From: Cohnella herbarum
Lineage (GTDB): Bacteria; Bacillota; Bacilli; Paenibacillales; Paenibacillaceae
Length of the DNA stretch: 64,000 bases
Assembly: GCF_012849095.1 (NCBI RefSeq)
Contig: NZ_CP051680.1
Span: 4,743,501-4,807,500 of the forward strand
Reading direction: 5' to 3'
Below are positions 1 through 64,000 of the stretch, in pieces. Each line of letters opens with the position of its first letter. The stretch's first letter is position 1. The notes below the pieces were generated by a model. It saw only the letters and a program-made list of their open reading frames with translations. It made no database searches and was not told the DNA's origin. Both the position numbers and the translations under genes were made by a program.

Positions 1-154
1 CCGTCGTAATGCGATACGAGGAGGGATTCGAGCTCTCGCTTGGAAATACGAAGCTTCCGTTCCCAACGGCCGCATTCGCTAATGGCGCCTGAGCGGGGAG
101 CAACTGAAGCAGGAGCGCGAACGCGATGAATACGGCACTGATTTTTTTAAACAC
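1..154 (-). CDS. Secreted protein, N-terminal fragment (runs off the window)
   Basis: Only the first 51 codons are inside the window. The reading starts at a GTG (154) seven to eight bases after a strong TAAGGAGG ribosome site at 163-170. The translated start, FKKISAVFIAFALLLQLLP followed by AQAPLANAA, is a classic Sec signal peptide: lysines, a hydrophobic core, then small residues before a likely cleavage at ANA-A. The mature part seen is only about 20 residues rich in Ser and Asn, so no family can be assigned. It lies downstream of tagO and its terminator and has its own ribosome site, so it is probably a separate transcription unit. Surface or extracellular location is inferred from the signal peptide only. 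Confidence 0.7.
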   Translation of the reverse strand, partial: MFKKISAVFIAFALLLQLLPAQAPLANAAVGNGSFVFPSESSNPSSYRITT

Positions 155-232
155 AATGATTTCCTCCTTACATTTCTTCCCGGCATTATGGGTGTACCTC
201 TGTTATCGGACGAGAGCGGAGGAATATTTAGG

Positions 233-280
233 CGAAAAAAATAAAAAATCCCCGAATCTCGATCGAGATCAGGGATTTAA
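233..280 (-). terminator. Rho-independent terminator after tagO
   Basis: Read on the minus strand, an AAATCCC...GGGGATTT stem encloses a GATCTCGATCGAGAT palindrome and is followed by a T-rich run (TTTTTTATTTTTTT). It begins about 27 bases after the tagO stop codon. Confidence 0.85.
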
Positions 281-306
281 GAAATTTTTAATAAAATGAA
301 CTGCTA

Positions 307-1452
307 TTATTTCCCCCGAGTTTCCGTATGAGGCTTCATCCGAAGTCTTGCCAGGAAATCGAGAACGGGGCGGCGAGTCTGGTCGACGATTCCGATAAGC
401 TCGGCACCGATCTGCAATAAGAACACGAGAGCGCATATAACGATAAACGTGATCCAGTTCCCTAAACCAGTATTCGATACAGACGATTGAACGATCGCGC
501 ATGTTCCGAAGAAAGCGGCGATTCCGTATATGATAATAACGGTTTTCCGATGGCTGAATCCAAGTTGCTGCAAGCAGTGATGCAGATGTCCTTTGTCCGG
601 AGCGAAGATCGGCTTCTTGTGAATCCAGCGACGCACGATGGCGAAGAAGGTGTCGGACAACGGTACGCCTATGATGAGCAAAGGAGTAACGAAGGAAACG
701 ATCGTGATTTGTTTGAATCCGAGCATGGACAACGTCGCCAAGGCGAAACCGAGGAACAACGAGCCCGAGTCTCCCATGAATATTTTCGCGGGATGGAAGT
801 TGAAGAACAGGAAACCTCCGATTGCACCAAGCAATACTGCCGATAGCAAAATAACGGCTTCATTACCCATAATAATCCCCATCACCATAATCGTGGCAAC
901 GGCGATGCCGGATACGCCGGCCGCAAGCCCGTCCAATCCGTCGATTAAGTTAATCGCGTTCGTGACGCCGACGATCCAGAGGATCGTGAGCGGAATGCTG
1001 AGCCATTCGCCCAGCGGCTGCATGGCCGAACCGAAAGGAATGTTCAATAAGTTGATTTTCACGTCGAAACCGAATACGACGATGCAAGCCGCGCCGATTT
1101 GCACGAGCAATTTGAGCTTGGCGGACAAGTCGTACTTATCATCCAGAGCCCCCAGCAAAACGATAACCGTACCGCCGACCAGCAGAGCGCTAATCAAATT
1201 GCGGTCGTAAGCGCTTAGCGCTCCTTCTGGAACGAAAGGCAATATAAGTAGCAATCCCACCGTGAACGCCGCATAGATCGCTACGCCGCCCAGACGGGGC
1301 ATCGTTCTTGTATGAACTTTACGTTGGTTCGGCACGTCGATCGCGCCGATGCGAACCGCCAGCTTCTTAACGAGCGGCGTTAGAACAAGCGCAAGCGCCA
1401 TTGCCCCAATGAATGAAATGAGTCCAATACCTAGCATCCAACCAGACACCAT
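307..1452 (-). CDS. tagO: Undecaprenyl-phosphate GlcNAc-1-phosphate transferase (TagO/WecA)
   Basis: Polytopic membrane enzyme that moves GlcNAc-1-phosphate from UDP-GlcNAc to undecaprenyl phosphate, the first step of teichoic-acid or secondary-cell-wall-polymer synthesis. About ten hydrophobic segments are visible. Family motifs: an Asp pair in LGALDDKYD (about residues 100-110), NLIDGLDGL (about 168-176), FNFHPAKIFMGDSGS, and the C-terminal HLHH motif in PDKGHLHH. I chose the ATG at 1452: GGGGAG lies six bases upstream, whereas the TTG at 1458 directly abuts that site. It sits downstream of tagA and csaB on the same strand, 115 bases after tagA, consistent with one cell-wall glycan locus. 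Confidence 0.95.
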   Translation of the reverse strand: MVSGWMLGIGLISFIGAMALALVLTPLVKKLAVRIGAIDVPNQRKVHTRTMPRLGGVAIYAAFTVGLLLILPFVPEGALSAYDRNLISALLVGGTVIVLLGALDDKYDLSAKLKLLVQIGAACIVVFGFDVKINLLNIPFGSAMQPLGEWLSIPLTILWIVGVTNAINLIDGLDGLAAGVSGIAVATIMVMGIIMGNEAVILLSAVLLGAIGGFLFFNFHPAKIFMGDSGSLFLGFALATLSMLGFKQITIVSFVTPLLIIGVPLSDTFFAIVRRWIHKKPIFAPDKGHLHHCLQQLGFSHRKTVIIIYGIAAFFGTCAIVQSSVSNTGLGNWITFIVICALVFLLQIGAELIGIVDQTRRPVLDFLARLRMKPHTETRGK

Positions 1453-1573
1453 CCACAACTCCCCTTTTTCTGTACCGGAATGAATTATACTCCCGTAACA
1501 AGGAATTCAACAAGGTGAACATTCAGTCGTTTTCAGCCGTTTTTCATGATTTTTATCATTTTCACGAAAGTTT

Positions 1574-2344
1574 TCACGATGGATTGTTATGTTTAAGGAC
1601 TTTATCTCCGTCTTTAATCACTTTGAGCGCAAATCGAGGCAATACGAGCATCCTCTTGAACCGGGTTGGTTGCTGTATTAACCTATAAAACCATTCCATC
1701 CCGAGTTTGCGAAAAAATGCCGGAGCTCGCTTGAGCTTACCCGATACGACGTCGAAACTCCCCCCTACGCCCATCACGACGGGAACGCCGAGTTCGGACT
1801 GATACTTCTCGATCCATGGTTCTTGGTTCATTGTTGCGCGAGCCACGAACAACAGATCCGGATTAGCTTCCCTGATTGCGGCTACGACTTCTCCATCTTC
1901 CTTATCCGTAAAATAACCATCTCTATACCCCACGAAACGGATGCCTGGAAACTGTTGCTTTAGCTTATCGTGCGCTGTTTGTATAATATCCGCGGACGCC
2001 CCTAGCAAATATGCGCTCCATTGATGACGCTCGCCCTCTCGAAGCAATTCGTGCAGCAGGTCGTAACCGGCCACTCGTTCTTGAACGGGCTCTTTTAAAC
2101 GCCGAGCCGCCCATACGACGCCCGAACCGTCCGGAACAACGAGATCAGCGGTCGCCAACGTGTGATGAAAAGACGGGTTGTCCATCCCCACCATCAGCAT
2201 GATCGGATTGCCCGTGACGACTCGATGCGGACGTCGGGTTTGAATAGCTCGGGCTAGATAATCCACGGTTTCTTTCATATTCATTTTCGAAAAAGGTACG
2301 CCATACAGGGACACCGTAGGGTACGGCTTCGATTTGGGCTTCAA
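1574..2344 (-). CDS. tagA: WecG/TagA/CpsF family glycosyltransferase (N-acetylmannosaminyltransferase)
   Basis: 256-residue GT26-family enzyme expected to transfer ManNAc from UDP-ManNAc to undecaprenyl-PP-GlcNAc, making the linkage disaccharide. Family marks: VTGNPIMLMVG (about 40-52), ADLVVPDGSGVVWAARR with the conserved Asp, LLGASADI, and the C-terminal basic stretch with WFYRLIQQPTRFKRM used for membrane association. The start is a TTG at 2344 with GGAGAG about nine bases upstream; no nearby ATG precedes the conserved SLYGVPFSKM. It lies between csaB and tagO; its donor would be made by the UDP-GlcNAc 2-epimerase at 41357-42496. Confidence 0.93.
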   Translation of the reverse strand: MKPKSKPYPTVSLYGVPFSKMNMKETVDYLARAIQTRRPHRVVTGNPIMLMVGMDNPSFHHTLATADLVVPDGSGVVWAARRLKEPVQERVAGYDLLHELLREGERHQWSAYLLGASADIIQTAHDKLKQQFPGIRFVGYRDGYFTDKEDGEVVAAIREANPDLLFVARATMNQEPWIEKYQSELGVPVVMGVGGSFDVVSGKLKRAPAFFRKLGMEWFYRLIQQPTRFKRMLVLPRFALKVIKDGDKVLKHNNPS

Positions 2345-2432
2345 TTCGTGTCACTCTCCAGGTAGCATTATACCGCCTTCGGCGATGGGTTAACACTTAA
2401 AAAATTCTTTTAATTCTAAATATTCGCCTACA

Positions 2433-3611
2433 CTATTTACGTATGAGCGACACGATTTGTTTCGAAGGCTTGCCCGCTTCCTTCTTTAGGCGCGCAATGG
2501 CAGCGTCGCAAGCTTGATGCCACCGCTCCGGATCGCGTAAAATTTCGACGGCCTGCTGGGACATATACTCCGTATCCAGCTCCTCCGTCGTGCCGACGGC
2601 TCTTTGTCCGAGGCGCTGCAGGAATTGGTCGATCTTAGGGTCGTATGACAGCCCCAGAAGGGGTACATTCTGATTCGCCGCATAGATGAGCGAATGCAGG
2701 CGCATCCCGATGAGCAACGCGCATCGGCCGACCTCCCGCAGCATCTGCTGCGGGTCGTCGTGCGCCGGGGCCAGCTCTGCCGAGGCCCCGGCAGAGCCTA
2801 GCCGTTCCATCACGTAGCGGGACGCATCCTCGTCCGCGCCGCGATGGAACGGCAGGAAGCGCAGCCGGACGCGATGCCGTCCTGCCAGCGCTTCAAGCGC
2901 GGCAGCCGCGCGGTCCAAGTCCGCGCGGTCGCCGCGCCAGAACCTGACGGACACGCCCACCACGGGCGGCGTGTCCTCAACCAGGTCGGCGCGCTTTGCG
3001 CTCGCCGACTCCACATACGAGCCGCCGCCGCTGGCTGGGCTCGCAACATCCTCGCCGGCGGCAGCCCACGCCGGCAACCCCATAACCGGATCCGGCACCA
3101 CGTCAATTCTCGCCGGAGGAACGCCATACCTCCTCAGCAGCGTCGCCGACTCCTCGTCCCGCACCGAAACATAAGCCGCTTTCCGAAACGCGCGAGCTAT
3201 AAAAGGCTCAAACATTTTCCGGTTCACCGGTCCGATTCCCTGCGCATATACGAAAGTCGGCTTCCCGCACCAACGGGCCAACGCCATAATCCCTAAGTAA
3301 TACGGAATCGAGCCTAGCCCCGTCGCATCTTGCAGCAAACTTCCCCCGCCGCTGATCAGCCCATCGCTGTTCTTAAGCGCCCGTCGCACATCCCGGAGCT
3401 TCATCCGATGGACCGCCTCCACGCCATATTGTTTCGACGTCCATTCCGGGTCTCCGGAAAGCACGATTGGTTTCAGCTTTATCCCCGCATGATCCGCCGC
3501 TTCATCCAAAGCCGTCAGAATACTCTTCAATACCGCTTCGTCCCCGCTATTTCGGAAACCATAGAACCCCGACAACACCAATCGGTATGTCTTTCCGGCG
3601 TTACCCGTCAC
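2433..3611 (-). CDS. csaB: Polysaccharide pyruvyl transferase CsaB
   Basis: 392-residue pyruvyl transferase that adds ketal pyruvate to ManNAc of the secondary cell-wall polymer, creating the ligand of SLH domains on S-layer proteins. The N-terminus (LVLSGFYGFRNSGDEAVL) and SGGGSLLQDATG are typical; YAQGIGPVNRKMF and the C-terminal LLIGMRLHSLIYA and LGLSYDPKIDQFL match the GT-B-like fold of the family. A low-conservation insert lies around residues 190-210. The start at 3611 is GTG with only a weak upstream site, so it may move a few codons. A ~900-base repeat-filled gap separates it from the DUF5693 gene that usually precedes csaB. Confidence 0.95.
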   Translation of the reverse strand: MTGNAGKTYRLVLSGFYGFRNSGDEAVLKSILTALDEAADHAGIKLKPIVLSGDPEWTSKQYGVEAVHRMKLRDVRRALKNSDGLISGGGSLLQDATGLGSIPYYLGIMALARWCGKPTFVYAQGIGPVNRKMFEPFIARAFRKAAYVSVRDEESATLLRRYGVPPARIDVVPDPVMGLPAWAAAGEDVASPASGGGSYVESASAKRADLVEDTPPVVGVSVRFWRGDRADLDRAAAALEALAGRHRVRLRFLPFHRGADEDASRYVMERLGSAGASAELAPAHDDPQQMLREVGRCALLIGMRLHSLIYAANQNVPLLGLSYDPKIDQFLQRLGQRAVGTTEELDTEYMSQQAVEILRDPERWHQACDAAIARLKKEAGKPSKQIVSLIRK

Positions 3612-3905
3612 GTTTTCTGCACGATGTCCGATTTTCTCCCGCCCCTATCGCGAAAATCTCTAATGTAGGATGCTCCAATTATCCCGCTCCTACAAATTAA
3701 CGTTATGACAAAACCCTATTCGACGCTCATTACCGCTTCGCTTAAAAATAACATTGTACCATCGCTTTATTTCCACTTTCAGATACATGATCGATCTTCT
3801 ATTTGACCAATAACATTCTCTCATCGTCTTATTCGTAGCTGTGCTTGGCCTTTCGCCGAAAATAACGTTACACCATCGCTCTATCCCATACATTGAGGTG
3901 CAATT

Positions 3906-4318
3906 CCTGAACAAAAGGGTTAATGGCTATACACCCTCAAACCGAATCCCCACACCAGCACTCTATCCCACACTTCGAGCACAGTTCCTGATCGAAAGGG
4001 ATAATGGCTATACACCCTCAAACCGAATCCCCACGCCATCACTCTATCCCAAACTTCGAACGCAGTACCTGACCGAAAGGGATAATGGCTATACGCCCTC
4101 AAACCGAATCCCCACACCAACACACTCTATCCCAAACTTCAAACGTAGTCCCTGACCGAAAGGGATAATGGCTATACACCCTTTCGAACCAAATCCCCTA
4201 CGCCATCAATCTATCCCATACTTCAAACGTAGTCCCTGACCGAAGGGGATAATGGCCATACGCCCTCTCGAACCAAATCCCCTACGCCATCATGAGCGAA
4301 GGGGATATGAATGGTTGT
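3906..4318. repeat. Degenerate tandem array of 81-84 bp units in the csaB/DUF5693 gap
   Basis: Units start at 3906, 3987, 4068, 4151 and 4235 (spacing 81, 81, 83, 84). Each begins with CCTGAnCnAAAGGGATAATGG, then tATACnCCCT, then CnAATCCCC and a CTATCCC block. The head is a diverged form of the CCTGAGCGAAGGGGAT repeat found at the other two repeat loci of this window. Older, decayed units continue upstream: AAAATAACnTTnnACCATCGCT occurs near 3747 and again near 3859. No gene is supported in 3612-4512; short open frames on both strands simply follow the repeat period. Confidence 0.85.
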
Positions 4319-4388
4319 CATTTGCTTGATTTACCATGAGATTTAGTACCATGTACTAACGCCTAACCGCCACGTGCAAATCGCTTTT

Positions 4389-4505
4389 CCTGAGCGAGCG
4401 GGATACCGTAAAAGCGAAACAAAGTCCGACTCTCGACTCCCGACTTCCCACTCCCCGGTACTCCCACGCCCCCACTTCCTGAGCGAAGGGGATACCGTCG
4501 AAAGC
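4389..4505. repeat. Two isolated copies of the dispersed CCTGAGCGA repeat
   Basis: Copies at 4389-4414 and 4478-4505 read CCTGAGCGA, G-rich, GATACCGT, AAAGCG, and share orientation. A third partial copy (TGAGCGAAGGGGATATGA) lies near 4294. They end just past the stop codon of the DUF5693 gene at 4513. Confidence 0.75.
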
Positions 4506-4512
4506 GAAAGCG

Positions 4513-6564
4513 CTAAGCAATAAACCTAGAACTCTTCAGCCATTTAACCCATATTTTCTCGCCAATTTGCCATACGACTATGATCGCTAATCCGATCAGA
4601 ACGCCGATGCCAAGACCGAGGAATACCCTAATGAGAGACAGCAAGAACGGAGTATGAATATGCGCGAATGTATCCACCATCGACAACTGTCCGATCGTAC
4701 CGGCAACAAGAAGTACCATCGCCCAACGATACCGGAGCGCCAAGAAAATTCCCGCGAAGAACAACGGATGACCGCCCATGAATTCCTTAATACGCGGCCG
4801 CACGCCGAAAGTATTTTCCATCAGCGAACGGAATTGCATTTCTATCCCCGTCACTTGGCCGCCATTGCCCGTTCTGGACAAATAATAGTAACCTACCGCG
4901 CCAAGAATACCCACACCCGCGATCCACAAAACCGTCAGCGGCATTGCCAGAATTTTTCTCGCGTTGCCCACGACCGTCTCACTGGATCCATACAAGAATA
5001 CGTAAATCGCCACCAACCCGATGGGAACCAAATGAAGCAAGTTCACGCCACGGAACTGCTGCAGCACCAAGCTATAGGAGATGTGATTAAGCAAAGCTAC
5101 GATAAAAGGAACGGCCGCAAGCGATAGAATCGTCGTCCGAACGAGAAGGATCACTGCGCCCCCTAAACGGCGCACGCTTGAAATCGGCTGATCTTCCGCG
5201 CTTTCCCTGAGTACCCGGATCCGCTTAATGAGCAGCACGACCGAAGCCGTCGGCGCGGCAATCGCCGTCATTAATGCCAAGGCTTGTACCATTAGAGTGG
5301 AATTGAGCACGTACAATCCCGCTCCCCCGACTCCTCCGGCTACGAGAACAGGCAACAATAGAGATGGAATAAACAATCCTACGGTTAATGCGACTAGCGC
5401 GATCGCGCCAAGCATCGCGATTCCACGTAAAATTTTCTCCGAAGGAGCTTTATGCACCTCGAATGCTTTAGGCTCCCCGATTTCGAAGCCGAAATCTTTC
5501 AGTTGTTTCACGACGCCTACGGAGTCTTCTTCCTCGTCTCCTTGCAATACGTCGATGATGTTTTGCAACGGATGCGTGACTTGACCTTTGGTCGAGTCCC
5601 TGACGGACGCCGCGTTCAGATACAACAAACGAATATTGCGATCTTTTACGCCAAGCACGAGCCGATCCTCTAACACCGGCTTCTTGATTACGTTCATTTC
5701 GGCTTCTCCAACGGAGTGAGCTCTGATCGCATCGTATTTAAGCAGGTTGGCTAGCTTCGCCATCCCTTTCTGAGGGACCTTCAAGTTCTCGAATATCCCC
5801 ACGCCGATCCCGTGTTTCTTCAATTCGCTCGAGAAGCGTTGCACGCCTTTGAACTTAATTCCTTTGCCATACCCCGTGACCGCTTCCCCATCGAAAAGCA
5901 CTCGGGTAACGCCGAGCTCCTCGAACGATTGAAGCCACTTGTCCACTTCGACCGGGTCGAACGGAACAAAACGGTCCGACAAGCGCGGAACGATCATGAA
6001 CCCGGCATCCTTAAGCATTTTCATAGCTATCGGGTTCGGTTGCATCGCGCGTAAATAGGCATCGTCATATCCCATGCTTAGACGCATTCCCGCACGGTCT
6101 TTAACGGACCAATTCGTAACTTCCGCACCATGATGACGGAACGCCCACTCAATGATCGGACGAAGCACCGGCTCGTTCTCCGGTCGATTGAAGACCAAAT
6201 AAGTGCCGTTATCCTCCGGAGGGGAAACGCGTCCCTCAAGCAAAGCCGCCTGAGTGGCATTGTACACGTTTATTTCGCCTGCCCAAGACAGTTCCTCCAA
6301 CGTGCTTTCAAATACGGCCATTCCGTTCACGCCCGCATCTTTCAGCAGCTTTAATTGCTCCTGTACGAATGCTTGCGGATTTACTTGCGTATTTCCGACC
6401 TGCAACAGGTCCCGGTAGTCCATTACGATAGCGACTTTATCCGCGGAAGTTTCCGTCTGCACTCTTGCGTACATAACGGGAAGCGCCGCCACAACTCCAA
6501 GCAGTACGACCCACCAAAGCCATTTTGCCAATCTCGTATTCCAAGTATTCAGCCACTGGGGCAC
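4513..6564 (-). CDS. DUF5693 family polytopic membrane protein
   Basis: About 683 residues. One N-terminal membrane helix (WLWWVVLLGVVAALPV), an extracytoplasmic region to about residue 375 (the DUF5693 domain), then roughly eight to nine hydrophobic segments up to the C-terminus. The biochemical role is unknown. Homologues lie directly upstream of csaB in many Bacillales, so a part in cell-wall-polymer pyruvylation, export or ligation is inferred from context. I prefer the GTG at 6564, which follows AAGGAG by eight bases; the GTG at 6573 overlaps the ribosome site. It is separated by only 22 bases from phosphoglucomutase upstream. Confidence 0.85.
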   Translation of the reverse strand: MPQWLNTWNTRLAKWLWWVVLLGVVAALPVMYARVQTETSADKVAIVMDYRDLLQVGNTQVNPQAFVQEQLKLLKDAGVNGMAVFESTLEELSWAGEINVYNATQAALLEGRVSPPEDNGTYLVFNRPENEPVLRPIIEWAFRHHGAEVTNWSVKDRAGMRLSMGYDDAYLRAMQPNPIAMKMLKDAGFMIVPRLSDRFVPFDPVEVDKWLQSFEELGVTRVLFDGEAVTGYGKGIKFKGVQRFSSELKKHGIGVGIFENLKVPQKGMAKLANLLKYDAIRAHSVGEAEMNVIKKPVLEDRLVLGVKDRNIRLLYLNAASVRDSTKGQVTHPLQNIIDVLQGDEEEDSVGVVKQLKDFGFEIGEPKAFEVHKAPSEKILRGIAMLGAIALVALTVGLFIPSLLLPVLVAGGVGGAGLYVLNSTLMVQALALMTAIAAPTASVVLLIKRIRVLRESAEDQPISSVRRLGGAVILLVRTTILSLAAVPFIVALLNHISYSLVLQQFRGVNLLHLVPIGLVAIYVFLYGSSETVVGNARKILAMPLTVLWIAGVGILGAVGYYYLSRTGNGGQVTGIEMQFRSLMENTFGVRPRIKEFMGGHPLFFAGIFLALRYRWAMVLLVAGTIGQLSMVDTFAHIHTPFLLSLIRVFLGLGIGVLIGLAIIVVWQIGEKIWVKWLKSSRFIA

Positions 6565-6586
6565 AACGGTCACTCCTTCATTTCGT

Positions 6587-8290
6587 CTAAGCCTGCGAAT
6601 CGACCCGAGCCATAACCGAATCCACGAGTTGCTTCAAGGCAGCCGTCGCTTCATCTAATCCCGTGCTGCGTACCGCAAAATAAATCTTGATTTTCGGTTC
6701 CGTTCCCGATGGACGCAGACAGAACCACGAGCCGTCCGCGAGCAGGAACTTCAGAACGTTCTCGGCGGGCAAGCCGTCCAATCCTTTGGCGTAATCTAGC
6801 GATTGGACGACGGTAACGCCGGCGATCTCCTCGGGAGGATTACAGCGCCAATCATCCATGATCGCCCCGATCTGCGCTACGCCGTCTTTCCCCTTAAGCG
6901 TGCGGGATTCAAGCTTTTCAAGATAAGTGCCGTGCTTGGCATAGAGCTCGAGCAACACTTCATACAAGGTTTTCCCTAGCGCCTTATAATAAGCGGCCGC
7001 TTCGCAAATCAATAACGAGGCCACTACGGCATCCTTATCACGCGCGTAAGTGCCCGTCAAATAGCCATAGCTTTCTTCATAGCCGAATAAGAAAGAATGA
7101 GATCCGGTCGCTTCGAACCGCGTCATCAATTCGCCGATATATTTGAAGCCCGTTAGCGTGCTGAACACTTCGCAGCCGTAAGATGCAGCGATATCCGCGC
7201 CCATCTCGCTCGTAACGATCGTCTTGATGACGGCACCGTTAGTTGGTAGTTTACCCTGAGCTTGCAAATTCGATAGCAAGTAGTTGACCATGAGCGCGCC
7301 GGATTGATTGCCCGTCAGTACGACGAACTCTCCCTTGTCGTTCTTCACGACGGCTCCCATCCGATCGCAGTCGGGGTCGGTGCCTACGATAATATCCGCT
7401 CCGACTTCGTTCGCGAGCTTGATCGCCAGCGTAAACGCTTCTTGCTCCTCAGGGTTCGGAGATTTAACCGTAGGAAACTGTCCGTCCGGCTGCTCTTGCT
7501 CCGCTACGACATGAACGTTGGAAAATCCAGCTTGCTCTAGCACCCGTTGGATCGGAATGTTACCAGCTCCGTGTAAAGGAGTGAAGACTACGCCCAGCGC
7601 TGCGCCTGCGCCCGTCTTAATTAACTCAGGCTGTACCGTCTGCGCTACGACCGTATCGATGAACCTCTGATCGGCTTCATCGTCTAGCCAGACCAGCAGG
7701 CCTTGAGCCTCGGCTTGTTCTTGCGACAAACGTTTCACTTGATCGAAAGATTCGACCTGCCGTATTTGTTGGATCACTTGCTCGGCTTGATGCGGCACGA
7801 GTTGCCCGCCATCCGCTCCGTATACCTTGTATCCATTATATTCGGGCGGGTTGTGACTCGCCGTCACGACGATTCCGCCTGTCGCTTGCAGATCGCGAAC
7901 CGCGAACGAGAGCTGCGGAGTCGGCCGCAGGGAGCGGAACAAGTAAGTGCGAATGCCGTTCGCCGCAAGTACGCAAGCAGCTTCCAAGGAGTACACGTCG
8001 GAATTGCTGCGTGAATCATGCGCGATGACGACGGAAGGCGCGGAGGATTCCCCGAGCAGGAAACTCGCGAATCCTTGAGTCGCTTTACCGATCACATAGC
8101 GGTTCATCCGATTCGTTCCCGCGCCCATCACTCCGCGAAGTCCGCCGGTACCGAATTCGAGATCGCGGTAAAACCGGTCCTCGATTTCTTCGCCGCGACC
8201 CTCGATCGCCCGTAATTCATCTTTCGTCCGTTCGTCTATGTTAGGATCCTGTAGCCAAGCTTCATATAAGAACTGCGGATTGGTAGCCAT
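6587..8290 (-). CDS. pgcA: Phospho-sugar mutase (phosphoglucomutase PgcA-like)
   Basis: 567 residues, the usual length for the alpha-phosphoglucomutase of Firmicutes, which interconverts glucose-6-phosphate and glucose-1-phosphate for UDP-glucose, glycolipid and cell-wall glycan synthesis. Four domains are recognisable: the active phosphoserine loop TASHNPPEYNGYK (Ser145), the metal loop GTDPDCDRMG, the sugar-binding loop GYEESYGYLTG, and the phosphate-binding loop RPSGTEPKIKIYF near the end. ATG at 8290 is preceded by GGGAGAG. A phosphomannomutase activity cannot be excluded from sequence alone. It is placed between the cell-wall cluster and fabZ. Confidence 0.93.
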   Translation of the reverse strand: MATNPQFLYEAWLQDPNIDERTKDELRAIEGRGEEIEDRFYRDLEFGTGGLRGVMGAGTNRMNRYVIGKATQGFASFLLGESSAPSVVIAHDSRSNSDVYSLEAACVLAANGIRTYLFRSLRPTPQLSFAVRDLQATGGIVVTASHNPPEYNGYKVYGADGGQLVPHQAEQVIQQIRQVESFDQVKRLSQEQAEAQGLLVWLDDEADQRFIDTVVAQTVQPELIKTGAGAALGVVFTPLHGAGNIPIQRVLEQAGFSNVHVVAEQEQPDGQFPTVKSPNPEEQEAFTLAIKLANEVGADIIVGTDPDCDRMGAVVKNDKGEFVVLTGNQSGALMVNYLLSNLQAQGKLPTNGAVIKTIVTSEMGADIAASYGCEVFSTLTGFKYIGELMTRFEATGSHSFLFGYEESYGYLTGTYARDKDAVVASLLICEAAAYYKALGKTLYEVLLELYAKHGTYLEKLESRTLKGKDGVAQIGAIMDDWRCNPPEEIAGVTVVQSLDYAKGLDGLPAENVLKFLLADGSWFCLRPSGTEPKIKIYFAVRSTGLDEATAALKQLVDSVMARVDSQA

Positions 8291-8315
8291 GGTTTCTCTC
8301 TCCCTTTATGAATTG

Positions 8316-8753
8316 TTAGCTTTTCGACGGATCGGAAAGAGCGAACATAAGCTCGCCTTCAGCGACGACAACGTCGCCCACTCGCGCCGTACCCCGGCCT
8401 TTGCCGATCGGCCCTTTCAAGCGGGTGACTTCCAGCTCCAAAGTCAACGTATCTCCCGGTTTCACTTGTCCGCGAAATCTGAATTCGTCGATGCCCGCGA
8501 AGAAACCGAGCTTGCCTCTATTTTCTTCTAACGCCAGCATAGCGACCGTGCCGACTTGCGCTAACGCTTCAACGATCAGTACGCCAGGCATAACCGGGTA
8601 TCCCGGAAAATGTCCGACGAAGAACGGCTCGTTCATCGTTACGTTTTTGAGTCCTACAGCACGTTTCCCCGGCTCGAGTTCCAGTATGCGATCGATGAGC
8701 AAGAACGGCGGGCGGTGCGGAATCAATTCCTGAATTTGCACGATATCTAACAT
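8316..8753 (-). CDS. fabZ: 3-hydroxyacyl-[acyl-carrier-protein] dehydratase FabZ
   Basis: 145-residue hot-dog-fold dehydratase of fatty acid elongation (type II FAS), removing water from 3-hydroxyacyl-ACP. The active-site segment [21 protein letters not shown] carries catalytic His48 and Glu62, and [11 protein letters not shown] is typical. ATG at 8753 follows AGGAGG by seven bases. In B. subtilis the homologue (ywpB) also lies just past mbl-flhO-flhP, so this is conserved order. Confidence 0.97.
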
Positions 8754-8857
8754 TATTTATTCCTCCTATATCATCTAACCTGTTGTACGAATAATTGAAC
8801 CGCGAAGGCAAATAATACTATTATCCCTTAGGCGAACTGCAGTCGCAAAGGTTGATA

Positions 8858-8914
8858 TAAGAGAGCTTGCCGCCGCCCGCCGTTCCTCCAGCCGGCGGCG
8901 GGCTCTTTTGTGCC
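8858..8914. terminator. GC-rich hairpin between pgsA-like gene and fabZ
   Basis: GCCGCCGCCCGCCG pairs with CGGCGGCGGGC, flanked by AAGAG and CTCTTTT. A short T run follows on the plus side; on the minus strand, the direction of the pgsA-like gene, the hairpin begins about eight bases after its stop codon and is followed by a weak T-rich stretch. Terminator function is likely, direction less certain. Confidence 0.6.
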
Positions 8915-8921
8915 GCAACGG

Positions 8922-9431
8922 TTAAGATGCCCGGTTTAAGTTTCTGAATTTCATGAAATAAATGATCGAAGCCAAGAAAGACAAAGCGATTCCGAACCAT
9001 AATACGTCTACTCCTATGGATTGTTCCAAGAATAGCAATGTAATCGCCGCGTAATAAATGACGGTGGTCGCTTTGCCAAGCAAGTTGGCCGGCACCGTCT
9101 TTAAGCCGCGGAAATGAAAAATCGCCGAAGCGATAATCATGACCAGTTCACGGAATGCCATCACGATAAATGCCGCCAACGGAAGCACGTTCTTGATTAG
9201 AAGCGCCAGAATGACGGATAACATCGTAAGCTTATCCGCTAAAGGATCCAACATGCTGCCGGTTAACGTAACTTGTCCGCTTCGACGGGCGATGTATCCA
9301 TCCAATATATCCGTTAATCCAGCTACCAATAATACGCACAAAGCCGCGATCGACTGATCGTTCAAATACAAGATCAAAAACAAGGGGATTAACACAAATC
9401 GGGACATCGTCAGCATATTGGGTACATTCAT
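8922..9431 (-). CDS. CDP-alcohol phosphatidyltransferase (PgsA-like)
   Basis: 169-residue membrane protein with about five helices. The signature of the family, D-x2-DG-x2-AR-x8-G-x3-D-x3-D, is complete: DILDGYIARR, then GSMLDPLADK (about residues 41-68). Members join a CDP-diacylglycerol phosphatidyl group to an alcohol; PgsA makes phosphatidylglycerophosphate. The N-terminus MNVPNMLTMSRF also matches PgsA. Its length is slightly below that of housekeeping PgsA (about 190), so this may be a second paralogue. Confidence 0.85.
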   Translation of the reverse strand: MNVPNMLTMSRFVLIPLFLILYLNDQSIAALCVLLVAGLTDILDGYIARRSGQVTLTGSMLDPLADKLTMLSVILALLIKNVLPLAAFIVMAFRELVMIIASAIFHFRGLKTVPANLLGKATTVIYYAAITLLFLEQSIGVDVLWFGIALSFLASIIYFMKFRNLNRAS

Positions 9432-9489
9432 TCCCGTGCTTCCCCCATTTCTCTAAAGTTCCCAATCATTATAACGCTCACCCCTACAA

Positions 9490-9522
9490 ATGAAAACTCC
9501 CCGAGCAGAAGCCGGGGAGTTG
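9490..9522 (-). terminator. Terminator after the flhO-flhP-epuA genes
   Basis: On the minus strand AACTCCCCGG-cttctg-CTCGGGGAGTTTTC forms a strong stem with a T run about 30 bases after the stop codon at 9553. Confidence 0.85.
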
Positions 9523-9552
9523 CCGTCCCGGTTGCAAGGCGCAGGCCAGGCA

Positions 9553-9786
9553 TCAGCCGCCCTCCGCGAACACGAGATCATACATATGCTTCCAGGTGCC
9601 GGAATCGAATACGTCCGATAAAGGCTTATCCCCAAGTACGGTGTATCCTACCGCCAATCCAACGATTAAAGCCATAACGCAAAACACAGGAATTATCAAC
9701 ATTTTAATGCTCATCCAAATGATTCGGGCAACGACCCTACCGGAGGATCTATTGCTTTGCTCATTCGAACGTGAAGGTGCTGTCAT
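9553..9786 (-). CDS. Small single-pass membrane protein, EpuA / 'RNA polymerase subunit beta'-like
   Basis: About 77 residues: a basic, Ser/Arg-rich N-terminus (TAPSRSNEQSNRSSGR), one membrane helix (IWMSIKMLIIPVFCVMALIV), then a short outside tail containing YTVLGDKPLSDVFDSGTW. Proteins of this type are annotated EpuA or, misleadingly, DNA-directed RNA polymerase subunit beta; no polymerase motif is visible. I chose the ATG at 9786 (AAGGAG about 11 bases upstream); an in-frame ATG at 9840 would add 18 residues but has no ribosome site. It follows flhP by 70 bases in the same direction. Function unknown. Confidence 0.75.
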   Translation of the reverse strand: MTAPSRSNEQSNRSSGRVVARIIWMSIKMLIIPVFCVMALIVGLAVGYTVLGDKPLSDVFDSGTWKHMYDLVFAEGG

Positions 9787-9855
9787 GAAGATTTCGTCTC
9801 CTTCGACGCACAACGTCGCGGACTTGATACATACGATCATTATCCGCTTTGAAAC

Positions 9856-10698
9856 TTATCCGCGCAAGCTATTCGCCATTCCCATCATCTGTTCACTGGA
9901 GGAAAGAGCTCTCGCGCTCAACTGATATGCTCGTTGTACGATCATCAAATCGGTCATTTCATCGGCCATGTTTACGTTGGATTGCTCCACGAAGCCTTGT
10001 AGAACGGAGATGCCGGTTTCCCCGTTAGGCAACAACGCAACATCGCGCACGACGTTTGCCGGATCCACGTTTTCCGGAATGCCGTATAAATTATCGGCAA
10101 CCGCCTGCAGCAGCTCGGAATTGGTCACCTGAACCAATTTGAGAGTGCCTAAATTGATCGGGGTAGTACCCTCGCCTCCAACGGCCGTTAACGTGCCGTC
10201 GGTTCCGACGGTTAGTTCGTAACCTGCCGGTACGCGTATAAAGTCCTCGCCGTTACCCGTATTTCCGACGACCTGTTGTCCGGAGTTCGTTACGAGTATC
10301 CGATCTCCGTTCGCATCGGGCATTAATTGAAACGGACCATGCCGCGTGAACGCGCGGGCTCCGTTTATGTCTCCGCCCGTGCGCACTTCGAACAATGCGT
10401 TGCCTTCAATCGCGATGTCCGTCACGTTACCCGTCTGTTTAAGCACGCCTTGCGACATATCCGTTTGAATGGCGGCAATTCTCGAACCCCATCCTTGCGT
10501 GAAGCCTAGCGGAGTCCGCCGGCCTGCTTGGTTGAAATCCTCCAGATGCGGATTAAGGCTCGTTAAAATATCTTCAAATACCGCGGATTTACGTTTATAA
10601 CCCACCGTATTGGCGTTCGCGAAGTTATCAGCAAGCATATCCAGCTTCTGCTGAAGGGCGCCCATGGAGACGGACGCAGTGATCATCGAGTTGTTCAC
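9856..10698 (-). CDS. flhP: Flagellar hook-basal body protein FlhP (FlgG-like)
   Basis: 280-residue rod/hook family protein exported by the flagellar type III system. The N-terminal flg_bb_rod domain (NNSMITASVSMGALQQKLD, NFANANTVGYKRK), the central beta region (IAIEGNALFEVRTG) and the C-terminal helix (NVNMADEMTDLMIVQRAYQ...MMGMANSLR) are all present. Order spoIIID-mbl-flhO-flhP is the same as in B. subtilis, which supports the name. Confidence 0.92.
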   Translation of the reverse strand: MNNSMITASVSMGALQQKLDMLADNFANANTVGYKRKSAVFEDILTSLNPHLEDFNQAGRRTPLGFTQGWGSRIAAIQTDMSQGVLKQTGNVTDIAIEGNALFEVRTGGDINGARAFTRHGPFQLMPDANGDRILVTNSGQQVVGNTGNGEDFIRVPAGYELTVGTDGTLTAVGGEGTTPINLGTLKLVQVTNSELLQAVADNLYGIPENVDPANVVRDVALLPNGETGISVLQGFVEQSNVNMADEMTDLMIVQRAYQLSARALSSSEQMMGMANSLRG

Positions 10699-10724
10699 TT
10701 AGGAGTTCCTCCTTATGGCGTCTG

Positions 10725-11591
10725 TTATACTCTGCCGATTTCGTTTACGGCTTTATCCAAGCTGCGATCGTAAGTCTGAATGACCTTCTGATTCGCCTCG
10801 TAAGCCCGAAGCGCCGACATCAGATCCACCGCGGATTGAGCGGAATCGACGTTCGATCGTTCGAGGTAGCCTTGGCGAACTTCGACCCGATCGCCTTCAG
10901 CGATTTGGCGAATGCCGGCTGCATCCCCCGCGTACCGGAATCGTCCATCCCCTTCGCGAATGAGCATGTTCGGGTTGTCCACCCGCATGATTCTCAACTG
11001 CGGCTCACCAGGCAATGGCAATCCGGTTGCCCGATCTAGCAACCTCCCGTCGGCACTGACGTTCACCGACTCCCAAGGTACGGTAACTACGATCGGTTGT
11101 CCGTTCGCGCCAACGACCTGTTGTCCGTCCGATGTCAACAACGTGCCGTCAGGCGCGGTCTTAAAGCTTCCGTCTCTCGTATACCTTTCTTGACCCTGCG
11201 CCGACGTTACGGCGAAGAAGGCTTGAGGCTTATAAGTCACTTCGCCGTTCTCGTCCACGAATTTGCCGGACTGATCGAACGAAGTTCCATCCACGAGAAT
11301 ATCCGACATGAGCGCCAAATCTTGAAAACGGTAAGTTTCCCTAAGATCGCCCTGCGTCATGCTGAGAAGGTTCTCTTCGGCGAACACCCCGGTACTTAGC
11401 TTCCCTACGTTTCCTTGGGAAGGATTATTGCCGCCCATTACGGAAATTAACATTTCCGGAAATGCACGATTAACGGAATTGTTCCCCTTAAACCCGGGCG
11501 TATTAATGTTCGCGATATTATTCGTAATCGTATCATGACGCCTTTGCTGAGCCAGCATCCCCGACGCAGCCGTGTATAAACCTCTTAACAT
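10725..11591 (-). CDS. flhO: Flagellar hook-basal body protein FlhO (FlgG-like)
   Basis: 288 residues. N-terminal rod signature LRGLYTAASGMLAQQRR and NNIANINTPGFKGN, middle FAVTSAQGQERYTRDGSF, and C-terminal SNVDSAQSAVDLMSALRAYEANQKVIQTYD define a flagellar rod/hook protein. It is a paralogue of the downstream flhP, 26 bases away, and the two are probably co-translated. It lies 103 bases after mbl. Confidence 0.92.
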   Translation of the reverse strand: MLRGLYTAASGMLAQQRRHDTITNNIANINTPGFKGNNSVNRAFPEMLISVMGGNNPSQGNVGKLSTGVFAEENLLSMTQGDLRETYRFQDLALMSDILVDGTSFDQSGKFVDENGEVTYKPQAFFAVTSAQGQERYTRDGSFKTAPDGTLLTSDGQQVVGANGQPIVVTVPWESVNVSADGRLLDRATGLPLPGEPQLRIMRVDNPNMLIREGDGRFRYAGDAAGIRQIAEGDRVEVRQGYLERSNVDSAQSAVDLMSALRAYEANQKVIQTYDRSLDKAVNEIGRV

Positions 11592-11694
11592 GGAGCCATC
11601 CTCCTATTGCGCTGTTCGTGTCTGCCGAGCTCGGGCGCCGATTGCGCTTCGCTTGCTCGCGATCACGTTTCGTGTCGCATTCCTCGTAACCGGA

Positions 11695-12693
11695 TTAACC
11701 TAATTTACGCGTCATTTTGTCGAGATGGTCAAGCATGATTCCGGTTCCTTTAACGACGCAGTGCATCGGATCTTCGGCGATCAGCACCGGCACTTTGATC
11801 TCGTCGGCCAAGAGCGCGTCGAGTCCGTCGAGCAACGCCCCGCCGCCGGTAAGAATAACCCCGCGGTCGATAATATCCGCTGATAATTCCGGCGGCGTGC
11901 GCTCTAATACGGATTTAGCCGAAGCTACGATAGACATTACAGGCTCCCAAAGCGCTTCGCGGACTTCATCCGAATGAATCGTTACCGTCAACGGAAGCCC
12001 GGTAACCATATCCCGTCCGCGAATGTCCATTTCTTCTCTACGTCCGCTGAGATAAACGGTTCCGATTTTTATCTTGATATCTTCGCTCGTGCGTTCTCCG
12101 ATAAGCAACTTGTATTTGTTCTTTATGTATCTCATAATCGCGGCGTCGAACTTGTCCCCTGCGACTTTAAGAGAAGAGGCGGTTACGACGTCGCCCATGG
12201 AAAGAACGGCAACATCCGTCGTACCTCCGCCTATATCTACAACCATATTTCCGCTCGGCTGAAAAATATCCATGCCAGCTCCGATCGCCGCCGCCTTGGC
12301 TTCCTCTTCCAGGAATACTTCCTTGGCGCCGCTTCTTTCGGCCGCTTCGCGGATCGCTTTCTGTTCTACTGACGTTATATTCGTAGGAGCGCAAATCAGA
12401 ATTCGCGGACGACTGTACCAGTTCTTTCCGCCAACGCGTTGAATGAATGCTTTAAGCATCATATCCGTTACTTCGAAATCGGCAATTACGCCGTCCCTTA
12501 ACGGACGAATCGCAATGATATTGCCGGGAGTGCGCCCCACCATCCGATGGGCTTCCTCTCCAACCGCAAGCACCTTGCGAGTATCGCTTTCAATAGCGAC
12601 GACAGAGGGCTCGTCGAGTACGACTCCCTTGCCTTTTACGTGAATCGATACGTTCGCCGTACCCAGATCGATGCCGATGTCTTTGCTAAACAT
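11695..12693 (-). CDS. mbl: Rod-shape determining protein Mbl (MreB family actin)
   Basis: About 332 residues, close to B. subtilis Mbl (333). Actin-fold ATPase that polymerises under the membrane and guides lateral wall synthesis. Phosphate loops: DIGIDLGTANVSIHVKG at the start, VVDIGGGTTDVAVLS in the middle, and ILTGGGALLDGLD near the end. I start at the ATG at 12693 (MFSKDIGIDLG), which matches the family; the TTG at 12714 has no ribosome site. Position directly after spoIIID marks it as Mbl rather than MreB. Confidence 0.93.
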   Translation of the reverse strand: MFSKDIGIDLGTANVSIHVKGKGVVLDEPSVVAIESDTRKVLAVGEEAHRMVGRTPGNIIAIRPLRDGVIADFEVTDMMLKAFIQRVGGKNWYSRPRILICAPTNITSVEQKAIREAAERSGAKEVFLEEEAKAAAIGAGMDIFQPSGNMVVDIGGGTTDVAVLSMGDVVTASSLKVAGDKFDAAIMRYIKNKYKLLIGERTSEDIKIKIGTVYLSGRREEMDIRGRDMVTGLPLTVTIHSDEVREALWEPVMSIVASAKSVLERTPPELSADIIDRGVILTGGGALLDGLDALLADEIKVPVLIAEDPMHCVVKGTGIMLDHLDKMTRKLG

Positions 12694-12798
12694 GCGTCTA
12701 TTATCCCTCGCCAAATATGGAGTGTCTGATATTGTAATAGTATAATATTCGCCGCTTATGCTGCAAATCCTTCTTTCTTCTCGACATCATTAGTAAAA

Positions 12799-13086
12799 TT
12801 ATGCTTTTCCCGCTGTCATAACTTCCCGTTTTTTGATCGTCGTCTTCTTGTACTTGATTTTGGTCGCTTCTCCTCCCCTTAGATGACGGATCGACTTATG
12901 GTATTCGAGAATGTGCTTTACCTGGTCGGCCAAATCCGGATTGATCTCCGGCAACCGCTCAGTTAGGTCTTTGTGCACCGTGCTTTTGGAGACGCCGAAT
13001 TCTTTGGCTATCGTACGTACGGTATTGCGCGTCTCCACTATGCTTCGGCCAATTTTGATCGTTCGTTCCTTAATGTAATCGTGCAC
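12799..13086 (-). CDS. spoIIID: Sporulation transcription factor SpoIIID
   Basis: 95-residue DNA-binding regulator acting in the mother cell with sigma-E. The helix-turn-helix NTVRTIAKEFGVSKSTVHKDL (about 20-41) and the basic C-terminal tail HLRGGEATKIKYKKTTIKK, both used for DNA contact in this family, are present. The GTG at 13086 follows GGGAGG by seven bases and gives the family's normal length; the longer frame to 13140 is not supported. Followed by mbl on the same strand. Confidence 0.96.
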   Translation of the reverse strand: MHDYIKERTIKIGRSIVETRNTVRTIAKEFGVSKSTVHKDLTERLPEINPDLADQVKHILEYHKSIRHLRGGEATKIKYKKTTIKKREVMTAGKA

Positions 13087-13231
13087 GCTCCCGCCTCCCT
13101 GCTGAAATAGATTGGTACAGTATATGAGGGGCGCGGTCACTTATTCTATGTAGCCAAGCCTGACAGGCTAGGAAAGTCCTTTTTTTGACTCGATTTATAG
13201 GTCCGGCAAGCTTTGAAGTGCATCTTAAGCC

Positions 13232-13270
13232 CTAAGAAAAAAGACGAAAAGGGATTTCCCTTCCGTCTTC
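13232..13270 (-). terminator. Terminator after the HD-GYP-like gene
   Basis: Minus-strand AAGACGGAAGGG-aaat-CCCTTTTCGTCTT followed by a T run, about 20 bases after the stop codon at 13288. Confidence 0.85.
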
Positions 13271-13287
13271 CGGACATGCTTTAACCG

Positions 13288-14424
13288 TTATTTGTCGGCT
13301 TTCCCGACGATTACGACGTTCATGTGCCTGTGTAATTCCAACTGATACGGAATAATAACGGCCGTTCCGTCCGATTCGGAATAAACTTGCACGAGCGGTC
13401 TCTGAATGGGACGACCCGCCGTCTCCATTACGGTAGCCGATTGTCCGTTGCTCAACTTAACTCGCGTCGAGACCGGATAAATGATAACGTGATTCAGGAA
13501 AGATTTGATGAGTTCCCAATCGAAATCATAATTACCCGACGCGAATAAATATTCGATCGCCTCGGAAGGCTCGTAGGCGTTCCGATGGTGCCGGGGAGAA
13601 CCTAAAGCGTTGTACACGTCCGACAAGCCAACGATTTGCGCGAATTCCGGGATATTATCGTTCGTCATCCCCAACGGGTAACCCGAACCCCGATAACGTT
13701 CATGATGCAGCAGAGCGCATTGCGCCGATGCCAACGGAATTTCCTTCATCCCTTTAAGCACGCGGTACCCTTCGCTAGTATGCTGCCGCAAAGTCGCCAG
13801 CTCCGATTCGTTCAATTCGCGATTGACCTTAGTGAAATCCAAAGGTAACCGGGTCATGCCGATATCGCAAAACAAAGCCCCTATCGAGAGGTCATAAAGC
13901 TTAGCGCTATCGAATTTTTGTACGGTTCCTATTATGTTTGAACTCAAGGTCACGTTAAGAGCATGCTCGAACAGGATACGATCCGACTGGATCATTACTC
14001 CGAGTTCTTCGGCCAACGCCCGTTGGGAAGTAATCTCCCGTAAAATATCGCGAATTTGTTGACGGAAGTTCCCTTCCGGAAACGGCAGCACGATCTGCTC
14101 TAACATCAATCCCTTGTCGATGAACTCGATGACTAATCGTACTGCTTCTTCGCGCGCCTTTTCGTTGTTTTTCAATTGATCGATGTCCGGGCGAATCCAC
14201 GAATCCGAAACGGCAGAGCGTCTAAGCTTGGATCTCGCATCGCTAGTAGATGTTTCCGATGGGTCCCGCAAGTGAACGAACTTGACCCTTAGCGTTCTGA
14301 GCCTATTAATATATTGCTCCGTGAGCACCGTGCCCGCCTCTAGCATGACAATCCCGTTATTTCCTTGCACCGATTTCTCGAGTACGTCCCCGGTCTCTAG
14401 CTCCGATATCCCCACAATCCTCAT
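13288..14424 (-). CDS. HD-GYP domain protein with an altered HD motif
   Basis: 378 residues. The N-terminal ~60 residues resemble the small domain that precedes HD-GYP domains in many Bacillales (ELETGDVLEKSV...AGTVLTEQYINRL). The HD-GYP core follows: His154 (EHALNV), LFCDIGM at 184-190, His215 (RQHTSEGY), and HHERYRGSGYP at 240-250. Active HD-GYP enzymes hydrolyse cyclic-di-GMP and carry HDIGK at the second site; here the His is Cys186 and the Lys is Met190, with Asp187 kept. Reduced or lost phosphodiesterase activity, or a c-di-GMP sensing role, is inferred. The C-terminal ~80 residues form a small beta-rich extension. It stands alone between spoIIID and spoIIQ with its own terminator. Confidence 0.85.
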   Translation of the reverse strand: MRIVGISELETGDVLEKSVQGNNGIVMLEAGTVLTEQYINRLRTLRVKFVHLRDPSETSTSDARSKLRRSAVSDSWIRPDIDQLKNNEKAREEAVRLVIEFIDKGLMLEQIVLPFPEGNFRQQIRDILREITSQRALAEELGVMIQSDRILFEHALNVTLSSNIIGTVQKFDSAKLYDLSIGALFCDIGMTRLPLDFTKVNRELNESELATLRQHTSEGYRVLKGMKEIPLASAQCALLHHERYRGSGYPLGMTNDNIPEFAQIVGLSDVYNALGSPRHHRNAYEPSEAIEYLFASGNYDFDWELIKSFLNHVIIYPVSTRVKLSNGQSATVMETAGRPIQRPLVQVYSESDGTAVIIPYQLELHRHMNVVIVGKADK

Positions 14425-14524
14425 GATTCTCTACCTTTCCATCGGAATCTGATGAGCTATACGTGCTGTTGGTAAGAATTATGACATACCTTTCCTTCTA
14501 TTGTCGAGATTGGATGGAAAAAGA

Positions 14525-14575
14525 AATAGAGCATCCCTATCGTATTACCCGTGATAGGGATGCTCTATTCTCTTC
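14525..14575 (-). terminator. Terminator after spoIIQ
   Basis: AGAGCATCCCTATC and GATAGGGATGCTCT form a 14-bp perfect stem, T-rich on the minus-strand 3' side, about ten bases beyond the spoIIQ stop. Confidence 0.85.
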
Positions 14576-14583
14576 TAACTCTC

Positions 14584-15324
14584 TTACTTCGCGGATTTAA
14601 TCAATGTGCCCGGGTTTACCGACTCGCCATTGTTACGAACCTCGAAGTGCACGTGCGCCGCTTCCGACGGTTCCAACTCGCTTTGTCCGGCAGATGCGAT
14701 AACGTCGCCTTGCTCGACTTCTTCGCCGACTTGAACCTTCAGATCGGTCAAGCTTTGGTACACGGTAACTAAACCGTCCGGGTGCTCGATTTGCACCTCG
14801 TAGCCATTGGTTGGCGTTTGACTAGCAACCGTGACCTTACCGCTAAGAGCAGCTAGTACTTCGAAAGACTTGGCGTCTTTGCGAGCCAAATCGGTAGCCA
14901 TGTGCGGCGAGAACGTGTTATTGTACTCGACCATGGCCGCTTCGCGATCTTCCACCGATGCCGTTGCATCATAGAATGGAACGATCGTGTTCATGTCTTC
15001 GATCTTGGCTACCGGCCAACGGAGCGTTTCCCCGTTGGAGATTACCGCGGTTGCTTCCGGACTTGTTTGTCCGTTTGTCGTTGCTTCGCCGTCGACTTCT
15101 GTCAAACTGGGAACGGTATTCTGCGGATCTTTAGGATCCGTCCCCGAGTTCAGCCAGAGAATCGTTACGATAATTGCTGCCGCGGCCATGTAAGCTGCAG
15201 GGAATACCCAGCGCTTGGAAAGGAACTTTTTCCATCCGGTAGGCCTGACAGCGGGAGACGCACCCGCAACTGACTTGTGAGACTCTTCGATTTTACGTGG
15301 TGTTTTGCTGTTTCCATCATTCAT
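14584..15324 (-). CDS. spoIIQ: SpoIIQ-like M23 peptidase-domain protein
   Basis: About 246 residues: short cytoplasmic N-terminus, one membrane helix (WVFPAAYMAAAAIIVTILWL), linker, then a LytM/M23 domain. SpoIIQ is made in the forespore and pairs with SpoIIIAH across the engulfing membranes. Both zinc motifs of M23 are present: HMATD (His145, Asp149 in the longest frame) and HVHFEV (His228, His230). The start at 15324 (ATG, nine bases after GAGGTG) is preferred to the GTG at 15336 that abuts the site. Its place directly after spoIID matches B. subtilis order. Confidence 0.9.
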   Translation of the reverse strand: MNDGNSKTPRKIEESHKSVAGASPAVRPTGWKKFLSKRWVFPAAYMAAAAIIVTILWLNSGTDPKDPQNTVPSLTEVDGEATTNGQTSPEATAVISNGETLRWPVAKIEDMNTIVPFYDATASVEDREAAMVEYNNTFSPHMATDLARKDAKSFEVLAALSGKVTVASQTPTNGYEVQIEHPDGLVTVYQSLTDLKVQVGEEVEQGDVIASAGQSELEPSEAAHVHFEVRNNGESVNPGTLIKSAK

Positions 15325-15418
15325 TATTATCATCACCTCAGTAAGTCATTGTTACCAGGTGATGGCGTTTTATACCTGTTTGTTTTGAAAGATTACAATT
15401 TTTATAGCTTCTGCCTAC

Positions 15419-16558
15419 TTACAGTCTGTTTTTCGAGCTATTCGCAAGCTTTGAAACTTTCTCCACCCGCGCGCCCGAATAGTAGTATTCGACGATCTGA
15501 TCCGCCGTTTTCCCCGTCTGCGCCATCCCTTCTGCCCCCCATTGGCTCATTCCGACGCCATGTCCGCTGCCGTAAGTCGTCAGGATGATCATACCCTTCT
15601 CTATCGTCCAATCGAATGCGGCGGAACGCAAACCTAGCTTTTCGCGTACTTCTTCACCGGATATTCTCTTGGATCCCGCTACCATTTCCTTCACTCGTCT
15701 TCCTTGCGTCCATTCCATAATCCGTAGGCTCGGCTTGTCCGTCCCGGCTGCGCTTACCGCAATCGCATCCACTCCAAGCTTTCGATAGAATTCCGACAAG
15801 GGCATCTCTACTCGATTTATCGCTCTAGGAGAACGTTCTTTATCCCACGGACTTGCGACCGATCGCAGATAAGGAATCTCATTCGGGAAAACCTCTTCCG
15901 AATTTTCCGTATAACCGTTACTTGTTGAAAAAAATAACGCCTCAATCGGTTGCCCGCGATAAGCGATGATATCACCCTCGGTATTCTTAACGGCCTCATC
16001 CACTTTGCGCCAGCCTTCTTCATCGTTCTTCCGAAGTCGTTTCATTTCCGCTAGAGACCGATAAACCTGATGAGCTTGAGTATCCGTCACATCCGCCTCG
16101 ACCCCCGTTACGCCGCTACGGTCATTCAGCGTAAGTCTGCGCACAATATAGGTGCGGGCAGCAAGCGCCTGCGCCTCGAGCGCCTCAGGTTGGAAATCAA
16201 GCGGCATTTCAGCCGCCACTACCCCCTTAACGTACTCTTCTAACGGTACGGGTTCAATGCTCCGAGTTTTCGATAATAATACTCGGACGATTGGTTGAAC
16301 TTCTTTCTCCTCTAAGACTGGTTGATGTTTCTCGTAATCGGGCTCATTCTTCGTTTTCTGTTGCGCCTCCGCCTGCATCTGCTGAAAGACCTCCACCTGA
16401 TCTGCCGCGCTCGAATTTGAATCTTTTTCTCGGAAAAGTAGCCCTATCGATATCGAAGCAATCATTCCAATCGCGAAAGCAATCCATAAATGTTGGCTAG
16501 CGCCCTGCCCCTTCCTTATTTTCGAATTCACGGGTTCACCTCGTCTATTTCTTTGCAT
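15419..16558 (-). CDS. spoIID: Stage II sporulation protein D (SpoIID)
   Basis: About 379 residues. Membrane-anchored lytic transglycosylase acting with SpoIIM/SpoIIP in septal thinning and engulfment. One N-terminal membrane helix (LWIAFAIGMIASISIGLLF), then the SpoIID domain: PLEEYVKGVVAAEMPLDFQPEALEAQALAART with the catalytic Glu, FFSTSNGYTENSEEVF, and the closing YGSGHGVGMSQWGAEGMA. The ATG at 16558 is my choice; the open frame extends to a TTG at 16636 with no ribosome site, and the site at 16558 (AAAGAAG) is also weak. murA normally lies directly upstream; here the repeat/transposase island intervenes. Confidence 0.93.
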   Translation of the reverse strand: MQRNRRGEPVNSKIRKGQGASQHLWIAFAIGMIASISIGLLFREKDSNSSAADQVEVFQQMQAEAQQKTKNEPDYEKHQPVLEEKEVQPIVRVLLSKTRSIEPVPLEEYVKGVVAAEMPLDFQPEALEAQALAARTYIVRRLTLNDRSGVTGVEADVTDTQAHQVYRSLAEMKRLRKNDEEGWRKVDEAVKNTEGDIIAYRGQPIEALFFSTSNGYTENSEEVFPNEIPYLRSVASPWDKERSPRAINRVEMPLSEFYRKLGVDAIAVSAAGTDKPSLRIMEWTQGRRVKEMVAGSKRISGEEVREKLGLRSAAFDWTIEKGMIILTTYGSGHGVGMSQWGAEGMAQTGKTADQIVEYYYSGARVEKVSKLANSSKNRL

Positions 16559-16804
16559 GATAGCTTCTTTGAACGTCCGCTTACTCCGCGAACTCTGTTG
16601 TTCAACCGATGCTTTCAAAATATGCGAGACTCGCAAAAGCTAGAACCTGCCTTGCTATCGTCCTTGTATACACGGCTTCTTTGAAATTCGACTATCGAAA
16701 TTCTTCATTTCCTCTACCTATTGTCTTCCCGATCTTTCTCTTCCTAATTCCTTGTCTCTGTTCTCTATTACTTCAGACTCCCCACCGCTTCCCCCATCTA
16801 TGCC

Positions 16805-16830
16805 CTTTCACGCTATCCCCTTCGCTCAGG
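16805..16830. repeat. Dispersed repeat copy, upstream of the 14-bp array
   Basis: CTTTCACGCTATCCCC then TTCGCTCAGG, the exact reverse complement of the head of the right-hand array units. Same orientation as the copy at 17193-17218. The stretch 16559-16800 between spoIID and this copy shows nothing recognisable. Confidence 0.85.
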
Positions 16831-16851
16831 CACCCCGGACTCTTCCTTCTC

Positions 16852-17103
16852 GTACCGTCTTTTTCGTTCCGCCCTTCTCGTACCGCCCTTCTGGTACCGC
16901 CCTTCTGGTACCGCCCTTCTCGTACCGCCCTTCTGGTACCGCCCTTCTGGTACCGCCCTTCTGGTGCCGCCCTTCTGGTGCCGCCCTTCTGGTACCGCCC
17001 TTCTCGTGCCGCCCTTCTGGTGCCTCCCTTCTGGTACCGCCCTTCTCGTACCGCCCTTCTGGTACCGCCCTTCTGGTGCCGCCCTTCTCGTGCCGTCTTC
17101 TAT
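16852..17103. repeat. 14-bp minisatellite, 18 units without indels
   Basis: Unit GTACCGCCCTTCTG repeats with exact 14-base spacing from 16852 to 17103 (units at 16852, 16866, 16880 and so on to 17090). Variation is almost confined to two sites: A/G at position 3 and G/C at position 14; the first and last units are more decayed. Because 14 x 3 = 42, open frames on both strands show 14-residue periodicity, but they lack ribosome sites and are not called as genes. Confidence 0.9.
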
Positions 17104-17274
17104 AAGTTCGCTTCCCCTCCAACTTTATCCCCATGACTCAGAATTTCTTCACTTACTCAGTTCTCACCTCAATACATTGAATCAGCCCTCTCCTTTTACG
17201 CTATCCCTTTCGCTCAGGTAGAAGCTAGCCTCCAATAATTTAGGTAATTAATAGAAAAAAATATCTTTAAATAG

Positions 17275-17313
17275 GAACAAATGTTTGGTATAATGAAATG
17301 AGAACAAGTGTTC
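17275..17313 (+). promoter_or_regulatory. Promoter of the transposase-like gene with two LexA/SOS-type boxes
   Basis: An extended -10 (TGGTATAAT, 17287-17294) is flanked by GAACAAATGTTT (17275-17286) and GAACAAGTGTTC (17302-17313). Both fit the core GAACRNRYGTTY of the Bacillus LexA (DinR) operator; the second is a perfect 12-bp palindrome. One box overlaps the promoter's spacer edge and the other sits near the expected transcription start, a layout suited to repression. Flanking C/G positions of the full operator are not met. LexA control is inferred. Confidence 0.6.
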
Positions 17314-17340
17314 TTTTGCGAAAGGAGCTGACAATGCGGG

Positions 17341-18267
17341 ATGAGTCTGAAACTTGCTACCGAAGCCTTTAATGCATTTTGTGCAAGGTACGATAAGGAA
17401 GAGGACTGTATCGATGCGTTATTCCACGCCAAGTGGCCGGACGGATTCCGCTGCCCTCATTGTCATTGCCCTCAAGCTTATGTAATTTCGACTCGCAAAC
17501 TTCCTCTATATGAATGCCGTTCCTGTAAAGCGCAAACCTCTTTGATCGCGGGGACGATCATGGAAGGAAGCCGTACGCCGTTACGCCGTTGGTTTCAGGC
17601 CATCCATCTTCACGCTAGACCGCGTAGCGTTAATGCTCTCGAACTGTCTAACCTCATCAAGGTGACTTATAAAACCGCCTGGTTAATTTGTCATAAAATT
17701 CGCCATGCCATGAGTCAAGCCGATTCCGAGGTTTTATTGACCGGAGTTGTCAGAATATCGGACGCCATTTGCTACAAGAGATTAACGAGTACTTTCGAGC
17801 TACACAAACAAGAGCAGCCAGTACTCATAGGAACATCCGACGACTTAGAAGGAAATATCGGTTTTATCAAAATAAAGCACCAATCCAAGCTAACCCTGCG
17901 AGATAAATATGATTGTCCTGATCCTAGACCATTCGTAGCCAAACACGTGAATCCCGAATCCGCGGAAAATGTTATTCTCACACGACGCTACGGTAAAACG
18001 ATGAACAAAACTCTGGTTTGGGAGAGCTTCTATCTTTCTTCATGGTTAGGGAGAGTCTTTCGAGGCATAGGCCCTAAGCATCTTCAAGTGTATATGGATC
18101 AATATTGTTATCAATCCAATCACCATTCCAACACCCGGTTCGCCAGCCTCCTTCTTGATAGCGCTCGTTTTCTTACGATTACTTATCCAGCTCTAACCGG
18201 CCGCTCCAACACCCAACGTTCTCTCCAACGGTCGCGAGTTACTCGGCGATCGAAACAAGCTGTCTAA
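17341..18267 (+). CDS. IS1595-like transposase homologue with lost DDE motifs
   Basis: 308 residues. N-terminal part matches IS1595-family transposases: FHAKWPDGFRCPHCHC with the paired CPHC and CRSC zinc-ribbon cysteines (about 37-63), SLIAGTIMEGSRTPLRRWFQAIH, and KTAWLICHKIRHAM. The end also matches (GIGPKHLQVYMDQYCYQSN). Between them the catalytic region is unrecognisable: where active members have VEVDE with the first catalytic Asp, this reads VVRISDAICYKRL, and the second Asp block is missing. The frame is nevertheless intact. The ideal ribosome site (AAAGGAG, 17321-17327) is spaced for an ATG at 17334, which opens only a 12-codon frame ending at 17372; the real frame starts at 17341 in another phase. 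Base composition is more AT-rich than neighbours. Likely domesticated or decaying; function unknown. Confidence 0.75.
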   Translation: MSLKLATEAFNAFCARYDKEEDCIDALFHAKWPDGFRCPHCHCPQAYVISTRKLPLYECRSCKAQTSLIAGTIMEGSRTPLRRWFQAIHLHARPRSVNALELSNLIKVTYKTAWLICHKIRHAMSQADSEVLLTGVVRISDAICYKRLTSTFELHKQEQPVLIGTSDDLEGNIGFIKIKHQSKLTLRDKYDCPDPRPFVAKHVNPESAENVILTRRYGKTMNKTLVWESFYLSSWLGRVFRGIGPKHLQVYMDQYCYQSNHHSNTRFASLLLDSARFLTITYPALTGRSNTQRSLQRSRVTRRSKQAV

Positions 18268-18356
18268 TGCTTCTCAGATTTGAAACTGAGCGATTAGTGA
18301 TAAAGATAGGTGTACGAACATCCGATACGAGTAAGCGAAGTTAGCAGGTGAACGCT

Positions 18357-18900
18357 CCTGAGCGACGGGGATAGCGTGAAAGAGCAATCGGAGGAGGTCC
18401 AATCAATGCGAAAATGTGAAGTTAACAGCAGCGGAGGTTGCCTGAGCGACGGGGATAACATGAAAGAGCGATCGAAGTGTGACCAATCGGTGCGAATATG
18501 TAAAGATAACAAACAGCAGCGTCGGTTTCCTGAGCGACGGGGATAGCGTGAAAGAGCAATCGGAGTGCGACCAATCGGTGCGAAAATGTGAAGTTAACAG
18601 CAGCGGAGGTTGCCTGAGCGACGGGGATAACATGAAAGAGCGATCGAAGTGTGACCAATCGGTGCGAATATGTAAAGATAACAAACAGCAGCGTCGGTTT
18701 CCTGAGCGACGGGGATAGCGTGAAAGAGCAATCGGAGGAGGACCAATCGGTGCGAAAATGTGAAGTTATCAGCAGCGGCGGTTGCCTGAGCGAAGGGGAT
18801 AGCGTGAAAGAGCAATCGGAGGGAGACCAATCGATGCGAATATGTGAAGTTAACAGCAGCGGCGGTTGCCTGAGCGAAGGGGATAGCGTAGCAGAGGGAA
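18357..18900. repeat. Tandem array of 84/88 bp units after the transposase-like gene
   Basis: Units start at 18357, 18441, 18529, 18613, 18701, 18785 and 18869 (spacings 84, 88, 84, 88, 84, 84). All begin CCTGAGCGAnGGGGATAnCn. Alternating unit types form a near-identical 172-bp dimer (18357-18528 and 18529-18700), so the array grew by duplication of two-unit blocks. The last unit is cut short. Apparent open frames here on both strands follow the repeat and are not called. Beyond 18900 up to the murA stop at 19077 I see only the murA terminator. Confidence 0.92.
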
Positions 18901-18931
18901 CAAGCGTCCCGATTAACCTGAGCCAGTTAAG

Positions 18932-18969
18932 AAGAAATCCCCAAGCCTAAGAGGGCCAGGGGATTGATA
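18932..18969 (-). terminator. Terminator after murA
   Basis: On the minus strand AATCCCCTGGCC-ctctta-GGCTTGGGGATT followed by TCTTCTT; about 110 bases after the murA stop codon. Confidence 0.6.
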
Positions 18970-19076
18970 TTAAGCATTATTAGCTAAGTATAAGAACATG
19001 CCAATCATCGGGATCAATAGCTGCGTATGTGTTCAATCCATTAGCTATCTGTACGATCATGCTGCGTGTGAAAACA

Positions 19077-20462
19077 TTAGGCAAGAGTCGGCTGAATATT
19101 GCGGATAATGACTTCAGATGCTGCAGCGGCACGTTGCTCCATCTGTTGCATTAGCCTATCCGGTTGAAGCGATGCTTTCTCGGATTCCTCAAGAACGTCT
19201 TCCGGCGATGGAGCACGATATATATCCGCTCCAAGCAAGGCCAACTTATCCACGATATTCATATATCCACGTTCGATGTGATGAATACCGCCCACTTCCG
19301 TGTTACCGTCAGCGACGAGCGCAGCGCAAATCAACGCGGCTCCAGCTCTTAGGTCAGTGGCGCACACGCTTGCTCCGGATAGCTTCGTGCCACCGGTTAC
19401 AATAGCCGTACGACCGTCAACCTTGATCTCGGCGCCCATTTTGATCAATTCATCGACATGCATGAACCGATTCTCGAACACCGTTTCCGTTACGATGCTC
19501 GTTCCATCCGCAACAAGCAGAAGAGTCATCATCTGAGCTTGCATATCTGTCGGGAAACCTGGATACGGTAACGTTTTGACATCGACTGCACGCAATGGAT
19601 TCAATGCTTTAACGCGAATCCCATTCTCGTCGCAATCGACAACAACGCCCATTTCCTCTAATTTAGCAACGATTGGCCCGAGGTGATCGCGAATGGCCCC
19701 TTCAACATAAACGTCTCCGCCTGTAATCGCGGCAGCAATCATATAGGTTCCCGCTTCAACGCGATCCGGGATCACATGGTGCTCCGCGCTCCGCAGTTGC
19801 TCTACGCCTTCGATGCGAATGACGCCCGTGCCAGCACCGCGAACTCTTGCTCCCATCGCATTAAGGAAATTGGCCAAATCCACGATTTCCGGTTCTTTAG
19901 CCGCGTTTTCGATAACTGTCGTTCCGACCGCCGTCGTGGCTGCCATCATAATATTTTCCGTGGCGCCTACGCTCGCGATATCCAAATAAATTCTTGCCCC
20001 GCGCAATTTGCCATTCACGCTGGCTTCAATGGAACCTTGACCGAAACCGATCTCCGCCCCCATTGCTTCAAAGCCTTTCAAATGCTGGTCAATGGGACGC
20101 GTACCAATAGCGCAGCCGCCCGGAAGAGAAATTCTCACTTTTCCAAGTCGAGCCAGCAATGGTCCCATAACCAAGAACGATGCTCGCATTTTCCGAACCA
20201 ATTCGTAAGGCGCTTCGCATGAAGTTAGCGATTCAGCATGTAAACGGACCGTTTCGCCCTCTTGCTGCGCATAAACTCCCAAGGCCGAAAGCACTTGCAG
20301 GATGTTCTTTACATCGTCCAGGGCGGGAACGTCATGAATGACGCTGGATCCTTCTTCTGCTAACAAAGCAGCGGCAAGGATCGGAAGGACGGAATTTTTA
20401 GCGCCGTGCACGCGGACTGTTCCCGATAGGGTACGTCCGCCGCGGACGATGATTTTGCTCAT
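19077..20462 (-). CDS. murA: UDP-N-acetylglucosamine 1-carboxyvinyltransferase MurA
   Basis: 461 residues. First committed step of peptidoglycan synthesis: enolpyruvyl transfer from PEP to UDP-GlcNAc in the cytoplasm. [14 protein letters not shown] holds the conserved Lys-Asn pair, and the loop [13 protein letters not shown] has the catalytic cysteine (Cys117), the residue attacked by fosfomycin. [12 protein letters not shown] and the RFMHVDEL segment are typical. The C-terminus is about 30 residues longer than usual, with an acidic then Gln/Glu-rich tail. ATG at 20462 follows GGAGGG. Order with spoIID, spoIIQ and atp marks it as the MurAA copy. Confidence 0.97.
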
Positions 20463-20539
20463 GGGTGGTTCCCTCCGCGCGTTATAGATTCATTCCGAAG
20501 CCTTAAGCAAAGTGCCCGACCCCGAAAAACCCAAATTTT

Positions 20540-20569
20540 ATCATACCACTACGGCCATCATTGACACAA
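20540..20569 (-). promoter_or_regulatory. Sigma-A-type promoter for murA
   Basis: Minus strand TTGTGT (20564-20569), 18-base spacer, TATGAT (20540-20545), about 80 bases before the murA start. The rest of 20463-20693 shows nothing further. Confidence 0.5.
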
Positions 20570-20693
20570 GCGGCATTTTTTGGGGTAACCCCTTCATTCC
20601 GATTTGAATCGACAACCATCAGGTTGAAAAACGATGGTTTGAGTATTATTGCCCATTCTCTGCTCTTTCCGTCGCATCGATTTCGAAAAAACA

Positions 20694-20954
20694 TCAACCC
20701 GAACGGAAAAGCCATTTGAGCGTACCTACCCAGTTCCAATAGTCGAGAATAAACCGTGCGACCAAATGCCCGAGACCGATCGCGATTAGCAACTGCAGAA
20801 CTTTAACGCGTTGGCCTCGCGGCTGACGTACGATTTTGTCAAAATTAATTTCTTGCAATACGATCCAAACGACAACGACGCAGCCTAAAGTAACGAAAAT
20901 CGAGAAGAGTCCGTTCCATCCAGCCAAAGCGAATAACCCAGCTTCGTCTTCCAT
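20694..20954 (-). CDS. DUF1146 family small membrane protein (YwzB-like)
   Basis: 86 residues with two membrane helices (about 13-32 and 48-68) separated by a short basic loop (FDKIVRQPRGQRVKV). This pattern, including WIVLQEINFDK and the aromatic LDYWNW near the end, fits DUF1146, a family found next to murA/atp in Bacillales. Function unknown. ATG at 20954 follows GGGAGGG. Confidence 0.85.
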   Translation of the reverse strand: MEDEAGLFALAGWNGLFSIFVTLGCVVVVWIVLQEINFDKIVRQPRGQRVKVLQLLIAIGLGHLVARFILDYWNWVGTLKWLFRSG

Positions 20955-21007
20955 GTCCCCACAACCCTCCCTATACCATAAATGTGCAATAAGACATGTT
21001 CAAGGCG

Positions 21008-23149
21008 TTATCGATTAGAAAATTGTAATTTTAGCCCATAGTACTGATTGCGGTTATAACGATCCGCTGTGACTTTTAAGTAATAAGTGCCGGGTAACAG
21101 TTCTTTTTCGCCGAGCAATGTTTTCTGTCCGTCCCCGTTGTTCCATTTTTCTAACGTTTGCAGCTTTTTATTCCGTAATTCAACGTTAAAGAGCATCGAG
21201 CTTGGAAGATGTCCGACCGAGAGCTTCACGATCTGCTTTTTGGTCAGCGTAAATCGATACCAATCCTGATCTTTACTCGTATGAATTAACCCGTTGTACA
21301 CTTTATCGGGAGAAAGCGGTGTGGACGTTAATGGGCTTTCATTCGGTTCGTATAAATCTTCTTTCTCGGTAATATATTCCAAAGCAGCGGCATACGTCCC
21401 GATTACCGCTTCCGGATTCGAAGAAACCGCGTTAGATATACGTATGTAATATCTTCCCGCTTTCGCGTTATTCAAAGTCCACTGTTCGCTGCCGCCATCT
21501 CCGCGCTCATCGACGACGATTTCCGTTCCGCCTGCAGGTTGAATCCATATTTGCGGATCGATTCTCGTCGTATCCGGCGTGATCGATAAGCTAATGATTC
21601 CCGGTTTCGGCAACGTTATGACCATCCAATCCACGTCGCCCCGCTTGTGAAACGTCCCGGTCCATTGTTGGCTTCGCGGAGGAAGCGTACTTGCGGAAGC
21701 GGCGCTATCGTTAGGCTCCCTCGAGTCCGGGTTCATCGTAAACTTGGATGTTAGGCGATATGTGGGCGCAGCTTGAGAAAATGGATTCGAATGATCTACT
21801 TTTAACCAATATCGGCCTTTCTTTAACGGCCACTCCTTAATAGGTTCCCCTTCCTGCTTATCCTTGATTGATTTACGATCCGAGATCATCGCTTGCCCGT
21901 TAAATAACGCGGCGATAACATCATCTCCATATAGACTAAATACACCATCATAGGGAACTTCAAAAGTAAACCAATCGGAATCGAGCGAGCTTTCCCAATT
22001 GCCGGCGACCTCTTTACCTAACGGAAACTCGCTAGCCTCTGATTTCGTATTGTTCGGCTCCCGCCAATCTATGTTTGAATCTGCTTGAATAGCCTTGATC
22101 GCGGAGATAAGACCATAACCCATATTCGGATTCCAAGTCGCTATTCCGTTTAAGTCCGCTGTTCTCCGCAAAGTTTCGCGTATCCGAAGCGGTTCCCAAT
22201 CCGGATGAATCGCCTTCAGCATAGCTGCCGTTGCAGCGACTTGAGGCGCTCCCATGGAGGTTCCCTCCATCCCGATCGCACCGCCGTTTAGCGCAAGAGT
22301 CTGAACACGCCACGTAGCGCTTACGTCATTCTCGGACCCTGAGGTCGATTGCGAAATCGGCTTCGACTTCTCCGATCCCGCGACGGATAACACGGTTGGA
22401 TACGCTGCGGGATACTGAACCGCGGCTTTGGCACCGAAGACGGCAGCATCGTTGCCGCTTGCGGCCACGAGCAGCACGCCTCTGCTTTCCGCGTAAGCTA
22501 CCGCATCTCGCAGCCCGGGAGCGTCTCTTCTTAATCCAAGGGAGAGAACGATGATGTCGGCGCCATGGTCGACCGAATACAGGATGCCTTGAGTCAATTT
22601 TTCTTCATTACCCGAACCGTATTGATCCAAAGCTTTAACCGGCAACAATTTACCTCGCCATTTGCCAAGTCCGGTCGAAAACTCGCCGACTTTGGCAATG
22701 GCGGCGATAACTCCGGCGACAGCCGTTCCATGACCGTTATCATCTTGGGCTGTTTTTCGCTCGTTAATCAAATTTATCCCTTCTAGCAAAAACGGCTTTA
22801 GCTCCGGGTGGTTGAAATCTACGCCGGTGTCAACAATCGCAATCGTAGAGGTGACATCCCGACTCATCGACGCCCATGCTTCCGGAATCCCGATCGCCTC
22901 CAAATAAGCCGGGACGGGAGGACTGACGGGAGCAGCAAGACTCGAGGGAGCTTTCTGTATCGCCTGCGCGTAAACCGCTGTTTTTACTTCTAAACTTGAT
23001 TTTATAGATTGAACCGTCAGTATGCTCGCAGCGGGATCATTCATTGAAGCCGTACAGCATACAAACGCAGTAATACAAATAAAGGATTTACGAAATCCGG
23101 GTTTGCGCGAGATTTGGTTTGAGCTCGAACGTTTACGCAGTGTAACCAC
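21008..23149 (-). CDS. Secreted subtilisin-like serine protease (S8) with C-terminal PPC-type domains
   Basis: 713 residues. An N-terminal hydrophobic stretch (KSFICITAFVCCTAS) suggests export. The subtilase domain covers about 80-355 with an intact triad: Asp107 in IAIVDTGVD, His140 in NGHGTAVAG, Ser298 in GTSMGAPQVAA; Asn233 (AASGN) is the oxyanion residue. The C-terminal half holds three or four beta-rich modules, each opening with EPND/EPNES and containing SDWFTFEV, VDWMVITL or QDWYRFTL, as in bacterial pre-peptidase C-terminal domains. No clear propeptide is seen. Start is GTG at 23149 with a weak site; a later start is possible. It stands between DUF1146 and the nuo operon and is probably accessory. 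Confidence 0.88.
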   Translation of the reverse strand: MVTLRKRSSSNQISRKPGFRKSFICITAFVCCTASMNDPAASILTVQSIKSSLEVKTAVYAQAIQKAPSSLAAPVSPPVPAYLEAIGIPEAWASMSRDVTSTIAIVDTGVDFNHPELKPFLLEGINLINERKTAQDDNGHGTAVAGVIAAIAKVGEFSTGLGKWRGKLLPVKALDQYGSGNEEKLTQGILYSVDHGADIIVLSLGLRRDAPGLRDAVAYAESRGVLLVAASGNDAAVFGAKAAVQYPAAYPTVLSVAGSEKSKPISQSTSGSENDVSATWRVQTLALNGGAIGMEGTSMGAPQVAATAAMLKAIHPDWEPLRIRETLRRTADLNGIATWNPNMGYGLISAIKAIQADSNIDWREPNNTKSEASEFPLGKEVAGNWESSLDSDWFTFEVPYDGVFSLYGDDVIAALFNGQAMISDRKSIKDKQEGEPIKEWPLKKGRYWLKVDHSNPFSQAAPTYRLTSKFTMNPDSREPNDSAASASTLPPRSQQWTGTFHKRGDVDWMVITLPKPGIISLSITPDTTRIDPQIWIQPAGGTEIVVDERGDGGSEQWTLNNAKAGRYYIRISNAVSSNPEAVIGTYAAALEYITEKEDLYEPNESPLTSTPLSPDKVYNGLIHTSKDQDWYRFTLTKKQIVKLSVGHLPSSMLFNVELRNKKLQTLEKWNNGDGQKTLLGEKELLPGTYYLKVTADRYNRNQYYGLKLQFSNR

Positions 23150-23283
23150 ACCTTTGGCCTATTCAAGTCATACGGCTATGCCTTCTGTATTAAAAGTTTC
23201 TATTTTCGACAGCGATTCCCTTCTTTCATCGGCAAAATCGGGTCTTTGGTCGCAATTCGTCGACATTTGGATACTCTTCATAC

Positions 23284-23318
23284 AAAAGAAAAACTCCCAA
23301 GCCGTTCGACTTGAGAGC
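23284..23318 (-). terminator. Terminator of the nuo operon
   Basis: Minus strand CTCTCAAG-tcgaacgg-CTTGGGAG followed by TTTTTCTTTT, about 40 bases after the nuoN stop. Confidence 0.85.
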
Positions 23319-23356
23319 AAATCTCTTGAAGGTACATATCGATTAGTAGATTCCTG

Positions 23357-24907
23357 CTAACCGTTCAATAACAGCAACTCCGACGTTAGCGAGAAAACTT
23401 GGTCAATCCAATCCAGGATCGGCACCGGGAAAAACCCGAGTATTAGGGTCGCAATCGTACATAATCCGATTGAAATCGCCGATGGAGCACTCATTTTCAA
23501 GCCGGAATCAACCGTACCCGATCTCATATACATTTGACGAATAAGGGTGAAATAGACAGCGTATGAAATAACCGTCGTCACCAACAACACGGCACCTAGC
23601 CAATAAGTATGCGTCTGGATCGTACCGAACAGAATAAACAGCTTTCCGAAAAACCCGCCGGTTACCGGCAATCCAGCCAAGGAACACAGCAAGATCGTCA
23701 TCGCAACGGCCGTCCAAGGCGCTCGATGATATAACCCGGCGAAACCCGATAAGGTCTCGTTCCCTGAATCTCTGGATACGATCGTAAGAACCGAGAATGC
23801 CCCTACGTTCATGAAGGCATATGCGACCAGGAAGTACAGGAACTCGGAAAATAATGACGCGTGCATTTCCGTTAAGTTAATCGCAATCGGCGTCAGGAGA
23901 ATACCGGCATTAGCCACGCCCGAAAGCGCGAGCAACCTTTTGACGTTGCGCTGCCTTAATGCTCCGACCGTGCCTACGATCATTGCGGCCGCGGCTAAGA
24001 CGGCCAACGCGATGAATACGTCTTTCTTCAACATGCTGCTTGCGGCCGATGTCATGAAAGCCGTATTCATGAAGATTCGGTACAGCATAGCGAATGCCGC
24101 TCCCTTGGCAACGATCGCCAAGAATGCCGTTACCGGCGTCGGCGCGCCTTGATATACGTCCGCAGCCCAAGCGTGGAACGGGGCCAACGCCAATTTGACT
24201 GCAAATCCGGCAATCATCAGGAAAAATCCGATATAGAGCAACGCTTCCGCGTTTTCAACGGCAGAGTCTAGTCCTTGAGCGATTGCGACAACATTCGTTC
24301 CGCCTGTTAATCCATACAGAAACGACATTCCGTAAAGAATGAAAGCAGATGCGACTCCTCCCGTAACAACGTACTTAAACGCCGCTTCGCTGGATAGTTT
24401 GCTTTTCTTCCTCGTAGCGACCAAGATGTACGTCGTAATACTGAGAAGCTCTAAGCCTACGAAAAGAGTAATGAGATCGCCGGATGACGACATGACCATA
24501 GCGCCTAAAACAGCCGGCAACATAAGGTAGTAGAGCTCGCCTTTAATGGGAACATCCTCGTCCCTCACCGTACCGAGCGAAGAGAAAACGATAAAGGCGG
24601 ATGCGCCCAAGAAAATGAGTTTCAACAGGTTTCCGAAATCGTCTACCCGATAGCTGCCCGCCAGCAAATTGTAGGATGTCGCGGCGCTATCCGAAGCATC
24701 TCCGTCTCCAAGCGACAATAGCAGAAGAACGACGAACACGGCGGCGATTACGATTCCGAGTAACGTCAGCCACCCGATAATGTCCCTATTGATCCTCTTG
24801 GGAAGCAACAAGTCCAGGATAACAAGCAGAAAAGCGAAACCCGACAAAACGATCTCAGGGGCCAGGTACCACGTATCGCTCCACGATAAAGTCTGCAAAG
24901 CTTCCAT
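23357..24907 (-). CDS. nuoN: NADH-quinone oxidoreductase subunit N
   Basis: 516 residues, about 14 membrane helices. Antiporter-like proton-pumping subunit of complex I. VGLELLSITTYILVA carries the conserved Glu of helix 5, KLALAPFHAWAADVYQGAPTPVTAF the helix-7 Lys and loop, and a Lys in GVANAGILLTP/RLLALSG region follows. Last gene of the operon; only one base separates it from nuoM. Confidence 0.95.
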   Translation of the reverse strand: MEALQTLSWSDTWYLAPEIVLSGFAFLLVILDLLLPKRINRDIIGWLTLLGIVIAAVFVVLLLLSLGDGDASDSAATSYNLLAGSYRVDDFGNLLKLIFLGASAFIVFSSLGTVRDEDVPIKGELYYLMLPAVLGAMVMSSSGDLITLFVGLELLSITTYILVATRKKSKLSSEAAFKYVVTGGVASAFILYGMSFLYGLTGGTNVVAIAQGLDSAVENAEALLYIGFFLMIAGFAVKLALAPFHAWAADVYQGAPTPVTAFLAIVAKGAAFAMLYRIFMNTAFMTSAASSMLKKDVFIALAVLAAAAMIVGTVGALRQRNVKRLLALSGVANAGILLTPIAINLTEMHASLFSEFLYFLVAYAFMNVGAFSVLTIVSRDSGNETLSGFAGLYHRAPWTAVAMTILLCSLAGLPVTGGFFGKLFILFGTIQTHTYWLGAVLLVTTVISYAVYFTLIRQMYMRSGTVDSGLKMSAPSAISIGLCTIATLILGFFPVPILDWIDQVFSLTSELLLLNG

Positions 24908-24908
24908 G

Positions 24909-26534
24909 TTATCCCCCCATCCTCGTCTGAATTTGTTCTAGCAGTCCGTTAAATCCATGCTGCATGAGATCCGTCAACAGGGATGGGTATACGCCGAGCA
25001 AGATGATGAGCGCCGATAAAGTGATCATTGGCAATGCTTCTACGAACCGCGCATCCTTCATCCCGTCGAATCGTTCCGGCATTGGACCGTAAGTGATGCT
25101 CAGAATGCTGCGTAGTACATAAATCGCGGCGAACAAAATACCGAGCACTCCGATGGCCGTCAAAATTTTCATCGAACCGAACAAACCAAGGAACGATAAA
25201 AATTCGCCTACGAAACCGGATAACCCCGGCAAGCCTAATGATGCTAGACCGGCTAGCAACAGGATACCCGACATGAACGGAACGGCTTTGGCTAATCCGC
25301 CCAGATCGCCCAGTTGCGTCGAATTCGTGCGCTCGTATAGGCTTCCTACGACAAGGAACAGCAACGCGGAGATCAATCCGTGCGAGACCGATTGGTAGAT
25401 CGCGCCTTGTAAGCCCACTTCTTCGAGCGAAGCGATCCCTAGCAGGACGATTCCCATGTGGCTTATGCTCGAGTAAGCGAGCACAAGCTTGAATTCCTTC
25501 TGCACGCACGCCAGTATGGCTCCGTAGAGGATGTTAATTACCCCGAGAACCGCGAGCACGGTCGTCCATGAATGCACTTGATCGGGGAACAAGAATACCG
25601 CGAAACGGATCAGTCCGTATACGCCCATTTTCAGCAAAATACCTGAGTGGATCATTACGATAGCCGGTGGAGCCTCGGTATGAACCCGCAGCATCCACGT
25701 ATGGAATGGGAATATCGGCACTTTGATTCCGAACGCGACAAGCAGCAGTAAAAATGCCGCCCATCTGGCGTTGTCCGATAAGAAAATACCCAAGTATCTG
25801 GCTTGATCTGTATCCAAATTAGCCATGGCGTTCGTATCAGACAAATTGCTTAGCAGAACGTCATAATTTCCGCTAAACAGAATATTAGAACCGTCGACGG
25901 CACTGAAGCCAAGCGTGGTAATTAAGATCAGGAATGATAGCAACATCGCTGCTGAACCTAGCCCATTATAGATCAGAAAACGAGTAGCTGCTTTCTCTCT
26001 CCCGTAATAACCCCATATCCCGATCAGGAAGAACATCGGAATCAGCGTGACCTCGAAGAAGATGAAGAAAAGAATCAGGTCCCGAGCTAGGAAAACGCCG
26101 TATATTCCGGTCAACAACAGTAAAAACAGGGCATAATAGGTTTTCCGACGTTTACGAATGTGCACTGAGGCTAGTACCGCCATCGTAGACACGACACCCG
26201 TAAGCAAGAGAAGAGGCATCGAAATGCCGTCAACAGCCAAGTGATAATCAAATTCCAGCTTAAACGAATGGATAGCACCTTGAAAAGTGATATTCAGCAC
26301 TTCCATATTAAGCGGAACCGAGAGCCATGTGACATGTTCCGTATATTCTCCGCCGCCGGCTGCAGGTTGATAAACGGCAAACAACCATAGAACCAATGCA
26401 AGCGGGATTACAGTAAACACGATTGCCGCTATGCGTAACCAGTTGCTACGAGCGCTAGGTAACAGCAATACGATAAGCGCCCCGAGTAACGGCGTCAACG
26501 CGATAAGCGAAAGCACCGGCAGGTTATCCAGCAT
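24909..26534 (-). CDS. nuoM: NADH-quinone oxidoreductase subunit M
   Basis: 541 residues, about 14 helices. Antiporter-like subunit with the FFEVTLIPMFFLIGIWG motif (conserved Glu), FGIKVPIFPFHTWMLRVHTEAPPA (Lys and broken-helix loop) and YSSISHMGIVLLG. The start ATG overlaps the nuoL stop as TAATG, implying coupled translation. Confidence 0.96.
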   Translation of the reverse strand: MLDNLPVLSLIALTPLLGALIVLLLPSARSNWLRIAAIVFTVIPLALVLWLFAVYQPAAGGGEYTEHVTWLSVPLNMEVLNITFQGAIHSFKLEFDYHLAVDGISMPLLLLTGVVSTMAVLASVHIRKRRKTYYALFLLLLTGIYGVFLARDLILFFIFFEVTLIPMFFLIGIWGYYGREKAATRFLIYNGLGSAAMLLSFLILITTLGFSAVDGSNILFSGNYDVLLSNLSDTNAMANLDTDQARYLGIFLSDNARWAAFLLLLVAFGIKVPIFPFHTWMLRVHTEAPPAIVMIHSGILLKMGVYGLIRFAVFLFPDQVHSWTTVLAVLGVINILYGAILACVQKEFKLVLAYSSISHMGIVLLGIASLEEVGLQGAIYQSVSHGLISALLFLVVGSLYERTNSTQLGDLGGLAKAVPFMSGILLLAGLASLGLPGLSGFVGEFLSFLGLFGSMKILTAIGVLGILFAAIYVLRSILSITYGPMPERFDGMKDARFVEALPMITLSALIILLGVYPSLLTDLMQHGFNGLLEQIQTRMGG

Positions 26535-28402
26535 TACCAGAACCTCCTTCCGGCGATCGCGACGATCAGAATCACGATTCCGATCAATGCCGTGAGAGCG
26601 TAGGTTTGAACTTGACCGCTCTGTAATCTCGAATTCAGCCGTCCGAGAGCCGAAACGGAATAACCCGACAAGCGAACGACCCCGTCAACGACATATTCGT
26701 CGAACAGATCTAACGCTTTGCCTAAACTTTGTAAAGGTTTGACGAATAACCATTGATATAACTCGTCGATATAATATTTTCGTTCGAGAACGGTAACCAA
26801 TCCAGGTACTTTCGAGGAAACGACATCTCGGCGTATCGTTCCCTTAACGTACATAAGCCAGCCGATATAGATTCCCAACAGACCGACGGCCGCGGATACC
26901 ACCATGACTAATCCGCTAACGTGATGCTCAGCCTCGTCACCAAGCAACCATTGTCCGAACCAGCCATTAAACGGCGTCTCGACGAAACCCGCCACGGTAG
27001 CCAACACGGCCAGAATGATGAGCGGGATGGTCATGACGGCTGGCGATTCCTTGGCATGCTGTCCTTCCCTCGGTTTCCCGACGAATACGAGGAAGAACAA
27101 TCTCGCCATATACAACGCGGTGAAGAATGCGGCAATCGCTCCTACGATGAATAGCAACGGTTCTTTATCCAGCGCGGCAGTCAGTATCGCGTCTTTCGAC
27201 CAGAAGCCCGAGAACGGCGGTATACCGGATAACGCTAGCGCGCCTAATCCGAATGTCCAAGCCGTTATTTTCATTTTGCCGCCTAGACCGCCCATCTCTC
27301 GGATGTCCTGCGTATGTACGCTGTGGATGACGCTTCCGGCTCCCAAAAACAGCAATGCTTTGAAGAACGCGTGCGTGAACAGGTGGAACATCGCACCCGT
27401 TACGGAGCCTACTCCAAGAGCAAGCATCATGTAGCCCAACTGACTCACGGTCGAATAGGCTAAAATTCTCTTAATATCGTTCTGCGCCAAACCGATCGTT
27501 GCGGCGAAAATCGCCGTGAACGCGCCTATGATCGCAACGGTAGTCATCGCCACCTGAGAGGCTTCGAAAATATCGAACGTTCGAGCGACGAGGAACACGC
27601 CGGCCGCAACCATCGTCGCCGCATGGATCAAGGCGCTGATCGGCGTCGGGCCTTCCATGGCGTCTGGTAACCAGACATGCAACGGGAACTGACCGGATTT
27701 ACCGACGGCCCCTAGGAAAATAAGCAGGGCGATCAGCGTCGTTATTCCCGTAGAGATGACGCCGGCTTGCGTATCGAATACATTGTGGATCGTCGTGAAG
27801 TCGAGCGCATGACCGGGCATGTACCAGAATAGTAGCAGCAATGCGATCAATAACCCTAGATCCCCGATGCGCGTCACGATAAAAGCTTTCTTTGCCGCGG
27901 CTTTCGCCTCCGGCTTCTGATACCAGAACCCGACGAGCAGGAACGAACATACGCCGACCAATTCCCAGAAAATATAGAACGTCAGCAGATTGTCGGACAG
28001 AACCAACGCCAGCATGGAACTCGTGAATAAGGCCACGTAAGCAAAGAAGGTCGAAATTCTCTCGTCGTTCTTCATGTAGCCTTGGGAGTACAGATTCACG
28101 AGAAACCCTACCAGCGTCACGATCACGAGCATCAACGTGGATAGGTTCGTCACCTCGAACCCCGCGCTAAGCTTCAAAGTTCCGATCTCGATCCATGTAA
28201 ATTGGTTGCTATAATCCGCGGCATTCCCGGATAATCGTTCGGCCGCAATGCATAGCGATAGCACTAAGGAAGCAAAGGTAGCAATCGTGCCGATCCATGC
28301 TCCCGTTTTCTTCAAACCTTTGCCCATTGCCGTCAGTATCGCGAAAGCGGCGAACGGAAACACCGGGACGAGCCAGGCGTATTGCGCAAAGAAGGTGCTC
28401 AT
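26534..28402 (-). CDS. nuoL: NADH-quinone oxidoreductase subunit L
   Basis: 622 residues, the largest antiporter-like subunit, with the long C-terminal lateral helix region. Motifs: FYIFWELVGVCSFLLVGFW (Glu), GKSGQFPLHVWLPDAMEGPTP (Lys), AYSTVSQLGYMMLALG and HAFFKALLFLGAGSVIH. It ends one base into nuoM and begins five bases after nuoK. Confidence 0.96.
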   Translation of the reverse strand: MSTFFAQYAWLVPVFPFAAFAILTAMGKGLKKTGAWIGTIATFASLVLSLCIAAERLSGNAADYSNQFTWIEIGTLKLSAGFEVTNLSTLMLVIVTLVGFLVNLYSQGYMKNDERISTFFAYVALFTSSMLALVLSDNLLTFYIFWELVGVCSFLLVGFWYQKPEAKAAAKKAFIVTRIGDLGLLIALLLLFWYMPGHALDFTTIHNVFDTQAGVISTGITTLIALLIFLGAVGKSGQFPLHVWLPDAMEGPTPISALIHAATMVAAGVFLVARTFDIFEASQVAMTTVAIIGAFTAIFAATIGLAQNDIKRILAYSTVSQLGYMMLALGVGSVTGAMFHLFTHAFFKALLFLGAGSVIHSVHTQDIREMGGLGGKMKITAWTFGLGALALSGIPPFSGFWSKDAILTAALDKEPLLFIVGAIAAFFTALYMARLFFLVFVGKPREGQHAKESPAVMTIPLIILAVLATVAGFVETPFNGWFGQWLLGDEAEHHVSGLVMVVSAAVGLLGIYIGWLMYVKGTIRRDVVSSKVPGLVTVLERKYYIDELYQWLFVKPLQSLGKALDLFDEYVVDGVVRLSGYSVSALGRLNSRLQSGQVQTYALTALIGIVILIVAIAGRRFW

Positions 28403-28407
28403 GGAAG

Positions 28408-28716
28408 TTACCTCCTCAACTCGTCGAATTCGTCCACGTTCACCGTTACGCGGCTACGGTAAAGCACGATCAACACCGCAATGCCGACCGCGGCTTCCGC
28501 AGCGGCGACCGAAATGGAGAACAGAGAGAAAATGTGACCCGCTAGCGAAGGGTTGACCCCGTACTTGGAGAAAGCGATCAGGTTGAGGTTAACCGCATTG
28601 AGCATCAATTCTATCGACAAGAGTACGATAATGGCGTTTCTCTTCGTTAACACGCCGTAAAGCCCGACGCAGAACAGAACGGCAGCAAGCGTTAAGTACG
28701 AGGATAACATGCTCAT
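28408..28716 (-). CDS. nuoK: NADH-quinone oxidoreductase subunit K
   Basis: 102 residues, three membrane helices. The conserved Glu pair of helices 2 and 3 is visible in [15 protein letters not shown] and [13 protein letters not shown]. The ATG overlaps the nuoJ stop by four bases. Confidence 0.96.
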
Positions 28717-29240
28717 TGCGAGCCCTCCTCCTCTCGCTTCGCCAGCGCGATCGCACCGATAAAGGCTACCGTCAGAAGAACGGAGATCAGTTCGAACGGA
28801 ATCGCGTATTGCGTGAAGAGAAGCTTTCCGATCTCAAAAGTGTTATCTTCCGCGAAAGCAGCCGCTTCCGTTGGGAAATTCGCGTTGCGAATCCCGTAGA
28901 ACAGAATACCGAACAAGCAAATACAACCGATCGCGGCCAGCGTTTCCAATAGCGGTCGCGCCGGTTCCTGTCCCTCGCCGTCGTGTTTGGTCATCATAAT
29001 TCCGAAGATCATCAGAATCGTAATCGCGCCAACGTACAGCAGCACCTGCACGAATGCGATAAACTCGGCTTCCAGAAGCACGTAAAGACCGGCTATGGAA
29101 ATAAAAGTGAAAGCAATCGAAAGCGTCGTATGGACGACTTTCGTAAAATTAATCGCAAGCACGGCTCCGACGATCGCGCACACCGATAACACGAAAAAGG
29201 CTACGAATTCGCCAGTGAACTCAATGTTAAAGTTAAACAC
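28713..29240 (-). CDS. nuoJ: NADH-quinone oxidoreductase subunit J
   Basis: 175 residues, five helices. [20 protein letters not shown] contains the pi-bulge helix-3 motif (YVGAI) that gates quinone-coupled proton transfer. Three bases after nuoI and overlapping nuoK. Confidence 0.95.
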
Positions 29241-29243
29241 CGT

Positions 29244-29690
29244 TTATTTGGCGCCTCCTTTCGGAGAGCCTATGTTATTGTTGTCTTCGCGAATGTTCAG
29301 ATTGTTCTCGTACAGCCATTGTTTGTCTTTGTACAAGTCATCGCGACTGTATGCGGCAAGTTCGAAGTTGTTCGTCATCACGATCGCTTCCGTCGGACAA
29401 ACTTCCGTGCATAGATCGCACAGGATGCAAATCTCGAAGTTCACGTCGAACGTGTCGATGACCTTGCCCTTTTTCTCGGGATCCGGATTTGCCTTGCCCG
29501 TTAACGTAATACAGTCCGTCGGACAAATCCGAGCGCATTGATTGCACACGATGCACTTATCCGGTTCGAAATATTGAATCCCGCGAAACCTGTCCGGCAT
29601 CTCGATCGGAACGTCGGGATACGCGAGCGTCACCTTCTTGGTACCCATCGTTTTCAGCGTTACTCCGAGCCCTTTGAGCATTCCTTTCAT
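29244..29690 (-). CDS. nuoI: NADH-quinone oxidoreductase subunit I (2 x 4Fe-4S)
   Basis: 148 residues. Two ferredoxin-type motifs, CIVCNQCARICPTDC and CILCDLCTEVCP, bind clusters N6a and N6b that pass electrons to NuoB. Peripheral subunit at the cytoplasmic face. ATG at 29690; nuoH stops 13 bases upstream. Confidence 0.96.
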   Translation of the reverse strand: MKGMLKGLGVTLKTMGTKKVTLAYPDVPIEMPDRFRGIQYFEPDKCIVCNQCARICPTDCITLTGKANPDPEKKGKVIDTFDVNFEICILCDLCTEVCPTEAIVMTNNFELAAYSRDDLYKDKQWLYENNLNIREDNNNIGSPKGGAK

Positions 29691-29703
29691 GGCGTCAGCC
29701 TCC

Positions 29704-30711
29704 TTATCCCATCAATTCAATCCCTAGCGCCGTCAAGAAAATATTAAGAATCGCAAGCGGCAGCAATACCTTCCAAGCCAAGCCCATCAATTGATCGACG
29801 CGAAGCCTTGGGAACGTCGCCCTGATCCAAAACAACGAGAAGACGATGACCGCGAACTTGAGGAAAAACCATATGAGTCCCGGAATGAAATCCAGCTGCG
29901 GGATCGGCGGATGCCATCCGCCAAGGAACAATATCGTCGTTAAGCTGGCAATCGCATACACGTAGATGTACTCCGTTAGCATGAAGAACGCGAAGCGAAA
30001 TCCGCTATATTCGACATGGTATCCCGCGACGAGCTCCGATTCGGCCTCCGGCAAATCGAACGGGGTCCGGTTAAGCTCCGATACCGCCGCGATCAGGAAA
30101 ATCCCGAACCCGAGAATCTGCGGCAAGAAATTCCAATGCCAGAAATATCCGCTCTGGGCAATGACGATCTCTCTTAAATTCAAGCTTCCCGTCATCATCA
30201 CCACGCCGACGACGGACATAACGAGCGGGACCTCGTAGCTGATCATCTGGGCAGCAGAGCGCATACCGCCTAAGAGGGAATATTTGTTGTTGGAAGCCCA
30301 GCCGGCCATGACGATCGCGATCGTCGTAATCCCCGACAGGGCGATATAATAGAGGAAACCTACGTTAAGATCGGCAAACTGTAAATCCATCGTGTAAGGA
30401 ATGAATGCCAGCACCGCAAAAGAGGGCACGAACGCCAGCGCGGGCGCGAGAATAAACAATCCTCTGTCCGCCTTCTTGGGAATCGTATCTTCCTTGAGCA
30501 GAAGCTTGGAGACGTCGGCTACCGTTTGCAACAAGCCAAGAGGCCCCGTACGGTTCGGTCCTTTGCGGTATTGCATCCAACCGATAAATTTACGTTCGAA
30601 GTAAATCGCATAGGTGACGAAAAAGATGACGACGATTAGAACGCCGATCGCCGCCGCGGCGAAAATCCCGGCATTGCCCCAGCTTAAAGGTTCATCCCAG
30701 AAGCGCTGCAT
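29704..30711 (-). CDS. nuoH: NADH-quinone oxidoreductase subunit H
   Basis: 335 residues, eight to nine helices. Forms the quinone chamber with NuoB/NuoD. ERKFIGWMQYRKGPNRTGPLGLLQ and SELNRTPFDLPEAESELVAGYHVEYSG are the two hallmark loops with the acidic residues of the proton path. Start overlaps the nuoD stop as TAATG. Confidence 0.97.
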   Translation of the reverse strand: MQRFWDEPLSWGNAGIFAAAAIGVLIVVIFFVTYAIYFERKFIGWMQYRKGPNRTGPLGLLQTVADVSKLLLKEDTIPKKADRGLFILAPALAFVPSFAVLAFIPYTMDLQFADLNVGFLYYIALSGITTIAIVMAGWASNNKYSLLGGMRSAAQMISYEVPLVMSVVGVVMMTGSLNLREIVIAQSGYFWHWNFLPQILGFGIFLIAAVSELNRTPFDLPEAESELVAGYHVEYSGFRFAFFMLTEYIYVYAIASLTTILFLGGWHPPIPQLDFIPGLIWFFLKFAVIVFSLFWIRATFPRLRVDQLMGLAWKVLLPLAILNIFLTALGIELMG

Positions 30712-31811
30712 TAGCAGTCTACCTCCCCGAGCACGATATCTATCCCGCCGAGAATCGTAACCAAGTTCGTCATGCTCTCCCCGACGAGCAGCTTGGGCAG
30801 GATTTGCAGGTTAACGAACGATGGACGACGGAATTTGAGCCGGTAAGGCTCTGCCTTGCCCTTGGAAACAATATGGCAACCGATCTCGCCGCGAGGCGAT
30901 TCGATTCTCACATAGATCTCACCGGCCGGCGGTCGGATGACGCGCGGCACTTTGCCCATCGTCTCGCCTTCGCCCGGAAACTGCTCCAGTGCCTGCTCAA
31001 GAATACGCAAGCTTTGGGTAATCTCCGCCATACGGATTTCATATCGATCGAAGCAATCCCCGTTCTTGCCGACCGGCACGTCGAACTGGAAGCGATCGTA
31101 CAAGCTGTACGGCTCGGCTTTGCGCAGATCCCACTGGACGCCGGTACAGCGCAAGTTCGCTCCGGATAGTCCGTAATCGATCGCCGTTTGCGCGTCATAC
31201 TGCCCGATTCCTTTAATCCGCGACAGGAAAATTTCGTTCCCGCTAACCAGATTATGATATTCGTCCAAACGATTGTACATATCTTTGACGAACGTTCTGA
31301 CGCGATCGATCCATCCGTCCGGGGCATCCCATTTCACTCCGCCGACACGCATGTAGTTGTACGTCAATCTTGCCCCGCATAACTCGTTAAACAAGCCCAG
31401 TATACGCTCCCGGTCGCTGAAGGCATATAAGAACGGACTTAAAGCACCAATATCGAGCAAATAAGTTCCCCACCACACCAGATGGCTCGCAACCCGTTGC
31501 ATTTCCATGACAATTAGGCGCATGAATTCCGCGCGTTCCGGAATTTCCAGCCCCATCATCTTCTCCACCGCATGGCAGAGCACATAATTGTTCGTCATGG
31601 CAGAAACATAGTCCATACGATCGGTATAAGGAATGATTTGCGTAAAATTCAGGTTTTCCGCGAGTTTCTCCGTGCCTCTGTGCAAATAACCCATGACAGG
31701 CGTAGCTTCCGTTATCACTTCTCCGTCGATTTTGACGATAATCCGAAACACGCCGTGCGTGCTAGGATGCTGTGGACCAACGTTGAGCAGCAGCTCTTCA
31801 GTACGAATCAC
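30711..31811 (-). CDS. nuoD: NADH-quinone oxidoreductase subunit D
   Basis: 366 residues, 49-kDa subunit related to [NiFe] hydrogenase large subunits; forms the quinone site. VGPQHPSTHGVFR holds the conserved His and MGYLHRGTEKLAE the second conserved segment; the C-terminal VLGEVDC is typical. GTG start. Six bases after nuoC. Confidence 0.97.
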   Translation of the reverse strand: MIRTEELLLNVGPQHPSTHGVFRIIVKIDGEVITEATPVMGYLHRGTEKLAENLNFTQIIPYTDRMDYVSAMTNNYVLCHAVEKMMGLEIPERAEFMRLIVMEMQRVASHLVWWGTYLLDIGALSPFLYAFSDRERILGLFNELCGARLTYNYMRVGGVKWDAPDGWIDRVRTFVKDMYNRLDEYHNLVSGNEIFLSRIKGIGQYDAQTAIDYGLSGANLRCTGVQWDLRKAEPYSLYDRFQFDVPVGKNGDCFDRYEIRMAEITQSLRILEQALEQFPGEGETMGKVPRVIRPPAGEIYVRIESPRGEIGCHIVSKGKAEPYRLKFRRPSFVNLQILPKLLVGESMTNLVTILGGIDIVLGEVDC

Positions 31812-31817
31812 GCGTGC

Positions 31818-32636
31818 TTACACCTCCGGGTCAAGCGGAACGTAGTCTTTGCGTAGCGGATGTCCAACCCAATCATCGGGCATCATGATGCGTCTAAGAT
31901 CTGGATGCCCGGGAAATTCGATCCCTAACAGATCGTAAACTTCCCTTTCGTTCCAATTCGCCGTCTCCCAGATCGGAGTTACGGAGTCGATGCTCGGTTG
32001 CTCCCGATCACTGCGAACTTTAAGGCAATAAGTCTCGCGGCGATCCATGTTCAATGGATAGTAGACGACTTCCATGTAAGTCTCATAGTCTACGCCGGAC
32101 AAATTACGTAAATAACCGCAATTCATCTCCTCATGGCTTCGGAATAATTGCGCGGCTTTCAGCCAATGTTCGTTCTTAACGACGATTGTAGGAAGGTGGT
32201 CGTTCGCTTCGTTAATGTAAGCTTCCTCCACGGCATCCTCGGATACTAACTCTCGCAACAGCGCCACGACGCGATCCAAACGCGGTTGGCTCGGGGACGG
32301 CGGCTTGGGCGACTGCTCCTCTTCGGAGCTTCCCCCTTCGCCATCCGCGGCTTTCGCCGCCGCTCTGCCTTCCGTCCCCGCTTGCGCGGCTTGGGCGGCG
32401 GCTTGCGCAGCTGCCGCCTTGGCGGCCTCTCGCGCTTCCAAAGCGGCTTTCCGGCGCGCGGCTTTCTCCTCGTCCGTCTCGACCCTGCGAGCCGGCGGAG
32501 GCGCTGGCGCCTCATCCGCGGCGCTAGGAGCAGGCTCCTTAGGTGCCGCGGCTTCCGAAGCGGTATCCTTCGACTCCGCGGCAGGATCAGCCGATGCCGG
32601 CGTTCCTTCCGGCTCCCGGTTGTTCTCTTCGCTCAT
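31818..32636 (-). CDS. nuoC: NADH-quinone oxidoreductase subunit C with a long Ala/Glu-rich N-terminal extension
   Basis: 272 residues. The 30-kDa-subunit domain occupies only about residues 120-272 ([63 protein letters not shown]). The first ~115 residues are low-complexity: Pro/Ala/Glu-rich, then an alternating Lys/Arg/Ala helix ([20 protein letters not shown]), probably a flexible or single-helix arm. A similar arm occurs in some Paenibacillaceae; its role is unknown. Overlaps nuoB by four bases. Confidence 0.94.
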
Positions 32637-33151
32637 CGGCTAATCACCTGCTTCCCGGTTTTCGCCTCGTACCTGATTTTCTCTTGAAGCTTGTTAATTC
32701 CATAGATAAGCGCAGCCGGATTGGGCGGGCATCCCGGAATATACACGTCGACCGGCACGATCTGGTCGACTCCCTTAATGACGGAATAAGACTTCACGTA
32801 CGGGCCTCCGGCCGTTGCGCAGGATCCCATCGCGATTACCCATTTCGGTTCGGGCATTTGATCGTACAGCCGTTTAAGCAGCGGTCCCATCTTCTTCGTT
32901 ACCGTTCCGGAAACGATCATGACGTCCGCTTGTCTTGGCGACGTTCGGAACATGACTCCGAACCGGTCCAGGTCGTAATGCGCGCCACCTGCCGCCATCA
33001 TTTCGATCGCGCAGCAAGCTAACCCGAAGGTCAACGGCCATAACGAGTTGCTTCGCGCCCAGCCTTTCAGTTGATCGACGGTGCCAAAGAATACGTTGCG
33101 CTCCACTTCTTTCCGATCTTCCGGCGATACGTTCGCTAAATCGAATTCCAT
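32633..33151 (-). CDS. nuoB: NADH-quinone oxidoreductase subunit B
   Basis: 172 residues. Binds cluster N2, the last electron carrier before quinone: [11 protein letters not shown] has the tandem Cys, with further Cys in [11 protein letters not shown] and [10 protein letters not shown] start at the ATG at 33151 ([16 protein letters not shown]), seven bases after AAGG and overlapping nuoA by 16 bases; the longer frame to 33262 runs through nuoA in another phase. Confidence 0.95.
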
Positions 33152-33507
33152 TTCAGCACCTTCTTCCTCCAAGCGTACACAAGTCCGATAAGCAGCAGTC
33201 CGGCGAATATGACCATCTCGACCAAAGCAAATAGACCAAGCTTGTTGTAAGCTACGGCCCAAGGGTAAAGAAACACGGTTTCCACATCAAAAATAACGAA
33301 CATTAGCGCGTACAGGTAGTACCGAACGTTAAAGCGGATCTGGCTGTCTCCTACCGGCTCGTTGCCGCTCTCGTACGTCGTCTGCTTCTCTTCCGTCGGT
33401 TTCTTGGGACGAAGTACGGAGCCCAACCACAATACGAAAATCGGAAATACGATGCCTAAGATGAGGAAGACGGTAACAATGACGTATGAATTGATGTATT
33501 TCTCCAC
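33136..33507 (-). CDS. nuoA: NADH-quinone oxidoreductase subunit A
   Basis: 123 residues, three helices. [32 protein letters not shown] with its conserved acidic residues is the family signature. First gene of the operon. GTG at 33507 is seven bases after GGAGG. Confidence 0.96.
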
Positions 33508-33543
33508 TTCAACGCCTCCGCAAACTGGTAAATTTACTTCATA

Positions 33544-33572
33544 ATTATAGCAAATGCTCCCATTCTAGTCCA
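33544..33572 (-). promoter_or_regulatory. Sigma-A-type promoter of the nuo operon
   Basis: Minus strand TGGACT (33567-33572), 17-base spacer, perfect TATAAT (33544-33549), 37 bases before the nuoA start. Confidence 0.7.
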
Positions 33573-33731
33573 CGAAAATAGCGTTTTCATTGGAAACTCA
33601 TCAGATTTGCTTATAAGTATTATAAGGTGCATTGTCCGCACAAAGACCATCAAGCAGCGAAATGAACGCGACTTTTACTCGTAATCCGTTCGTCTTAGCC
33701 GATCTTCCGGGGATATGTCTATATTTTCATA

Positions 33732-33780
33732 ACAAAAAATCGCGCTCTCCAGATTCAAGATCCAGAAGAGCGCGATGATT
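33732..33780 (-). terminator. Terminator of the atp operon
   Basis: Minus strand ATCGCGCTCTTCTGGAT-cttga-ATCTGGAGAGCGCGAT followed by TTTTTTG, directly after the atpC stop. Long, nearly perfect stem. Confidence 0.93.
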
Positions 33781-33787
33781 TCGCGAA

Positions 33788-34189
33788 TTACTTTTCTCCG
33801 GCTGTTTCCAACCGGCTGATAGCGCGTTGCAACGCCAATTCCGCACGCTGCGCGCTAATATCCGCTTGTTTCTGCGCTAGACGGCGTTCCGCGCGTTCCT
33901 TAGCCAAGCGAGCACGGGACACATCGATGTCCGAGCCCATCTCGGCGGCTTCAGCGAGAATAACCACTTTGTCTTTGCGCACTTCCATAAATCCGCCGTG
34001 AACGGCAATGAACTCGTTCGTATTGCCGATCTTGGCTTTAACCGGAGCAACCTTCAATGGAGTTACCAATGGAATGTGATGAGGCAGGATACCCAGCTCA
34101 CCGCCAACTCCTTTGACGACGACCATGTTCACGTCTTTCTCGTAAACTTTTCGCTCCGGAGTTACGATCTCCAACCGTAAGGTACTCAT
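33788..34189 (-). CDS. atpC: ATP synthase F1 subunit epsilon
   Basis: 133 residues. N-terminal beta sandwich (VVVKGVGGELGILPHHIPLVTPL) and C-terminal two-helix hairpin (RARLAKERAERRLAQ...ALQRAISRLE) that can inhibit ATP hydrolysis. Last gene of the operon. Confidence 0.96.
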   Translation of the reverse strand: MSTLRLEIVTPERKVYEKDVNMVVVKGVGGELGILPHHIPLVTPLKVAPVKAKIGNTNEFIAVHGGFMEVRKDKVVILAEAAEMGSDIDVSRARLAKERAERRLAQKQADISAQRAELALQRAISRLETAGEK

Positions 34190-34215
34190 ATCGTTCCCTC
34201 CAAACCGGCGGCTGA

Positions 34216-35685
<1,470 letters not shown>

Positions 35686-35701
35686 TCAACCGTCACAAAT
35701 T

Positions 35702-36562
35702 TTATTGCTGTGCGTTCGCTCCGCCGACGATTTCCGCGATTTCTTGAGTGATAGCCGCTTGCCGCGCACGGTTGTACGTGAGCGTCAAATCCGCGATCAT
35801 CTTCGTCGCGTTTTTCGTTGCGTTGCCCATTGCCGTCATCCGTGCTCCGAATTCGCTGGCTTTGCCCTCGAGTAACGCGCTGAACACAAGTGTCTCGGCG
35901 TATTTCGGCAATAACACGTTGAGCACTTCTTCTGCGGAAGGCTCGTATTCGTAATCCGCTTTGTTGCTTCCGGCTTGGATTTCTCCTAACGGAAGTATCC
36001 GCTTGAGCGTTGGCTCTTGCGAGATCGCGTTGTGAAATTTGTTATACGCCAGATAAAGTTCATCGTACTTGCCGGATTCGAAGCCTTTGACCGCTTTAGC
36101 CGCGATGTCTTTAATATCCGAGAACTTCGGAGAATCGGACAGACCCGTTACTTCCTCGACAAGCGGAATATCCCGGCGTGCGAAGAAATCGCGTCCTTTG
36201 CGTCCAAGAACGAACACGGCATACTCGTCCGGCGATTGGTGGTTCTCCTTGATCGTCTGCAGCACTTTACGGAGGATGTTGGCGTTATAACCTCCGGCAA
36301 GTCCACGATCCGAGGTAATGACCAAGTACGCCGTTCTTTTGATCGGACGGCTCAGCAACATCGGATGTTTGCTGCCGCCTGCCGCGGAAGCGATACTGGA
36401 TACGACCTCTTTCATCTTATCCGTATACGGACGAGCCGCTAGCGCAGCTTCTTGAGCTCTTCTAAGCTTAGAAGCCGCGACCATTTCCATCGCCTTGGTG
36501 ATTTGTTTCGTGTTCTGCTTGCTTCGAATCGAGCGCTTAATTTCGCGCATCCCTTTAGCCAA
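35702..36562 (-). CDS. atpG: ATP synthase F1 subunit gamma
   Basis: About 286 residues, the rotating shaft. N-terminal coiled coil MREIKRSIRSKQNTKQITKAMEMVA, SDRGLAGGYNANI, and C-terminal ATKNATKMIADLTLTYNRARQAAITQEI are diagnostic. I use the TTG at 36562 (read as fMet-Ala-Lys-Gly-Met), eight bases after AAGGTGG, matching the family start; the GTGs at 36574/36571 overlap the ribosome site. Confidence 0.95.
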   Translation of the reverse strand: MAKGMREIKRSIRSKQNTKQITKAMEMVAASKLRRAQEAALAARPYTDKMKEVVSSIASAAGGSKHPMLLSRPIKRTAYLVITSDRGLAGGYNANILRKVLQTIKENHQSPDEYAVFVLGRKGRDFFARRDIPLVEEVTGLSDSPKFSDIKDIAAKAVKGFESGKYDELYLAYNKFHNAISQEPTLKRILPLGEIQAGSNKADYEYEPSAEEVLNVLLPKYAETLVFSALLEGKASEFGARMTAMGNATKNATKMIADLTLTYNRARQAAITQEIAEIVGGANAQQ

Positions 36563-36677
36563 TCGTTTCACCACCTTATTGCCAGGCTTGCTTGGGGCAA
36601 ACCCGGCTCAAGCTTAATGTTCCGTTCAGTGCAAAGCAAATCATCGGTTTCGTCGTCCTAGGACGACGGTATTCGGC

Positions 36678-38219
<1,542 letters not shown>

Positions 38220-38237
38220 CTAATGGTTTTGTTAAAA

Positions 38238-38786
38238 TTAAATCGCTACCGATTGCAGCGCCTTATCTAAACGTTCAAGCTTGCCTTTGAGGCTTCCGTC
38301 GTACAGCGTGTCGCCGATGCGAACGGTAAGTCCGCCCAACAATTCCGGGTTTACGGTATTCGTCACCCTTATCGTTTTACCCAATAACGCTCCGAACTTC
38401 TCGGCCAGCTTAGACTTCTCGTCTTCGCTTAACGGCTTCGAAGAGGTAACGTGCGCATCCGATCTTCCCAGAACGTCGCCCGCCACTTGCTTGTATGCCG
38501 CCAGCACGGCTGCCAGTTCGCCTTCGCGTCCGCGCTCGATCAGCAAGCCGACCAAGTTAAGGACGATCGGGGAAGCTTCTGCTCCGAATGCTTGGACAAG
38601 CGTTTGTTTCTTCGTATCCAACGTGATGTTGGGAGCCGTAAGGAACGCGCGAAATTCCGCATTTCCTTCTACGACTTTAACGATCAAATCCAATTGCAGT
38701 TCGGTTTCCGCCACGAGACCCTTTTGCTGAGCCAATTGGAACAGCGCTTTGGCATACCGCTTCGCTACTACCGTGCCGCGGCTCAT
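38238..38786 (-). CDS. atpH: ATP synthase F1 subunit delta
   Basis: 182 residues, peripheral-stalk cap. Typical start VAKRYAKALFQLAQQKG and closing LLGGLTVRIGDTLYDGSLKGKLERL. Overlaps atpF by four bases. Confidence 0.95.
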   Translation of the reverse strand: MSRGTVVAKRYAKALFQLAQQKGLVAETELQLDLIVKVVEGNAEFRAFLTAPNITLDTKKQTLVQAFGAEASPIVLNLVGLLIERGREGELAAVLAAYKQVAGDVLGRSDAHVTSSKPLSEDEKSKLAEKFGALLGKTIRVTNTVNPELLGGLTVRIGDTLYDGSLKGKLERLDKALQSVAI

Positions 38787-39268
38787 GACTTATTCCCTAC
38801 GTCTTGCAGATATTGATCAACGAGTTGCTTCTGGGATTGCTCGTCAACTTGTTTCTCGATGATTTTGGAAGCGATCAGGACGGACAGGCCGCTTACCTGA
38901 GCTTTCAATGCCGCTACCGCTTTGTTCTTCTCGGCTTCGATCTCGCGTACCGCCTCTTCTTTGATGCGGTTCGATTCGTTGCGCGCGGATTGAACGATTT
39001 CGTCCGATTGTCTGGAACCCGTCGTTCTAGCTTGCTCGATGATATCGTGAGCTTCTTTGCGAGCTAATTGTAAAGCTTGTTTTTGTTCTTCGATCAGCTT
39101 TTCAGCCTCTGAACGGTTGTTTTGCGCGTTCTCCATTTGTTCCTGTACGAGCTGACGGCGTTTTTCCATAACTCCGAACAACGGTTTGAACGCGAAGCGC
39201 GACAAGAGCCAGAACAGAATGGCAAAAGCTACTAATTGGATGAAAAAATTGGACCAAGTAATTGTCAC
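38783..39268 (-). CDS. atpF: ATP synthase Fo subunit b
   Basis: 161 residues: one N-terminal membrane helix (FFIQLVAFAILFWLLSRF) then a long charged coiled coil to the end, forming the stator. Overlaps atpH by four bases and is separated from atpE by 110 bases. Confidence 0.95.
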   Translation of the reverse strand: MTITWSNFFIQLVAFAILFWLLSRFAFKPLFGVMEKRRQLVQEQMENAQNNRSEAEKLIEEQKQALQLARKEAHDIIEQARTTGSRQSDEIVQSARNESNRIKEEAVREIEAEKNKAVAALKAQVSGLSVLIASKIIEKQVDEQSQKQLVDQYLQDVGNKS

Positions 39269-39378
39269 CGATCTACACTCCTTTCACACGGCTCGATTCA
39301 AGCTACGTGCATTAACTGCAAAAGGAAGGCGTGGAGGCTAGTCCGACTCCGCGCCTTACGTTTCATTAAAATTGATTC

Positions 39379-39630
<252 letters not shown>

Positions 39631-39636
39631 TTAATA

Positions 39637-40404
39637 TTAGTGATCTTCTTCATGAACGATGGACTGCGAAATGTAAACCATAGTCAGCATCGTGAATACA
39701 AACGCTTGAATCGAACCTACGAAAATACTGAATCCTTGCCATACAATCATCGCCGGAATACCGATCCAGCTCATTCCAAGGATAACGCCTATCATAACCT
39801 CTCCGGCAAAAATATTACCGAATAGCCGCAAACCGAGCGTCAAAGGCTTGGACACGATCTCGATCAAGTGAATCGGTAGGAACACTAGATTCGGATTGTG
39901 CGTGTAGTGCTTTAGGTAATGCTTCGTGTTGTGCCGCAGCCCTTGAACATGCGATAGAACGATGACGATCAACGCCAGCGCCATTGTCATGGCGGCATCG
40001 GCTGTCGGCGATTTCCACCACGCCCAAGCCAAATGTTCATGCTCGCCCTTCACGATTAACTCCTGACCGAAGATGGTCGGGATATGGTTGCCATGCGCTT
40101 CCGTGATGATACTGAATGGAAGACCGAGCATGTTGGAAACGAAGATGTACAGGATAAGCGTCAAGCCAAGCGCGAGATACGGTCTACCCTTCTTTAAATC
40201 CATGTTCTGGCCGATGATCCCTTGAACGAATTCAACGACCCATTCCAAGAAGTTCTGCAACTTCCCGGGGTTCTCGACCGATAGATTGCGTACGGCTAAG
40301 CGGGCGAGAATAAACACGACAAGACTCGAAATTACGACCATCATAATAGCGGCTACGTCGAACTCTATTCCGCCGATCTCGATAAGAGGCACTAAATGTT
40401 CCAT
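39637..40404 (-). CDS. atpB: ATP synthase Fo subunit a
   Basis: About 255 residues, five or six helices; forms the proton half-channels against the c ring. The essential Arg is in LTLGLRLFGNIFAGE; GLRHNTKHYLKHY and QAFVFTMLTMVYISQS are typical. Start uncertain: ATG at 40404 (MEHLVPLIEIGG) is chosen over a GTG at 40419; neither has ideal spacing from AAAGGGG. It overlaps the 3' end of atpI if the GTG is used. Confidence 0.93.
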   Translation of the reverse strand: MEHLVPLIEIGGIEFDVAAIMMVVISSLVVFILARLAVRNLSVENPGKLQNFLEWVVEFVQGIIGQNMDLKKGRPYLALGLTLILYIFVSNMLGLPFSIITEAHGNHIPTIFGQELIVKGEHEHLAWAWWKSPTADAAMTMALALIVIVLSHVQGLRHNTKHYLKHYTHNPNLVFLPIHLIEIVSKPLTLGLRLFGNIFAGEVMIGVILGMSWIGIPAMIVWQGFSIFVGSIQAFVFTMLTMVYISQSIVHEEDH

Positions 40405-40408
40405 ATTG

Positions 40409-40816
40409 TCATTTTTCACCCCTTTCGTCAGTGGACTGTCTCTTCTGAAGACGGCGAATGGCGAACAAACCCAGTAACAGTGTCACCAACGGTAAGGCTA
40501 ATATTCCTGCCGCCGTCGCGGGAAGATTAAAATCCATCACCCTCACGGAAACTATGGCGGCAGCTACTCCGATGGCTGCGCGGGACACGAAACCGAATCC
40601 CATCCTGCTCTTGTATCCGGCGGCGGCATGATTGCCGATGCGCGTCGCTTTCCAAGCCAGATGATAAGAGCTTAGCAAACCGCCGATCACGCCGATCATG
40701 AATCCGCCGAAGATCGGCTTGGAATCCGGCCATACGGCCCAACCAATGCAGCCAATGGACAAAAAAAAGAAAGTAATGCGCGTAGTACGTCTAAGCAAAG
40801 CAGGCAAATCGTCCAT
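40409..40816 (-). CDS. atpI: ATP synthase subunit I (AtpI)
   Basis: About 135 residues, four hydrophobic helices. AtpI helps assemble the c ring. The ATG at 40816 shares a base with the atpZ stop (TGATG), so translation is coupled. Sequence is poorly conserved as usual for this family; position between atpZ and atpB is the main support. Confidence 0.85.
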   Translation of the reverse strand: MDDLPALLRRTTRITFFFLSIGCIGWAVWPDSKPIFGGFMIGVIGGLLSSYHLAWKATRIGNHAAAGYKSRMGFGFVSRAAIGVAAAIVSVRVMDFNLPATAAGILALPLVTLLLGLFAIRRLQKRQSTDERGEK

Positions 40817-41064
40817 CACGGTCTTCTAGCCCCCGTATATTTCCGGATCAGCGCCACGGCCGACCCAATACCGGCTACCAGTCCGACCACCACTCCGGTT
40901 AAATACCCATAGCTAGTGCCATTCCGGTCATCGTACACCGTCCCCAGCCACCAGCCGAGTCCGATGCAAACCGCAAGCTCCACACCCAAACCCGTTACAA
41001 GGCCGGCGGCCTTCCAAGGATTCTCGTCTTGAGGCAATTCAGGCTTACGTGGAGATTCCGTCAT
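40816..41064 (-). CDS. atpZ: AtpZ/AtpI family protein
   Basis: 82 residues, two membrane helices with GLGVELAVCIGLGWWLG and SYGYLTGVVVGLVAGIGSAVALI, the AtpZ pattern. In other Bacillales AtpZ and AtpI are linked to magnesium uptake for the synthase. I start at the ATG at 41064 (AAAGGAG ten bases upstream); the frame extends to 41130 without better support. First gene of the atp operon. Confidence 0.88.
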   Translation of the reverse strand: MTESPRKPELPQDENPWKAAGLVTGLGVELAVCIGLGWWLGTVYDDRNGTSYGYLTGVVVGLVAGIGSAVALIRKYTGARRP

Positions 41065-41142
41065 GGATTTGTCGCTCCTTTGACGCTGCATGGGCAGTAA
41101 AAAGCAAGTACGTAAGCCCTTTCTTCCCATGTTTCACGATAT

Positions 41143-41172
41143 ATTGTATCGTTCGGCGACAGCGTTTGTCAA
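41143..41172 (-). promoter_or_regulatory. Sigma-A-type promoter of the atp operon
   Basis: Minus strand TTGACA (41167-41172), 18-base spacer, TACAAT (41143-41148), about 80 bases before atpZ. The remaining part of 41173-41356 has no recognisable gene or terminator. Confidence 0.8.
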
Positions 41173-41356
41173 TTGATCGAAAATCAAACTTTATGTGAAC
41201 ATCGCATTTGAAAATCCATATCTATCAAGTGTTCCCGGACTTCCAAACCATACAGTTGCACTGTACGCTGTACGTTTTTTCCCGATTCCCATGGCAAGTA
41301 TTTCCGACTTGACCTGTAGGACTTCAATCCATTTCCATTACTTGCTTCTCAGATGT

Positions 41357-42496
41357 CTAGCGTTGGAACGAATCCGGACGCTCCCCGCGACCGAAATGAT
41401 GGAGAATCGAGGCCACGATTCGTTTCGAAGCTCGTCCGTCCCCATAAGGGTTAGCGGCTTGACTCATCCGGGCGTATAGCTCTCTATCGGTTAATAGAGC
41501 GCGCGTACGATCGTAGACGTCTTTCTCTTCCGTTCCGACAAGCTCCAGCGTCCCCGCTTCGATGCCTTCCGGTCGCTCCGTCGTATCCCGCAGAACGAGA
41601 ACCGGCACTCCGTAAGACGGCGCTTCCTCCTGAAGTCCTCCGGAGTCGGTCAGAATAAGATGGGTATGCGGATAAAAATTATGAAGTTCTACGACGTCAA
41701 GCGGTTCGATCAGCTTAATGCGCGGATGATTGCCGAGAATTTCCTGAGCAGGCTCGCGTACGGCCGGGCTTAAATGCACCGGATAGACGATGGCGATATC
41801 TTCGAACTCGTCGGCGATCCGCTTCACCGCGCGGAAGATCTGCCGGTGCGGCTCCCCCTGCGATTCTCTGCGATGCGCGGTCATGAGGACGAGTTTCCTT
41901 CCGGCCGCCCATTCCAGTACCGGGTGGGCAAAATCCGATTTGACCGTATATTGAAACACGTCGGTCACCGTATTGCCGGTAATGTAGATTTGTTCTTCGC
42001 TTTTGTTTTCTTTGCGCAGATTGTCCGCCGACCAATCCGTCGGAGCGAAATGCAAATCCGCAAGCACGCCCGTCAATTGGCGGTTCATCTCTTCCGGGTA
42101 CGGAGATAACTTATTCCAAGTACGCAAGCCCGCTTCGACGTGCCCCACCTTGATTTGTTGCATGAAGGAAGCATAGCTCGCCAGGAACGTCGTCAACGTA
42201 TCCCCGTGAACGAGCACCAAATCCGGCTTCGCCTCTCTTAATACCGGTTCGAGCCCTTGAAGGACGCGAATGGAAATATCGTTCAGCGTCTGGCTCGCCT
42301 GCATGACGTCAAGATCGTAATCGGGCTTGATGTCGAACACTTCCAACACCTGATCGAGCATCTGCCGATGCTGGGCGGTCACGCACACGAGCGGTTCGAT
42401 CTGATCCGGATATTTCTGCAATTCCAGAATTAACGGGGCCATCTTGATCGCTTCTGGACGAACTCCGAATATCGTCATTACTTTGATTTTGCTCAC
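41357..42496 (-). CDS. mnaA: UDP-N-acetylglucosamine 2-epimerase (non-hydrolysing)
   Basis: 379 residues, GT-B fold. Interconverts UDP-GlcNAc and UDP-ManNAc in the cytoplasm. Motifs: FGVRPEAIKMAPL at the start, VHGDTLTTFLASY, HVEAGLRTWNKLSPYPEEMNR, LMTAHRRES, and LTDSGGLQEEAPSYGVPVLVLRDTTERPEG. It supplies the ManNAc donor for TagA at 1574-2344. Lies 14 bases after upp and before the atp operon, the same place as mnaA in B. subtilis. Confidence 0.96.
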   Translation of the reverse strand: MSKIKVMTIFGVRPEAIKMAPLILELQKYPDQIEPLVCVTAQHRQMLDQVLEVFDIKPDYDLDVMQASQTLNDISIRVLQGLEPVLREAKPDLVLVHGDTLTTFLASYASFMQQIKVGHVEAGLRTWNKLSPYPEEMNRQLTGVLADLHFAPTDWSADNLRKENKSEEQIYITGNTVTDVFQYTVKSDFAHPVLEWAAGRKLVLMTAHRRESQGEPHRQIFRAVKRIADEFEDIAIVYPVHLSPAVREPAQEILGNHPRIKLIEPLDVVELHNFYPHTHLILTDSGGLQEEAPSYGVPVLVLRDTTERPEGIEAGTLELVGTEEKDVYDRTRALLTDRELYARMSQAANPYGDGRASKRIVASILHHFGRGERPDSFQR

Positions 42497-42510
42497 GTCG
42501 GTTTCCCCCC

Positions 42511-43140
42511 TTATTTCGTTCCGTATAGACGGTCTCCGGCGTCACCGAGACCCGGGACGATATAACCGTGATCGTTTAACTTCTCATCTAGCGCCGCTAG
42601 ATAAATATCGATATCGGGATGCCGCTCTTGTACCGCTTTGACGCCTTCCGGAGCCGCGATTAGGCACATCAGCTTCGTCGGTCTGCACCCTTTGTTCTTC
42701 AGCATGTCGAGCGCCGCATTCGCCGAACCTCCGGTCGCGAGCATCGGATCGATGACGATCAATTCCCGCTCGGCAACGTCCGAAGGCAAGCTGCAATAAT
42801 ATTCGACCGGCTGCAGCGTTTCGTGGTCGCGGTACAAGCCGATATGTCCGACCTTAGCCGAAGGAATGATTTTCAACACGCCGTCCACCATGCCGAGTCC
42901 CGCGCGAAGAATCGGAATTAGTCCCATCATTCTCCCCGCGATGACTTTCCCCTCGGCGCTTTGAACGGGCGTCTCTACGCGAACGGTGGATAGCGGAACA
43001 TCCCTCGTTATTTCATATGCCATAAGCATGGCCACTTCGTCGACCAGCTCACGGAATTGCTTTGTATTTGTCAGTTTGTCACGGATAAAAGTGACTTTGT
43101 GTTGGATCAACGGATGATCGCAAATGACGAGACGTCCCAT
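42511..43140 (-). CDS. upp: Uracil phosphoribosyltransferase
   Basis: 209 residues. Pyrimidine salvage: uracil plus PRPP to UMP. PRPP loop [30 protein letters not shown], and the uracil-binding C-terminus [17 protein letters not shown] are intact. ATG at 43140 follows AAAGGG. Co-transcribed with mnaA. Confidence 0.98.
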
Positions 43141-43366
43141 AATGTTCTACCCTTTCTTATACGAACCGACTGCGTCGAAATCCGTTCGCCGGCCGTTCTC
43201 CTATGTATGTTGCCCGTACATTATATCATTGTCTCCGAATAGGTGCATAACATCCGTAAGAACTCGCTCGAAATTCGTCGAAGCGTCCCGATCGGCCGCT
43301 TCGTTTCAGTAACCTTATGATAGGCGCATGCATAGCTTGAATTAGATATCCCTAGGAGGAATGCCA

Positions 43367-43660
43367 ATGCAGGCCCGCGCGACCGACAATCCCGCGCAAG
43401 TGTACAAAGCGGATAACCAATGGTCCGAGCAAGTGCGCCAAACCCGGAAGAAGCTCGCCGGCATATGCGGACAATGCATGAACCGCAACGTGCGCGTGCA
43501 AACGATAGACGGCCATACGTATGAGGGGGTCGTAGTCGGATCCGATCAATCCTATCTGCATATTATGACGAGCGACGTACGGTTTTTCGGCCCCTACGCT
43601 TCCAATGCCATCCTTACCCTGGTTTTGTACGAGTTGCTTGTTATTACTTTGCTCATCTAA
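43367..43660 (+). CDS. Small protein with an Sm-like beta segment and a hydrophobic C-terminus
   Basis: About 97 residues. ATG at 43367 is seven bases after AGGAGG; the ATG at 43361 is too close. Residues ~40-68 (NRNVRVQTIDGHTYEG, then VVVGSDQSYLHI) have the alternating beta pattern and the G-x-V-x-G-x-D spacing of small SH3/LSm-like barrels. The last ~20 residues (ILTLVLYELLVITLLI) are strongly hydrophobic and could anchor it. Not assigned to a named family. It is the only plus-strand gene between upp and glyA and shares the bidirectional terminator that follows. Confidence 0.75.
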   Translation: MQARATDNPAQVYKADNQWSEQVRQTRKKLAGICGQCMNRNVRVQTIDGHTYEGVVVGSDQSYLHIMTSDVRFFGPYASNAILTLVLYELLVITLLI

Positions 43661-43684
43661 TAACAAGCGGTCAGCTCGACATGC

Positions 43685-43722
43685 AAAAAAACCGGAAACC
43701 CAGCATCGGGTTTCCGGTTTTG
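43685..43722. terminator. Bidirectional terminator between the small gene and glyA
   Basis: ACCGGAAACCC-agcat-CGGGTTTCCGGT with A run before and T run after; ends both the plus-strand small gene and glyA. Confidence 0.92.
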
Positions 43723-43735
43723 AATTATCCTTATC

Positions 43736-44986
43736 TTAATAGCCTAGCGTCGGGTACAAAGGATACTTCGCCGTAAGATCGGCTACGATGCCGCGAGCTT
43801 TCTCGAGCGTCGCTTCGTCTTTCGTGTTCTTGAGCGTCAACGCGATGACTTGAGCGATGGTCTTCATCGCGTCCGGCCCCATGCCGCGGGTCGTGATCGC
43901 CGGCGTTCCGATGCGGATACCGCTCGTGATGAACGGGCTGGTCGGATCGAACGGAATCGCGTTCTTGTTCACCGTGATCGCTACGGAATCGAGCACGTGC
44001 TCGGCTTCTTTGCCCGTAATGTTCAGGTTGCGCGTGTCGATCAGCATTAGGTGATTGTCCGTACCGCCGGATACGATGTTCAAGCCTTCGGAGACAAGCG
44101 CCTCGGCCAGAGCTTTCGCGTTTACGACCACGTTACGCGCGTACTCCTTGAACGAAGGCTGGAGAGCTTCGCCGAGGGCTACCGCTTTAGCGGCGATGAT
44201 ATGCATAAGCGGACCGCCTTGCGTGCCCGGGAATACGGCTTTATCGATCGCCGCCGCCCACGGTTGACGGCAAAGGATCATACCGCCGCGAGGACCGCGA
44301 AGGGTTTTGTGCGTTGTCGTCGTGACGAAATGCGCGTGCGGTACCGGGCTCGGATGTTCTCCGCCGGCAACGAGACCCGCGATATGGGCCATGTCTACCA
44401 TGAACAGCGCGCCCACGTCGTTGGCGATTTGTCCCATTTTCTCGAAATCGATCGTGCGCGGATACGCGGACGCGCCCGCAACGATCAAGCGAGGACGGTG
44501 TTTGAACGCGGCTTTGCGAACTTCATCGTAATCGATCGTGAACGTTTGATCGTTCACTCCGTAGGCTACGAAGTTGTAAAGCAAACCGGAGGCGTTCGCG
44601 GGGTTACCGTGCGTTAAGTGGCCGCCGTGCGCAAGGTTCATGCCGAGCACGGTATCGCCCGGCTTCAGAACGGCAAGATAAACGGCAAGGTTCGCTTGCG
44701 CGCCGGAGTGCGGCTGCACGTTGGCATGCTCGGCGCCGAACAATTCCTTGGCGCGGTCGCGGGCGATTTGCTCGGGAATATCCACGTATTCGCATCCGCC
44801 GTAATAGCGTTTGCCCGGATAACCTTCCGCGTATTTGTTCGTCAGCACGGTGCCCATTGTTTCCAGTACCGCTTCGCTTACGATATTCTCGGATGCGATC
44901 AGTTCGATGTTATCTTGCTGGCGTTTCAATTCCAAATTAAGGGCTTTGACGATCTCAGGGTCTTGTTTGCGCAAATTTTCCAACAT
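43736..44986 (-). CDS. glyA: Serine hydroxymethyltransferase
   Basis: 416 residues. PLP enzyme making glycine and 5,10-methylene-THF from serine and THF. PLP lysine is Lys227 in [39 protein letters not shown] and [13 protein letters not shown] are typical. ATG at 44986 follows GGGAGG by ten bases; the frame continues six codons further upstream without support. Co-transcribed with the TIGR01440 gene behind a ZTP riboswitch. Confidence 0.97.
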
Positions 44987-45025
44987 AGTCGTAAATCCTC
45001 CCAAGGTTTTATAATAAATTTCTGA

Positions 45026-45634
45026 TTACTCGCACGTTGTCGTTGAAGAATCGTTCGGCGAAGCGTTCGCTTGATCCTCGCGCACCGTTGAATAGACGGC
45101 GCGCGCTCCGCCGATTAATCTCGGACGAGTCGTCGCCATATTGACTCTCGCTTGCCCGATCGAACGGATCGCCGGCCTTAAAGGTATCGCGACCGGTCGA
45201 AGATGCATCCCGATCAGCGTTTCGCCGATGTCGATGCCGGCATGGACCTGTACGGCTTCGACAAGGCAAGGCTCGTCGAGCTGACGATAGGCATGTGCGG
45301 CCATCGAGCCCCCGGCTTTCGGAACGGGAATCGCCGATACCTCGACCCAGCCTTGCGCTTCCGCAATGCCGCGTTCGGTTACTAGCGCCCGATTCAGATG
45401 CTCGCAGCATTGCCAGACGACGTGGAACCCGAAGCGATTCCGGACCCGCTGTACGCCATCATAGATTTGCTCGGCCACGCTCTCGGCGCCGGAGGAACCG
45501 ATTCGATGGCCTTGGACTTCGCTCGTGCTCGCTCCCACCACAATGACGTGACCGGGACGCACTCCGCCCGTCTGTACCAATTCGACCAGCAGTTGCTCGA
45601 CTTGATCGGTGATGGACCGAGAATCCTGTGCCAT
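45026..45634 (-). CDS. TIGR01440 / DUF436 family protein (YwlG-like)
   Basis: About 202 residues. Conserved blocks GHVIVVGASTSEVQGHRIGS, CCEHLNRALVTE and AVQVHAGIDIGETLIGMHLRPVAIPL define this family, which is found upstream of glyA across Bacillales and whose activity is unknown. ATG at 45634 is seven bases after GGGAGG. It is the first gene after the riboswitch. Confidence 0.92.
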   Translation of the reverse strand: MAQDSRSITDQVEQLLVELVQTGGVRPGHVIVVGASTSEVQGHRIGSSGAESVAEQIYDGVQRVRNRFGFHVVWQCCEHLNRALVTERGIAEAQGWVEVSAIPVPKAGGSMAAHAYRQLDEPCLVEAVQVHAGIDIGETLIGMHLRPVAIPLRPAIRSIGQARVNMATTRPRLIGGARAVYSTVREDQANASPNDSSTTTCE

Positions 45635-45785
45635 GGCATGACCTCCCAACATCTCGAAGTACCTCTGAAGACATTATAGGTATTATACCTGAATTGAAGA
45701 TACTCAAACAGGTCGGCCTATCTGCCGCGAGAGAGATTTCGTCGAATGATCGCCTCCGCTCCTAGTATATTACGAGCGATTAAAG

Positions 45786-45900
45786 ACAAAAAAGAGCAGA
45801 CGTGCTCTCGCACGTTGCTCTTTGCCCAGGCGACCGGCCGTCATTCCGATGCTCCACCGTGGTATGCTCCACTTGTCGTCGCCAGTTACATCGGAACCTT
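45786..45900 (-). promoter_or_regulatory. ZTP (pfl) riboswitch with transcription terminator
   Basis: Minus-strand RNA. P1 pairs TTCCGATG (45889-45896) with CATCGGAA (45844-45851). Between them lie TAACTGGCGAC and the GTGG...CCACGGTGGAGC hairpin. Downstream, GGCCGGTCGCCTGGGC (45824-45830 for the GCCTGGGC part) is the second conserved half of the ZTP aptamer. It is followed immediately by a terminator: AGAGCAACGTGC-gaga-GCACGTCTGCTCT and TTTTTT (45788-45822). ZTP accumulates when 10-formyl-THF is low, and binding turns such genes on; that fits control of the following TIGR01440-glyA unit. This stretch fills most of the gene-free 45635-45993. Confidence 0.9.
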
Positions 45901-45914
45901 GAAGTTGTAGTTTT

Positions 45915-45944
45915 ATTTTACACGAACCTCGTACCAAAAATCAA
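45915..45944 (-). promoter_or_regulatory. Promoter of the riboswitch-TIGR01440-glyA unit
   Basis: Minus strand TTGATT (45939-45944), 18-base spacer, TAAAAT (45915-45920), about 15-20 bases before the aptamer. Confidence 0.65.
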
Positions 45945-45993
45945 TCATCGACTTTAAATAGAGGGCCCAATGATCTCCCTGCTCGATCGGCGA

Positions 45994-46575
45994 TTAAGGC
46001 TCCCTGTCCCATTTATCGACCAACGTCATCAGTACGTCTTCGATCTCGTCGGCGCACTGCTCGTATAACGACAAAGGCCCGCCGAACGGATCCGCGATAT
46101 CGAATCCCGGAATACGGCGTTGCAGTTCGAACAATCTCTCTCGCTCCTCGGGCGTCAAATTCTGACCCAACGCTTGTCTTACTTGCCATTCCGAATACAA
46201 TCTCTCGGCTTCAGCTACATCGTCCATGATGGGATCTCCGCGCAGTGCATATTCCTTCAACGTGTAAGTTTTGGATAACGCTTCGGGAAACCGTTCCAGA
46301 ATCGCCCTTTTATGCCCGGCCGTCATCGTTAAGATGAGATTCGCCCATAACACCTCGTTCGCGGTTAACACGGTAGACGATCCCGGCAACGCCAAGTTTC
46401 TTTTCCTCAAAGTTGCGGCCGCGTGAGCGGAAATCGGCAATCCTTCGGCCGTGGCAACGCCCGCCGAACGGATTTCGAGAGGTTTCCCGCTGCGGGCGGC
46501 TAAATCCCTGAGCATCGCTTCGGCCATCGGGCTTCGGCAAGTATTACCCGTACATACGATCAAAACGCGGTTCAT
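45994..46575 (-). CDS. ywlE: Low-molecular-weight phosphatase, probable protein-arginine phosphatase (YwlE-like)
   Basis: 193 residues. P-loop VCTGNTCRSPMAEAML with Cys8, Thr12 and Arg14, and the general-acid Asp162 in ADPFGGP. The Thr at the middle of the loop is the feature that gives YwlE its preference for phospho-arginine. YwlE reverses McsB arginine marking of proteins for ClpCP. It is about 40 residues longer than B. subtilis YwlE owing to an insert around 113-157 (DDVAEAERLYSEWQVRQ...). Between mntP and the riboswitch, as in the ywl order, though rpiB (ywlF) is not here. Confidence 0.9.
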   Translation of the reverse strand: MNRVLIVCTGNTCRSPMAEAMLRDLAARSGKPLEIRSAGVATAEGLPISAHAAATLRKRNLALPGSSTVLTANEVLWANLILTMTAGHKRAILERFPEALSKTYTLKEYALRGDPIMDDVAEAERLYSEWQVRQALGQNLTPEERERLFELQRRIPGFDIADPFGGPLSLYEQCADEIEDVLMTLVDKWDREP

Positions 46576-46614
46576 TTGCTTTCCCCCCGTATTTCTGGAT
46601 AGATTCTATCTCGC

Positions 46615-47175
46615 TTATATTAGAAATAATAGCCCAAAAGCGAATAAAATGACACCGCCAAGCGCTTCTCCATATCCTCCCAAGGCACGGCTTGCGCGTC
46701 TCCCCAACATTAAACCCGATACGCTCATAAGTCCTCCGAAAAATCCGAACATCAGAACGGTGAGCAGAACGTGCGTGGAAAACATCCCAAGCGATATTCC
46801 GACGGAGAAGGAGTCGATGCTAACGCTAAAAGAAAATACGAGCATCCCCCATATGGTGCGATGATCGATCGAATCCACGGCCTCCCCGCGAAGAGAGCTA
46901 TATACCATATGCCCTCCAAGCAGCAAAAGCAGCGCCCCTGCCACGGAAGTCGCGATTCCGCCGAGCAAGCCGCTCACGTATTGTCCCGTTATCATCCCGC
47001 CGAGAGGCATCAGCACATGAAAGATGGCGATAATCGTGCTTAGTTTCAAAATATCGTAAAGCCGTACGCCTTTCAAGCCGATCCCGACTCCCAGAGAAAA
47101 TGCATCCATGCCCAGGGCGACCGCCATGACGAGAATGGTTAGCAATTGCCCGGCTGACGCGGACGCGTCGAACAT
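46615..47175 (-). CDS. mntP: Putative manganese efflux pump MntP
   Basis: 186 residues, six helices in two repeats, each with a polar motif: ALGMDAFSLGVGIGL and VSIDSFSVGISLGM, which carry the conserved Asp residues of MntP. Exports Mn2+. Order sua5-mntP-ywlE is conserved in Bacillales (ywlD is the B. subtilis homologue). Confidence 0.94.
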   Translation of the reverse strand: MFDASASAGQLLTILVMAVALGMDAFSLGVGIGLKGVRLYDILKLSTIIAIFHVLMPLGGMITGQYVSGLLGGIATSVAGALLLLLGGHMVYSSLRGEAVDSIDHRTIWGMLVFSFSVSIDSFSVGISLGMFSTHVLLTVLMFGFFGGLMSVSGLMLGRRASRALGGYGEALGGVILFAFGLLFLI

Positions 47176-47291
47176 AGGTTGTCCCTCCCCCGCGCAACCT
47201 CATTCGTTATGCTAGCTTAACGATGGTTGCCGTCTTGTCCTCTTCCAACATATGCGGAGGAGAAGACGAACATGCAAGGGGATAACGGCGG

Positions 47292-48377
47292 TTACAGGAT
47301 CGTTAGTTCGTTGCCACCCGCGGCTTTGCGCAAACGGTTCATAAGAGCGGCGCCGATGCCGGCTTCGGAATAACCTTCGGCGACGATGAAATTCAGGCCG
47401 CGCTCGTCGCATTCCCGTAATAATGCGTACAAGGATTGCGCCGCTTGGCTGGGTTCGTTGCGGGAGCCGCAATCGAACACCGCTTCGGCCCGATAACGGG
47501 ATGCGTTCTCCGAGCAGGCTAGAACGGCTACTCGAAGGCCGAGCTTCGTCGCTTCGTCGGCTTTCTCTTGGACGATCGACAACTGCTTTTCTTGAGGCCC
47601 CGTAACGAGCAGCATTTCGCCTTTAGGCGCATAATGCGTATATTTCACTCCCGGAGAGCGGGGAGCATGTTCGTCATCGGCACCGTTATCCGAACCAATC
47701 TCTTCGGGCGATTTTTCCACCGGCTTCAAGACGTCCGCTAGCGACCCTACCGCGGATATCAACTGCTCTCTCGTAATGCCGCCCGGCCGAAGAATATGAA
47801 CTTTACCGTCCAGCACCCGAACGACAGTCGATTCTAACCCTACTCCGGTAGCTCCTCCGTCCAGCACTCCGTCGATTCGTCCGTCCAGATCTTCCAAGAC
47901 GTGCCGCGCTTGCGTCGGGCTTGGACGGCCGGAGCGATTAGCGCTTGGCGCCGCGATCGGGCAACCCGACTTCTCGATGAGCGCTCTCGCGAGTTCATGC
48001 GCGGGAACCCGAACGGCTACCGTATCCAACCCTGCCGTAACGAGAGGGGAGACGGCTCCCGGTCGGACGGGAAGCACCAACGTCAGCGGCCCCGGCCAGA
48101 AGGCTTGGGCCAATGCTTCTTCCACTTCGCTAAGCCTATCCGTCAGCTCGTATACGTCTTCGCTTCGCGCCAGATGCACGATAAGCGGATTGTCCGACGG
48201 CCGGCCTTTGGCCGCGAAAATCCGTTCCACCGCTTCCGTGCTCCGCGCATCCCCTCCGAGCCCATAAACGGTCTCCGTCGGGAAAGCAATGACGCCGCCA
48301 GCGGCAAGCGCCGCGGCGGCTTCTATTATTCCGGCCCGCGTTTGCTCGGCGGGCCAATATATCGTCTTTAGCTTCAT
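47292..48377 (-). CDS. ywlC: L-threonylcarbamoyladenylate synthase (Sua5/YwlC)
   Basis: About 361 residues. Makes threonylcarbamoyl-AMP from Thr, bicarbonate and ATP for t6A in tRNA. N-terminal YrdC domain with FPTETVYGLGGDA, KGRPSDNPLIVHL and PSANRSGRPSPT; the C-terminal Sua5 domain (from about residue 220) opens after SPGVKYTHYAPKG. I use the ATG at 48377; the frame extends to a TTG at 48413 with no ribosome site. Confidence 0.95.
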   Translation of the reverse strand: MKLKTIYWPAEQTRAGIIEAAAALAAGGVIAFPTETVYGLGGDARSTEAVERIFAAKGRPSDNPLIVHLARSEDVYELTDRLSEVEEALAQAFWPGPLTLVLPVRPGAVSPLVTAGLDTVAVRVPAHELARALIEKSGCPIAAPSANRSGRPSPTQARHVLEDLDGRIDGVLDGGATGVGLESTVVRVLDGKVHILRPGGITREQLISAVGSLADVLKPVEKSPEEIGSDNGADDEHAPRSPGVKYTHYAPKGEMLLVTGPQEKQLSIVQEKADEATKLGLRVAVLACSENASRYRAEAVFDCGSRNEPSQAAQSLYALLRECDERGLNFIVAEGYSEAGIGAALMNRLRKAAGGNELTIL

Positions 48378-48454
48378 GTCGCGTCCATCCTCATCGGTTG
48401 CCTTGGCAGGCAAAGCAACTGTCCTGTCTCATATCCGCTATTATAGCACAGCGT

Positions 48455-49120
48455 TTACGAGAACAAGGAGGCGATGAACGCGAACAGCTTCCGAAGGACT
48501 TCCCACAAGAAAAACTTCGCCTTCGGCTCTTCCGCATCCGAGTCTCCGTTCGCCGCCTTGCCAGCGGTCGCTTCTGCGGCTCCGGACGCCTTGTCGTCGC
48601 TCGCGGTCGCTGCCGTCAAGCATAGCGGCGGAAACAATACGCACCACCAATTTCTTCCTTCGCCTTTGCCTAAAGTAATTCGCAGCGCTTCGTAATCGCC
48701 CGCCGAGTATTCGGATCCTTTGAATGTTTTTTCCGGAAAAGGAACCTTTGCTAAAACAACCTTCCCGCCGTATGACACTCCGGCTTCCTTCAAACTATCG
48801 TTCACCATCCGCTGGATTCGCGGCAAATTTTTGTTGATTAAATCTCTCGCTTCGTCGTGGGTCGATGGCATCGCGCCCCAAGATTCGATGAACGTTGCCA
48901 CTTCGTCCCTCACGTTATTTTTAACGGATTGATCCGAATCTTTATCGGAATTGGCGATAATGCGAATGCGAATCGCGTCTTCGGGAATCGCGTCGCCCGA
49001 ACTGGCCGATGCCAACTGTGCGACAATTCCGGTCAAGCATAGGAAAAGTGCAACTAAAATAATAATTAATTTACTGGCTTGACGGAAAAAAGTGGAATAG
49101 GAATGATGGCTAATACGCAT
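48455..49120 (-). CDS. spoIIR: Stage II sporulation protein R (SpoIIR)
   Basis: 221 residues. Signal made in the forespore that activates SpoIIGA, which cleaves pro-sigma-E. Signal-anchor near the start (LIIILVALFLCLTGIVAQL), then IPEDAIRIRIIANSDKDSDQSVKNNVRDEV and GRNWWCVLFPPLCL, both hallmarks. A low-complexity Ala/Glu-rich stretch (about 170-198) precedes an odd hydrophobic end (FFLWEVLRKLFAFIASLF). Upstream of sua5 as in B. subtilis. Confidence 0.95.
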   Translation of the reverse strand: MRISHHSYSTFFRQASKLIIILVALFLCLTGIVAQLASASSGDAIPEDAIRIRIIANSDKDSDQSVKNNVRDEVATFIESWGAMPSTHDEARDLINKNLPRIQRMVNDSLKEAGVSYGGKVVLAKVPFPEKTFKGSEYSAGDYEALRITLGKGEGRNWWCVLFPPLCLTAATASDDKASGAAEATAGKAANGDSDAEEPKAKFFLWEVLRKLFAFIASLFS

Positions 49121-49244
49121 AGATTCTCGCTCCTTGGAGCACCCGTCGGTGCAGCGCTATGCGTTCCGGAACGTCTTAGCCATCATTATGTCCGGATTTG
49201 AACTCTATAAACCTACCAAGGGATTTTTTTCAAGATTAACAATA

Positions 49245-50507
49245 CTAGAGTCGGCTCATAACCGTTTCGAGGGACAGCCGCGCGATTGCGACGCGATGGG
49301 GATCGGCCTGACCGGGACCTCCTCCGAAATGATGCTTCCGCAGAACATCGGTATCCTTCAGCAGATTGCCCGTGAGAATACATACGGCGGATTCATCCTT
49401 GGAGATCGTCCCTCCCGCCATCAGCTTCCGCAATCCCGCCAACGTCGACGCAGATGCCGGCTCGCAACCGATTCCGCTCCTATCGATCAATACCTTGGCC
49501 TCCATAATTTCTTCATCCGTTACGGAACAAGTCACGCCTTTATGCTCCTTCAGGAATTCCCGGGCTTTTCTCCAACTTGGAGGATGGCCGATATTCATCG
49601 CCGAAGCGATCGTAGACGGTCGATTAACCGGTATTAGCTCCCGCCGTCCATGAATCATCATTTCGTGAAAAGGACTCGCCCCCTCTGCCTGGATTAACGC
49701 GACTCTCGGTATTCTATCGATCAGTCCGAGCGAATGAAGATCAAGCAACCCCTTGCCCAAAGCGGTAACGTTGCTCAGCGCTCCTCCGGGAATCAGTATC
49801 CAATCCGGCAGCTCCCAGTTCAAGCTCTGCGCGATCTCGAATACGATGCTTTTCTGCCCTTCGATCCGAAAAGGATTCATCGAATTGCAAATATACAGGC
49901 CAAGCTCCACGCCGAATTGCTCGTAAAAACGAATGCCGTCATCGTAGGTTCCATCGAACTCGATGACCTTCGCTCCGTACGCCATCGTCTGAAGCACTTT
50001 ATTGGCCGAGACTTGTTCCGACGGGACGAGCACGACCGATTCGCAACCGGCTAGCGCAGCGTACATCGCTAACGATGAAGAGGTGTTTCCCGTCGAGGTG
50101 CACGTAAAGCGCTTGTATCCGAGAGAGCGCCCGTGGGAAATCGCGACCGTCATTCCGTTATCCTTGAACGAGCCGCTCGGATTTTCGCTCTGCGCCTTAA
50201 GCCATAGCGTTCGAATGCCCAGCCATTGCCGGATGAGCTCCGAGCCGTACAACCCCGTATTTCCTTCCCGTTTCGTAACGATATGTTCTTCCGCCAGTTC
50301 CGGATAGATGAGCTCCTTGTAACGCCATACGCCGCTAGCGTATGTACTCATCCGTTCAGATAGTCTCCGTTGAAAAACGTACTTCAATTTATCCGCGTCC
50401 GCTTCGGAGAAATCATGAACGATCTCGAGCAACCCTCCGCACTCGCAGGGGTTGCCATAAGTCGTTTCCAGCGATTCCTTGCCGCAGTCATAACATTTGA
50501 TCTTCAT
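49245..50507 (-). CDS. thrC: Threonine synthase
   Basis: 420 residues. PLP enzyme converting O-phosphohomoserine to threonine. PLP lysine is Lys115 in NPSGSFKDNGMT; STGNTSSSLAMYAA binds the cofactor phosphate and IPGGALSNVTALGKG follows. An N-terminal zinc-ribbon-like segment (Cys5, Cys8, Cys21, Cys23) is typical of one threonine synthase subgroup. It is not beside hom or thrB, and is divergent from a LysR gene 143 bases away. This block breaks the prmC-spoIIR order, so it may have been inserted. Confidence 0.92.
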   Translation of the reverse strand: MKIKCYDCGKESLETTYGNPCECGGLLEIVHDFSEADADKLKYVFQRRLSERMSTYASGVWRYKELIYPELAEEHIVTKREGNTGLYGSELIRQWLGIRTLWLKAQSENPSGSFKDNGMTVAISHGRSLGYKRFTCTSTGNTSSSLAMYAALAGCESVVLVPSEQVSANKVLQTMAYGAKVIEFDGTYDDGIRFYEQFGVELGLYICNSMNPFRIEGQKSIVFEIAQSLNWELPDWILIPGGALSNVTALGKGLLDLHSLGLIDRIPRVALIQAEGASPFHEMMIHGRRELIPVNRPSTIASAMNIGHPPSWRKAREFLKEHKGVTCSVTDEEIMEAKVLIDRSGIGCEPASASTLAGLRKLMAGGTISKDESAVCILTGNLLKDTDVLRKHHFGGGPGQADPHRVAIARLSLETVMSRL

Positions 50508-50611
50508 CCTTATCGCCGCCTATTCCGATTGATAAGTTGCCTGAAACCTCGTTGCAAGTTTAGAATAAGGGATGACGAATAATAGATCTAATATATAATA
50601 ATTTGGTTTTC

Positions 50612-50626
50612 ATAATTAGAATTTAT
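50612..50626. promoter_or_regulatory. Candidate LysR-type operator between thrC and the LysR gene
   Basis: ATAATTAGAATTTAT is an interrupted palindrome (ATAA-N7-TTAT) fitting the T-N11-A rule of LysR regulators. It lies 25 bases before the LysR start in a very AT-rich divergent promoter region. Confidence 0.4.
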
Positions 50627-50650
50627 GATTTATACGAGAGAGGAATCAAC

Positions 50651-51541
50651 ATGCTGAATCTGCACGCGTTGCGTTTATTCCACCATGTCGCCGAGCTTGG
50701 CAGCGTTACGAAAGCGGCCGAGCTGCTCAAGATTAGCCAACCGGCCGTCACCTCGCAAATCAAGAAGCTGGAGCGCGAGCTCGGACTTCCGCTATTTTCT
50801 CCCCTCGGCAGGGGAATTCTGCTTACCGATGCAGGCATGACGCTTGCGCAAGAGTCTGCGAGGTTATTCGCCTTGGAGAAACATATCGAACAATCGATCG
50901 AGGACTATAGAGCGGGTTACGCCGGCCGGCTGCGGGTAGCCGCCACTTATTTGCCCGCCAACTTTCTTCTGCCCCGAGGGATTGCGGGTTTCAAACGAAA
51001 ATTTCCCGACGTGGATATCCAATTCACGACGACGAGCTCGTTAAACGCAACCGACCACCTCCTGCGTTATGAAGCCGATATCGCCTTTATCGGAGGCCTT
51101 CGGAATTCTCACCCTTCGCTCGAGAAAACGCACTGGTACGAGGATGAAATGTGGTTCGTCGTTCATAAGGATCATAAGCTGGCCTCATCGGAAGCCGTTT
51201 TGGCGGAGGTCGTTAAGGAGCCTTTCGTATACCGAGAACAAGGCAGCTATTCCAGAGAGCAGTTACTGTCCCTGTGCAGAGTTCAGCGATTAAACGCACC
51301 GACCGTCGGATTGCAAATGAACGGCTTTAGCGAACTCATCCGCGTCGTATCGGAGGGGTACGGAGTCGCATTCTTGTCCGCGCTAGAAGCCAGAGAAGAG
51401 GTCGAACGAGGAAATTTGCGCAGAATTTACGTCCAGGACGCGGTAATGAATAATCCCGTTTTCCTTTGCCATCGAAAAGAACCCTTGCCGCCGCACGCCC
51501 TTCGATTCCTAGAGACGATCCCTCGCAATAACTCTGGATAG
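50651..51541 (+). CDS. LysR family transcriptional regulator
   Basis: About 296 residues. Winged helix at 1-60: LRLFHHVAELGSVTKAAELLKISQPAVTSQIKKLERELG; the effector-binding domain covers about 88-290. ATG at 50651 follows AGAGAGGA; the frame runs further upstream without support. Divergent from thrC, so control of thrC is the simplest guess, but the effector cannot be read from sequence. Confidence 0.92.
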   Translation: MLNLHALRLFHHVAELGSVTKAAELLKISQPAVTSQIKKLERELGLPLFSPLGRGILLTDAGMTLAQESARLFALEKHIEQSIEDYRAGYAGRLRVAATYLPANFLLPRGIAGFKRKFPDVDIQFTTTSSLNATDHLLRYEADIAFIGGLRNSHPSLEKTHWYEDEMWFVVHKDHKLASSEAVLAEVVKEPFVYREQGSYSREQLLSLCRVQRLNAPTVGLQMNGFSELIRVVSEGYGVAFLSALEAREEVERGNLRRIYVQDAVMNNPVFLCHRKEPLPPHALRFLETIPRNNSG

Positions 51542-51661
51542 AAAATGTCTTTCTTGCAGGATATGGGTATAGACGATCATTTCAGCCCTATGCTAACATA
51601 CAGTTAAGATCCGGAAGCACCGGTCAATTCTAATAATTGATACGGGCGAGGAGGCCAGAAC

Positions 51662-52225
51662 GTGGAAGAACCGGTTATGCACAAGATTCTTGATGTGGTC
51701 AATACGCTGTATACTGCGGTAACGGGCTTGCAGACGGACATGACTAGCTTGCGGTCGGACGTAACAGGATTGCAGACGGAAATGAAAAGCTTGCGGTCGG
51801 ACGTAACAGGATTGCAGACGGACATGACAAACTTGCGGTCGGACGTGACGGGCTTGCAGACGGAAATGAAAAGCTTGCGGTCGGACGTAACAGGATTGCA
51901 GACGGAAATGAAAAGCTTGCGGTCGGACATGACGGAAGTGAAGCAGGACATTCGCATACTCAAAAATGACGTATGCAGACTGGAGAGCAAAGTCGACCAG
52001 ATCGATGCCCGAACCGAACGCTTGGAGCAACGCATGGATATGACGTTCGATACCGTAGGAAAGATCAAGGAGGAAGTCACCGAGATCAAGGTGGATGTTG
52101 CCGAGATCAGAGAAGAAGTCGTCGAGTCAAAACCCAAACTGGAACGGCACGAGCTTCTGCTAGGAGAAATCGCCAAGTCTCTCTTGGAACAAACCGCCCG
52201 GAGTAGGCTACCCAAGCCGATCTAA
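51662..52225 (+). CDS. Coiled-coil protein built on 14-residue repeats
   Basis: 187 residues, GTG start seven bases after GAGGAGG. Residues ~22-92 hold five near-identical 14-residue repeats (SDVTGLQTEMKSLR), two heptads each; coiled coil continues to about residue 150 (VDQIDARTERLEQRMD, KIKEEVTEIKVDVAEIREEV). No membrane segment or enzyme motif. Similar DUF-type coiled-coil proteins are common in Bacillales and their role is unknown. It is downstream of the LysR gene in the same direction and ends at a shared terminator. Confidence 0.8.
   Translation: MEEPVMHKILDVVNTLYTAVTGLQTDMTSLRSDVTGLQTEMKSLRSDVTGLQTDMTNLRSDVTGLQTEMKSLRSDVTGLQTEMKSLRSDMTEVKQDIRILKNDVCRLESKVDQIDARTERLEQRMDMTFDTVGKIKEEVTEIKVDVAEIREEVVESKPKLERHELLLGEIAKSLLEQTARSRLPKPI
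51733..51942. repeat. 42-bp in-frame tandem repeat inside the coiled-coil gene
   Basis: The block TTGCGGTCGGACGTAACAGG, then ATTGCAGACGGAAATGAAAAGC, recurs about five times at 42-base spacing with only a few substitutions. DNA-level identity is higher than needed to keep the protein pattern, pointing to recent expansion. Confidence 0.88.
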
Positions 52226-52260
52226 CAAGCATTAACGTTCACCAGCCGTCCTTATATGTT

Positions 52261-52300
52261 AAGAAGACCGCAATCCTTATCGGATTAGCGGTCTTCTTTT
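52261..52300. terminator. Bidirectional terminator between the coiled-coil gene and prmC
   Basis: AAGAAGACCGCAATCC pairs with GGATTAGCGGTCTTCTT, T run on the plus side; it overlaps the prmC stop codon. Confidence 0.85.
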
Positions 52301-53198
52301 ATTTAACGGCGATCACATGTCTATCGATACCCGCGTAGTCTTGGACGAAACGAACGTCGTCCCAATTCGCCGCGGCCCGGAGCAACTCCGCCACATCGGC
52401 AGCCTGCCCCGCCCCGACTTCCCAAGCTACGATTCTCGGAAGCTGGGCTAATCGCGTCAACTGGCTTGCCATTATCCGATAAGGATTTAATCCATCTTCG
52501 CCGCCGTCCAACGCGAGCCTAGGTTCGTGATCGCGAACCTCTCGTTGCAATCCCGAGATATCCGAAGACGGGATATAAGGGGGGTTGGATACAAGTACGT
52601 CGATGCGCGGGTACTCCTCCCCGTTCAAGAAGGGGGATAACAGATCCCCTTGAACGAAACGAATCCGGGAAGCTACTTCTAACCGTTCCGCGTTGCGCTT
52701 CGCCATCTTCAGAGCATCAGGCGATAGATCAGAGGCGATCAGCTTCCAGCGCGGACGCTCCGCCGCCAAGGTCACGGCAAGGCTACCGCTGCCCGTTCCC
52801 ACATCAAGAACGGTCGGGACTGTAGCCGCTTCCCGCCACAATCGATCCGCAAGCTGAAGTACCGCTTCGGCGAGCAGCTCCGTCTCCGGCCGAGGGATAA
52901 GCACCGCTTCCGAAACCTCGAACGCCCTACCGTAGAAAAACTGTTCTCCGACTAAATATTGAACGGGAATCCCTTTTTCTCTCCGGTTCAACAGTTCATT
53001 CCAAGCATCCGCTTTCCCTTCCGGGAAGGGATCCCTCCAGTCCCGCAGCAACGCCGCTTTGCTAATGTCGAGCAAATAAAGAAGAAGAAGCTCCGCGTCA
53101 GCGTCCGCTTCTTCGACTCCGGCTTGCCGTAATTGTTCCGAGCCCCGACGTCGGGCCTCGCCCAACGTTAGAATCGACGGATTGCGTTCTATACTCAC
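52299..53198 (-). CDS. prmC: Release factor glutamine methyltransferase PrmC
   Basis: 299 residues. Methylates the GGQ glutamine of release factors using SAM. N-terminal helical domain, then a Rossmann methyltransferase with LDVGTGSGSLAVTLA (SAM) and the catalytic SNPPYIP (Asn205-Tyr208). Its substrate PrfA is encoded 17 bases upstream in the same operon. Confidence 0.97.
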   Translation of the reverse strand: MSIERNPSILTLGEARRRGSEQLRQAGVEEADADAELLLLYLLDISKAALLRDWRDPFPEGKADAWNELLNRREKGIPVQYLVGEQFFYGRAFEVSEAVLIPRPETELLAEAVLQLADRLWREAATVPTVLDVGTGSGSLAVTLAAERPRWKLIASDLSPDALKMAKRNAERLEVASRIRFVQGDLLSPFLNGEEYPRIDVLVSNPPYIPSSDISGLQREVRDHEPRLALDGGEDGLNPYRIMASQLTRLAQLPRIVAWEVGAGQAADVAELLRAAANWDDVRFVQDYAGIDRHVIAVK

Positions 53199-53215
53199 GC
53201 CAAGCGCCTCCCGCT

Positions 53216-54289
53216 TTACCTCATCTGTTCCCGCTCGAGGATTTCGGCTTGCTCAGCAAGCGTCAACGCTTGAACGATCTCTTCCATGTCCCCGTTGAGC
53301 ACGTAATCCAGACGGTGCAGCGTCAAACCTATCCGATGATCGGTCACGCGGCTTTGCGGGAAATTGTAAGTGCGAATCCGCTCGCTCCGATCACCCGTCC
53401 CGATCTTCTCGCGACGCTCGCCGGAGTATTTCTCTTCTTCCTCTTGCCGCCTAACATCCATGATGCGCGTTCGCAACACTTGCAGCGCCTTGTCCTTGTT
53501 ATCGTTTTGCGATTTGCCGTCCTGGCAAGTCGCTACGATTCCCGTAGGCACGTGCGTGACGCGAACCGCGGACTTCGTCGTATTAACCGATTGGCCGCCC
53601 GCTCCGCTTGAACAGAACGTGTCCACGCGAATATCTTTGTCGTGAATGACGATATCCACCTCTTCGGCTTCCGGCATGACAACGACGGTAGAAGTCGAAG
53701 TATGAATACGTCCGCCGGATTCCGTCTCCGGAACCCGTTGAACGCGATGAGCTCCGCTTTCGTATTTCATTTTGCGATAGGCATCCGATCCGCTGACCGT
53801 GAAAATAACCTCTTTAAACCCGCCGAGATCGCTTACGCTGGATTCCAGCATTTCCGTTCTCCAGCCTTGGCTATCCGCGAACTTCGCATACATCCGGTAT
53901 AGTTCGGCAGCGAATAGATTCGCCTCTTCCCCGCCGGCCGCTCCGCGGATTTCGACGATGATATCTTTCCCGTCGTTCGGATCCTTAGGCAACAGAAGAA
54001 AACGGACCCGCTCTTCCAATTCGGTACGGCGAACATCGAGCTCTTCGATCTCCAGCTTCACCATCTCGCGCATTTCGTCGTCCAGCTTATCCTCCTGCAT
54101 CGCTTTCGCGTCCTGCAGTTGCGTAAGCACTTGCTTGTATTCTTCATAAGCGCGGTAAGCTTCCTCCAGCCCGGATTGCTCCTTGGCATAGGTGCGCAAA
54201 CGCGTCGAGTCGTTTACTACGTCCGGATCGCTAAGCAATTCGTTAAGCTTCTCGTATCGATCCGCAAGAATTTGCAGACGGTCTAACAC
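53216..54289 (-). CDS. prfA: Peptide chain release factor 1
   Basis: 357 residues. Terminates translation at UAA/UAG. GAGGQ at 229-233 is the catalytic motif and VPETE (about 186-190) has the PxT stop-codon selectivity motif. [10 protein letters not shown] and VRVTHVPTG are typical. Start ATG at 54289. Confidence 0.98.
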
Positions 54290-54361
54290 TTTTCCTCATC
54301 CTCCGTTGCCCGCCAGGGCTCTCGTTCCTACCTACTCAGGTAAAAAAATATACTGTGAATT

Positions 54362-54370
54362 ATTATACCA
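54362..54370 (-). promoter_or_regulatory. Extended -10 promoter candidate for prfA-prmC
   Basis: Minus strand TGGTATAAT (TG-N-TATAAT) 73-81 bases before prfA; no clear -35. Confidence 0.45.
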
Positions 54371-54405
54371 CAATAAAGCCGGTTCGTGCGGGACTGTAAT
54401 ATAAG

Positions 54406-54443
54406 GCAAAGAGGCGATTCCCAATTAAGGAAATCACCTTCTC
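54406..54443 (-). terminator. Terminator after the copper-amine-oxidase-like gene
   Basis: Minus strand AGAAGGTGATTTCC-ttaatt-GGGAATCGCCTCTTT, about 35 bases beyond the stop at 54479; short T run. Confidence 0.6.
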
Positions 54444-54478
54444 AGTGCATGATTCTTTTACTTTTCGTTCGCAATCAC

Positions 54479-55600
54479 TTATTTTCTAATGAAAAAGCCC
54501 ATCAGTTGTTTCGTTTCGGGATCGAAAGCGAGAATAAGGGGTCCCAGCAACGCATCCTGATCCGTGCTGTATTTCACTTCGATCAGCTTGCCGTTAACGG
54601 CTTTGATCTCTTCCAGCCTTTTCTTCTGCGCGTCAGTACCTGTCATGATCGCCGCATTGGCCGAATCGATGATCGATACGCTTGCATCGTCCTTCTTCGT
54701 CGTCAGATGGGATACCTGGCTTTCAGGCACGTTCTTCCATGCAAGCTCGCGGTATTCTTGGATCTCGGCGGGAGCTAGCTGCTCCGTCTCGGACAAGACG
54801 ACCAGCATATGCAACGGGCTCTGAGGAGGAATGCTCTTCGTCATGATCGGTCCGTAGTAAGCGCGGACCTTGTCTCCCGCTTTCAGGCTAGCGAAAGCAA
54901 CCGACTCGCCTTGCCCCGTCATTACGCTAGTTTCCTTGCCTGCATTCAACACAAGCGTCGGAACGATTTTCCCGTCTTTCTTTTCTCCGAACGTCACTTG
55001 CCAGCCGTCGGCCGTATTTTCGATCGACTGAACGACGTCTTCCTTCACGAGCGATTCGCCGTTCACGATAATCTTATGCGCTTGGGATTGGCCGGGGAAA
55101 CTCATGGCCATGACCGGACCGAACTCCGCCATCAACCGCGTGCCGGCTTTCAGATCTTTAGCCGCGAAGATTTTACCGTCTCCGTCCGTTAGTTCCGTTT
55201 CCTTGTCGACATTAAGGATCATCCACCTCTGATCGCCATATCCGAGCAACTCGAGGCGGTACTCTCCTTCCTTATCCTTAGGAGTAACGCTGACGACAAC
55301 GCCCAACATCCTGGCATATTCCACGGCTTGCTCTTCCTTCGAAATAATTTCGATTTCCTTGCCTTTGGAGTTCCAATTCAAGTTGAAACCCATAGCTCCC
55401 GCTACTTCGCGAGCCGGCAGATACGCTTTGCCATCGATATAGACAGGATGCAAATTCGTATCGGTTCCGTCCACGGAAACGGCGATCTCTTTATGCAATA
55501 CCCCGGTAACCTTGCTAACCAACCCGCTTGCGCCGACGGCCGCGCTCGTTCCGAGCAGCCCGACGGCAGTAACGAGAATCAACAATTTTTTCTTTTGCAT
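54479..55600 (-). CDS. Secreted protein with copper-amine-oxidase-like N-terminal domain
   Basis: 373 residues. Signal peptide KKKLLILVTAVGLLGTSAAVGA, then a domain (about 48-90) with HPVYIDGKAYLPAREVAGAMGFNLNW, the pattern of the copper amine oxidase N-terminal-like (stalk) domain common in Paenibacillaceae surface proteins. No copper site or oxidase domain follows. The rest contains two related blocks: LKAGTRLMAEFGPVMAMSFPGQSQAHKIIV (split: LKAG, FGPVMAMSFPGQSQAH) and LKAGDKVRAYYGPIMTKSIP, suggesting an internal duplication. Function unknown. ATG at 55600 after AAAGGAG. Confidence 0.8.
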   Translation of the reverse strand: MQKKKLLILVTAVGLLGTSAAVGASGLVSKVTGVLHKEIAVSVDGTDTNLHPVYIDGKAYLPAREVAGAMGFNLNWNSKGKEIEIISKEEQAVEYARMLGVVVSVTPKDKEGEYRLELLGYGDQRWMILNVDKETELTDGDGKIFAAKDLKAGTRLMAEFGPVMAMSFPGQSQAHKIIVNGESLVKEDVVQSIENTADGWQVTFGEKKDGKIVPTLVLNAGKETSVMTGQGESVAFASLKAGDKVRAYYGPIMTKSIPPQSPLHMLVVLSETEQLAPAEIQEYRELAWKNVPESQVSHLTTKKDDASVSIIDSANAAIMTGTDAQKKRLEEIKAVNGKLIEVKYSTDQDALLGPLILAFDPETKQLMGFFIRK

Positions 55601-55732
55601 GTTATTGCTCCTTTCGCATTTGCCTTAATGCTGGGAAATTTTCTTCGTTTCGCTGTCTAAGACGACTTTAGTTCCGGAAAGGTTACAGTAATATCTCCAA
55701 CATAATGAAAAAATGCGAATCGGACGAAGCAA

Positions 55733-55784
55733 CGACAAAAAAGCGACTTAGAAGGAATCGTCCCCCTGAGCCGCTTATTCAAGC
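55733..55784 (-). terminator. Terminator after ychF
   Basis: Minus strand AAGCGGCTCAG ... CTAAGTCGCTT followed by TTTTTTG, just beyond the ychF stop. Confidence 0.6.
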
Positions 55785-55789
55785 CGTAA

Positions 55790-56890
55790 TTATACGTTGA
55801 AAAGGAAATGCATAACGTCCCCGTCCGCAACGACGTACTCTTTGCCTTCCAATCGCGTAAGGCCTTTTTCCTTGGCCGCTTTCATAGAACCGCTGTTGGT
55901 CAGATCATCGTACGACACGACCTCGGCGCGAATGAAGCCCCGCTCGAAATCCGTATGGATAACCGCGGCCGCTTGCGGAGCTTTCGTCCCTTTGCGAATA
56001 GTCCAAGCCCGAACTTCCTGCACGCCCGCCGTAAAATAGGTGTACAGTCCGAGCAGCTTATACGAAGCGCGAATCAAGCGATCAAGACCCGACTCCGTCA
56101 AACCCAATTCCTCGAAAAACAGCGCTTTGTCTTCGCCCTCGAGCTCCGCAATCTCCGATTCTACTTTGGCGCTGATGTAGACGACTTCAGAGCCTTCCGC
56201 AGCCGCGAACTCGCGAACCTTCTGCACGTAAGGGTTCCCGTCGGCATTCGCTGCTTCGCTCTCGCTTACGTTAGCCGCATAGAGCACCGGCTTCATCGTC
56301 AGTAGGTGAAGATCGCGAATAAGCAGCTTCTCTTCATTGGAAAGTTCCACGCTTCTAGCCGGTTTTTCGGCCGTTAAAGCCTCGTGCATGCGTTGAAGCA
56401 CCTCAAGCTCTTCGGCCACTTTTTTGTCGCCGCCCTTAAGGCCTTTGCGCGTGCGATCCATCCGCTTCTCGAGGGAATCGATATCCGTCAGAATGAGTTC
56501 GAGATTGATGACCTCGATGTCGTTGATCGGATCGATTTTGCCGGAAACATGGGTAATATTCTCGTCTTGGAAACAACGCACGACATGCACGATCGCATCG
56601 ACTTCGCGAATGTTCGCCAAAAATTTATTGCCCAAGCCTTCGCCGCGGCTCGCGCCCTTGACCAGTCCGGCAATATCCACGAACTCGAACGCCGTAGGGA
56701 CGATCCGGTTCGGGTTCACGATATCGGCAAGCTTCTGAAGGCGTTCGTCCGGCACTTCGACAACGCCGACGTTCGGATCGATGGTACAGAACGGATAGTT
56801 GGCCATCTCCGCTCCCGCTTGGGTAATTGCATTAAACAAGGTCGACTTGCCTACGTTGGGAAGTCCGACGATTCCGCACGATAATGCCAT
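55790..56890 (-). CDS. ychF: Redox-regulated ATPase YchF
   Basis: 366 residues. OBG-family P-loop protein that binds ATP rather than GTP and the ribosome. G1 [14 protein letters not shown]3 [20 protein letters not shown], the atypical NVSE in place of NKxD, and the C-terminal TGS domain ([32 protein letters not shown]). ATG at 56890 (MALSCGIVG) follows AGGAG by ten bases; the frame goes nine codons upstream without support. Confidence 0.96.
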
Positions 56891-56986
56891 TGTTCTAACA
56901 CTCCTGACTTCTTGCAATTCTCACGCCATTATAACGGATGATTAAGGGAACGTCCACAGCTAGACACGGCAAGTCGCCGAAACGCG

Positions 56987-57400
56987 CTCTTTCACGCTAT
57001 CCCCTTCGCTCAGTACGCACGCCCTCTATGCTATCCCATTCGCTCAGTACACATATCTTTCTACGCTATCCCCTTCGCTCAGTAAGCACGCCCTTCTACG
57101 CTATCCCCTTCGTTCAGGTAAAGGTTCCCCACACCTTTCCTGAGCAAAAGGGATAGCGTGAAAGGCGATCGGATTGAATAAAACACCGCCTACGTACGAT
57201 TACCGAACTACTCGCGGCACCCGCAGCTCCCCTTCGCTCAGTAAGCACGCCCTTCTACGCTATCCCCTTCGTTCAGGTAAAGGTTCCCCACACCTTTCCT
57301 GAGCAAAAGGGATAGCGTGAAAGGCGTACGGGATTCGATATACACCGCCTACGTACGATTACCGAACTACTCGCGGCACCCGCAGCAAACCCGCACTCCC
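56987..57400. repeat. Dispersed-repeat cluster with a 159-bp direct duplication and long hairpins
   Basis: Four or more head-to-tail copies of the ACGCTATCCCCTTCGCTCAG repeat start at about 56988, 57029, 57061 and 57097. A 159-bp block at 57070-57228 is repeated at 57229-57387 with few changes. Each block holds an inverted pair: CGCTATCCC...TTCAGGTAAAGGT and ACCTTTCCTGAGC...GGGATAGCG, which can fold into a stem of about 27 bp (57099-57158 and 57258-57317). No gene is supported in 56891-57402. Confidence 0.88.
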
Positions 57401-57402
57401 CC

Positions 57403-58317
57403 TCATTCTAAACCAAGTTCCTTCCCGAGCTCATCCGGATCAAGAGCTTGTTCGGCTTCCTTCGGCACGGTTATCGGCGCGGAAACATTGTGCTTACTAT
57501 AGGTACCTGCCAGTGTCTGATCGACGCCGGTCTTCTTCCCCGGTTCCAATTCGATCGTCATGTTCGATTCGATCCGATAGGACAGCGGCCAATGTCTTCC
57601 GGCATCCATGGTCACGATTACTTTCAGCTTATGGACGGCGAGGCTGTCCATAATATCCGATTGTTCCCCGGTTACCCCTAACGTGCTCTCAAGCAACCCG
57701 GCCAGGAAAATCTTAGCCTCTTGCCCGGTTCCCTCGTAACGCAAGATCACCGCCCCTCCGTCCTGCTCCGCGGTTAATGCGCCGCGAAGCCCCCGAAAAT
57801 TCGTTAAAGCCCGTTCCGGGTTTACCTGATAGTCGGAGAGAGTGGCAATGTTCTCCGCGGCTACGTCCTTAGAGAGTTTGCTCCACTCCTCGTATTCGGG
57901 AAGATACATATAATAAGCGTCCGGTACGACGACGGAACGCAATGTCGTTTTATCGCTGTCTATATCGCTTACGATCGTTTGATCCAGCTTTAGCGGATTC
58001 CGCTCGACCCGGCCTTGCATGTCGATCCTGACGTTGGATACTCCCTTTCCCCCCTCCGTCCCGGTAAGTTTCTGATGCATTTGCAATTCGAACCCGTACT
58101 TCGTCATCGATTGGGCACCCGCGATCGCCTTCTCGATCCACGCGGTTGCGGAGTCCTCGTTCGCGATATCGGAAGCCGAAGCCGATGGCAGCTCATTCCG
58201 ACTACCGGTAGCCGATGAATCGTCGCGCGAGCATGCCGCAAGGCATAACAAGAAGCCAAACGCCAACGCCCTCAAGCTTTTCCTCAGATCATGATTACGA
58301 TAGTTAGCTATGTTCAT
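57403..58317 (-). CDS. Lipoprotein of the DUF6612 / LolA-like type
   Basis: About 304 residues. Lipobox: LRALAFGFLLCLAACSRDD, with lipidation expected at the Cys of LAAC. The rest is a beta-rich fold with ATAWIEKAIAGAQSMTKYGFEL, NVRIDMQGRVERNPLKLDQTI and YYMYLPEYEEWSKL, the pattern of Bacillales lipoproteins related to DUF6612, whose fold resembles LolA. Function unknown. I use the ATG at 58317 (TGGAGG nine bases upstream). Ends next to the repeat cluster. Confidence 0.8.
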   Translation of the reverse strand: MNIANYRNHDLRKSLRALAFGFLLCLAACSRDDSSATGSRNELPSASASDIANEDSATAWIEKAIAGAQSMTKYGFELQMHQKLTGTEGGKGVSNVRIDMQGRVERNPLKLDQTIVSDIDSDKTTLRSVVVPDAYYMYLPEYEEWSKLSKDVAAENIATLSDYQVNPERALTNFRGLRGALTAEQDGGAVILRYEGTGQEAKIFLAGLLESTLGVTGEQSDIMDSLAVHKLKVIVTMDAGRHWPLSYRIESNMTIELEPGKKTGVDQTLAGTYSKHNVSAPITVPKEAEQALDPDELGKELGLE

Positions 58318-58391
58318 GCTGTAAGTACCTCCATGCGGATAACGATATGGGGGATTGCGCACAATGACGTCGAAGAGAGGAGGGACAACCC

Positions 58392-58535
58392 ATGGAAAAC
58401 AAATCGCGCAAAGGGAATTACAAAGGCACTACGAACATGAAAGCGAGAAATCAAGACATGGCGTTCGTTAACGATTCGTTAGAAAACACCAAGTCCGTCG
58501 CTCCCGTGCCTTCCGTCAAGAAAGAAACGGATTAA
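58392..58535 (+). CDS. Small basic protein, 47 residues
   Basis: ATG at 58392, seven bases after GAGGAGGG; the ribosome site is among the best in the window. The product (MENKSRKGNYKGTTNMKARN...KKETD) is Lys/Asn-rich, has no hydrophobic segment and is likely disordered. It is divergent from the lipoprotein gene, sharing a short intergenic region. Composition recalls small spore or nucleic-acid-binding proteins, but no family is recognised. Confidence 0.65.
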   Translation: MENKSRKGNYKGTTNMKARNQDMAFVNDSLENTKSVAPVPSVKKETD

Positions 58536-58561
58536 TTCGACTCGAAAGTCCGCCTACGCCA

Positions 58562-58620
58562 AGCAGCCCGGATCCGCAAGCACGCACATCAATCGAGGGC
58601 GGCTTGCAAATCCGGGCTGC
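58562..58620. other. Strong hairpin after the 47-residue gene
   Basis: AGCCCGGATCCGCAAGC and GCTTGCAAATCCGGGCT pair over about 17 bp with a ~23-base loop. It lies 26 bases after the small gene. No T run follows on either side, so it is not a standard terminator. Confidence 0.6.
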
Positions 58621-58692
58621 AATTCGGCTGCGATATGAACCGTTCCTCCCCATTAACATACCCAGCTAATAGGTTAAGAACCCCTGAATCCC

Positions 58693-59982
58693 TTAAGTTT
58701 TCACCCAAGCATCGTTATCGTAACCTCTCTTTTCCCAATATCCGATATGTTCTTGAGCGATCAATTCGATTCCGTCCAGCCATTTCACGGATTTGTAGGC
58801 GTACATTTTCGGCACGATCAGACGAACGGGACCGCCGTAATCCCGATGAATCGGCTTTCCGTCATGAAGCAACGCGACGAGAACATCATCCATGTCGGCT
58901 TGTTCCAATGTTAAGGCATCCGTGTAAACCCCGTCTCCGGAGTAGAATTTTACGTATTTGGCCTCGGCCTTTACCCCCGCCCTTTTCAGCAAAGCGGATA
59001 ACGGGATTCCCTCCCAGGTGTTCTTATATACCGACCAACCCGTCACGCAATGGAAATCGCTAACCTGCACGGTGCGAGACAACGCCAGAAATTGCTCCCA
59101 ATTCCAAGTCTCCGGCTTATCCACCAGACCTTGAATAGAGAAACTCCAATTCGAAGAGTCGAAGCTAGGCAGAGGGGTGACCGAATACACTCGAAAATAT
59201 CCTTTGGCGCCGCCTCCGATCACGTTAACGGAATCCGGTAACGGAGTAGGATTCGGAAGCATCCGGTTCGTCTCGTCGATTACCTCTTTCATCCCGCCGG
59301 GAACGCCGGATAAACCGGCTCCAGCGGATGTAGAGAGCCAGCGAAAAAATGGAGGCGCGGCCACGACTGCCAGCGCCGCCCCAAGAGACCACTTCAAAAA
59401 CTGACGGCGATTAATCAAGGGGACCGGATCGACGGCCCTCTCCGCGGATGCCGGCAATCCGGCATGAGCAGCGGCTCCGGGATCGTGGACGTCCGGACTC
59501 CGAGCATCGTCCATCTGGGTAATTGCCCGACGTTCCGGCTTCTTCATCCATTTCATTCGGGTCACGGAATGATAGACGATATAAGGGACTCCGATCCATG
59601 TGAGCAGATCATGGACGATTAACGCCCCGTTCGCCCATTCCGGGGGAAATCTGCGAATTTGCCATAGGACGATTCCCGAAAGGAACCATCCGACCAGAAG
59701 CACGAGCATGAAGCCCAGATTCCCCTTCTGCTTCGGCCGTTTCCTGATTTGTTTCAAATGGCGTTTCATTAGGGGAATATAGAGAGCGATCAGGACTCCG
59801 GATAGGATGCCAACGATAATGTGCAGCTGTTTAACGGGATTGCGAAAGTGACCTTCCAACCAGCCCCTGACAACGTCCCAGGGAAGCAGCAGACCGGTAA
59901 CCGCAAGTATGAGAACGATCCACCCGTTCCACCTGTGCAACTCCGCCAATTGCTTGCCGAATCCAAGCTTCCGACCGCTCAT
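58693..59982 (-). CDS. Fusion: cytochrome b-type membrane domain plus sulfite-oxidase-like molybdopterin domain
   Basis: 429 residues. Residues 1-145 hold four membrane helices with His16, His54, His124 and His138 well placed for heme, like small b-type cytochrome subunits. A ~45-residue linker leads to NRRQFLKWSLGAALAVVAAP (191-210), a twin-arginine motif plus hydrophobic helix in mid-protein. Then comes a molybdopterin domain of the sulfite oxidase/MsrP (YedY) type with FHCVTGWSVYKNTWEGIPL, Cys312 being the expected Mo ligand, and DYGGPVRLIVPKMYAYKSVKWL. Looks like MsrPQ joined in one chain; substrate unknown. Confidence 0.85.
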   Translation of the reverse strand: MSGRKLGFGKQLAELHRWNGWIVLILAVTGLLLPWDVVRGWLEGHFRNPVKQLHIIVGILSGVLIALYIPLMKRHLKQIRKRPKQKGNLGFMLVLLVGWFLSGIVLWQIRRFPPEWANGALIVHDLLTWIGVPYIVYHSVTRMKWMKKPERRAITQMDDARSPDVHDPGAAAHAGLPASAERAVDPVPLINRRQFLKWSLGAALAVVAAPPFFRWLSTSAGAGLSGVPGGMKEVIDETNRMLPNPTPLPDSVNVIGGGAKGYFRVYSVTPLPSFDSSNWSFSIQGLVDKPETWNWEQFLALSRTVQVSDFHCVTGWSVYKNTWEGIPLSALLKRAGVKAEAKYVKFYSGDGVYTDALTLEQADMDDVLVALLHDGKPIHRDYGGPVRLIVPKMYAYKSVKWLDGIELIAQEHIGYWEKRGYDNDAWVKT

Positions 59983-60178
59983 TTACGTTCCTCCTCGACC
60001 GGGTTTATTAGGTAATCGGTTATCGATCCTCTTTTATCCAAATTATAGCACATAGACGCATGACCCACCCTTGCGCCATTAGGGAGAATAAAAGTCGGTC
60101 TACATTATTTTCCACCGGAACATCTTAGCAATTTCTGCGTCTAACTATATACTTAACAACTCCAAGGAGGAAAAGATT

Positions 60179-60895
60179 ATGCGAAGAATGTACCCGCTGT
60201 TGCTAGCGGCTATTCTCGCTCTCCTATTGGCTGGCTGCGGAGCCAAATCCAATGAAAACGGAGCAACCGATGTTCCGAAAGCTTTGCCTTCCGCCGTTTC
60301 ATCCCTCGGGATAGAACCTACAGTCAATACGGGTAGCGAAGCAACCGAATCGCCAACCGAAACCGTACCGACAGAATCGCAGAACGACCCCGATGCGCGA
60401 CTTAAAGCTGCCGCCCATGAGGTCGTAGAATATTTGCGGGACAGGGATCTGAACTCCATTATCCCCTTTATCGATCCAGAGCTCGGTTTACGCTTCTCGC
60501 CATATCCCCATATCAATACCGATACCGATCTTGTATTCCAATCGGATACGCTTCCTAGCTTTAAGGACACGAAGAAGTTAAAGTGGGGCACGGCCGACGG
60601 TAGCGGCGAGCCGCTCGAACTTTCATTCCGGGATTATTACGAGAGATTCGTATACAACAAGGATTTCGCGGATGCTCCAAGCATAACGGCCAACAAGCTA
60701 GTCGGAACAGGCAATTCGCCGTTTAACGGCTCCGATGTTTATCCGAACGCCTCTTACGTGGAATTTCATTATCCCGGCTTCGACGAGAAGCTGGACGGAA
60801 TGGATTGGCAAAGCCTGATCCTCGTATTCGTTCCAGTTCAGGACCAGGACGGTTGGAATCTTGCCGCGGTCGTTCACGGACAATGGACGATTTAA
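60179..60895 (+). CDS. Lipoprotein of unknown function
   Basis: 238 residues. Signal peptide with lipobox RRMYPLLLAAILALLLAGCG, a Ser/Thr/Glu-rich spacer to about residue 70, then a compact domain (EVVEYLRDRDLNSIIPFIDPELGLRFSPYPHI, split by short gaps) resembling the extracytoplasmic domain of many Bacillales lipoproteins without assigned role. ATG at 60179 is eight bases after AGGAGG. Single gene with its own terminator. Confidence 0.8.
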   Translation: MRRMYPLLLAAILALLLAGCGAKSNENGATDVPKALPSAVSSLGIEPTVNTGSEATESPTETVPTESQNDPDARLKAAAHEVVEYLRDRDLNSIIPFIDPELGLRFSPYPHINTDTDLVFQSDTLPSFKDTKKLKWGTADGSGEPLELSFRDYYERFVYNKDFADAPSITANKLVGTGNSPFNGSDVYPNASYVEFHYPGFDEKLDGMDWQSLILVFVPVQDQDGWNLAAVVHGQWTI

Positions 60896-60911
60896 TCATT
60901 GATCAATAGCA

Positions 60912-60962
60912 AGGAGCTGTTCCCGGGTCGTCTACGACCTCTCGGAACAGCTCCTTTTTTCT
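60912..60962 (+). terminator. Terminator after the lipoprotein gene
   Basis: AGGAGCTGTTCCCGGGTCGT pairs with ACGACCTCTCGGAACAGCTCCT; T run follows on the plus strand. The A run on the other side of the stem lets it also act for a transcript entering from the opposite side only weakly. Confidence 0.88.
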
Positions 60963-62989
60963 TAAACGTTAACAGCCGATTGCGCTTGATCCCTTGATCC
61001 CGCCGCATAGTCTTTGCGGTAGGAGATCACGAAGTAAATCAAGGTCATCGCCGCGAACAGCGCCGCGAAGCCAAGCAAGATCCACGCGTTCTCCCACATA
61101 TAGGAGTAATCCCCGCTGGATACGACCGCTTTAAGCCCGGATACCGAATAAGTCATCGGCAGCCATGCGCTTGCCTTCTGCAACCAGCTCGGAATCAATT
61201 CCATCGGGAACGTGCCGGCCGAGCTCGTCAGTTGGAAGATCAGAATGACGATCGCGACGAATCTGCCCGGATGCTGGAGTACCGTAACAAGGAACTGAAT
61301 CAGCGCCATGAACGTGATGCTTGTGATAACCGTGAACAGGAAGAACAACGGCAAATCCCTAACTTCCAACCCGAGTCCGTATAGGAGCACCAGATCCGCG
61401 ATCACCGCCTGAACCGTACCGATGAACACCATCGTAAGCAGTTTGCCGACGAACCAACTCCAGCCGCTTGTCGGTTTGACCGCCGGTTCCCTTACCGTGT
61501 ATACGATCGTTAATAACAGCGCGCCGACGAACAATCCAAGTGAAATGAAATACGGAGCGAATCCCGTCCCGTAGTTCGGCACCTCGTTCGTCTTCTCGAT
61601 GCTGAGATCTACCGGATCGGCGAACATGTCGACGAACGTTTCCCCTCCGTTCAAGCTAGAAGTTTGCTGAGCGGCCTCGCTCAGCTTAGCCGACAATTCT
61701 CCCGAGCCGTCCGTCAGCTTCGCCAATCCCTCCGTCATTTGCTGCGCTCCTTTATCCAACTGACCGGAGCCATCTACGAAGACGTTAACACCTTGCGACA
61801 AGTTACCTAGGCCTTGGTTCAGTTCCGTTGTTCCAACGTGAAGCTGCGCAGCGCCTAAAGCAAGTTTTCCGCTCCCGATGCTAGCCTCCGCTAGCTTATC
61901 GTCAAACAGACCGAAACTTTCCGCCAATTGAGACGTTCCCTCCGCGAGTTTGTCCGAACCGGCTTTAAGCTGTTCCTGCCCTTCTCTAGCATCGCCCGCG
62001 CCGCTCGCCACCTGTTTGCTTGCCGCGATCAATTGCTGGAACGCGGCATCCTCGGCGAACTCCGGATGGGCTTTCGCATATTGCTCAAGACCATCGGCTA
62101 AGCCTTTCGCGCCAGCCTCCAGCTTGGAAGCCCCGGCAACCGACCGCGCAAGCCCGGCCGCCAATTGGGACGTTCCCTGCTTCGCCTGCAACGCTCCTTG
62201 CTCCAGCTTCCCGCTTCCATCCTTCAGTTGCGTCAACCCGCTTGCCAGCGATCCGCTGCCTTGCTTGAGATCCGCAGCGCCCTTCTCCAGTTTCGAGCCG
62301 CCGTCCATTAGCTTATCGACCCCGCCCTGCAGCGTTAGAGACCCCGATGCCAGCTTGCTCAAGTTCATCTCGAGCAGCGTCGCGCCGTCTTTGGCGCTAT
62401 TCGTGCCGGACGCAAGCTCGCTCGCCCCGTCGCTGGCTTTGCTCAAGCCGTCGGCAAGCGTCTGTACTTGATCGAACACGGTATTCGTATAGGCTTTGGT
62501 CACTTCTTTGCCTAGCTCGGACTTCATTTGCTCTACTGCCGTATTCCCGATCTGCGCAGCCAGAAAGTTGTAACTTTCGTTCGGCATGAACACGATCCGG
62601 GCCGGAGTCGGTTGCTCGGAAGTGAGCGTCGTCGTTTTCTTCGAGAAATCCTCCGGAATTTCGATGGCCATGTAATACGTGTTATCTTTTAGTCCCGCTT
62701 GGGCGGCCGCCTTGTCCACGAAACTATATTTGAAGTTATTGCTTTCCTTCAGCTTCTCGGCAAACTCGTCCCCGAGATGCATCTCCTCCCCTTCGTACAC
62801 CGTTCCTTGATCCGAATTGACGACGGCAACCGGCAGATCTACCATTTTGCCGTACGGATCCCAGAAAGCCCCGAGGAACATCGCGCAGTACATAACCGGA
62901 ACCGTTAATATGGCAAGCACCGGAATAAGTACCTTTTTGTTCTTCCCGATGCCCGCCATTTCTTCGAAAAACTGTTTAATTCCTTTCAT
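60962..62989 (-). CDS. YhgE/Pip family membrane protein
   Basis: About 675 residues. One N-terminal helix (VLIPVLAILTVPVMYCAMFLGAF), an extracytoplasmic part with VDLPVAVVNSDQG, a long stretch (about 190-450) of repeated Lys/Gly/Ser heptad-like units (LADGLSKASDGASELASG, KLEQGALQAKQGTSQLA), and five or six C-terminal helices of ABC-2 type. Members include phage-infection protein homologues, also linked to type VII secretion export partners; no transport activity is proven. ATG at 62989 is eight bases after AGGGG. Paired with a TetR gene upstream. Confidence 0.9.
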   Translation of the reverse strand: MKGIKQFFEEMAGIGKNKKVLIPVLAILTVPVMYCAMFLGAFWDPYGKMVDLPVAVVNSDQGTVYEGEEMHLGDEFAEKLKESNNFKYSFVDKAAAQAGLKDNTYYMAIEIPEDFSKKTTTLTSEQPTPARIVFMPNESYNFLAAQIGNTAVEQMKSELGKEVTKAYTNTVFDQVQTLADGLSKASDGASELASGTNSAKDGATLLEMNLSKLASGSLTLQGGVDKLMDGGSKLEKGAADLKQGSGSLASGLTQLKDGSGKLEQGALQAKQGTSQLAAGLARSVAGASKLEAGAKGLADGLEQYAKAHPEFAEDAAFQQLIAASKQVASGAGDAREGQEQLKAGSDKLAEGTSQLAESFGLFDDKLAEASIGSGKLALGAAQLHVGTTELNQGLGNLSQGVNVFVDGSGQLDKGAQQMTEGLAKLTDGSGELSAKLSEAAQQTSSLNGGETFVDMFADPVDLSIEKTNEVPNYGTGFAPYFISLGLFVGALLLTIVYTVREPAVKPTSGWSWFVGKLLTMVFIGTVQAVIADLVLLYGLGLEVRDLPLFFLFTVITSITFMALIQFLVTVLQHPGRFVAIVILIFQLTSSAGTFPMELIPSWLQKASAWLPMTYSVSGLKAVVSSGDYSYMWENAWILLGFAALFAAMTLIYFVISYRKDYAAGSRDQAQSAVNV

Positions 62990-63010
62990 TTCGAACACCC
63001 CTATACATTA

Positions 63011-63033
63011 TGACCGTTTTGTTCATTCGGTCA
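63011..63033. promoter_or_regulatory. Candidate TetR operator before the YhgE/Pip gene
   Basis: TGACCG-N11-CGGTCA inverted repeat located 22-44 bases before the YhgE start; its left arm with context TGACCGAATGAAC is repeated near the TetR promoter. Confidence 0.55.
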
Positions 63034-63081
63034 TTTTAGAATAAAAAAATTTGGGCCGCCCTCTTACCGGAAAGCGTAAAA

Positions 63082-63657
63082 CTATTCCGCAGCCAGCCCG
63101 CGCATTAAGTACAGTTGAAAAAACTCCGTGATCTTATCTTTCTCCAAAGGCGCGTGAGAATGCTGCCACTCCGACGCTAAAGCCAAATATAACTTTAACA
63201 TTACGAAAGAAGTGACTTCCGGGTCGCACGGTTTCAATTCCTTCTTATCGATTGCCGTTCGAATCTTCACTTGGATATAAGAGAGAATCGCGCTCTCCAG
63301 CCTGTTCAATCCTTCCAGAGCTTTCGGCGTTCCCATATCCCTAACTTCGTGAGCCATCTTCATCGCAAGCTGATGCTTCTCCCGGAAATCGAGAATCCGG
63401 TACAGAATCCGGTTCAGATTGTCGAAGAACGTACGGTTCTCGTCGTATTCTCCGTCCGCCACCACCTTCATCTCTTGGATCAAACGATTCATGATCTCGT
63501 CGAATAGCTCTTCTTTGTTGGAGAAAAAAGTATAGATCGTTCCTTTGCCTACGTTGGCGAGCTTCGCGACTTGATCCATCGTCGTCGCCTTATAACCGAA
63601 CAATGCGAACGATTGAGACGCCGCATCCACGATCAGCTTCCTGCGATCTACCGACAT
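63082..63657 (-). CDS. TetR/AcrR family regulator
   Basis: About 191 residues. HTH at about 25-45: ATTMDQVAKLANVGKGTIYTFFSNKEELF. The C-terminal ligand domain is all helical; FREKHQLAMKMAHEVRDMG and the end of the protein resemble FadR-like TetR members often found next to YhgE/Pip genes. ATG at 63657 follows AAAGGAG by nine bases. It likely represses itself and the downstream membrane protein gene. Confidence 0.9.
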   Translation of the reverse strand: MSVDRRKLIVDAASQSFALFGYKATTMDQVAKLANVGKGTIYTFFSNKEELFDEIMNRLIQEMKVVADGEYDENRTFFDNLNRILYRILDFREKHQLAMKMAHEVRDMGTPKALEGLNRLESAILSYIQVKIRTAIDKKELKPCDPEVTSFVMLKLYLALASEWQHSHAPLEKDKITEFFQLYLMRGLAAE

Positions 63658-63680
63658 TCGTCCCATCTCCTTTCCCAAAA

Positions 63681-63720
63681 GTGACTAACTGACTAAAATC
63701 AATTTTCGGTCATTCGGTCA
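63681..63720. promoter_or_regulatory. Candidate TetR self-regulation site
   Basis: Upstream of the TetR start: GTGACTAACTGAC and CGGTCATTCGGTCA (63707-63720). The second shares GACCGAATGA with the element before YhgE; the first contains a related GTCAGTTAGTCAC repeat. Confidence 0.5.
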
Positions 63721-63756
63721 AAACGAATCATATCACGAACCTTTATCGTTTGCAAC

Positions 63757-63797
63757 CCCATCAAGCATACCCCATCAAGCATACCCACCAAGCATAA
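63757..63797. repeat. Short tandem repeat between TetR and trxA genes
   Basis: CCCATCAAGCATA occurs three times at 63757-63797, the third with one base lost. Confidence 0.7.
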
Positions 63798-63832
63798 AAA
63801 CTCCCCGCCGTCTTTAGCGTTGATATGCAAAC

Positions 63833-63876
63833 AAAAAGCATCGCAAATCCTCCCGAGAGAGGGTTTACGATGCTCC
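63833..63876 (-). terminator. Terminator after trxA
   Basis: Minus strand AGCATCGTAAACCCTC-tctcgg-GAGGATTTGCGATGCT followed by TTTTTG. Confidence 0.88.
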
Positions 63877-63887
63877 TAACGCATGAC

Positions 63888-64000
63888 TTACAGGTGGCTT
63901 TGAATTTTCGCTTTCAGCGAATCTTTGCTTTGCAGGCCGACAAGTTTGTCAACCGGCTGACCGTCTTTGAACAGAATCAGCGTCGGAATGCTCATGACTC
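63888..64000 (-). CDS. trxA: Thioredoxin, C-terminal fragment (runs off the window)
   Basis: The last ~37 codons read [20 protein letters not shown] then [15 protein letters not shown] and a TAA stop. The cis-proline motif (S-I-P-T) followed by [10 protein letters not shown] and a final amphipathic helix is thioredoxin's C-terminal half. The CGPC active site would lie outside the window. General disulfide reductase in the cytoplasm. Confidence 0.88.

Follow-up and report, generated by a model that had tools for sequence, protein, structure and literature searches.

Foldback elements of eukaryotes have inverted ends made of tandem repeats, and the catalytic triads of IS1595 subgroups include DDN and DDH, this family being characterised by a target duplication of about 8 bp. 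In the portions of the reports considered here, RAYT genes are described as flanked by inverted copies of dispersed repeats, with a correlated repeat number and a fixed genomic position (PMC8266576, PMC2817692), and as evolving faster than their neighbours (PMC2817692). The RUP and Correia repeats are treated in part of the same source as MITEs of DDE elements (PMC2817692). With respect to the IS1595-related Merlin transposons of eukaryotes, e.g., those of Stentor, the section considered mentions conserved ORFs, several of them without DDE and some syntenic, which were read as domestication (PMC8101967). The gene-repeat system presented below was not found described in the open-licence PMC literature surveyed, a result that does not imply its absence elsewhere.

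The DNA analysed, hereafter the window, is a stretch of 64,000 nucleotides of Cohnella herbarum. A preliminary description proposed that a DDE transposase gene enclosed there by inverted copies of an intergenic repeat might spread or bind that repeat, as RAYT proteins do for REP. The window contained 19 matches to the repeat core CCTGAGCGAAGGGGATAGCG (up to three mismatches), all intergenic and distributed over three places (about 4.2-4.5, 16.8-18.9, and 57.0-57.3 kb), while the number expected for this 20-mer from 100 shuffles of the window was 0; the three intergenic loci previously noticed were thus confirmed. The genome-wide count suggested at that time gave 61+46 = 107 matches to TGAGCGAANGGGATA with at most one mismatch in the 8.52-Mb genome of C. 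herbarum (G000), against 2 for the reversed pattern. A chance origin of the repeat was ruled out by the shuffles and this control. The conserved element derived from the 107 clustered intergenic copies was about 27 bp long, CTGANCGAANGGGATAnNGnnnAnA. When up to two mismatches to the core were accepted in the window plus 40 stretches taken from among the matches listed (three listed singletons lie outside this set), 117 matches were intergenic and 32 were in ORFs of at least 110 amino acids. Taken together, the latter are without the extended motif and look like mostly chance matches, and two of them (4760314 and 4922996) belong to doubtful ORFs within arrays.

At the central locus, the gene (17341..18267, plus strand) is preceded by two core matches on the minus strand, an exact outer copy (16811..16830) and an inner copy with one mismatch (17199..17218), and followed by a tandem array on the plus strand (18357..18889) with seven copies in units of 84-88 bp. 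The inverted flanks and the intact ORF agree with the preliminary description, but the right side is this array and not one copy. The other two loci are gene-less. The array at 3870..4497 (plus strand) carries eight plus copies (window 3908-4494), as counted against the degenerate core with up to two mismatches, with mixed tail types. The one at 56995..57386 consists of two inverted pairs, 57099-/57139+ and 57258-/57298+, with an offset of 40, of which the first folds as a hairpin (z -6.6). Of 37 Cohnella genomes, 17 contained such inverted pairs, while the reversed control gave 0; no conserved interior was seen in them and their spacers differ, as judged by eye. A single repeat and one array unit were also folded, with a stable hairpin in neither, and GTAG is absent from the repeat consensus.

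Other repeats and elements were observed in the window. Seventeen copies of a 14-bp unit unrelated to the repeat, CCTTCTGGTACCGC, lie between the two left copies (16845..17088), and unrelated simple or tandem repeats are likewise expanded next to the gene at loci L095, L096, and L111 (GGGGTT, ACTT, and TTCTCGG runs in their flanks), which gives the impression of a locus that readily undergoes tandem duplication in several species. There is also a 42-bp tandem repeat at 51719-51951. Identity of the repeat with a known RNA was rejected, the sole Rfam match in the window being a ZMP/ZTP riboswitch located elsewhere (45817-45899, minus strand).

The gene was defined by its ORF, domain search and alignment. 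Its 308-amino-acid product comprises an IS1595 zinc ribbon (amino acids 20-65), an HTH-like TYKTAWLICHKIR stretch and a predicted RNase H-like domain. The zinc ribbon (PF12760, E 2e-12; Zn_ribbon_IS1595 was the only family above the Pfam cut-off) bears out the IS1595-like assignment made earlier, and the NCBIfam IS1595 model gave a sub-threshold match. No HUH (Y1) domain was found in the Pfam and NCBIfam search. The triad positions of the protein are S/I/V, so that neither DDE nor DDH is present, and none of 61 aligned members of the Paenibacillaceae clade has a complete triad: Asp occurs in one sequence at the D1 column and in none at D2 (4 gaps), while the third column has Glu in none and His in two (3 gaps). 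By comparison, 19 of 20 distant IS1595 proteins were DDE and one DDH. The idea of a DDE enzyme doing the work of a RAYT thus did not hold. In an alignment of 86 clade members, E20 was the sole position with at least 90% Asp/Glu, and the triad columns were unconstrained. At the level of sequence comparison, the triad-less proteins are nevertheless kept by selection: of 13 pairs, dN/dS was undefined in 2, and among the other 11 it ranged over 0.10-0.36 in 10 and was 0.58 in one (L093/L094); the medians in two multicopy sets were 0.24 (G240 units) and 0.21. Sequence search found no relative of solved structure at E 1, and Foldseek with the predicted fold gave no match at E 0.001. An anti-phage role was discarded as there was no PADLOC match at E 0.1. 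The protein matched 244 plasmid records, all at below 60% identity; the 25 of them listed were 25-31% identical and annotated as IS1595 transposase, hypothetical or unnamed. In addition, copies limited to the N-terminal part (63-67% identity, open frames of about 150-173 amino acids) were observed in G235 (C16, C27, C3, and C11) and G184 (C14 and C34), several of them at contig ends, and they possibly represent a multicopy short form.

Relatives of the DDH type carry a motif related to the repeat once per end, in elements of about 1 kb. The end motifs are ATGGTTATCCCTTTAACACACCAC in L300 (a Ruminococcus albus plasmid), TGACTATCCCTTTCCCTCATC in L124 and TATGATTATCCCTTTAGTTCAG in L135. The DDH triad was read in L300, L301, L303, L306, L124, and L135, a reading that leaves out L302 and L305. 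Direct repeats of 8-11 bp lie within 1-2 bp of the element ends in L300, L124, L135, and L306. L301 showed no clear ones, and L302 has them only away from the ends. Since DDH relatives bear the related motif at their ends, the Cohnella repeat is most simply explained as a terminal inverted repeat that once belonged to IS1595 elements of the DDH type.

A protein search of the C. herbarum genome revealed seven matches, five full length and two partial, the four full-length paralogs other than the window copy being 58, 49, 46, and 44% identical to it. All five full-length genes are flanked by outward-facing arrays, minus on the left and plus on the right whatever the strand of the gene, and the two partial paralogs have no flanking repeats. 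Successive repeat pairs were ++ in 44 cases, -- in 34, -+ in 14, and +- in one; almost all clusters form a palindrome that faces outward, or one half of it. Gene-less loci follow the same plan at C1:2283066-2283452 (five minus, four plus), C1:2317506-2318073 (five minus, five plus), and C1:6763648-6764372 (five minus, eight plus). The best local alignments between gene-less segments covered 28-159 bp, and the longer ones (at least about 50 bp, with 67-75% identity) come from array regions, where they probably extend over several array units. No gene remnants were detected at E 0.01 in the 16 gene-less segments searched. A five-copy array (L156, C1:2025979-2026182) lies about 0.6 kb upstream of recA, before the next gene; the recA box is at 2025379, and this nearness may be due to chance.

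The association was also evident across genomes. The protein, called at E 1e-10, was present in 82 of the 245 genomes of the family sampled, with 1-126 repeats per genome (median 23), while the 163 genomes without it had 0-21 (median 3; median of the reversed-pattern control, 1). The copy number of the repeat thus tracked the gene, as had been proposed (Mann-Whitney p 4e-27; within-genus permutations, 0/20,000), with the consideration that copies adjoining the gene inflate the counts, 36 matches flanking the five genes of C. herbarum. Gene number, scored up to 9, and repeat number were correlated (Spearman 0.64). In genus g13, the only gene-bearing genome among 31 had 32 repeats and the others 0-6. 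Relatives without the gene were in general poor in repeats (at most nine in 162 of 163; the exception, G016, 89% complete, had 21), and 25 of the 82 gene-bearing genomes had no more than eight. With respect to individual loci, 80 were named, of which 56 form the clade (Cohnella, Paenibacillus, Ammoniphilus, and other Paenibacillaceae); those outside it are L121 and L123-L125, which come from elsewhere and have catalytic residues, and the distant L127-L146. Repeats were found on both sides of the gene at 44 of the 56 clade loci, on one side at 10 and on neither at two, some loci being cut by contig ends. Genes standing apart from any repeat were therefore rare, namely L101 and L114, where neither flank has a copy in the expected orientation, the right flank of L101 being only 706 bp long. 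The orientation at the 56 loci was highly regular (117 minus copies upstream, 82 plus copies downstream, and 7 opposite; 3 matches for the reversed-pattern control). At 18 of the 20 distant loci neither flank bears the motif in the expected orientation, and at L135 both do. These comparisons support the consideration of gene and repeat as a linked, co-inherited and co-varying pair with RAYT-like anatomy.

The consensus of the LexA box is GAAC-N4-GTTC. An exact box of this type, GAACAAGTGTTC, is located at 17302..17313, 39 bp upstream of the start codon, and a second one with one mismatch, GAACAAATGTTT, was read from the sequence at 17275..17286, directly upstream of a TATAAT (17289-17294). When the best match was sought within 180 bp upstream of the gene at 64 loci, it had no mismatch in 32 and one in 25. 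The chance levels were 0.1% exact and 5% one-mismatch in shuffles, and 0.1 and 7%, respectively, in other windows at those loci. In the clade alone, boxes with at most one mismatch preceded 56 of 60 genes (32 exact, 24 one-mismatch), the 60 being 55 named loci with sufficient upstream sequence plus the five C. herbarum paralogs; they were missing at L067, L081, L086, and L089. All 20 multicopy units (15 of G240 and five of G019) have an exact box, and none of the 20 distant IS1595 has one with up to one mismatch. Such boxes were also found in C. herbarum before lexA (two), recA, rarA/mgsA, a SRAP gene and a short zinc-ribbon paralog. It must be noted that the exact pattern had 54 matches in this genome and its reversed control 35, so that many single matches must be due to chance, and the proposal of LexA-type control is based on the clade-wide enrichment. 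Exact boxes precede at least four family genes of C. herbarum, three of them full-length and the fourth a short zinc-ribbon paralog, and the family may therefore make up a sizeable share of the SOS regulon. Such control, which was not foreseen in the preliminary description, suggests that the gene would be SOS-induced. A 208-amino-acid zinc-ribbon paralog (L037/L348, C1:8199362-8199706) has an exact box and no nearby repeats.

Regarding the history of the unit, both flanks were alike between species at several loci, e.g., L067/L068, L075/L077, and L098/L104. The murA-spoIID interval was searched in 37 genomes and 30 loci were read: six had the gene with repeats, in two a diverged gene without repeats was seen, 14 with murA nearby had neither, and the remaining eight, one of them with four repeats, were unscored. 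The four window-type orthologs at this site are 65-72% identical and the neighbouring spoIID 56-65%; the gene is therefore not conspicuously faster-evolving than its neighbour. Besides this vertical pattern, copying of the whole unit was observed. In C. terricola, L070 and L071 share 90% identity over 1.7 kb, arrays included, with different flanks and with array repeats near the ends of the duplicated block, and the upstream flank of L071 resembles that of C. phaseoli L069. Seventeen copies of one kind were listed in G240, one with an internal stop; the 15 compared were 86-94% identical pairwise, and five copies in G019 were 87-96% identical. The ends of the G240 units lie outside the outermost repeats and vary among copies, and no target duplication was noticed by eye in the multicopy units. 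On one 731-kb contig of G240, two more units lack most or part of the gene but are still flanked by repeats on either side. Deletion of this kind, in which a gene-plus-array unit loses its gene, is the probable origin of the gene-less palindromic arrays, and much of the repeat dispersal can be explained by unit copying followed by gene loss, without mobilisation of single repeats. The family model revealed no catalytic IS1595 in C. herbarum (five matches, the best, with 61.6 bits, being a known paralog), and at 12 better-scoring IS1595 loci of other Cohnella (L187-L198, one per genome, several partial) no inverted motif pair was found with up to two mismatches. The copies of Paenibacillus macerans and P. 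oralis (L115, L122, and L116) lie within a larger common block, edged in L115/L122 by TTATAACTCAACTTTCGCA-type inverted ends, which is probably another transposon.

The repeats are divided into subtypes by their tails. Tail likeness, compared at 45 loci (L124 and 44 from the clade), was 0.66 within and 0.40 between loci, and in 14 the best match was the locus's own other side. Protein distance and tail distance were correlated (Mantel 0.48, 0/2000), for which shared descent alone could be sufficient. Two or more copies of the tail AAGGNACTG (up to one mismatch) were present in 3 of 37 Cohnella genomes (G230, G101, and G133). These are the same three genomes in which a full-length protein reaches 56% identity or more with that of L104, a cut chosen post hoc from the list; the next genome, G201, has 55% identity and no copy of this tail. 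Partial proteins 58-62% identical to L104 were found in G247, G225, and G206, and single matches to the tail in G225, G000, and G178.

In attention to the above, we consider it probable that the locus represents a chromosomal element of the REPtron kind which descends from an IS1595-type transposon, and whose triad-less protein would be under LexA-type control and bind the repeat, with a slow turnover of units. Its ancestor would have been a DDH-type transposase with terminal repeats like TG(R)(Y)TATCCCTTTnnnTCAG. As sequence comparison shows, in the Paenibacillaceae lineage the catalytic triad was lost, the gene came under putative LexA-type control, and the terminal repeats were amplified to outward-facing arrays that flank it on either side. 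The protein has most likely retained the ability to bind the repeat, by means of the zinc ribbon, the HTH and the C-terminal domain. DNA damage would then lead to production of a protein whose binding sites are those around its own gene and the arrays at other intergenic loci. The gene-plus-array unit would be mostly transmitted vertically at fixed loci and now and then copied to new intergenic sites, where it may lose the gene and leave a palindromic array; unit copying was seen in several genomes and internal deletion in one, from which the rest is extrapolated. The copying could be due to SOS-linked recombination, to a different enzyme that acts in trans or to some activity of the protein not yet recognised. 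The chemistry of copying, like repeat binding, induction and a benefit to the host, is what we infer. More tentatively, since we lean slightly against it, this could be a second, independent origin of a REP/RAYT-type system, in which a triad-less IS1595 lineage, SOS-induced and repeat-binding, multiplies its units without a DDE active site; its scope would be part of the Paenibacillaceae, often with several paralogs per genome and their own repeat subtypes.

Three other explanations were weighed. The unit might be an insertion sequence that is still mobile, its active site having been rebuilt or gone unrecognised; the repeats would then be its terminal repeats and the dispersed copies MITE-like relics. 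The similarity of the 15 G240 units, with intact ORFs and low dN/dS, is in agreement with this, as are the VRVDPISYG motif of their proteins, with an Asp at or near D1 by eye, and the array repeats near the block ends of the C. terricola duplication; we regard it as unlikely because the triad columns are unconstrained among the 86 sequences, the variable G240 unit ends extend beyond the outermost repeats without target duplication by eye, and orthologs occupy fixed loci in several species groups. A second alternative, which is more improbable, is mobilisation of the units in trans by another transposase, with the protein serving as a repressor or being a passenger. C. herbarum does have many repeat loci though no catalytic IS1595 was seen with the family model, and the unit-rich G240 also has an IS1595 with acidic motifs (L188), but the inverted motif pair was present at 0 of the 12 IS1595 loci, and a pure passenger would need neither a conserved gene nor an SOS-type box.

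Catalytic spread of single repeats by the protein, the RAYT-like version of the preliminary description, seems very improbable. That copy number tracks the gene, and that the gene-less loci of C. herbarum have little in common beyond the repeat and array units, would be expected from it, but the triad is absent and the arrays face outward, nearly always with one minus-to-plus switch per locus, an arrangement to be expected if they are the ends of a former unit rather than insertions made independently. Of the role assigned there to the protein, linkage and co-variation with the repeat were retained, and catalytic spreading was not. Repeat binding within a REPtron-like element of IS1595 ancestry is the reading that we maintain.

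The analogy with REP/RAYT is valid for the architecture and, given the loss of the triad, not for the notion of a DDE enzyme in the RAYT role. As in the RAYT systems, to the extent covered by the sources cited above, a gene lies between inverted dispersed intergenic repeats, repeat number correlates and co-varies with it, and orthologs keep their position. The Cohnella system differs in that its protein lacks HUH/Y1, its single repeats do not form hairpins as folded and have no GTAG, a LexA-type box precedes the gene, and the arrays have one orientation per side. Likewise, its units are multicopy in G240 and G019, while mobility of tnpA-REP is not reported in the part of the source considered (PMC8266576), and its gene does not conspicuously share the faster evolution indicated for rayt genes in the part cited (PMC2817692). 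Without an HUH domain and a folding single repeat, it is not a member of the RAYT group. With IS1595 it shares the zinc ribbon, the HTH, the predicted RNase H-like fold and a repeat like the ends of DDH members; it differs in the lost triad, which excludes it from the active IS1595, and in having arrays instead of single end repeats, an SOS-type box, no clear target duplication and many vertically inherited loci.

Conserved ORFs, DDE loss and some synteny are common to domesticated Merlin, which according to the section considered has no TIRs, whereas here the former TIRs would have been amplified and dispersed (PMC8101967). Short gene-less units bearing transposon ends recall MITEs, from which the arrays differ by their tandem expansion and by the lack of a common interior in those compared and of a catalytic partner in C. 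herbarum. Inverted ends made of tandem repeats are also those of foldback elements, a likeness in architecture only. The system would thus represent a gene-plus-dispersed-repeat architecture from an unrelated transposase superfamily, with visible intermediates (DDH relatives that bear one repeat per end, array units without a triad and arrays without a gene), and its putative clade-wide LexA-type control links the family to DNA damage. In this regard, it offers, beside REP/RAYT, a new test system in which to ask by what means REP-like repeats spread and what makes hosts retain them.
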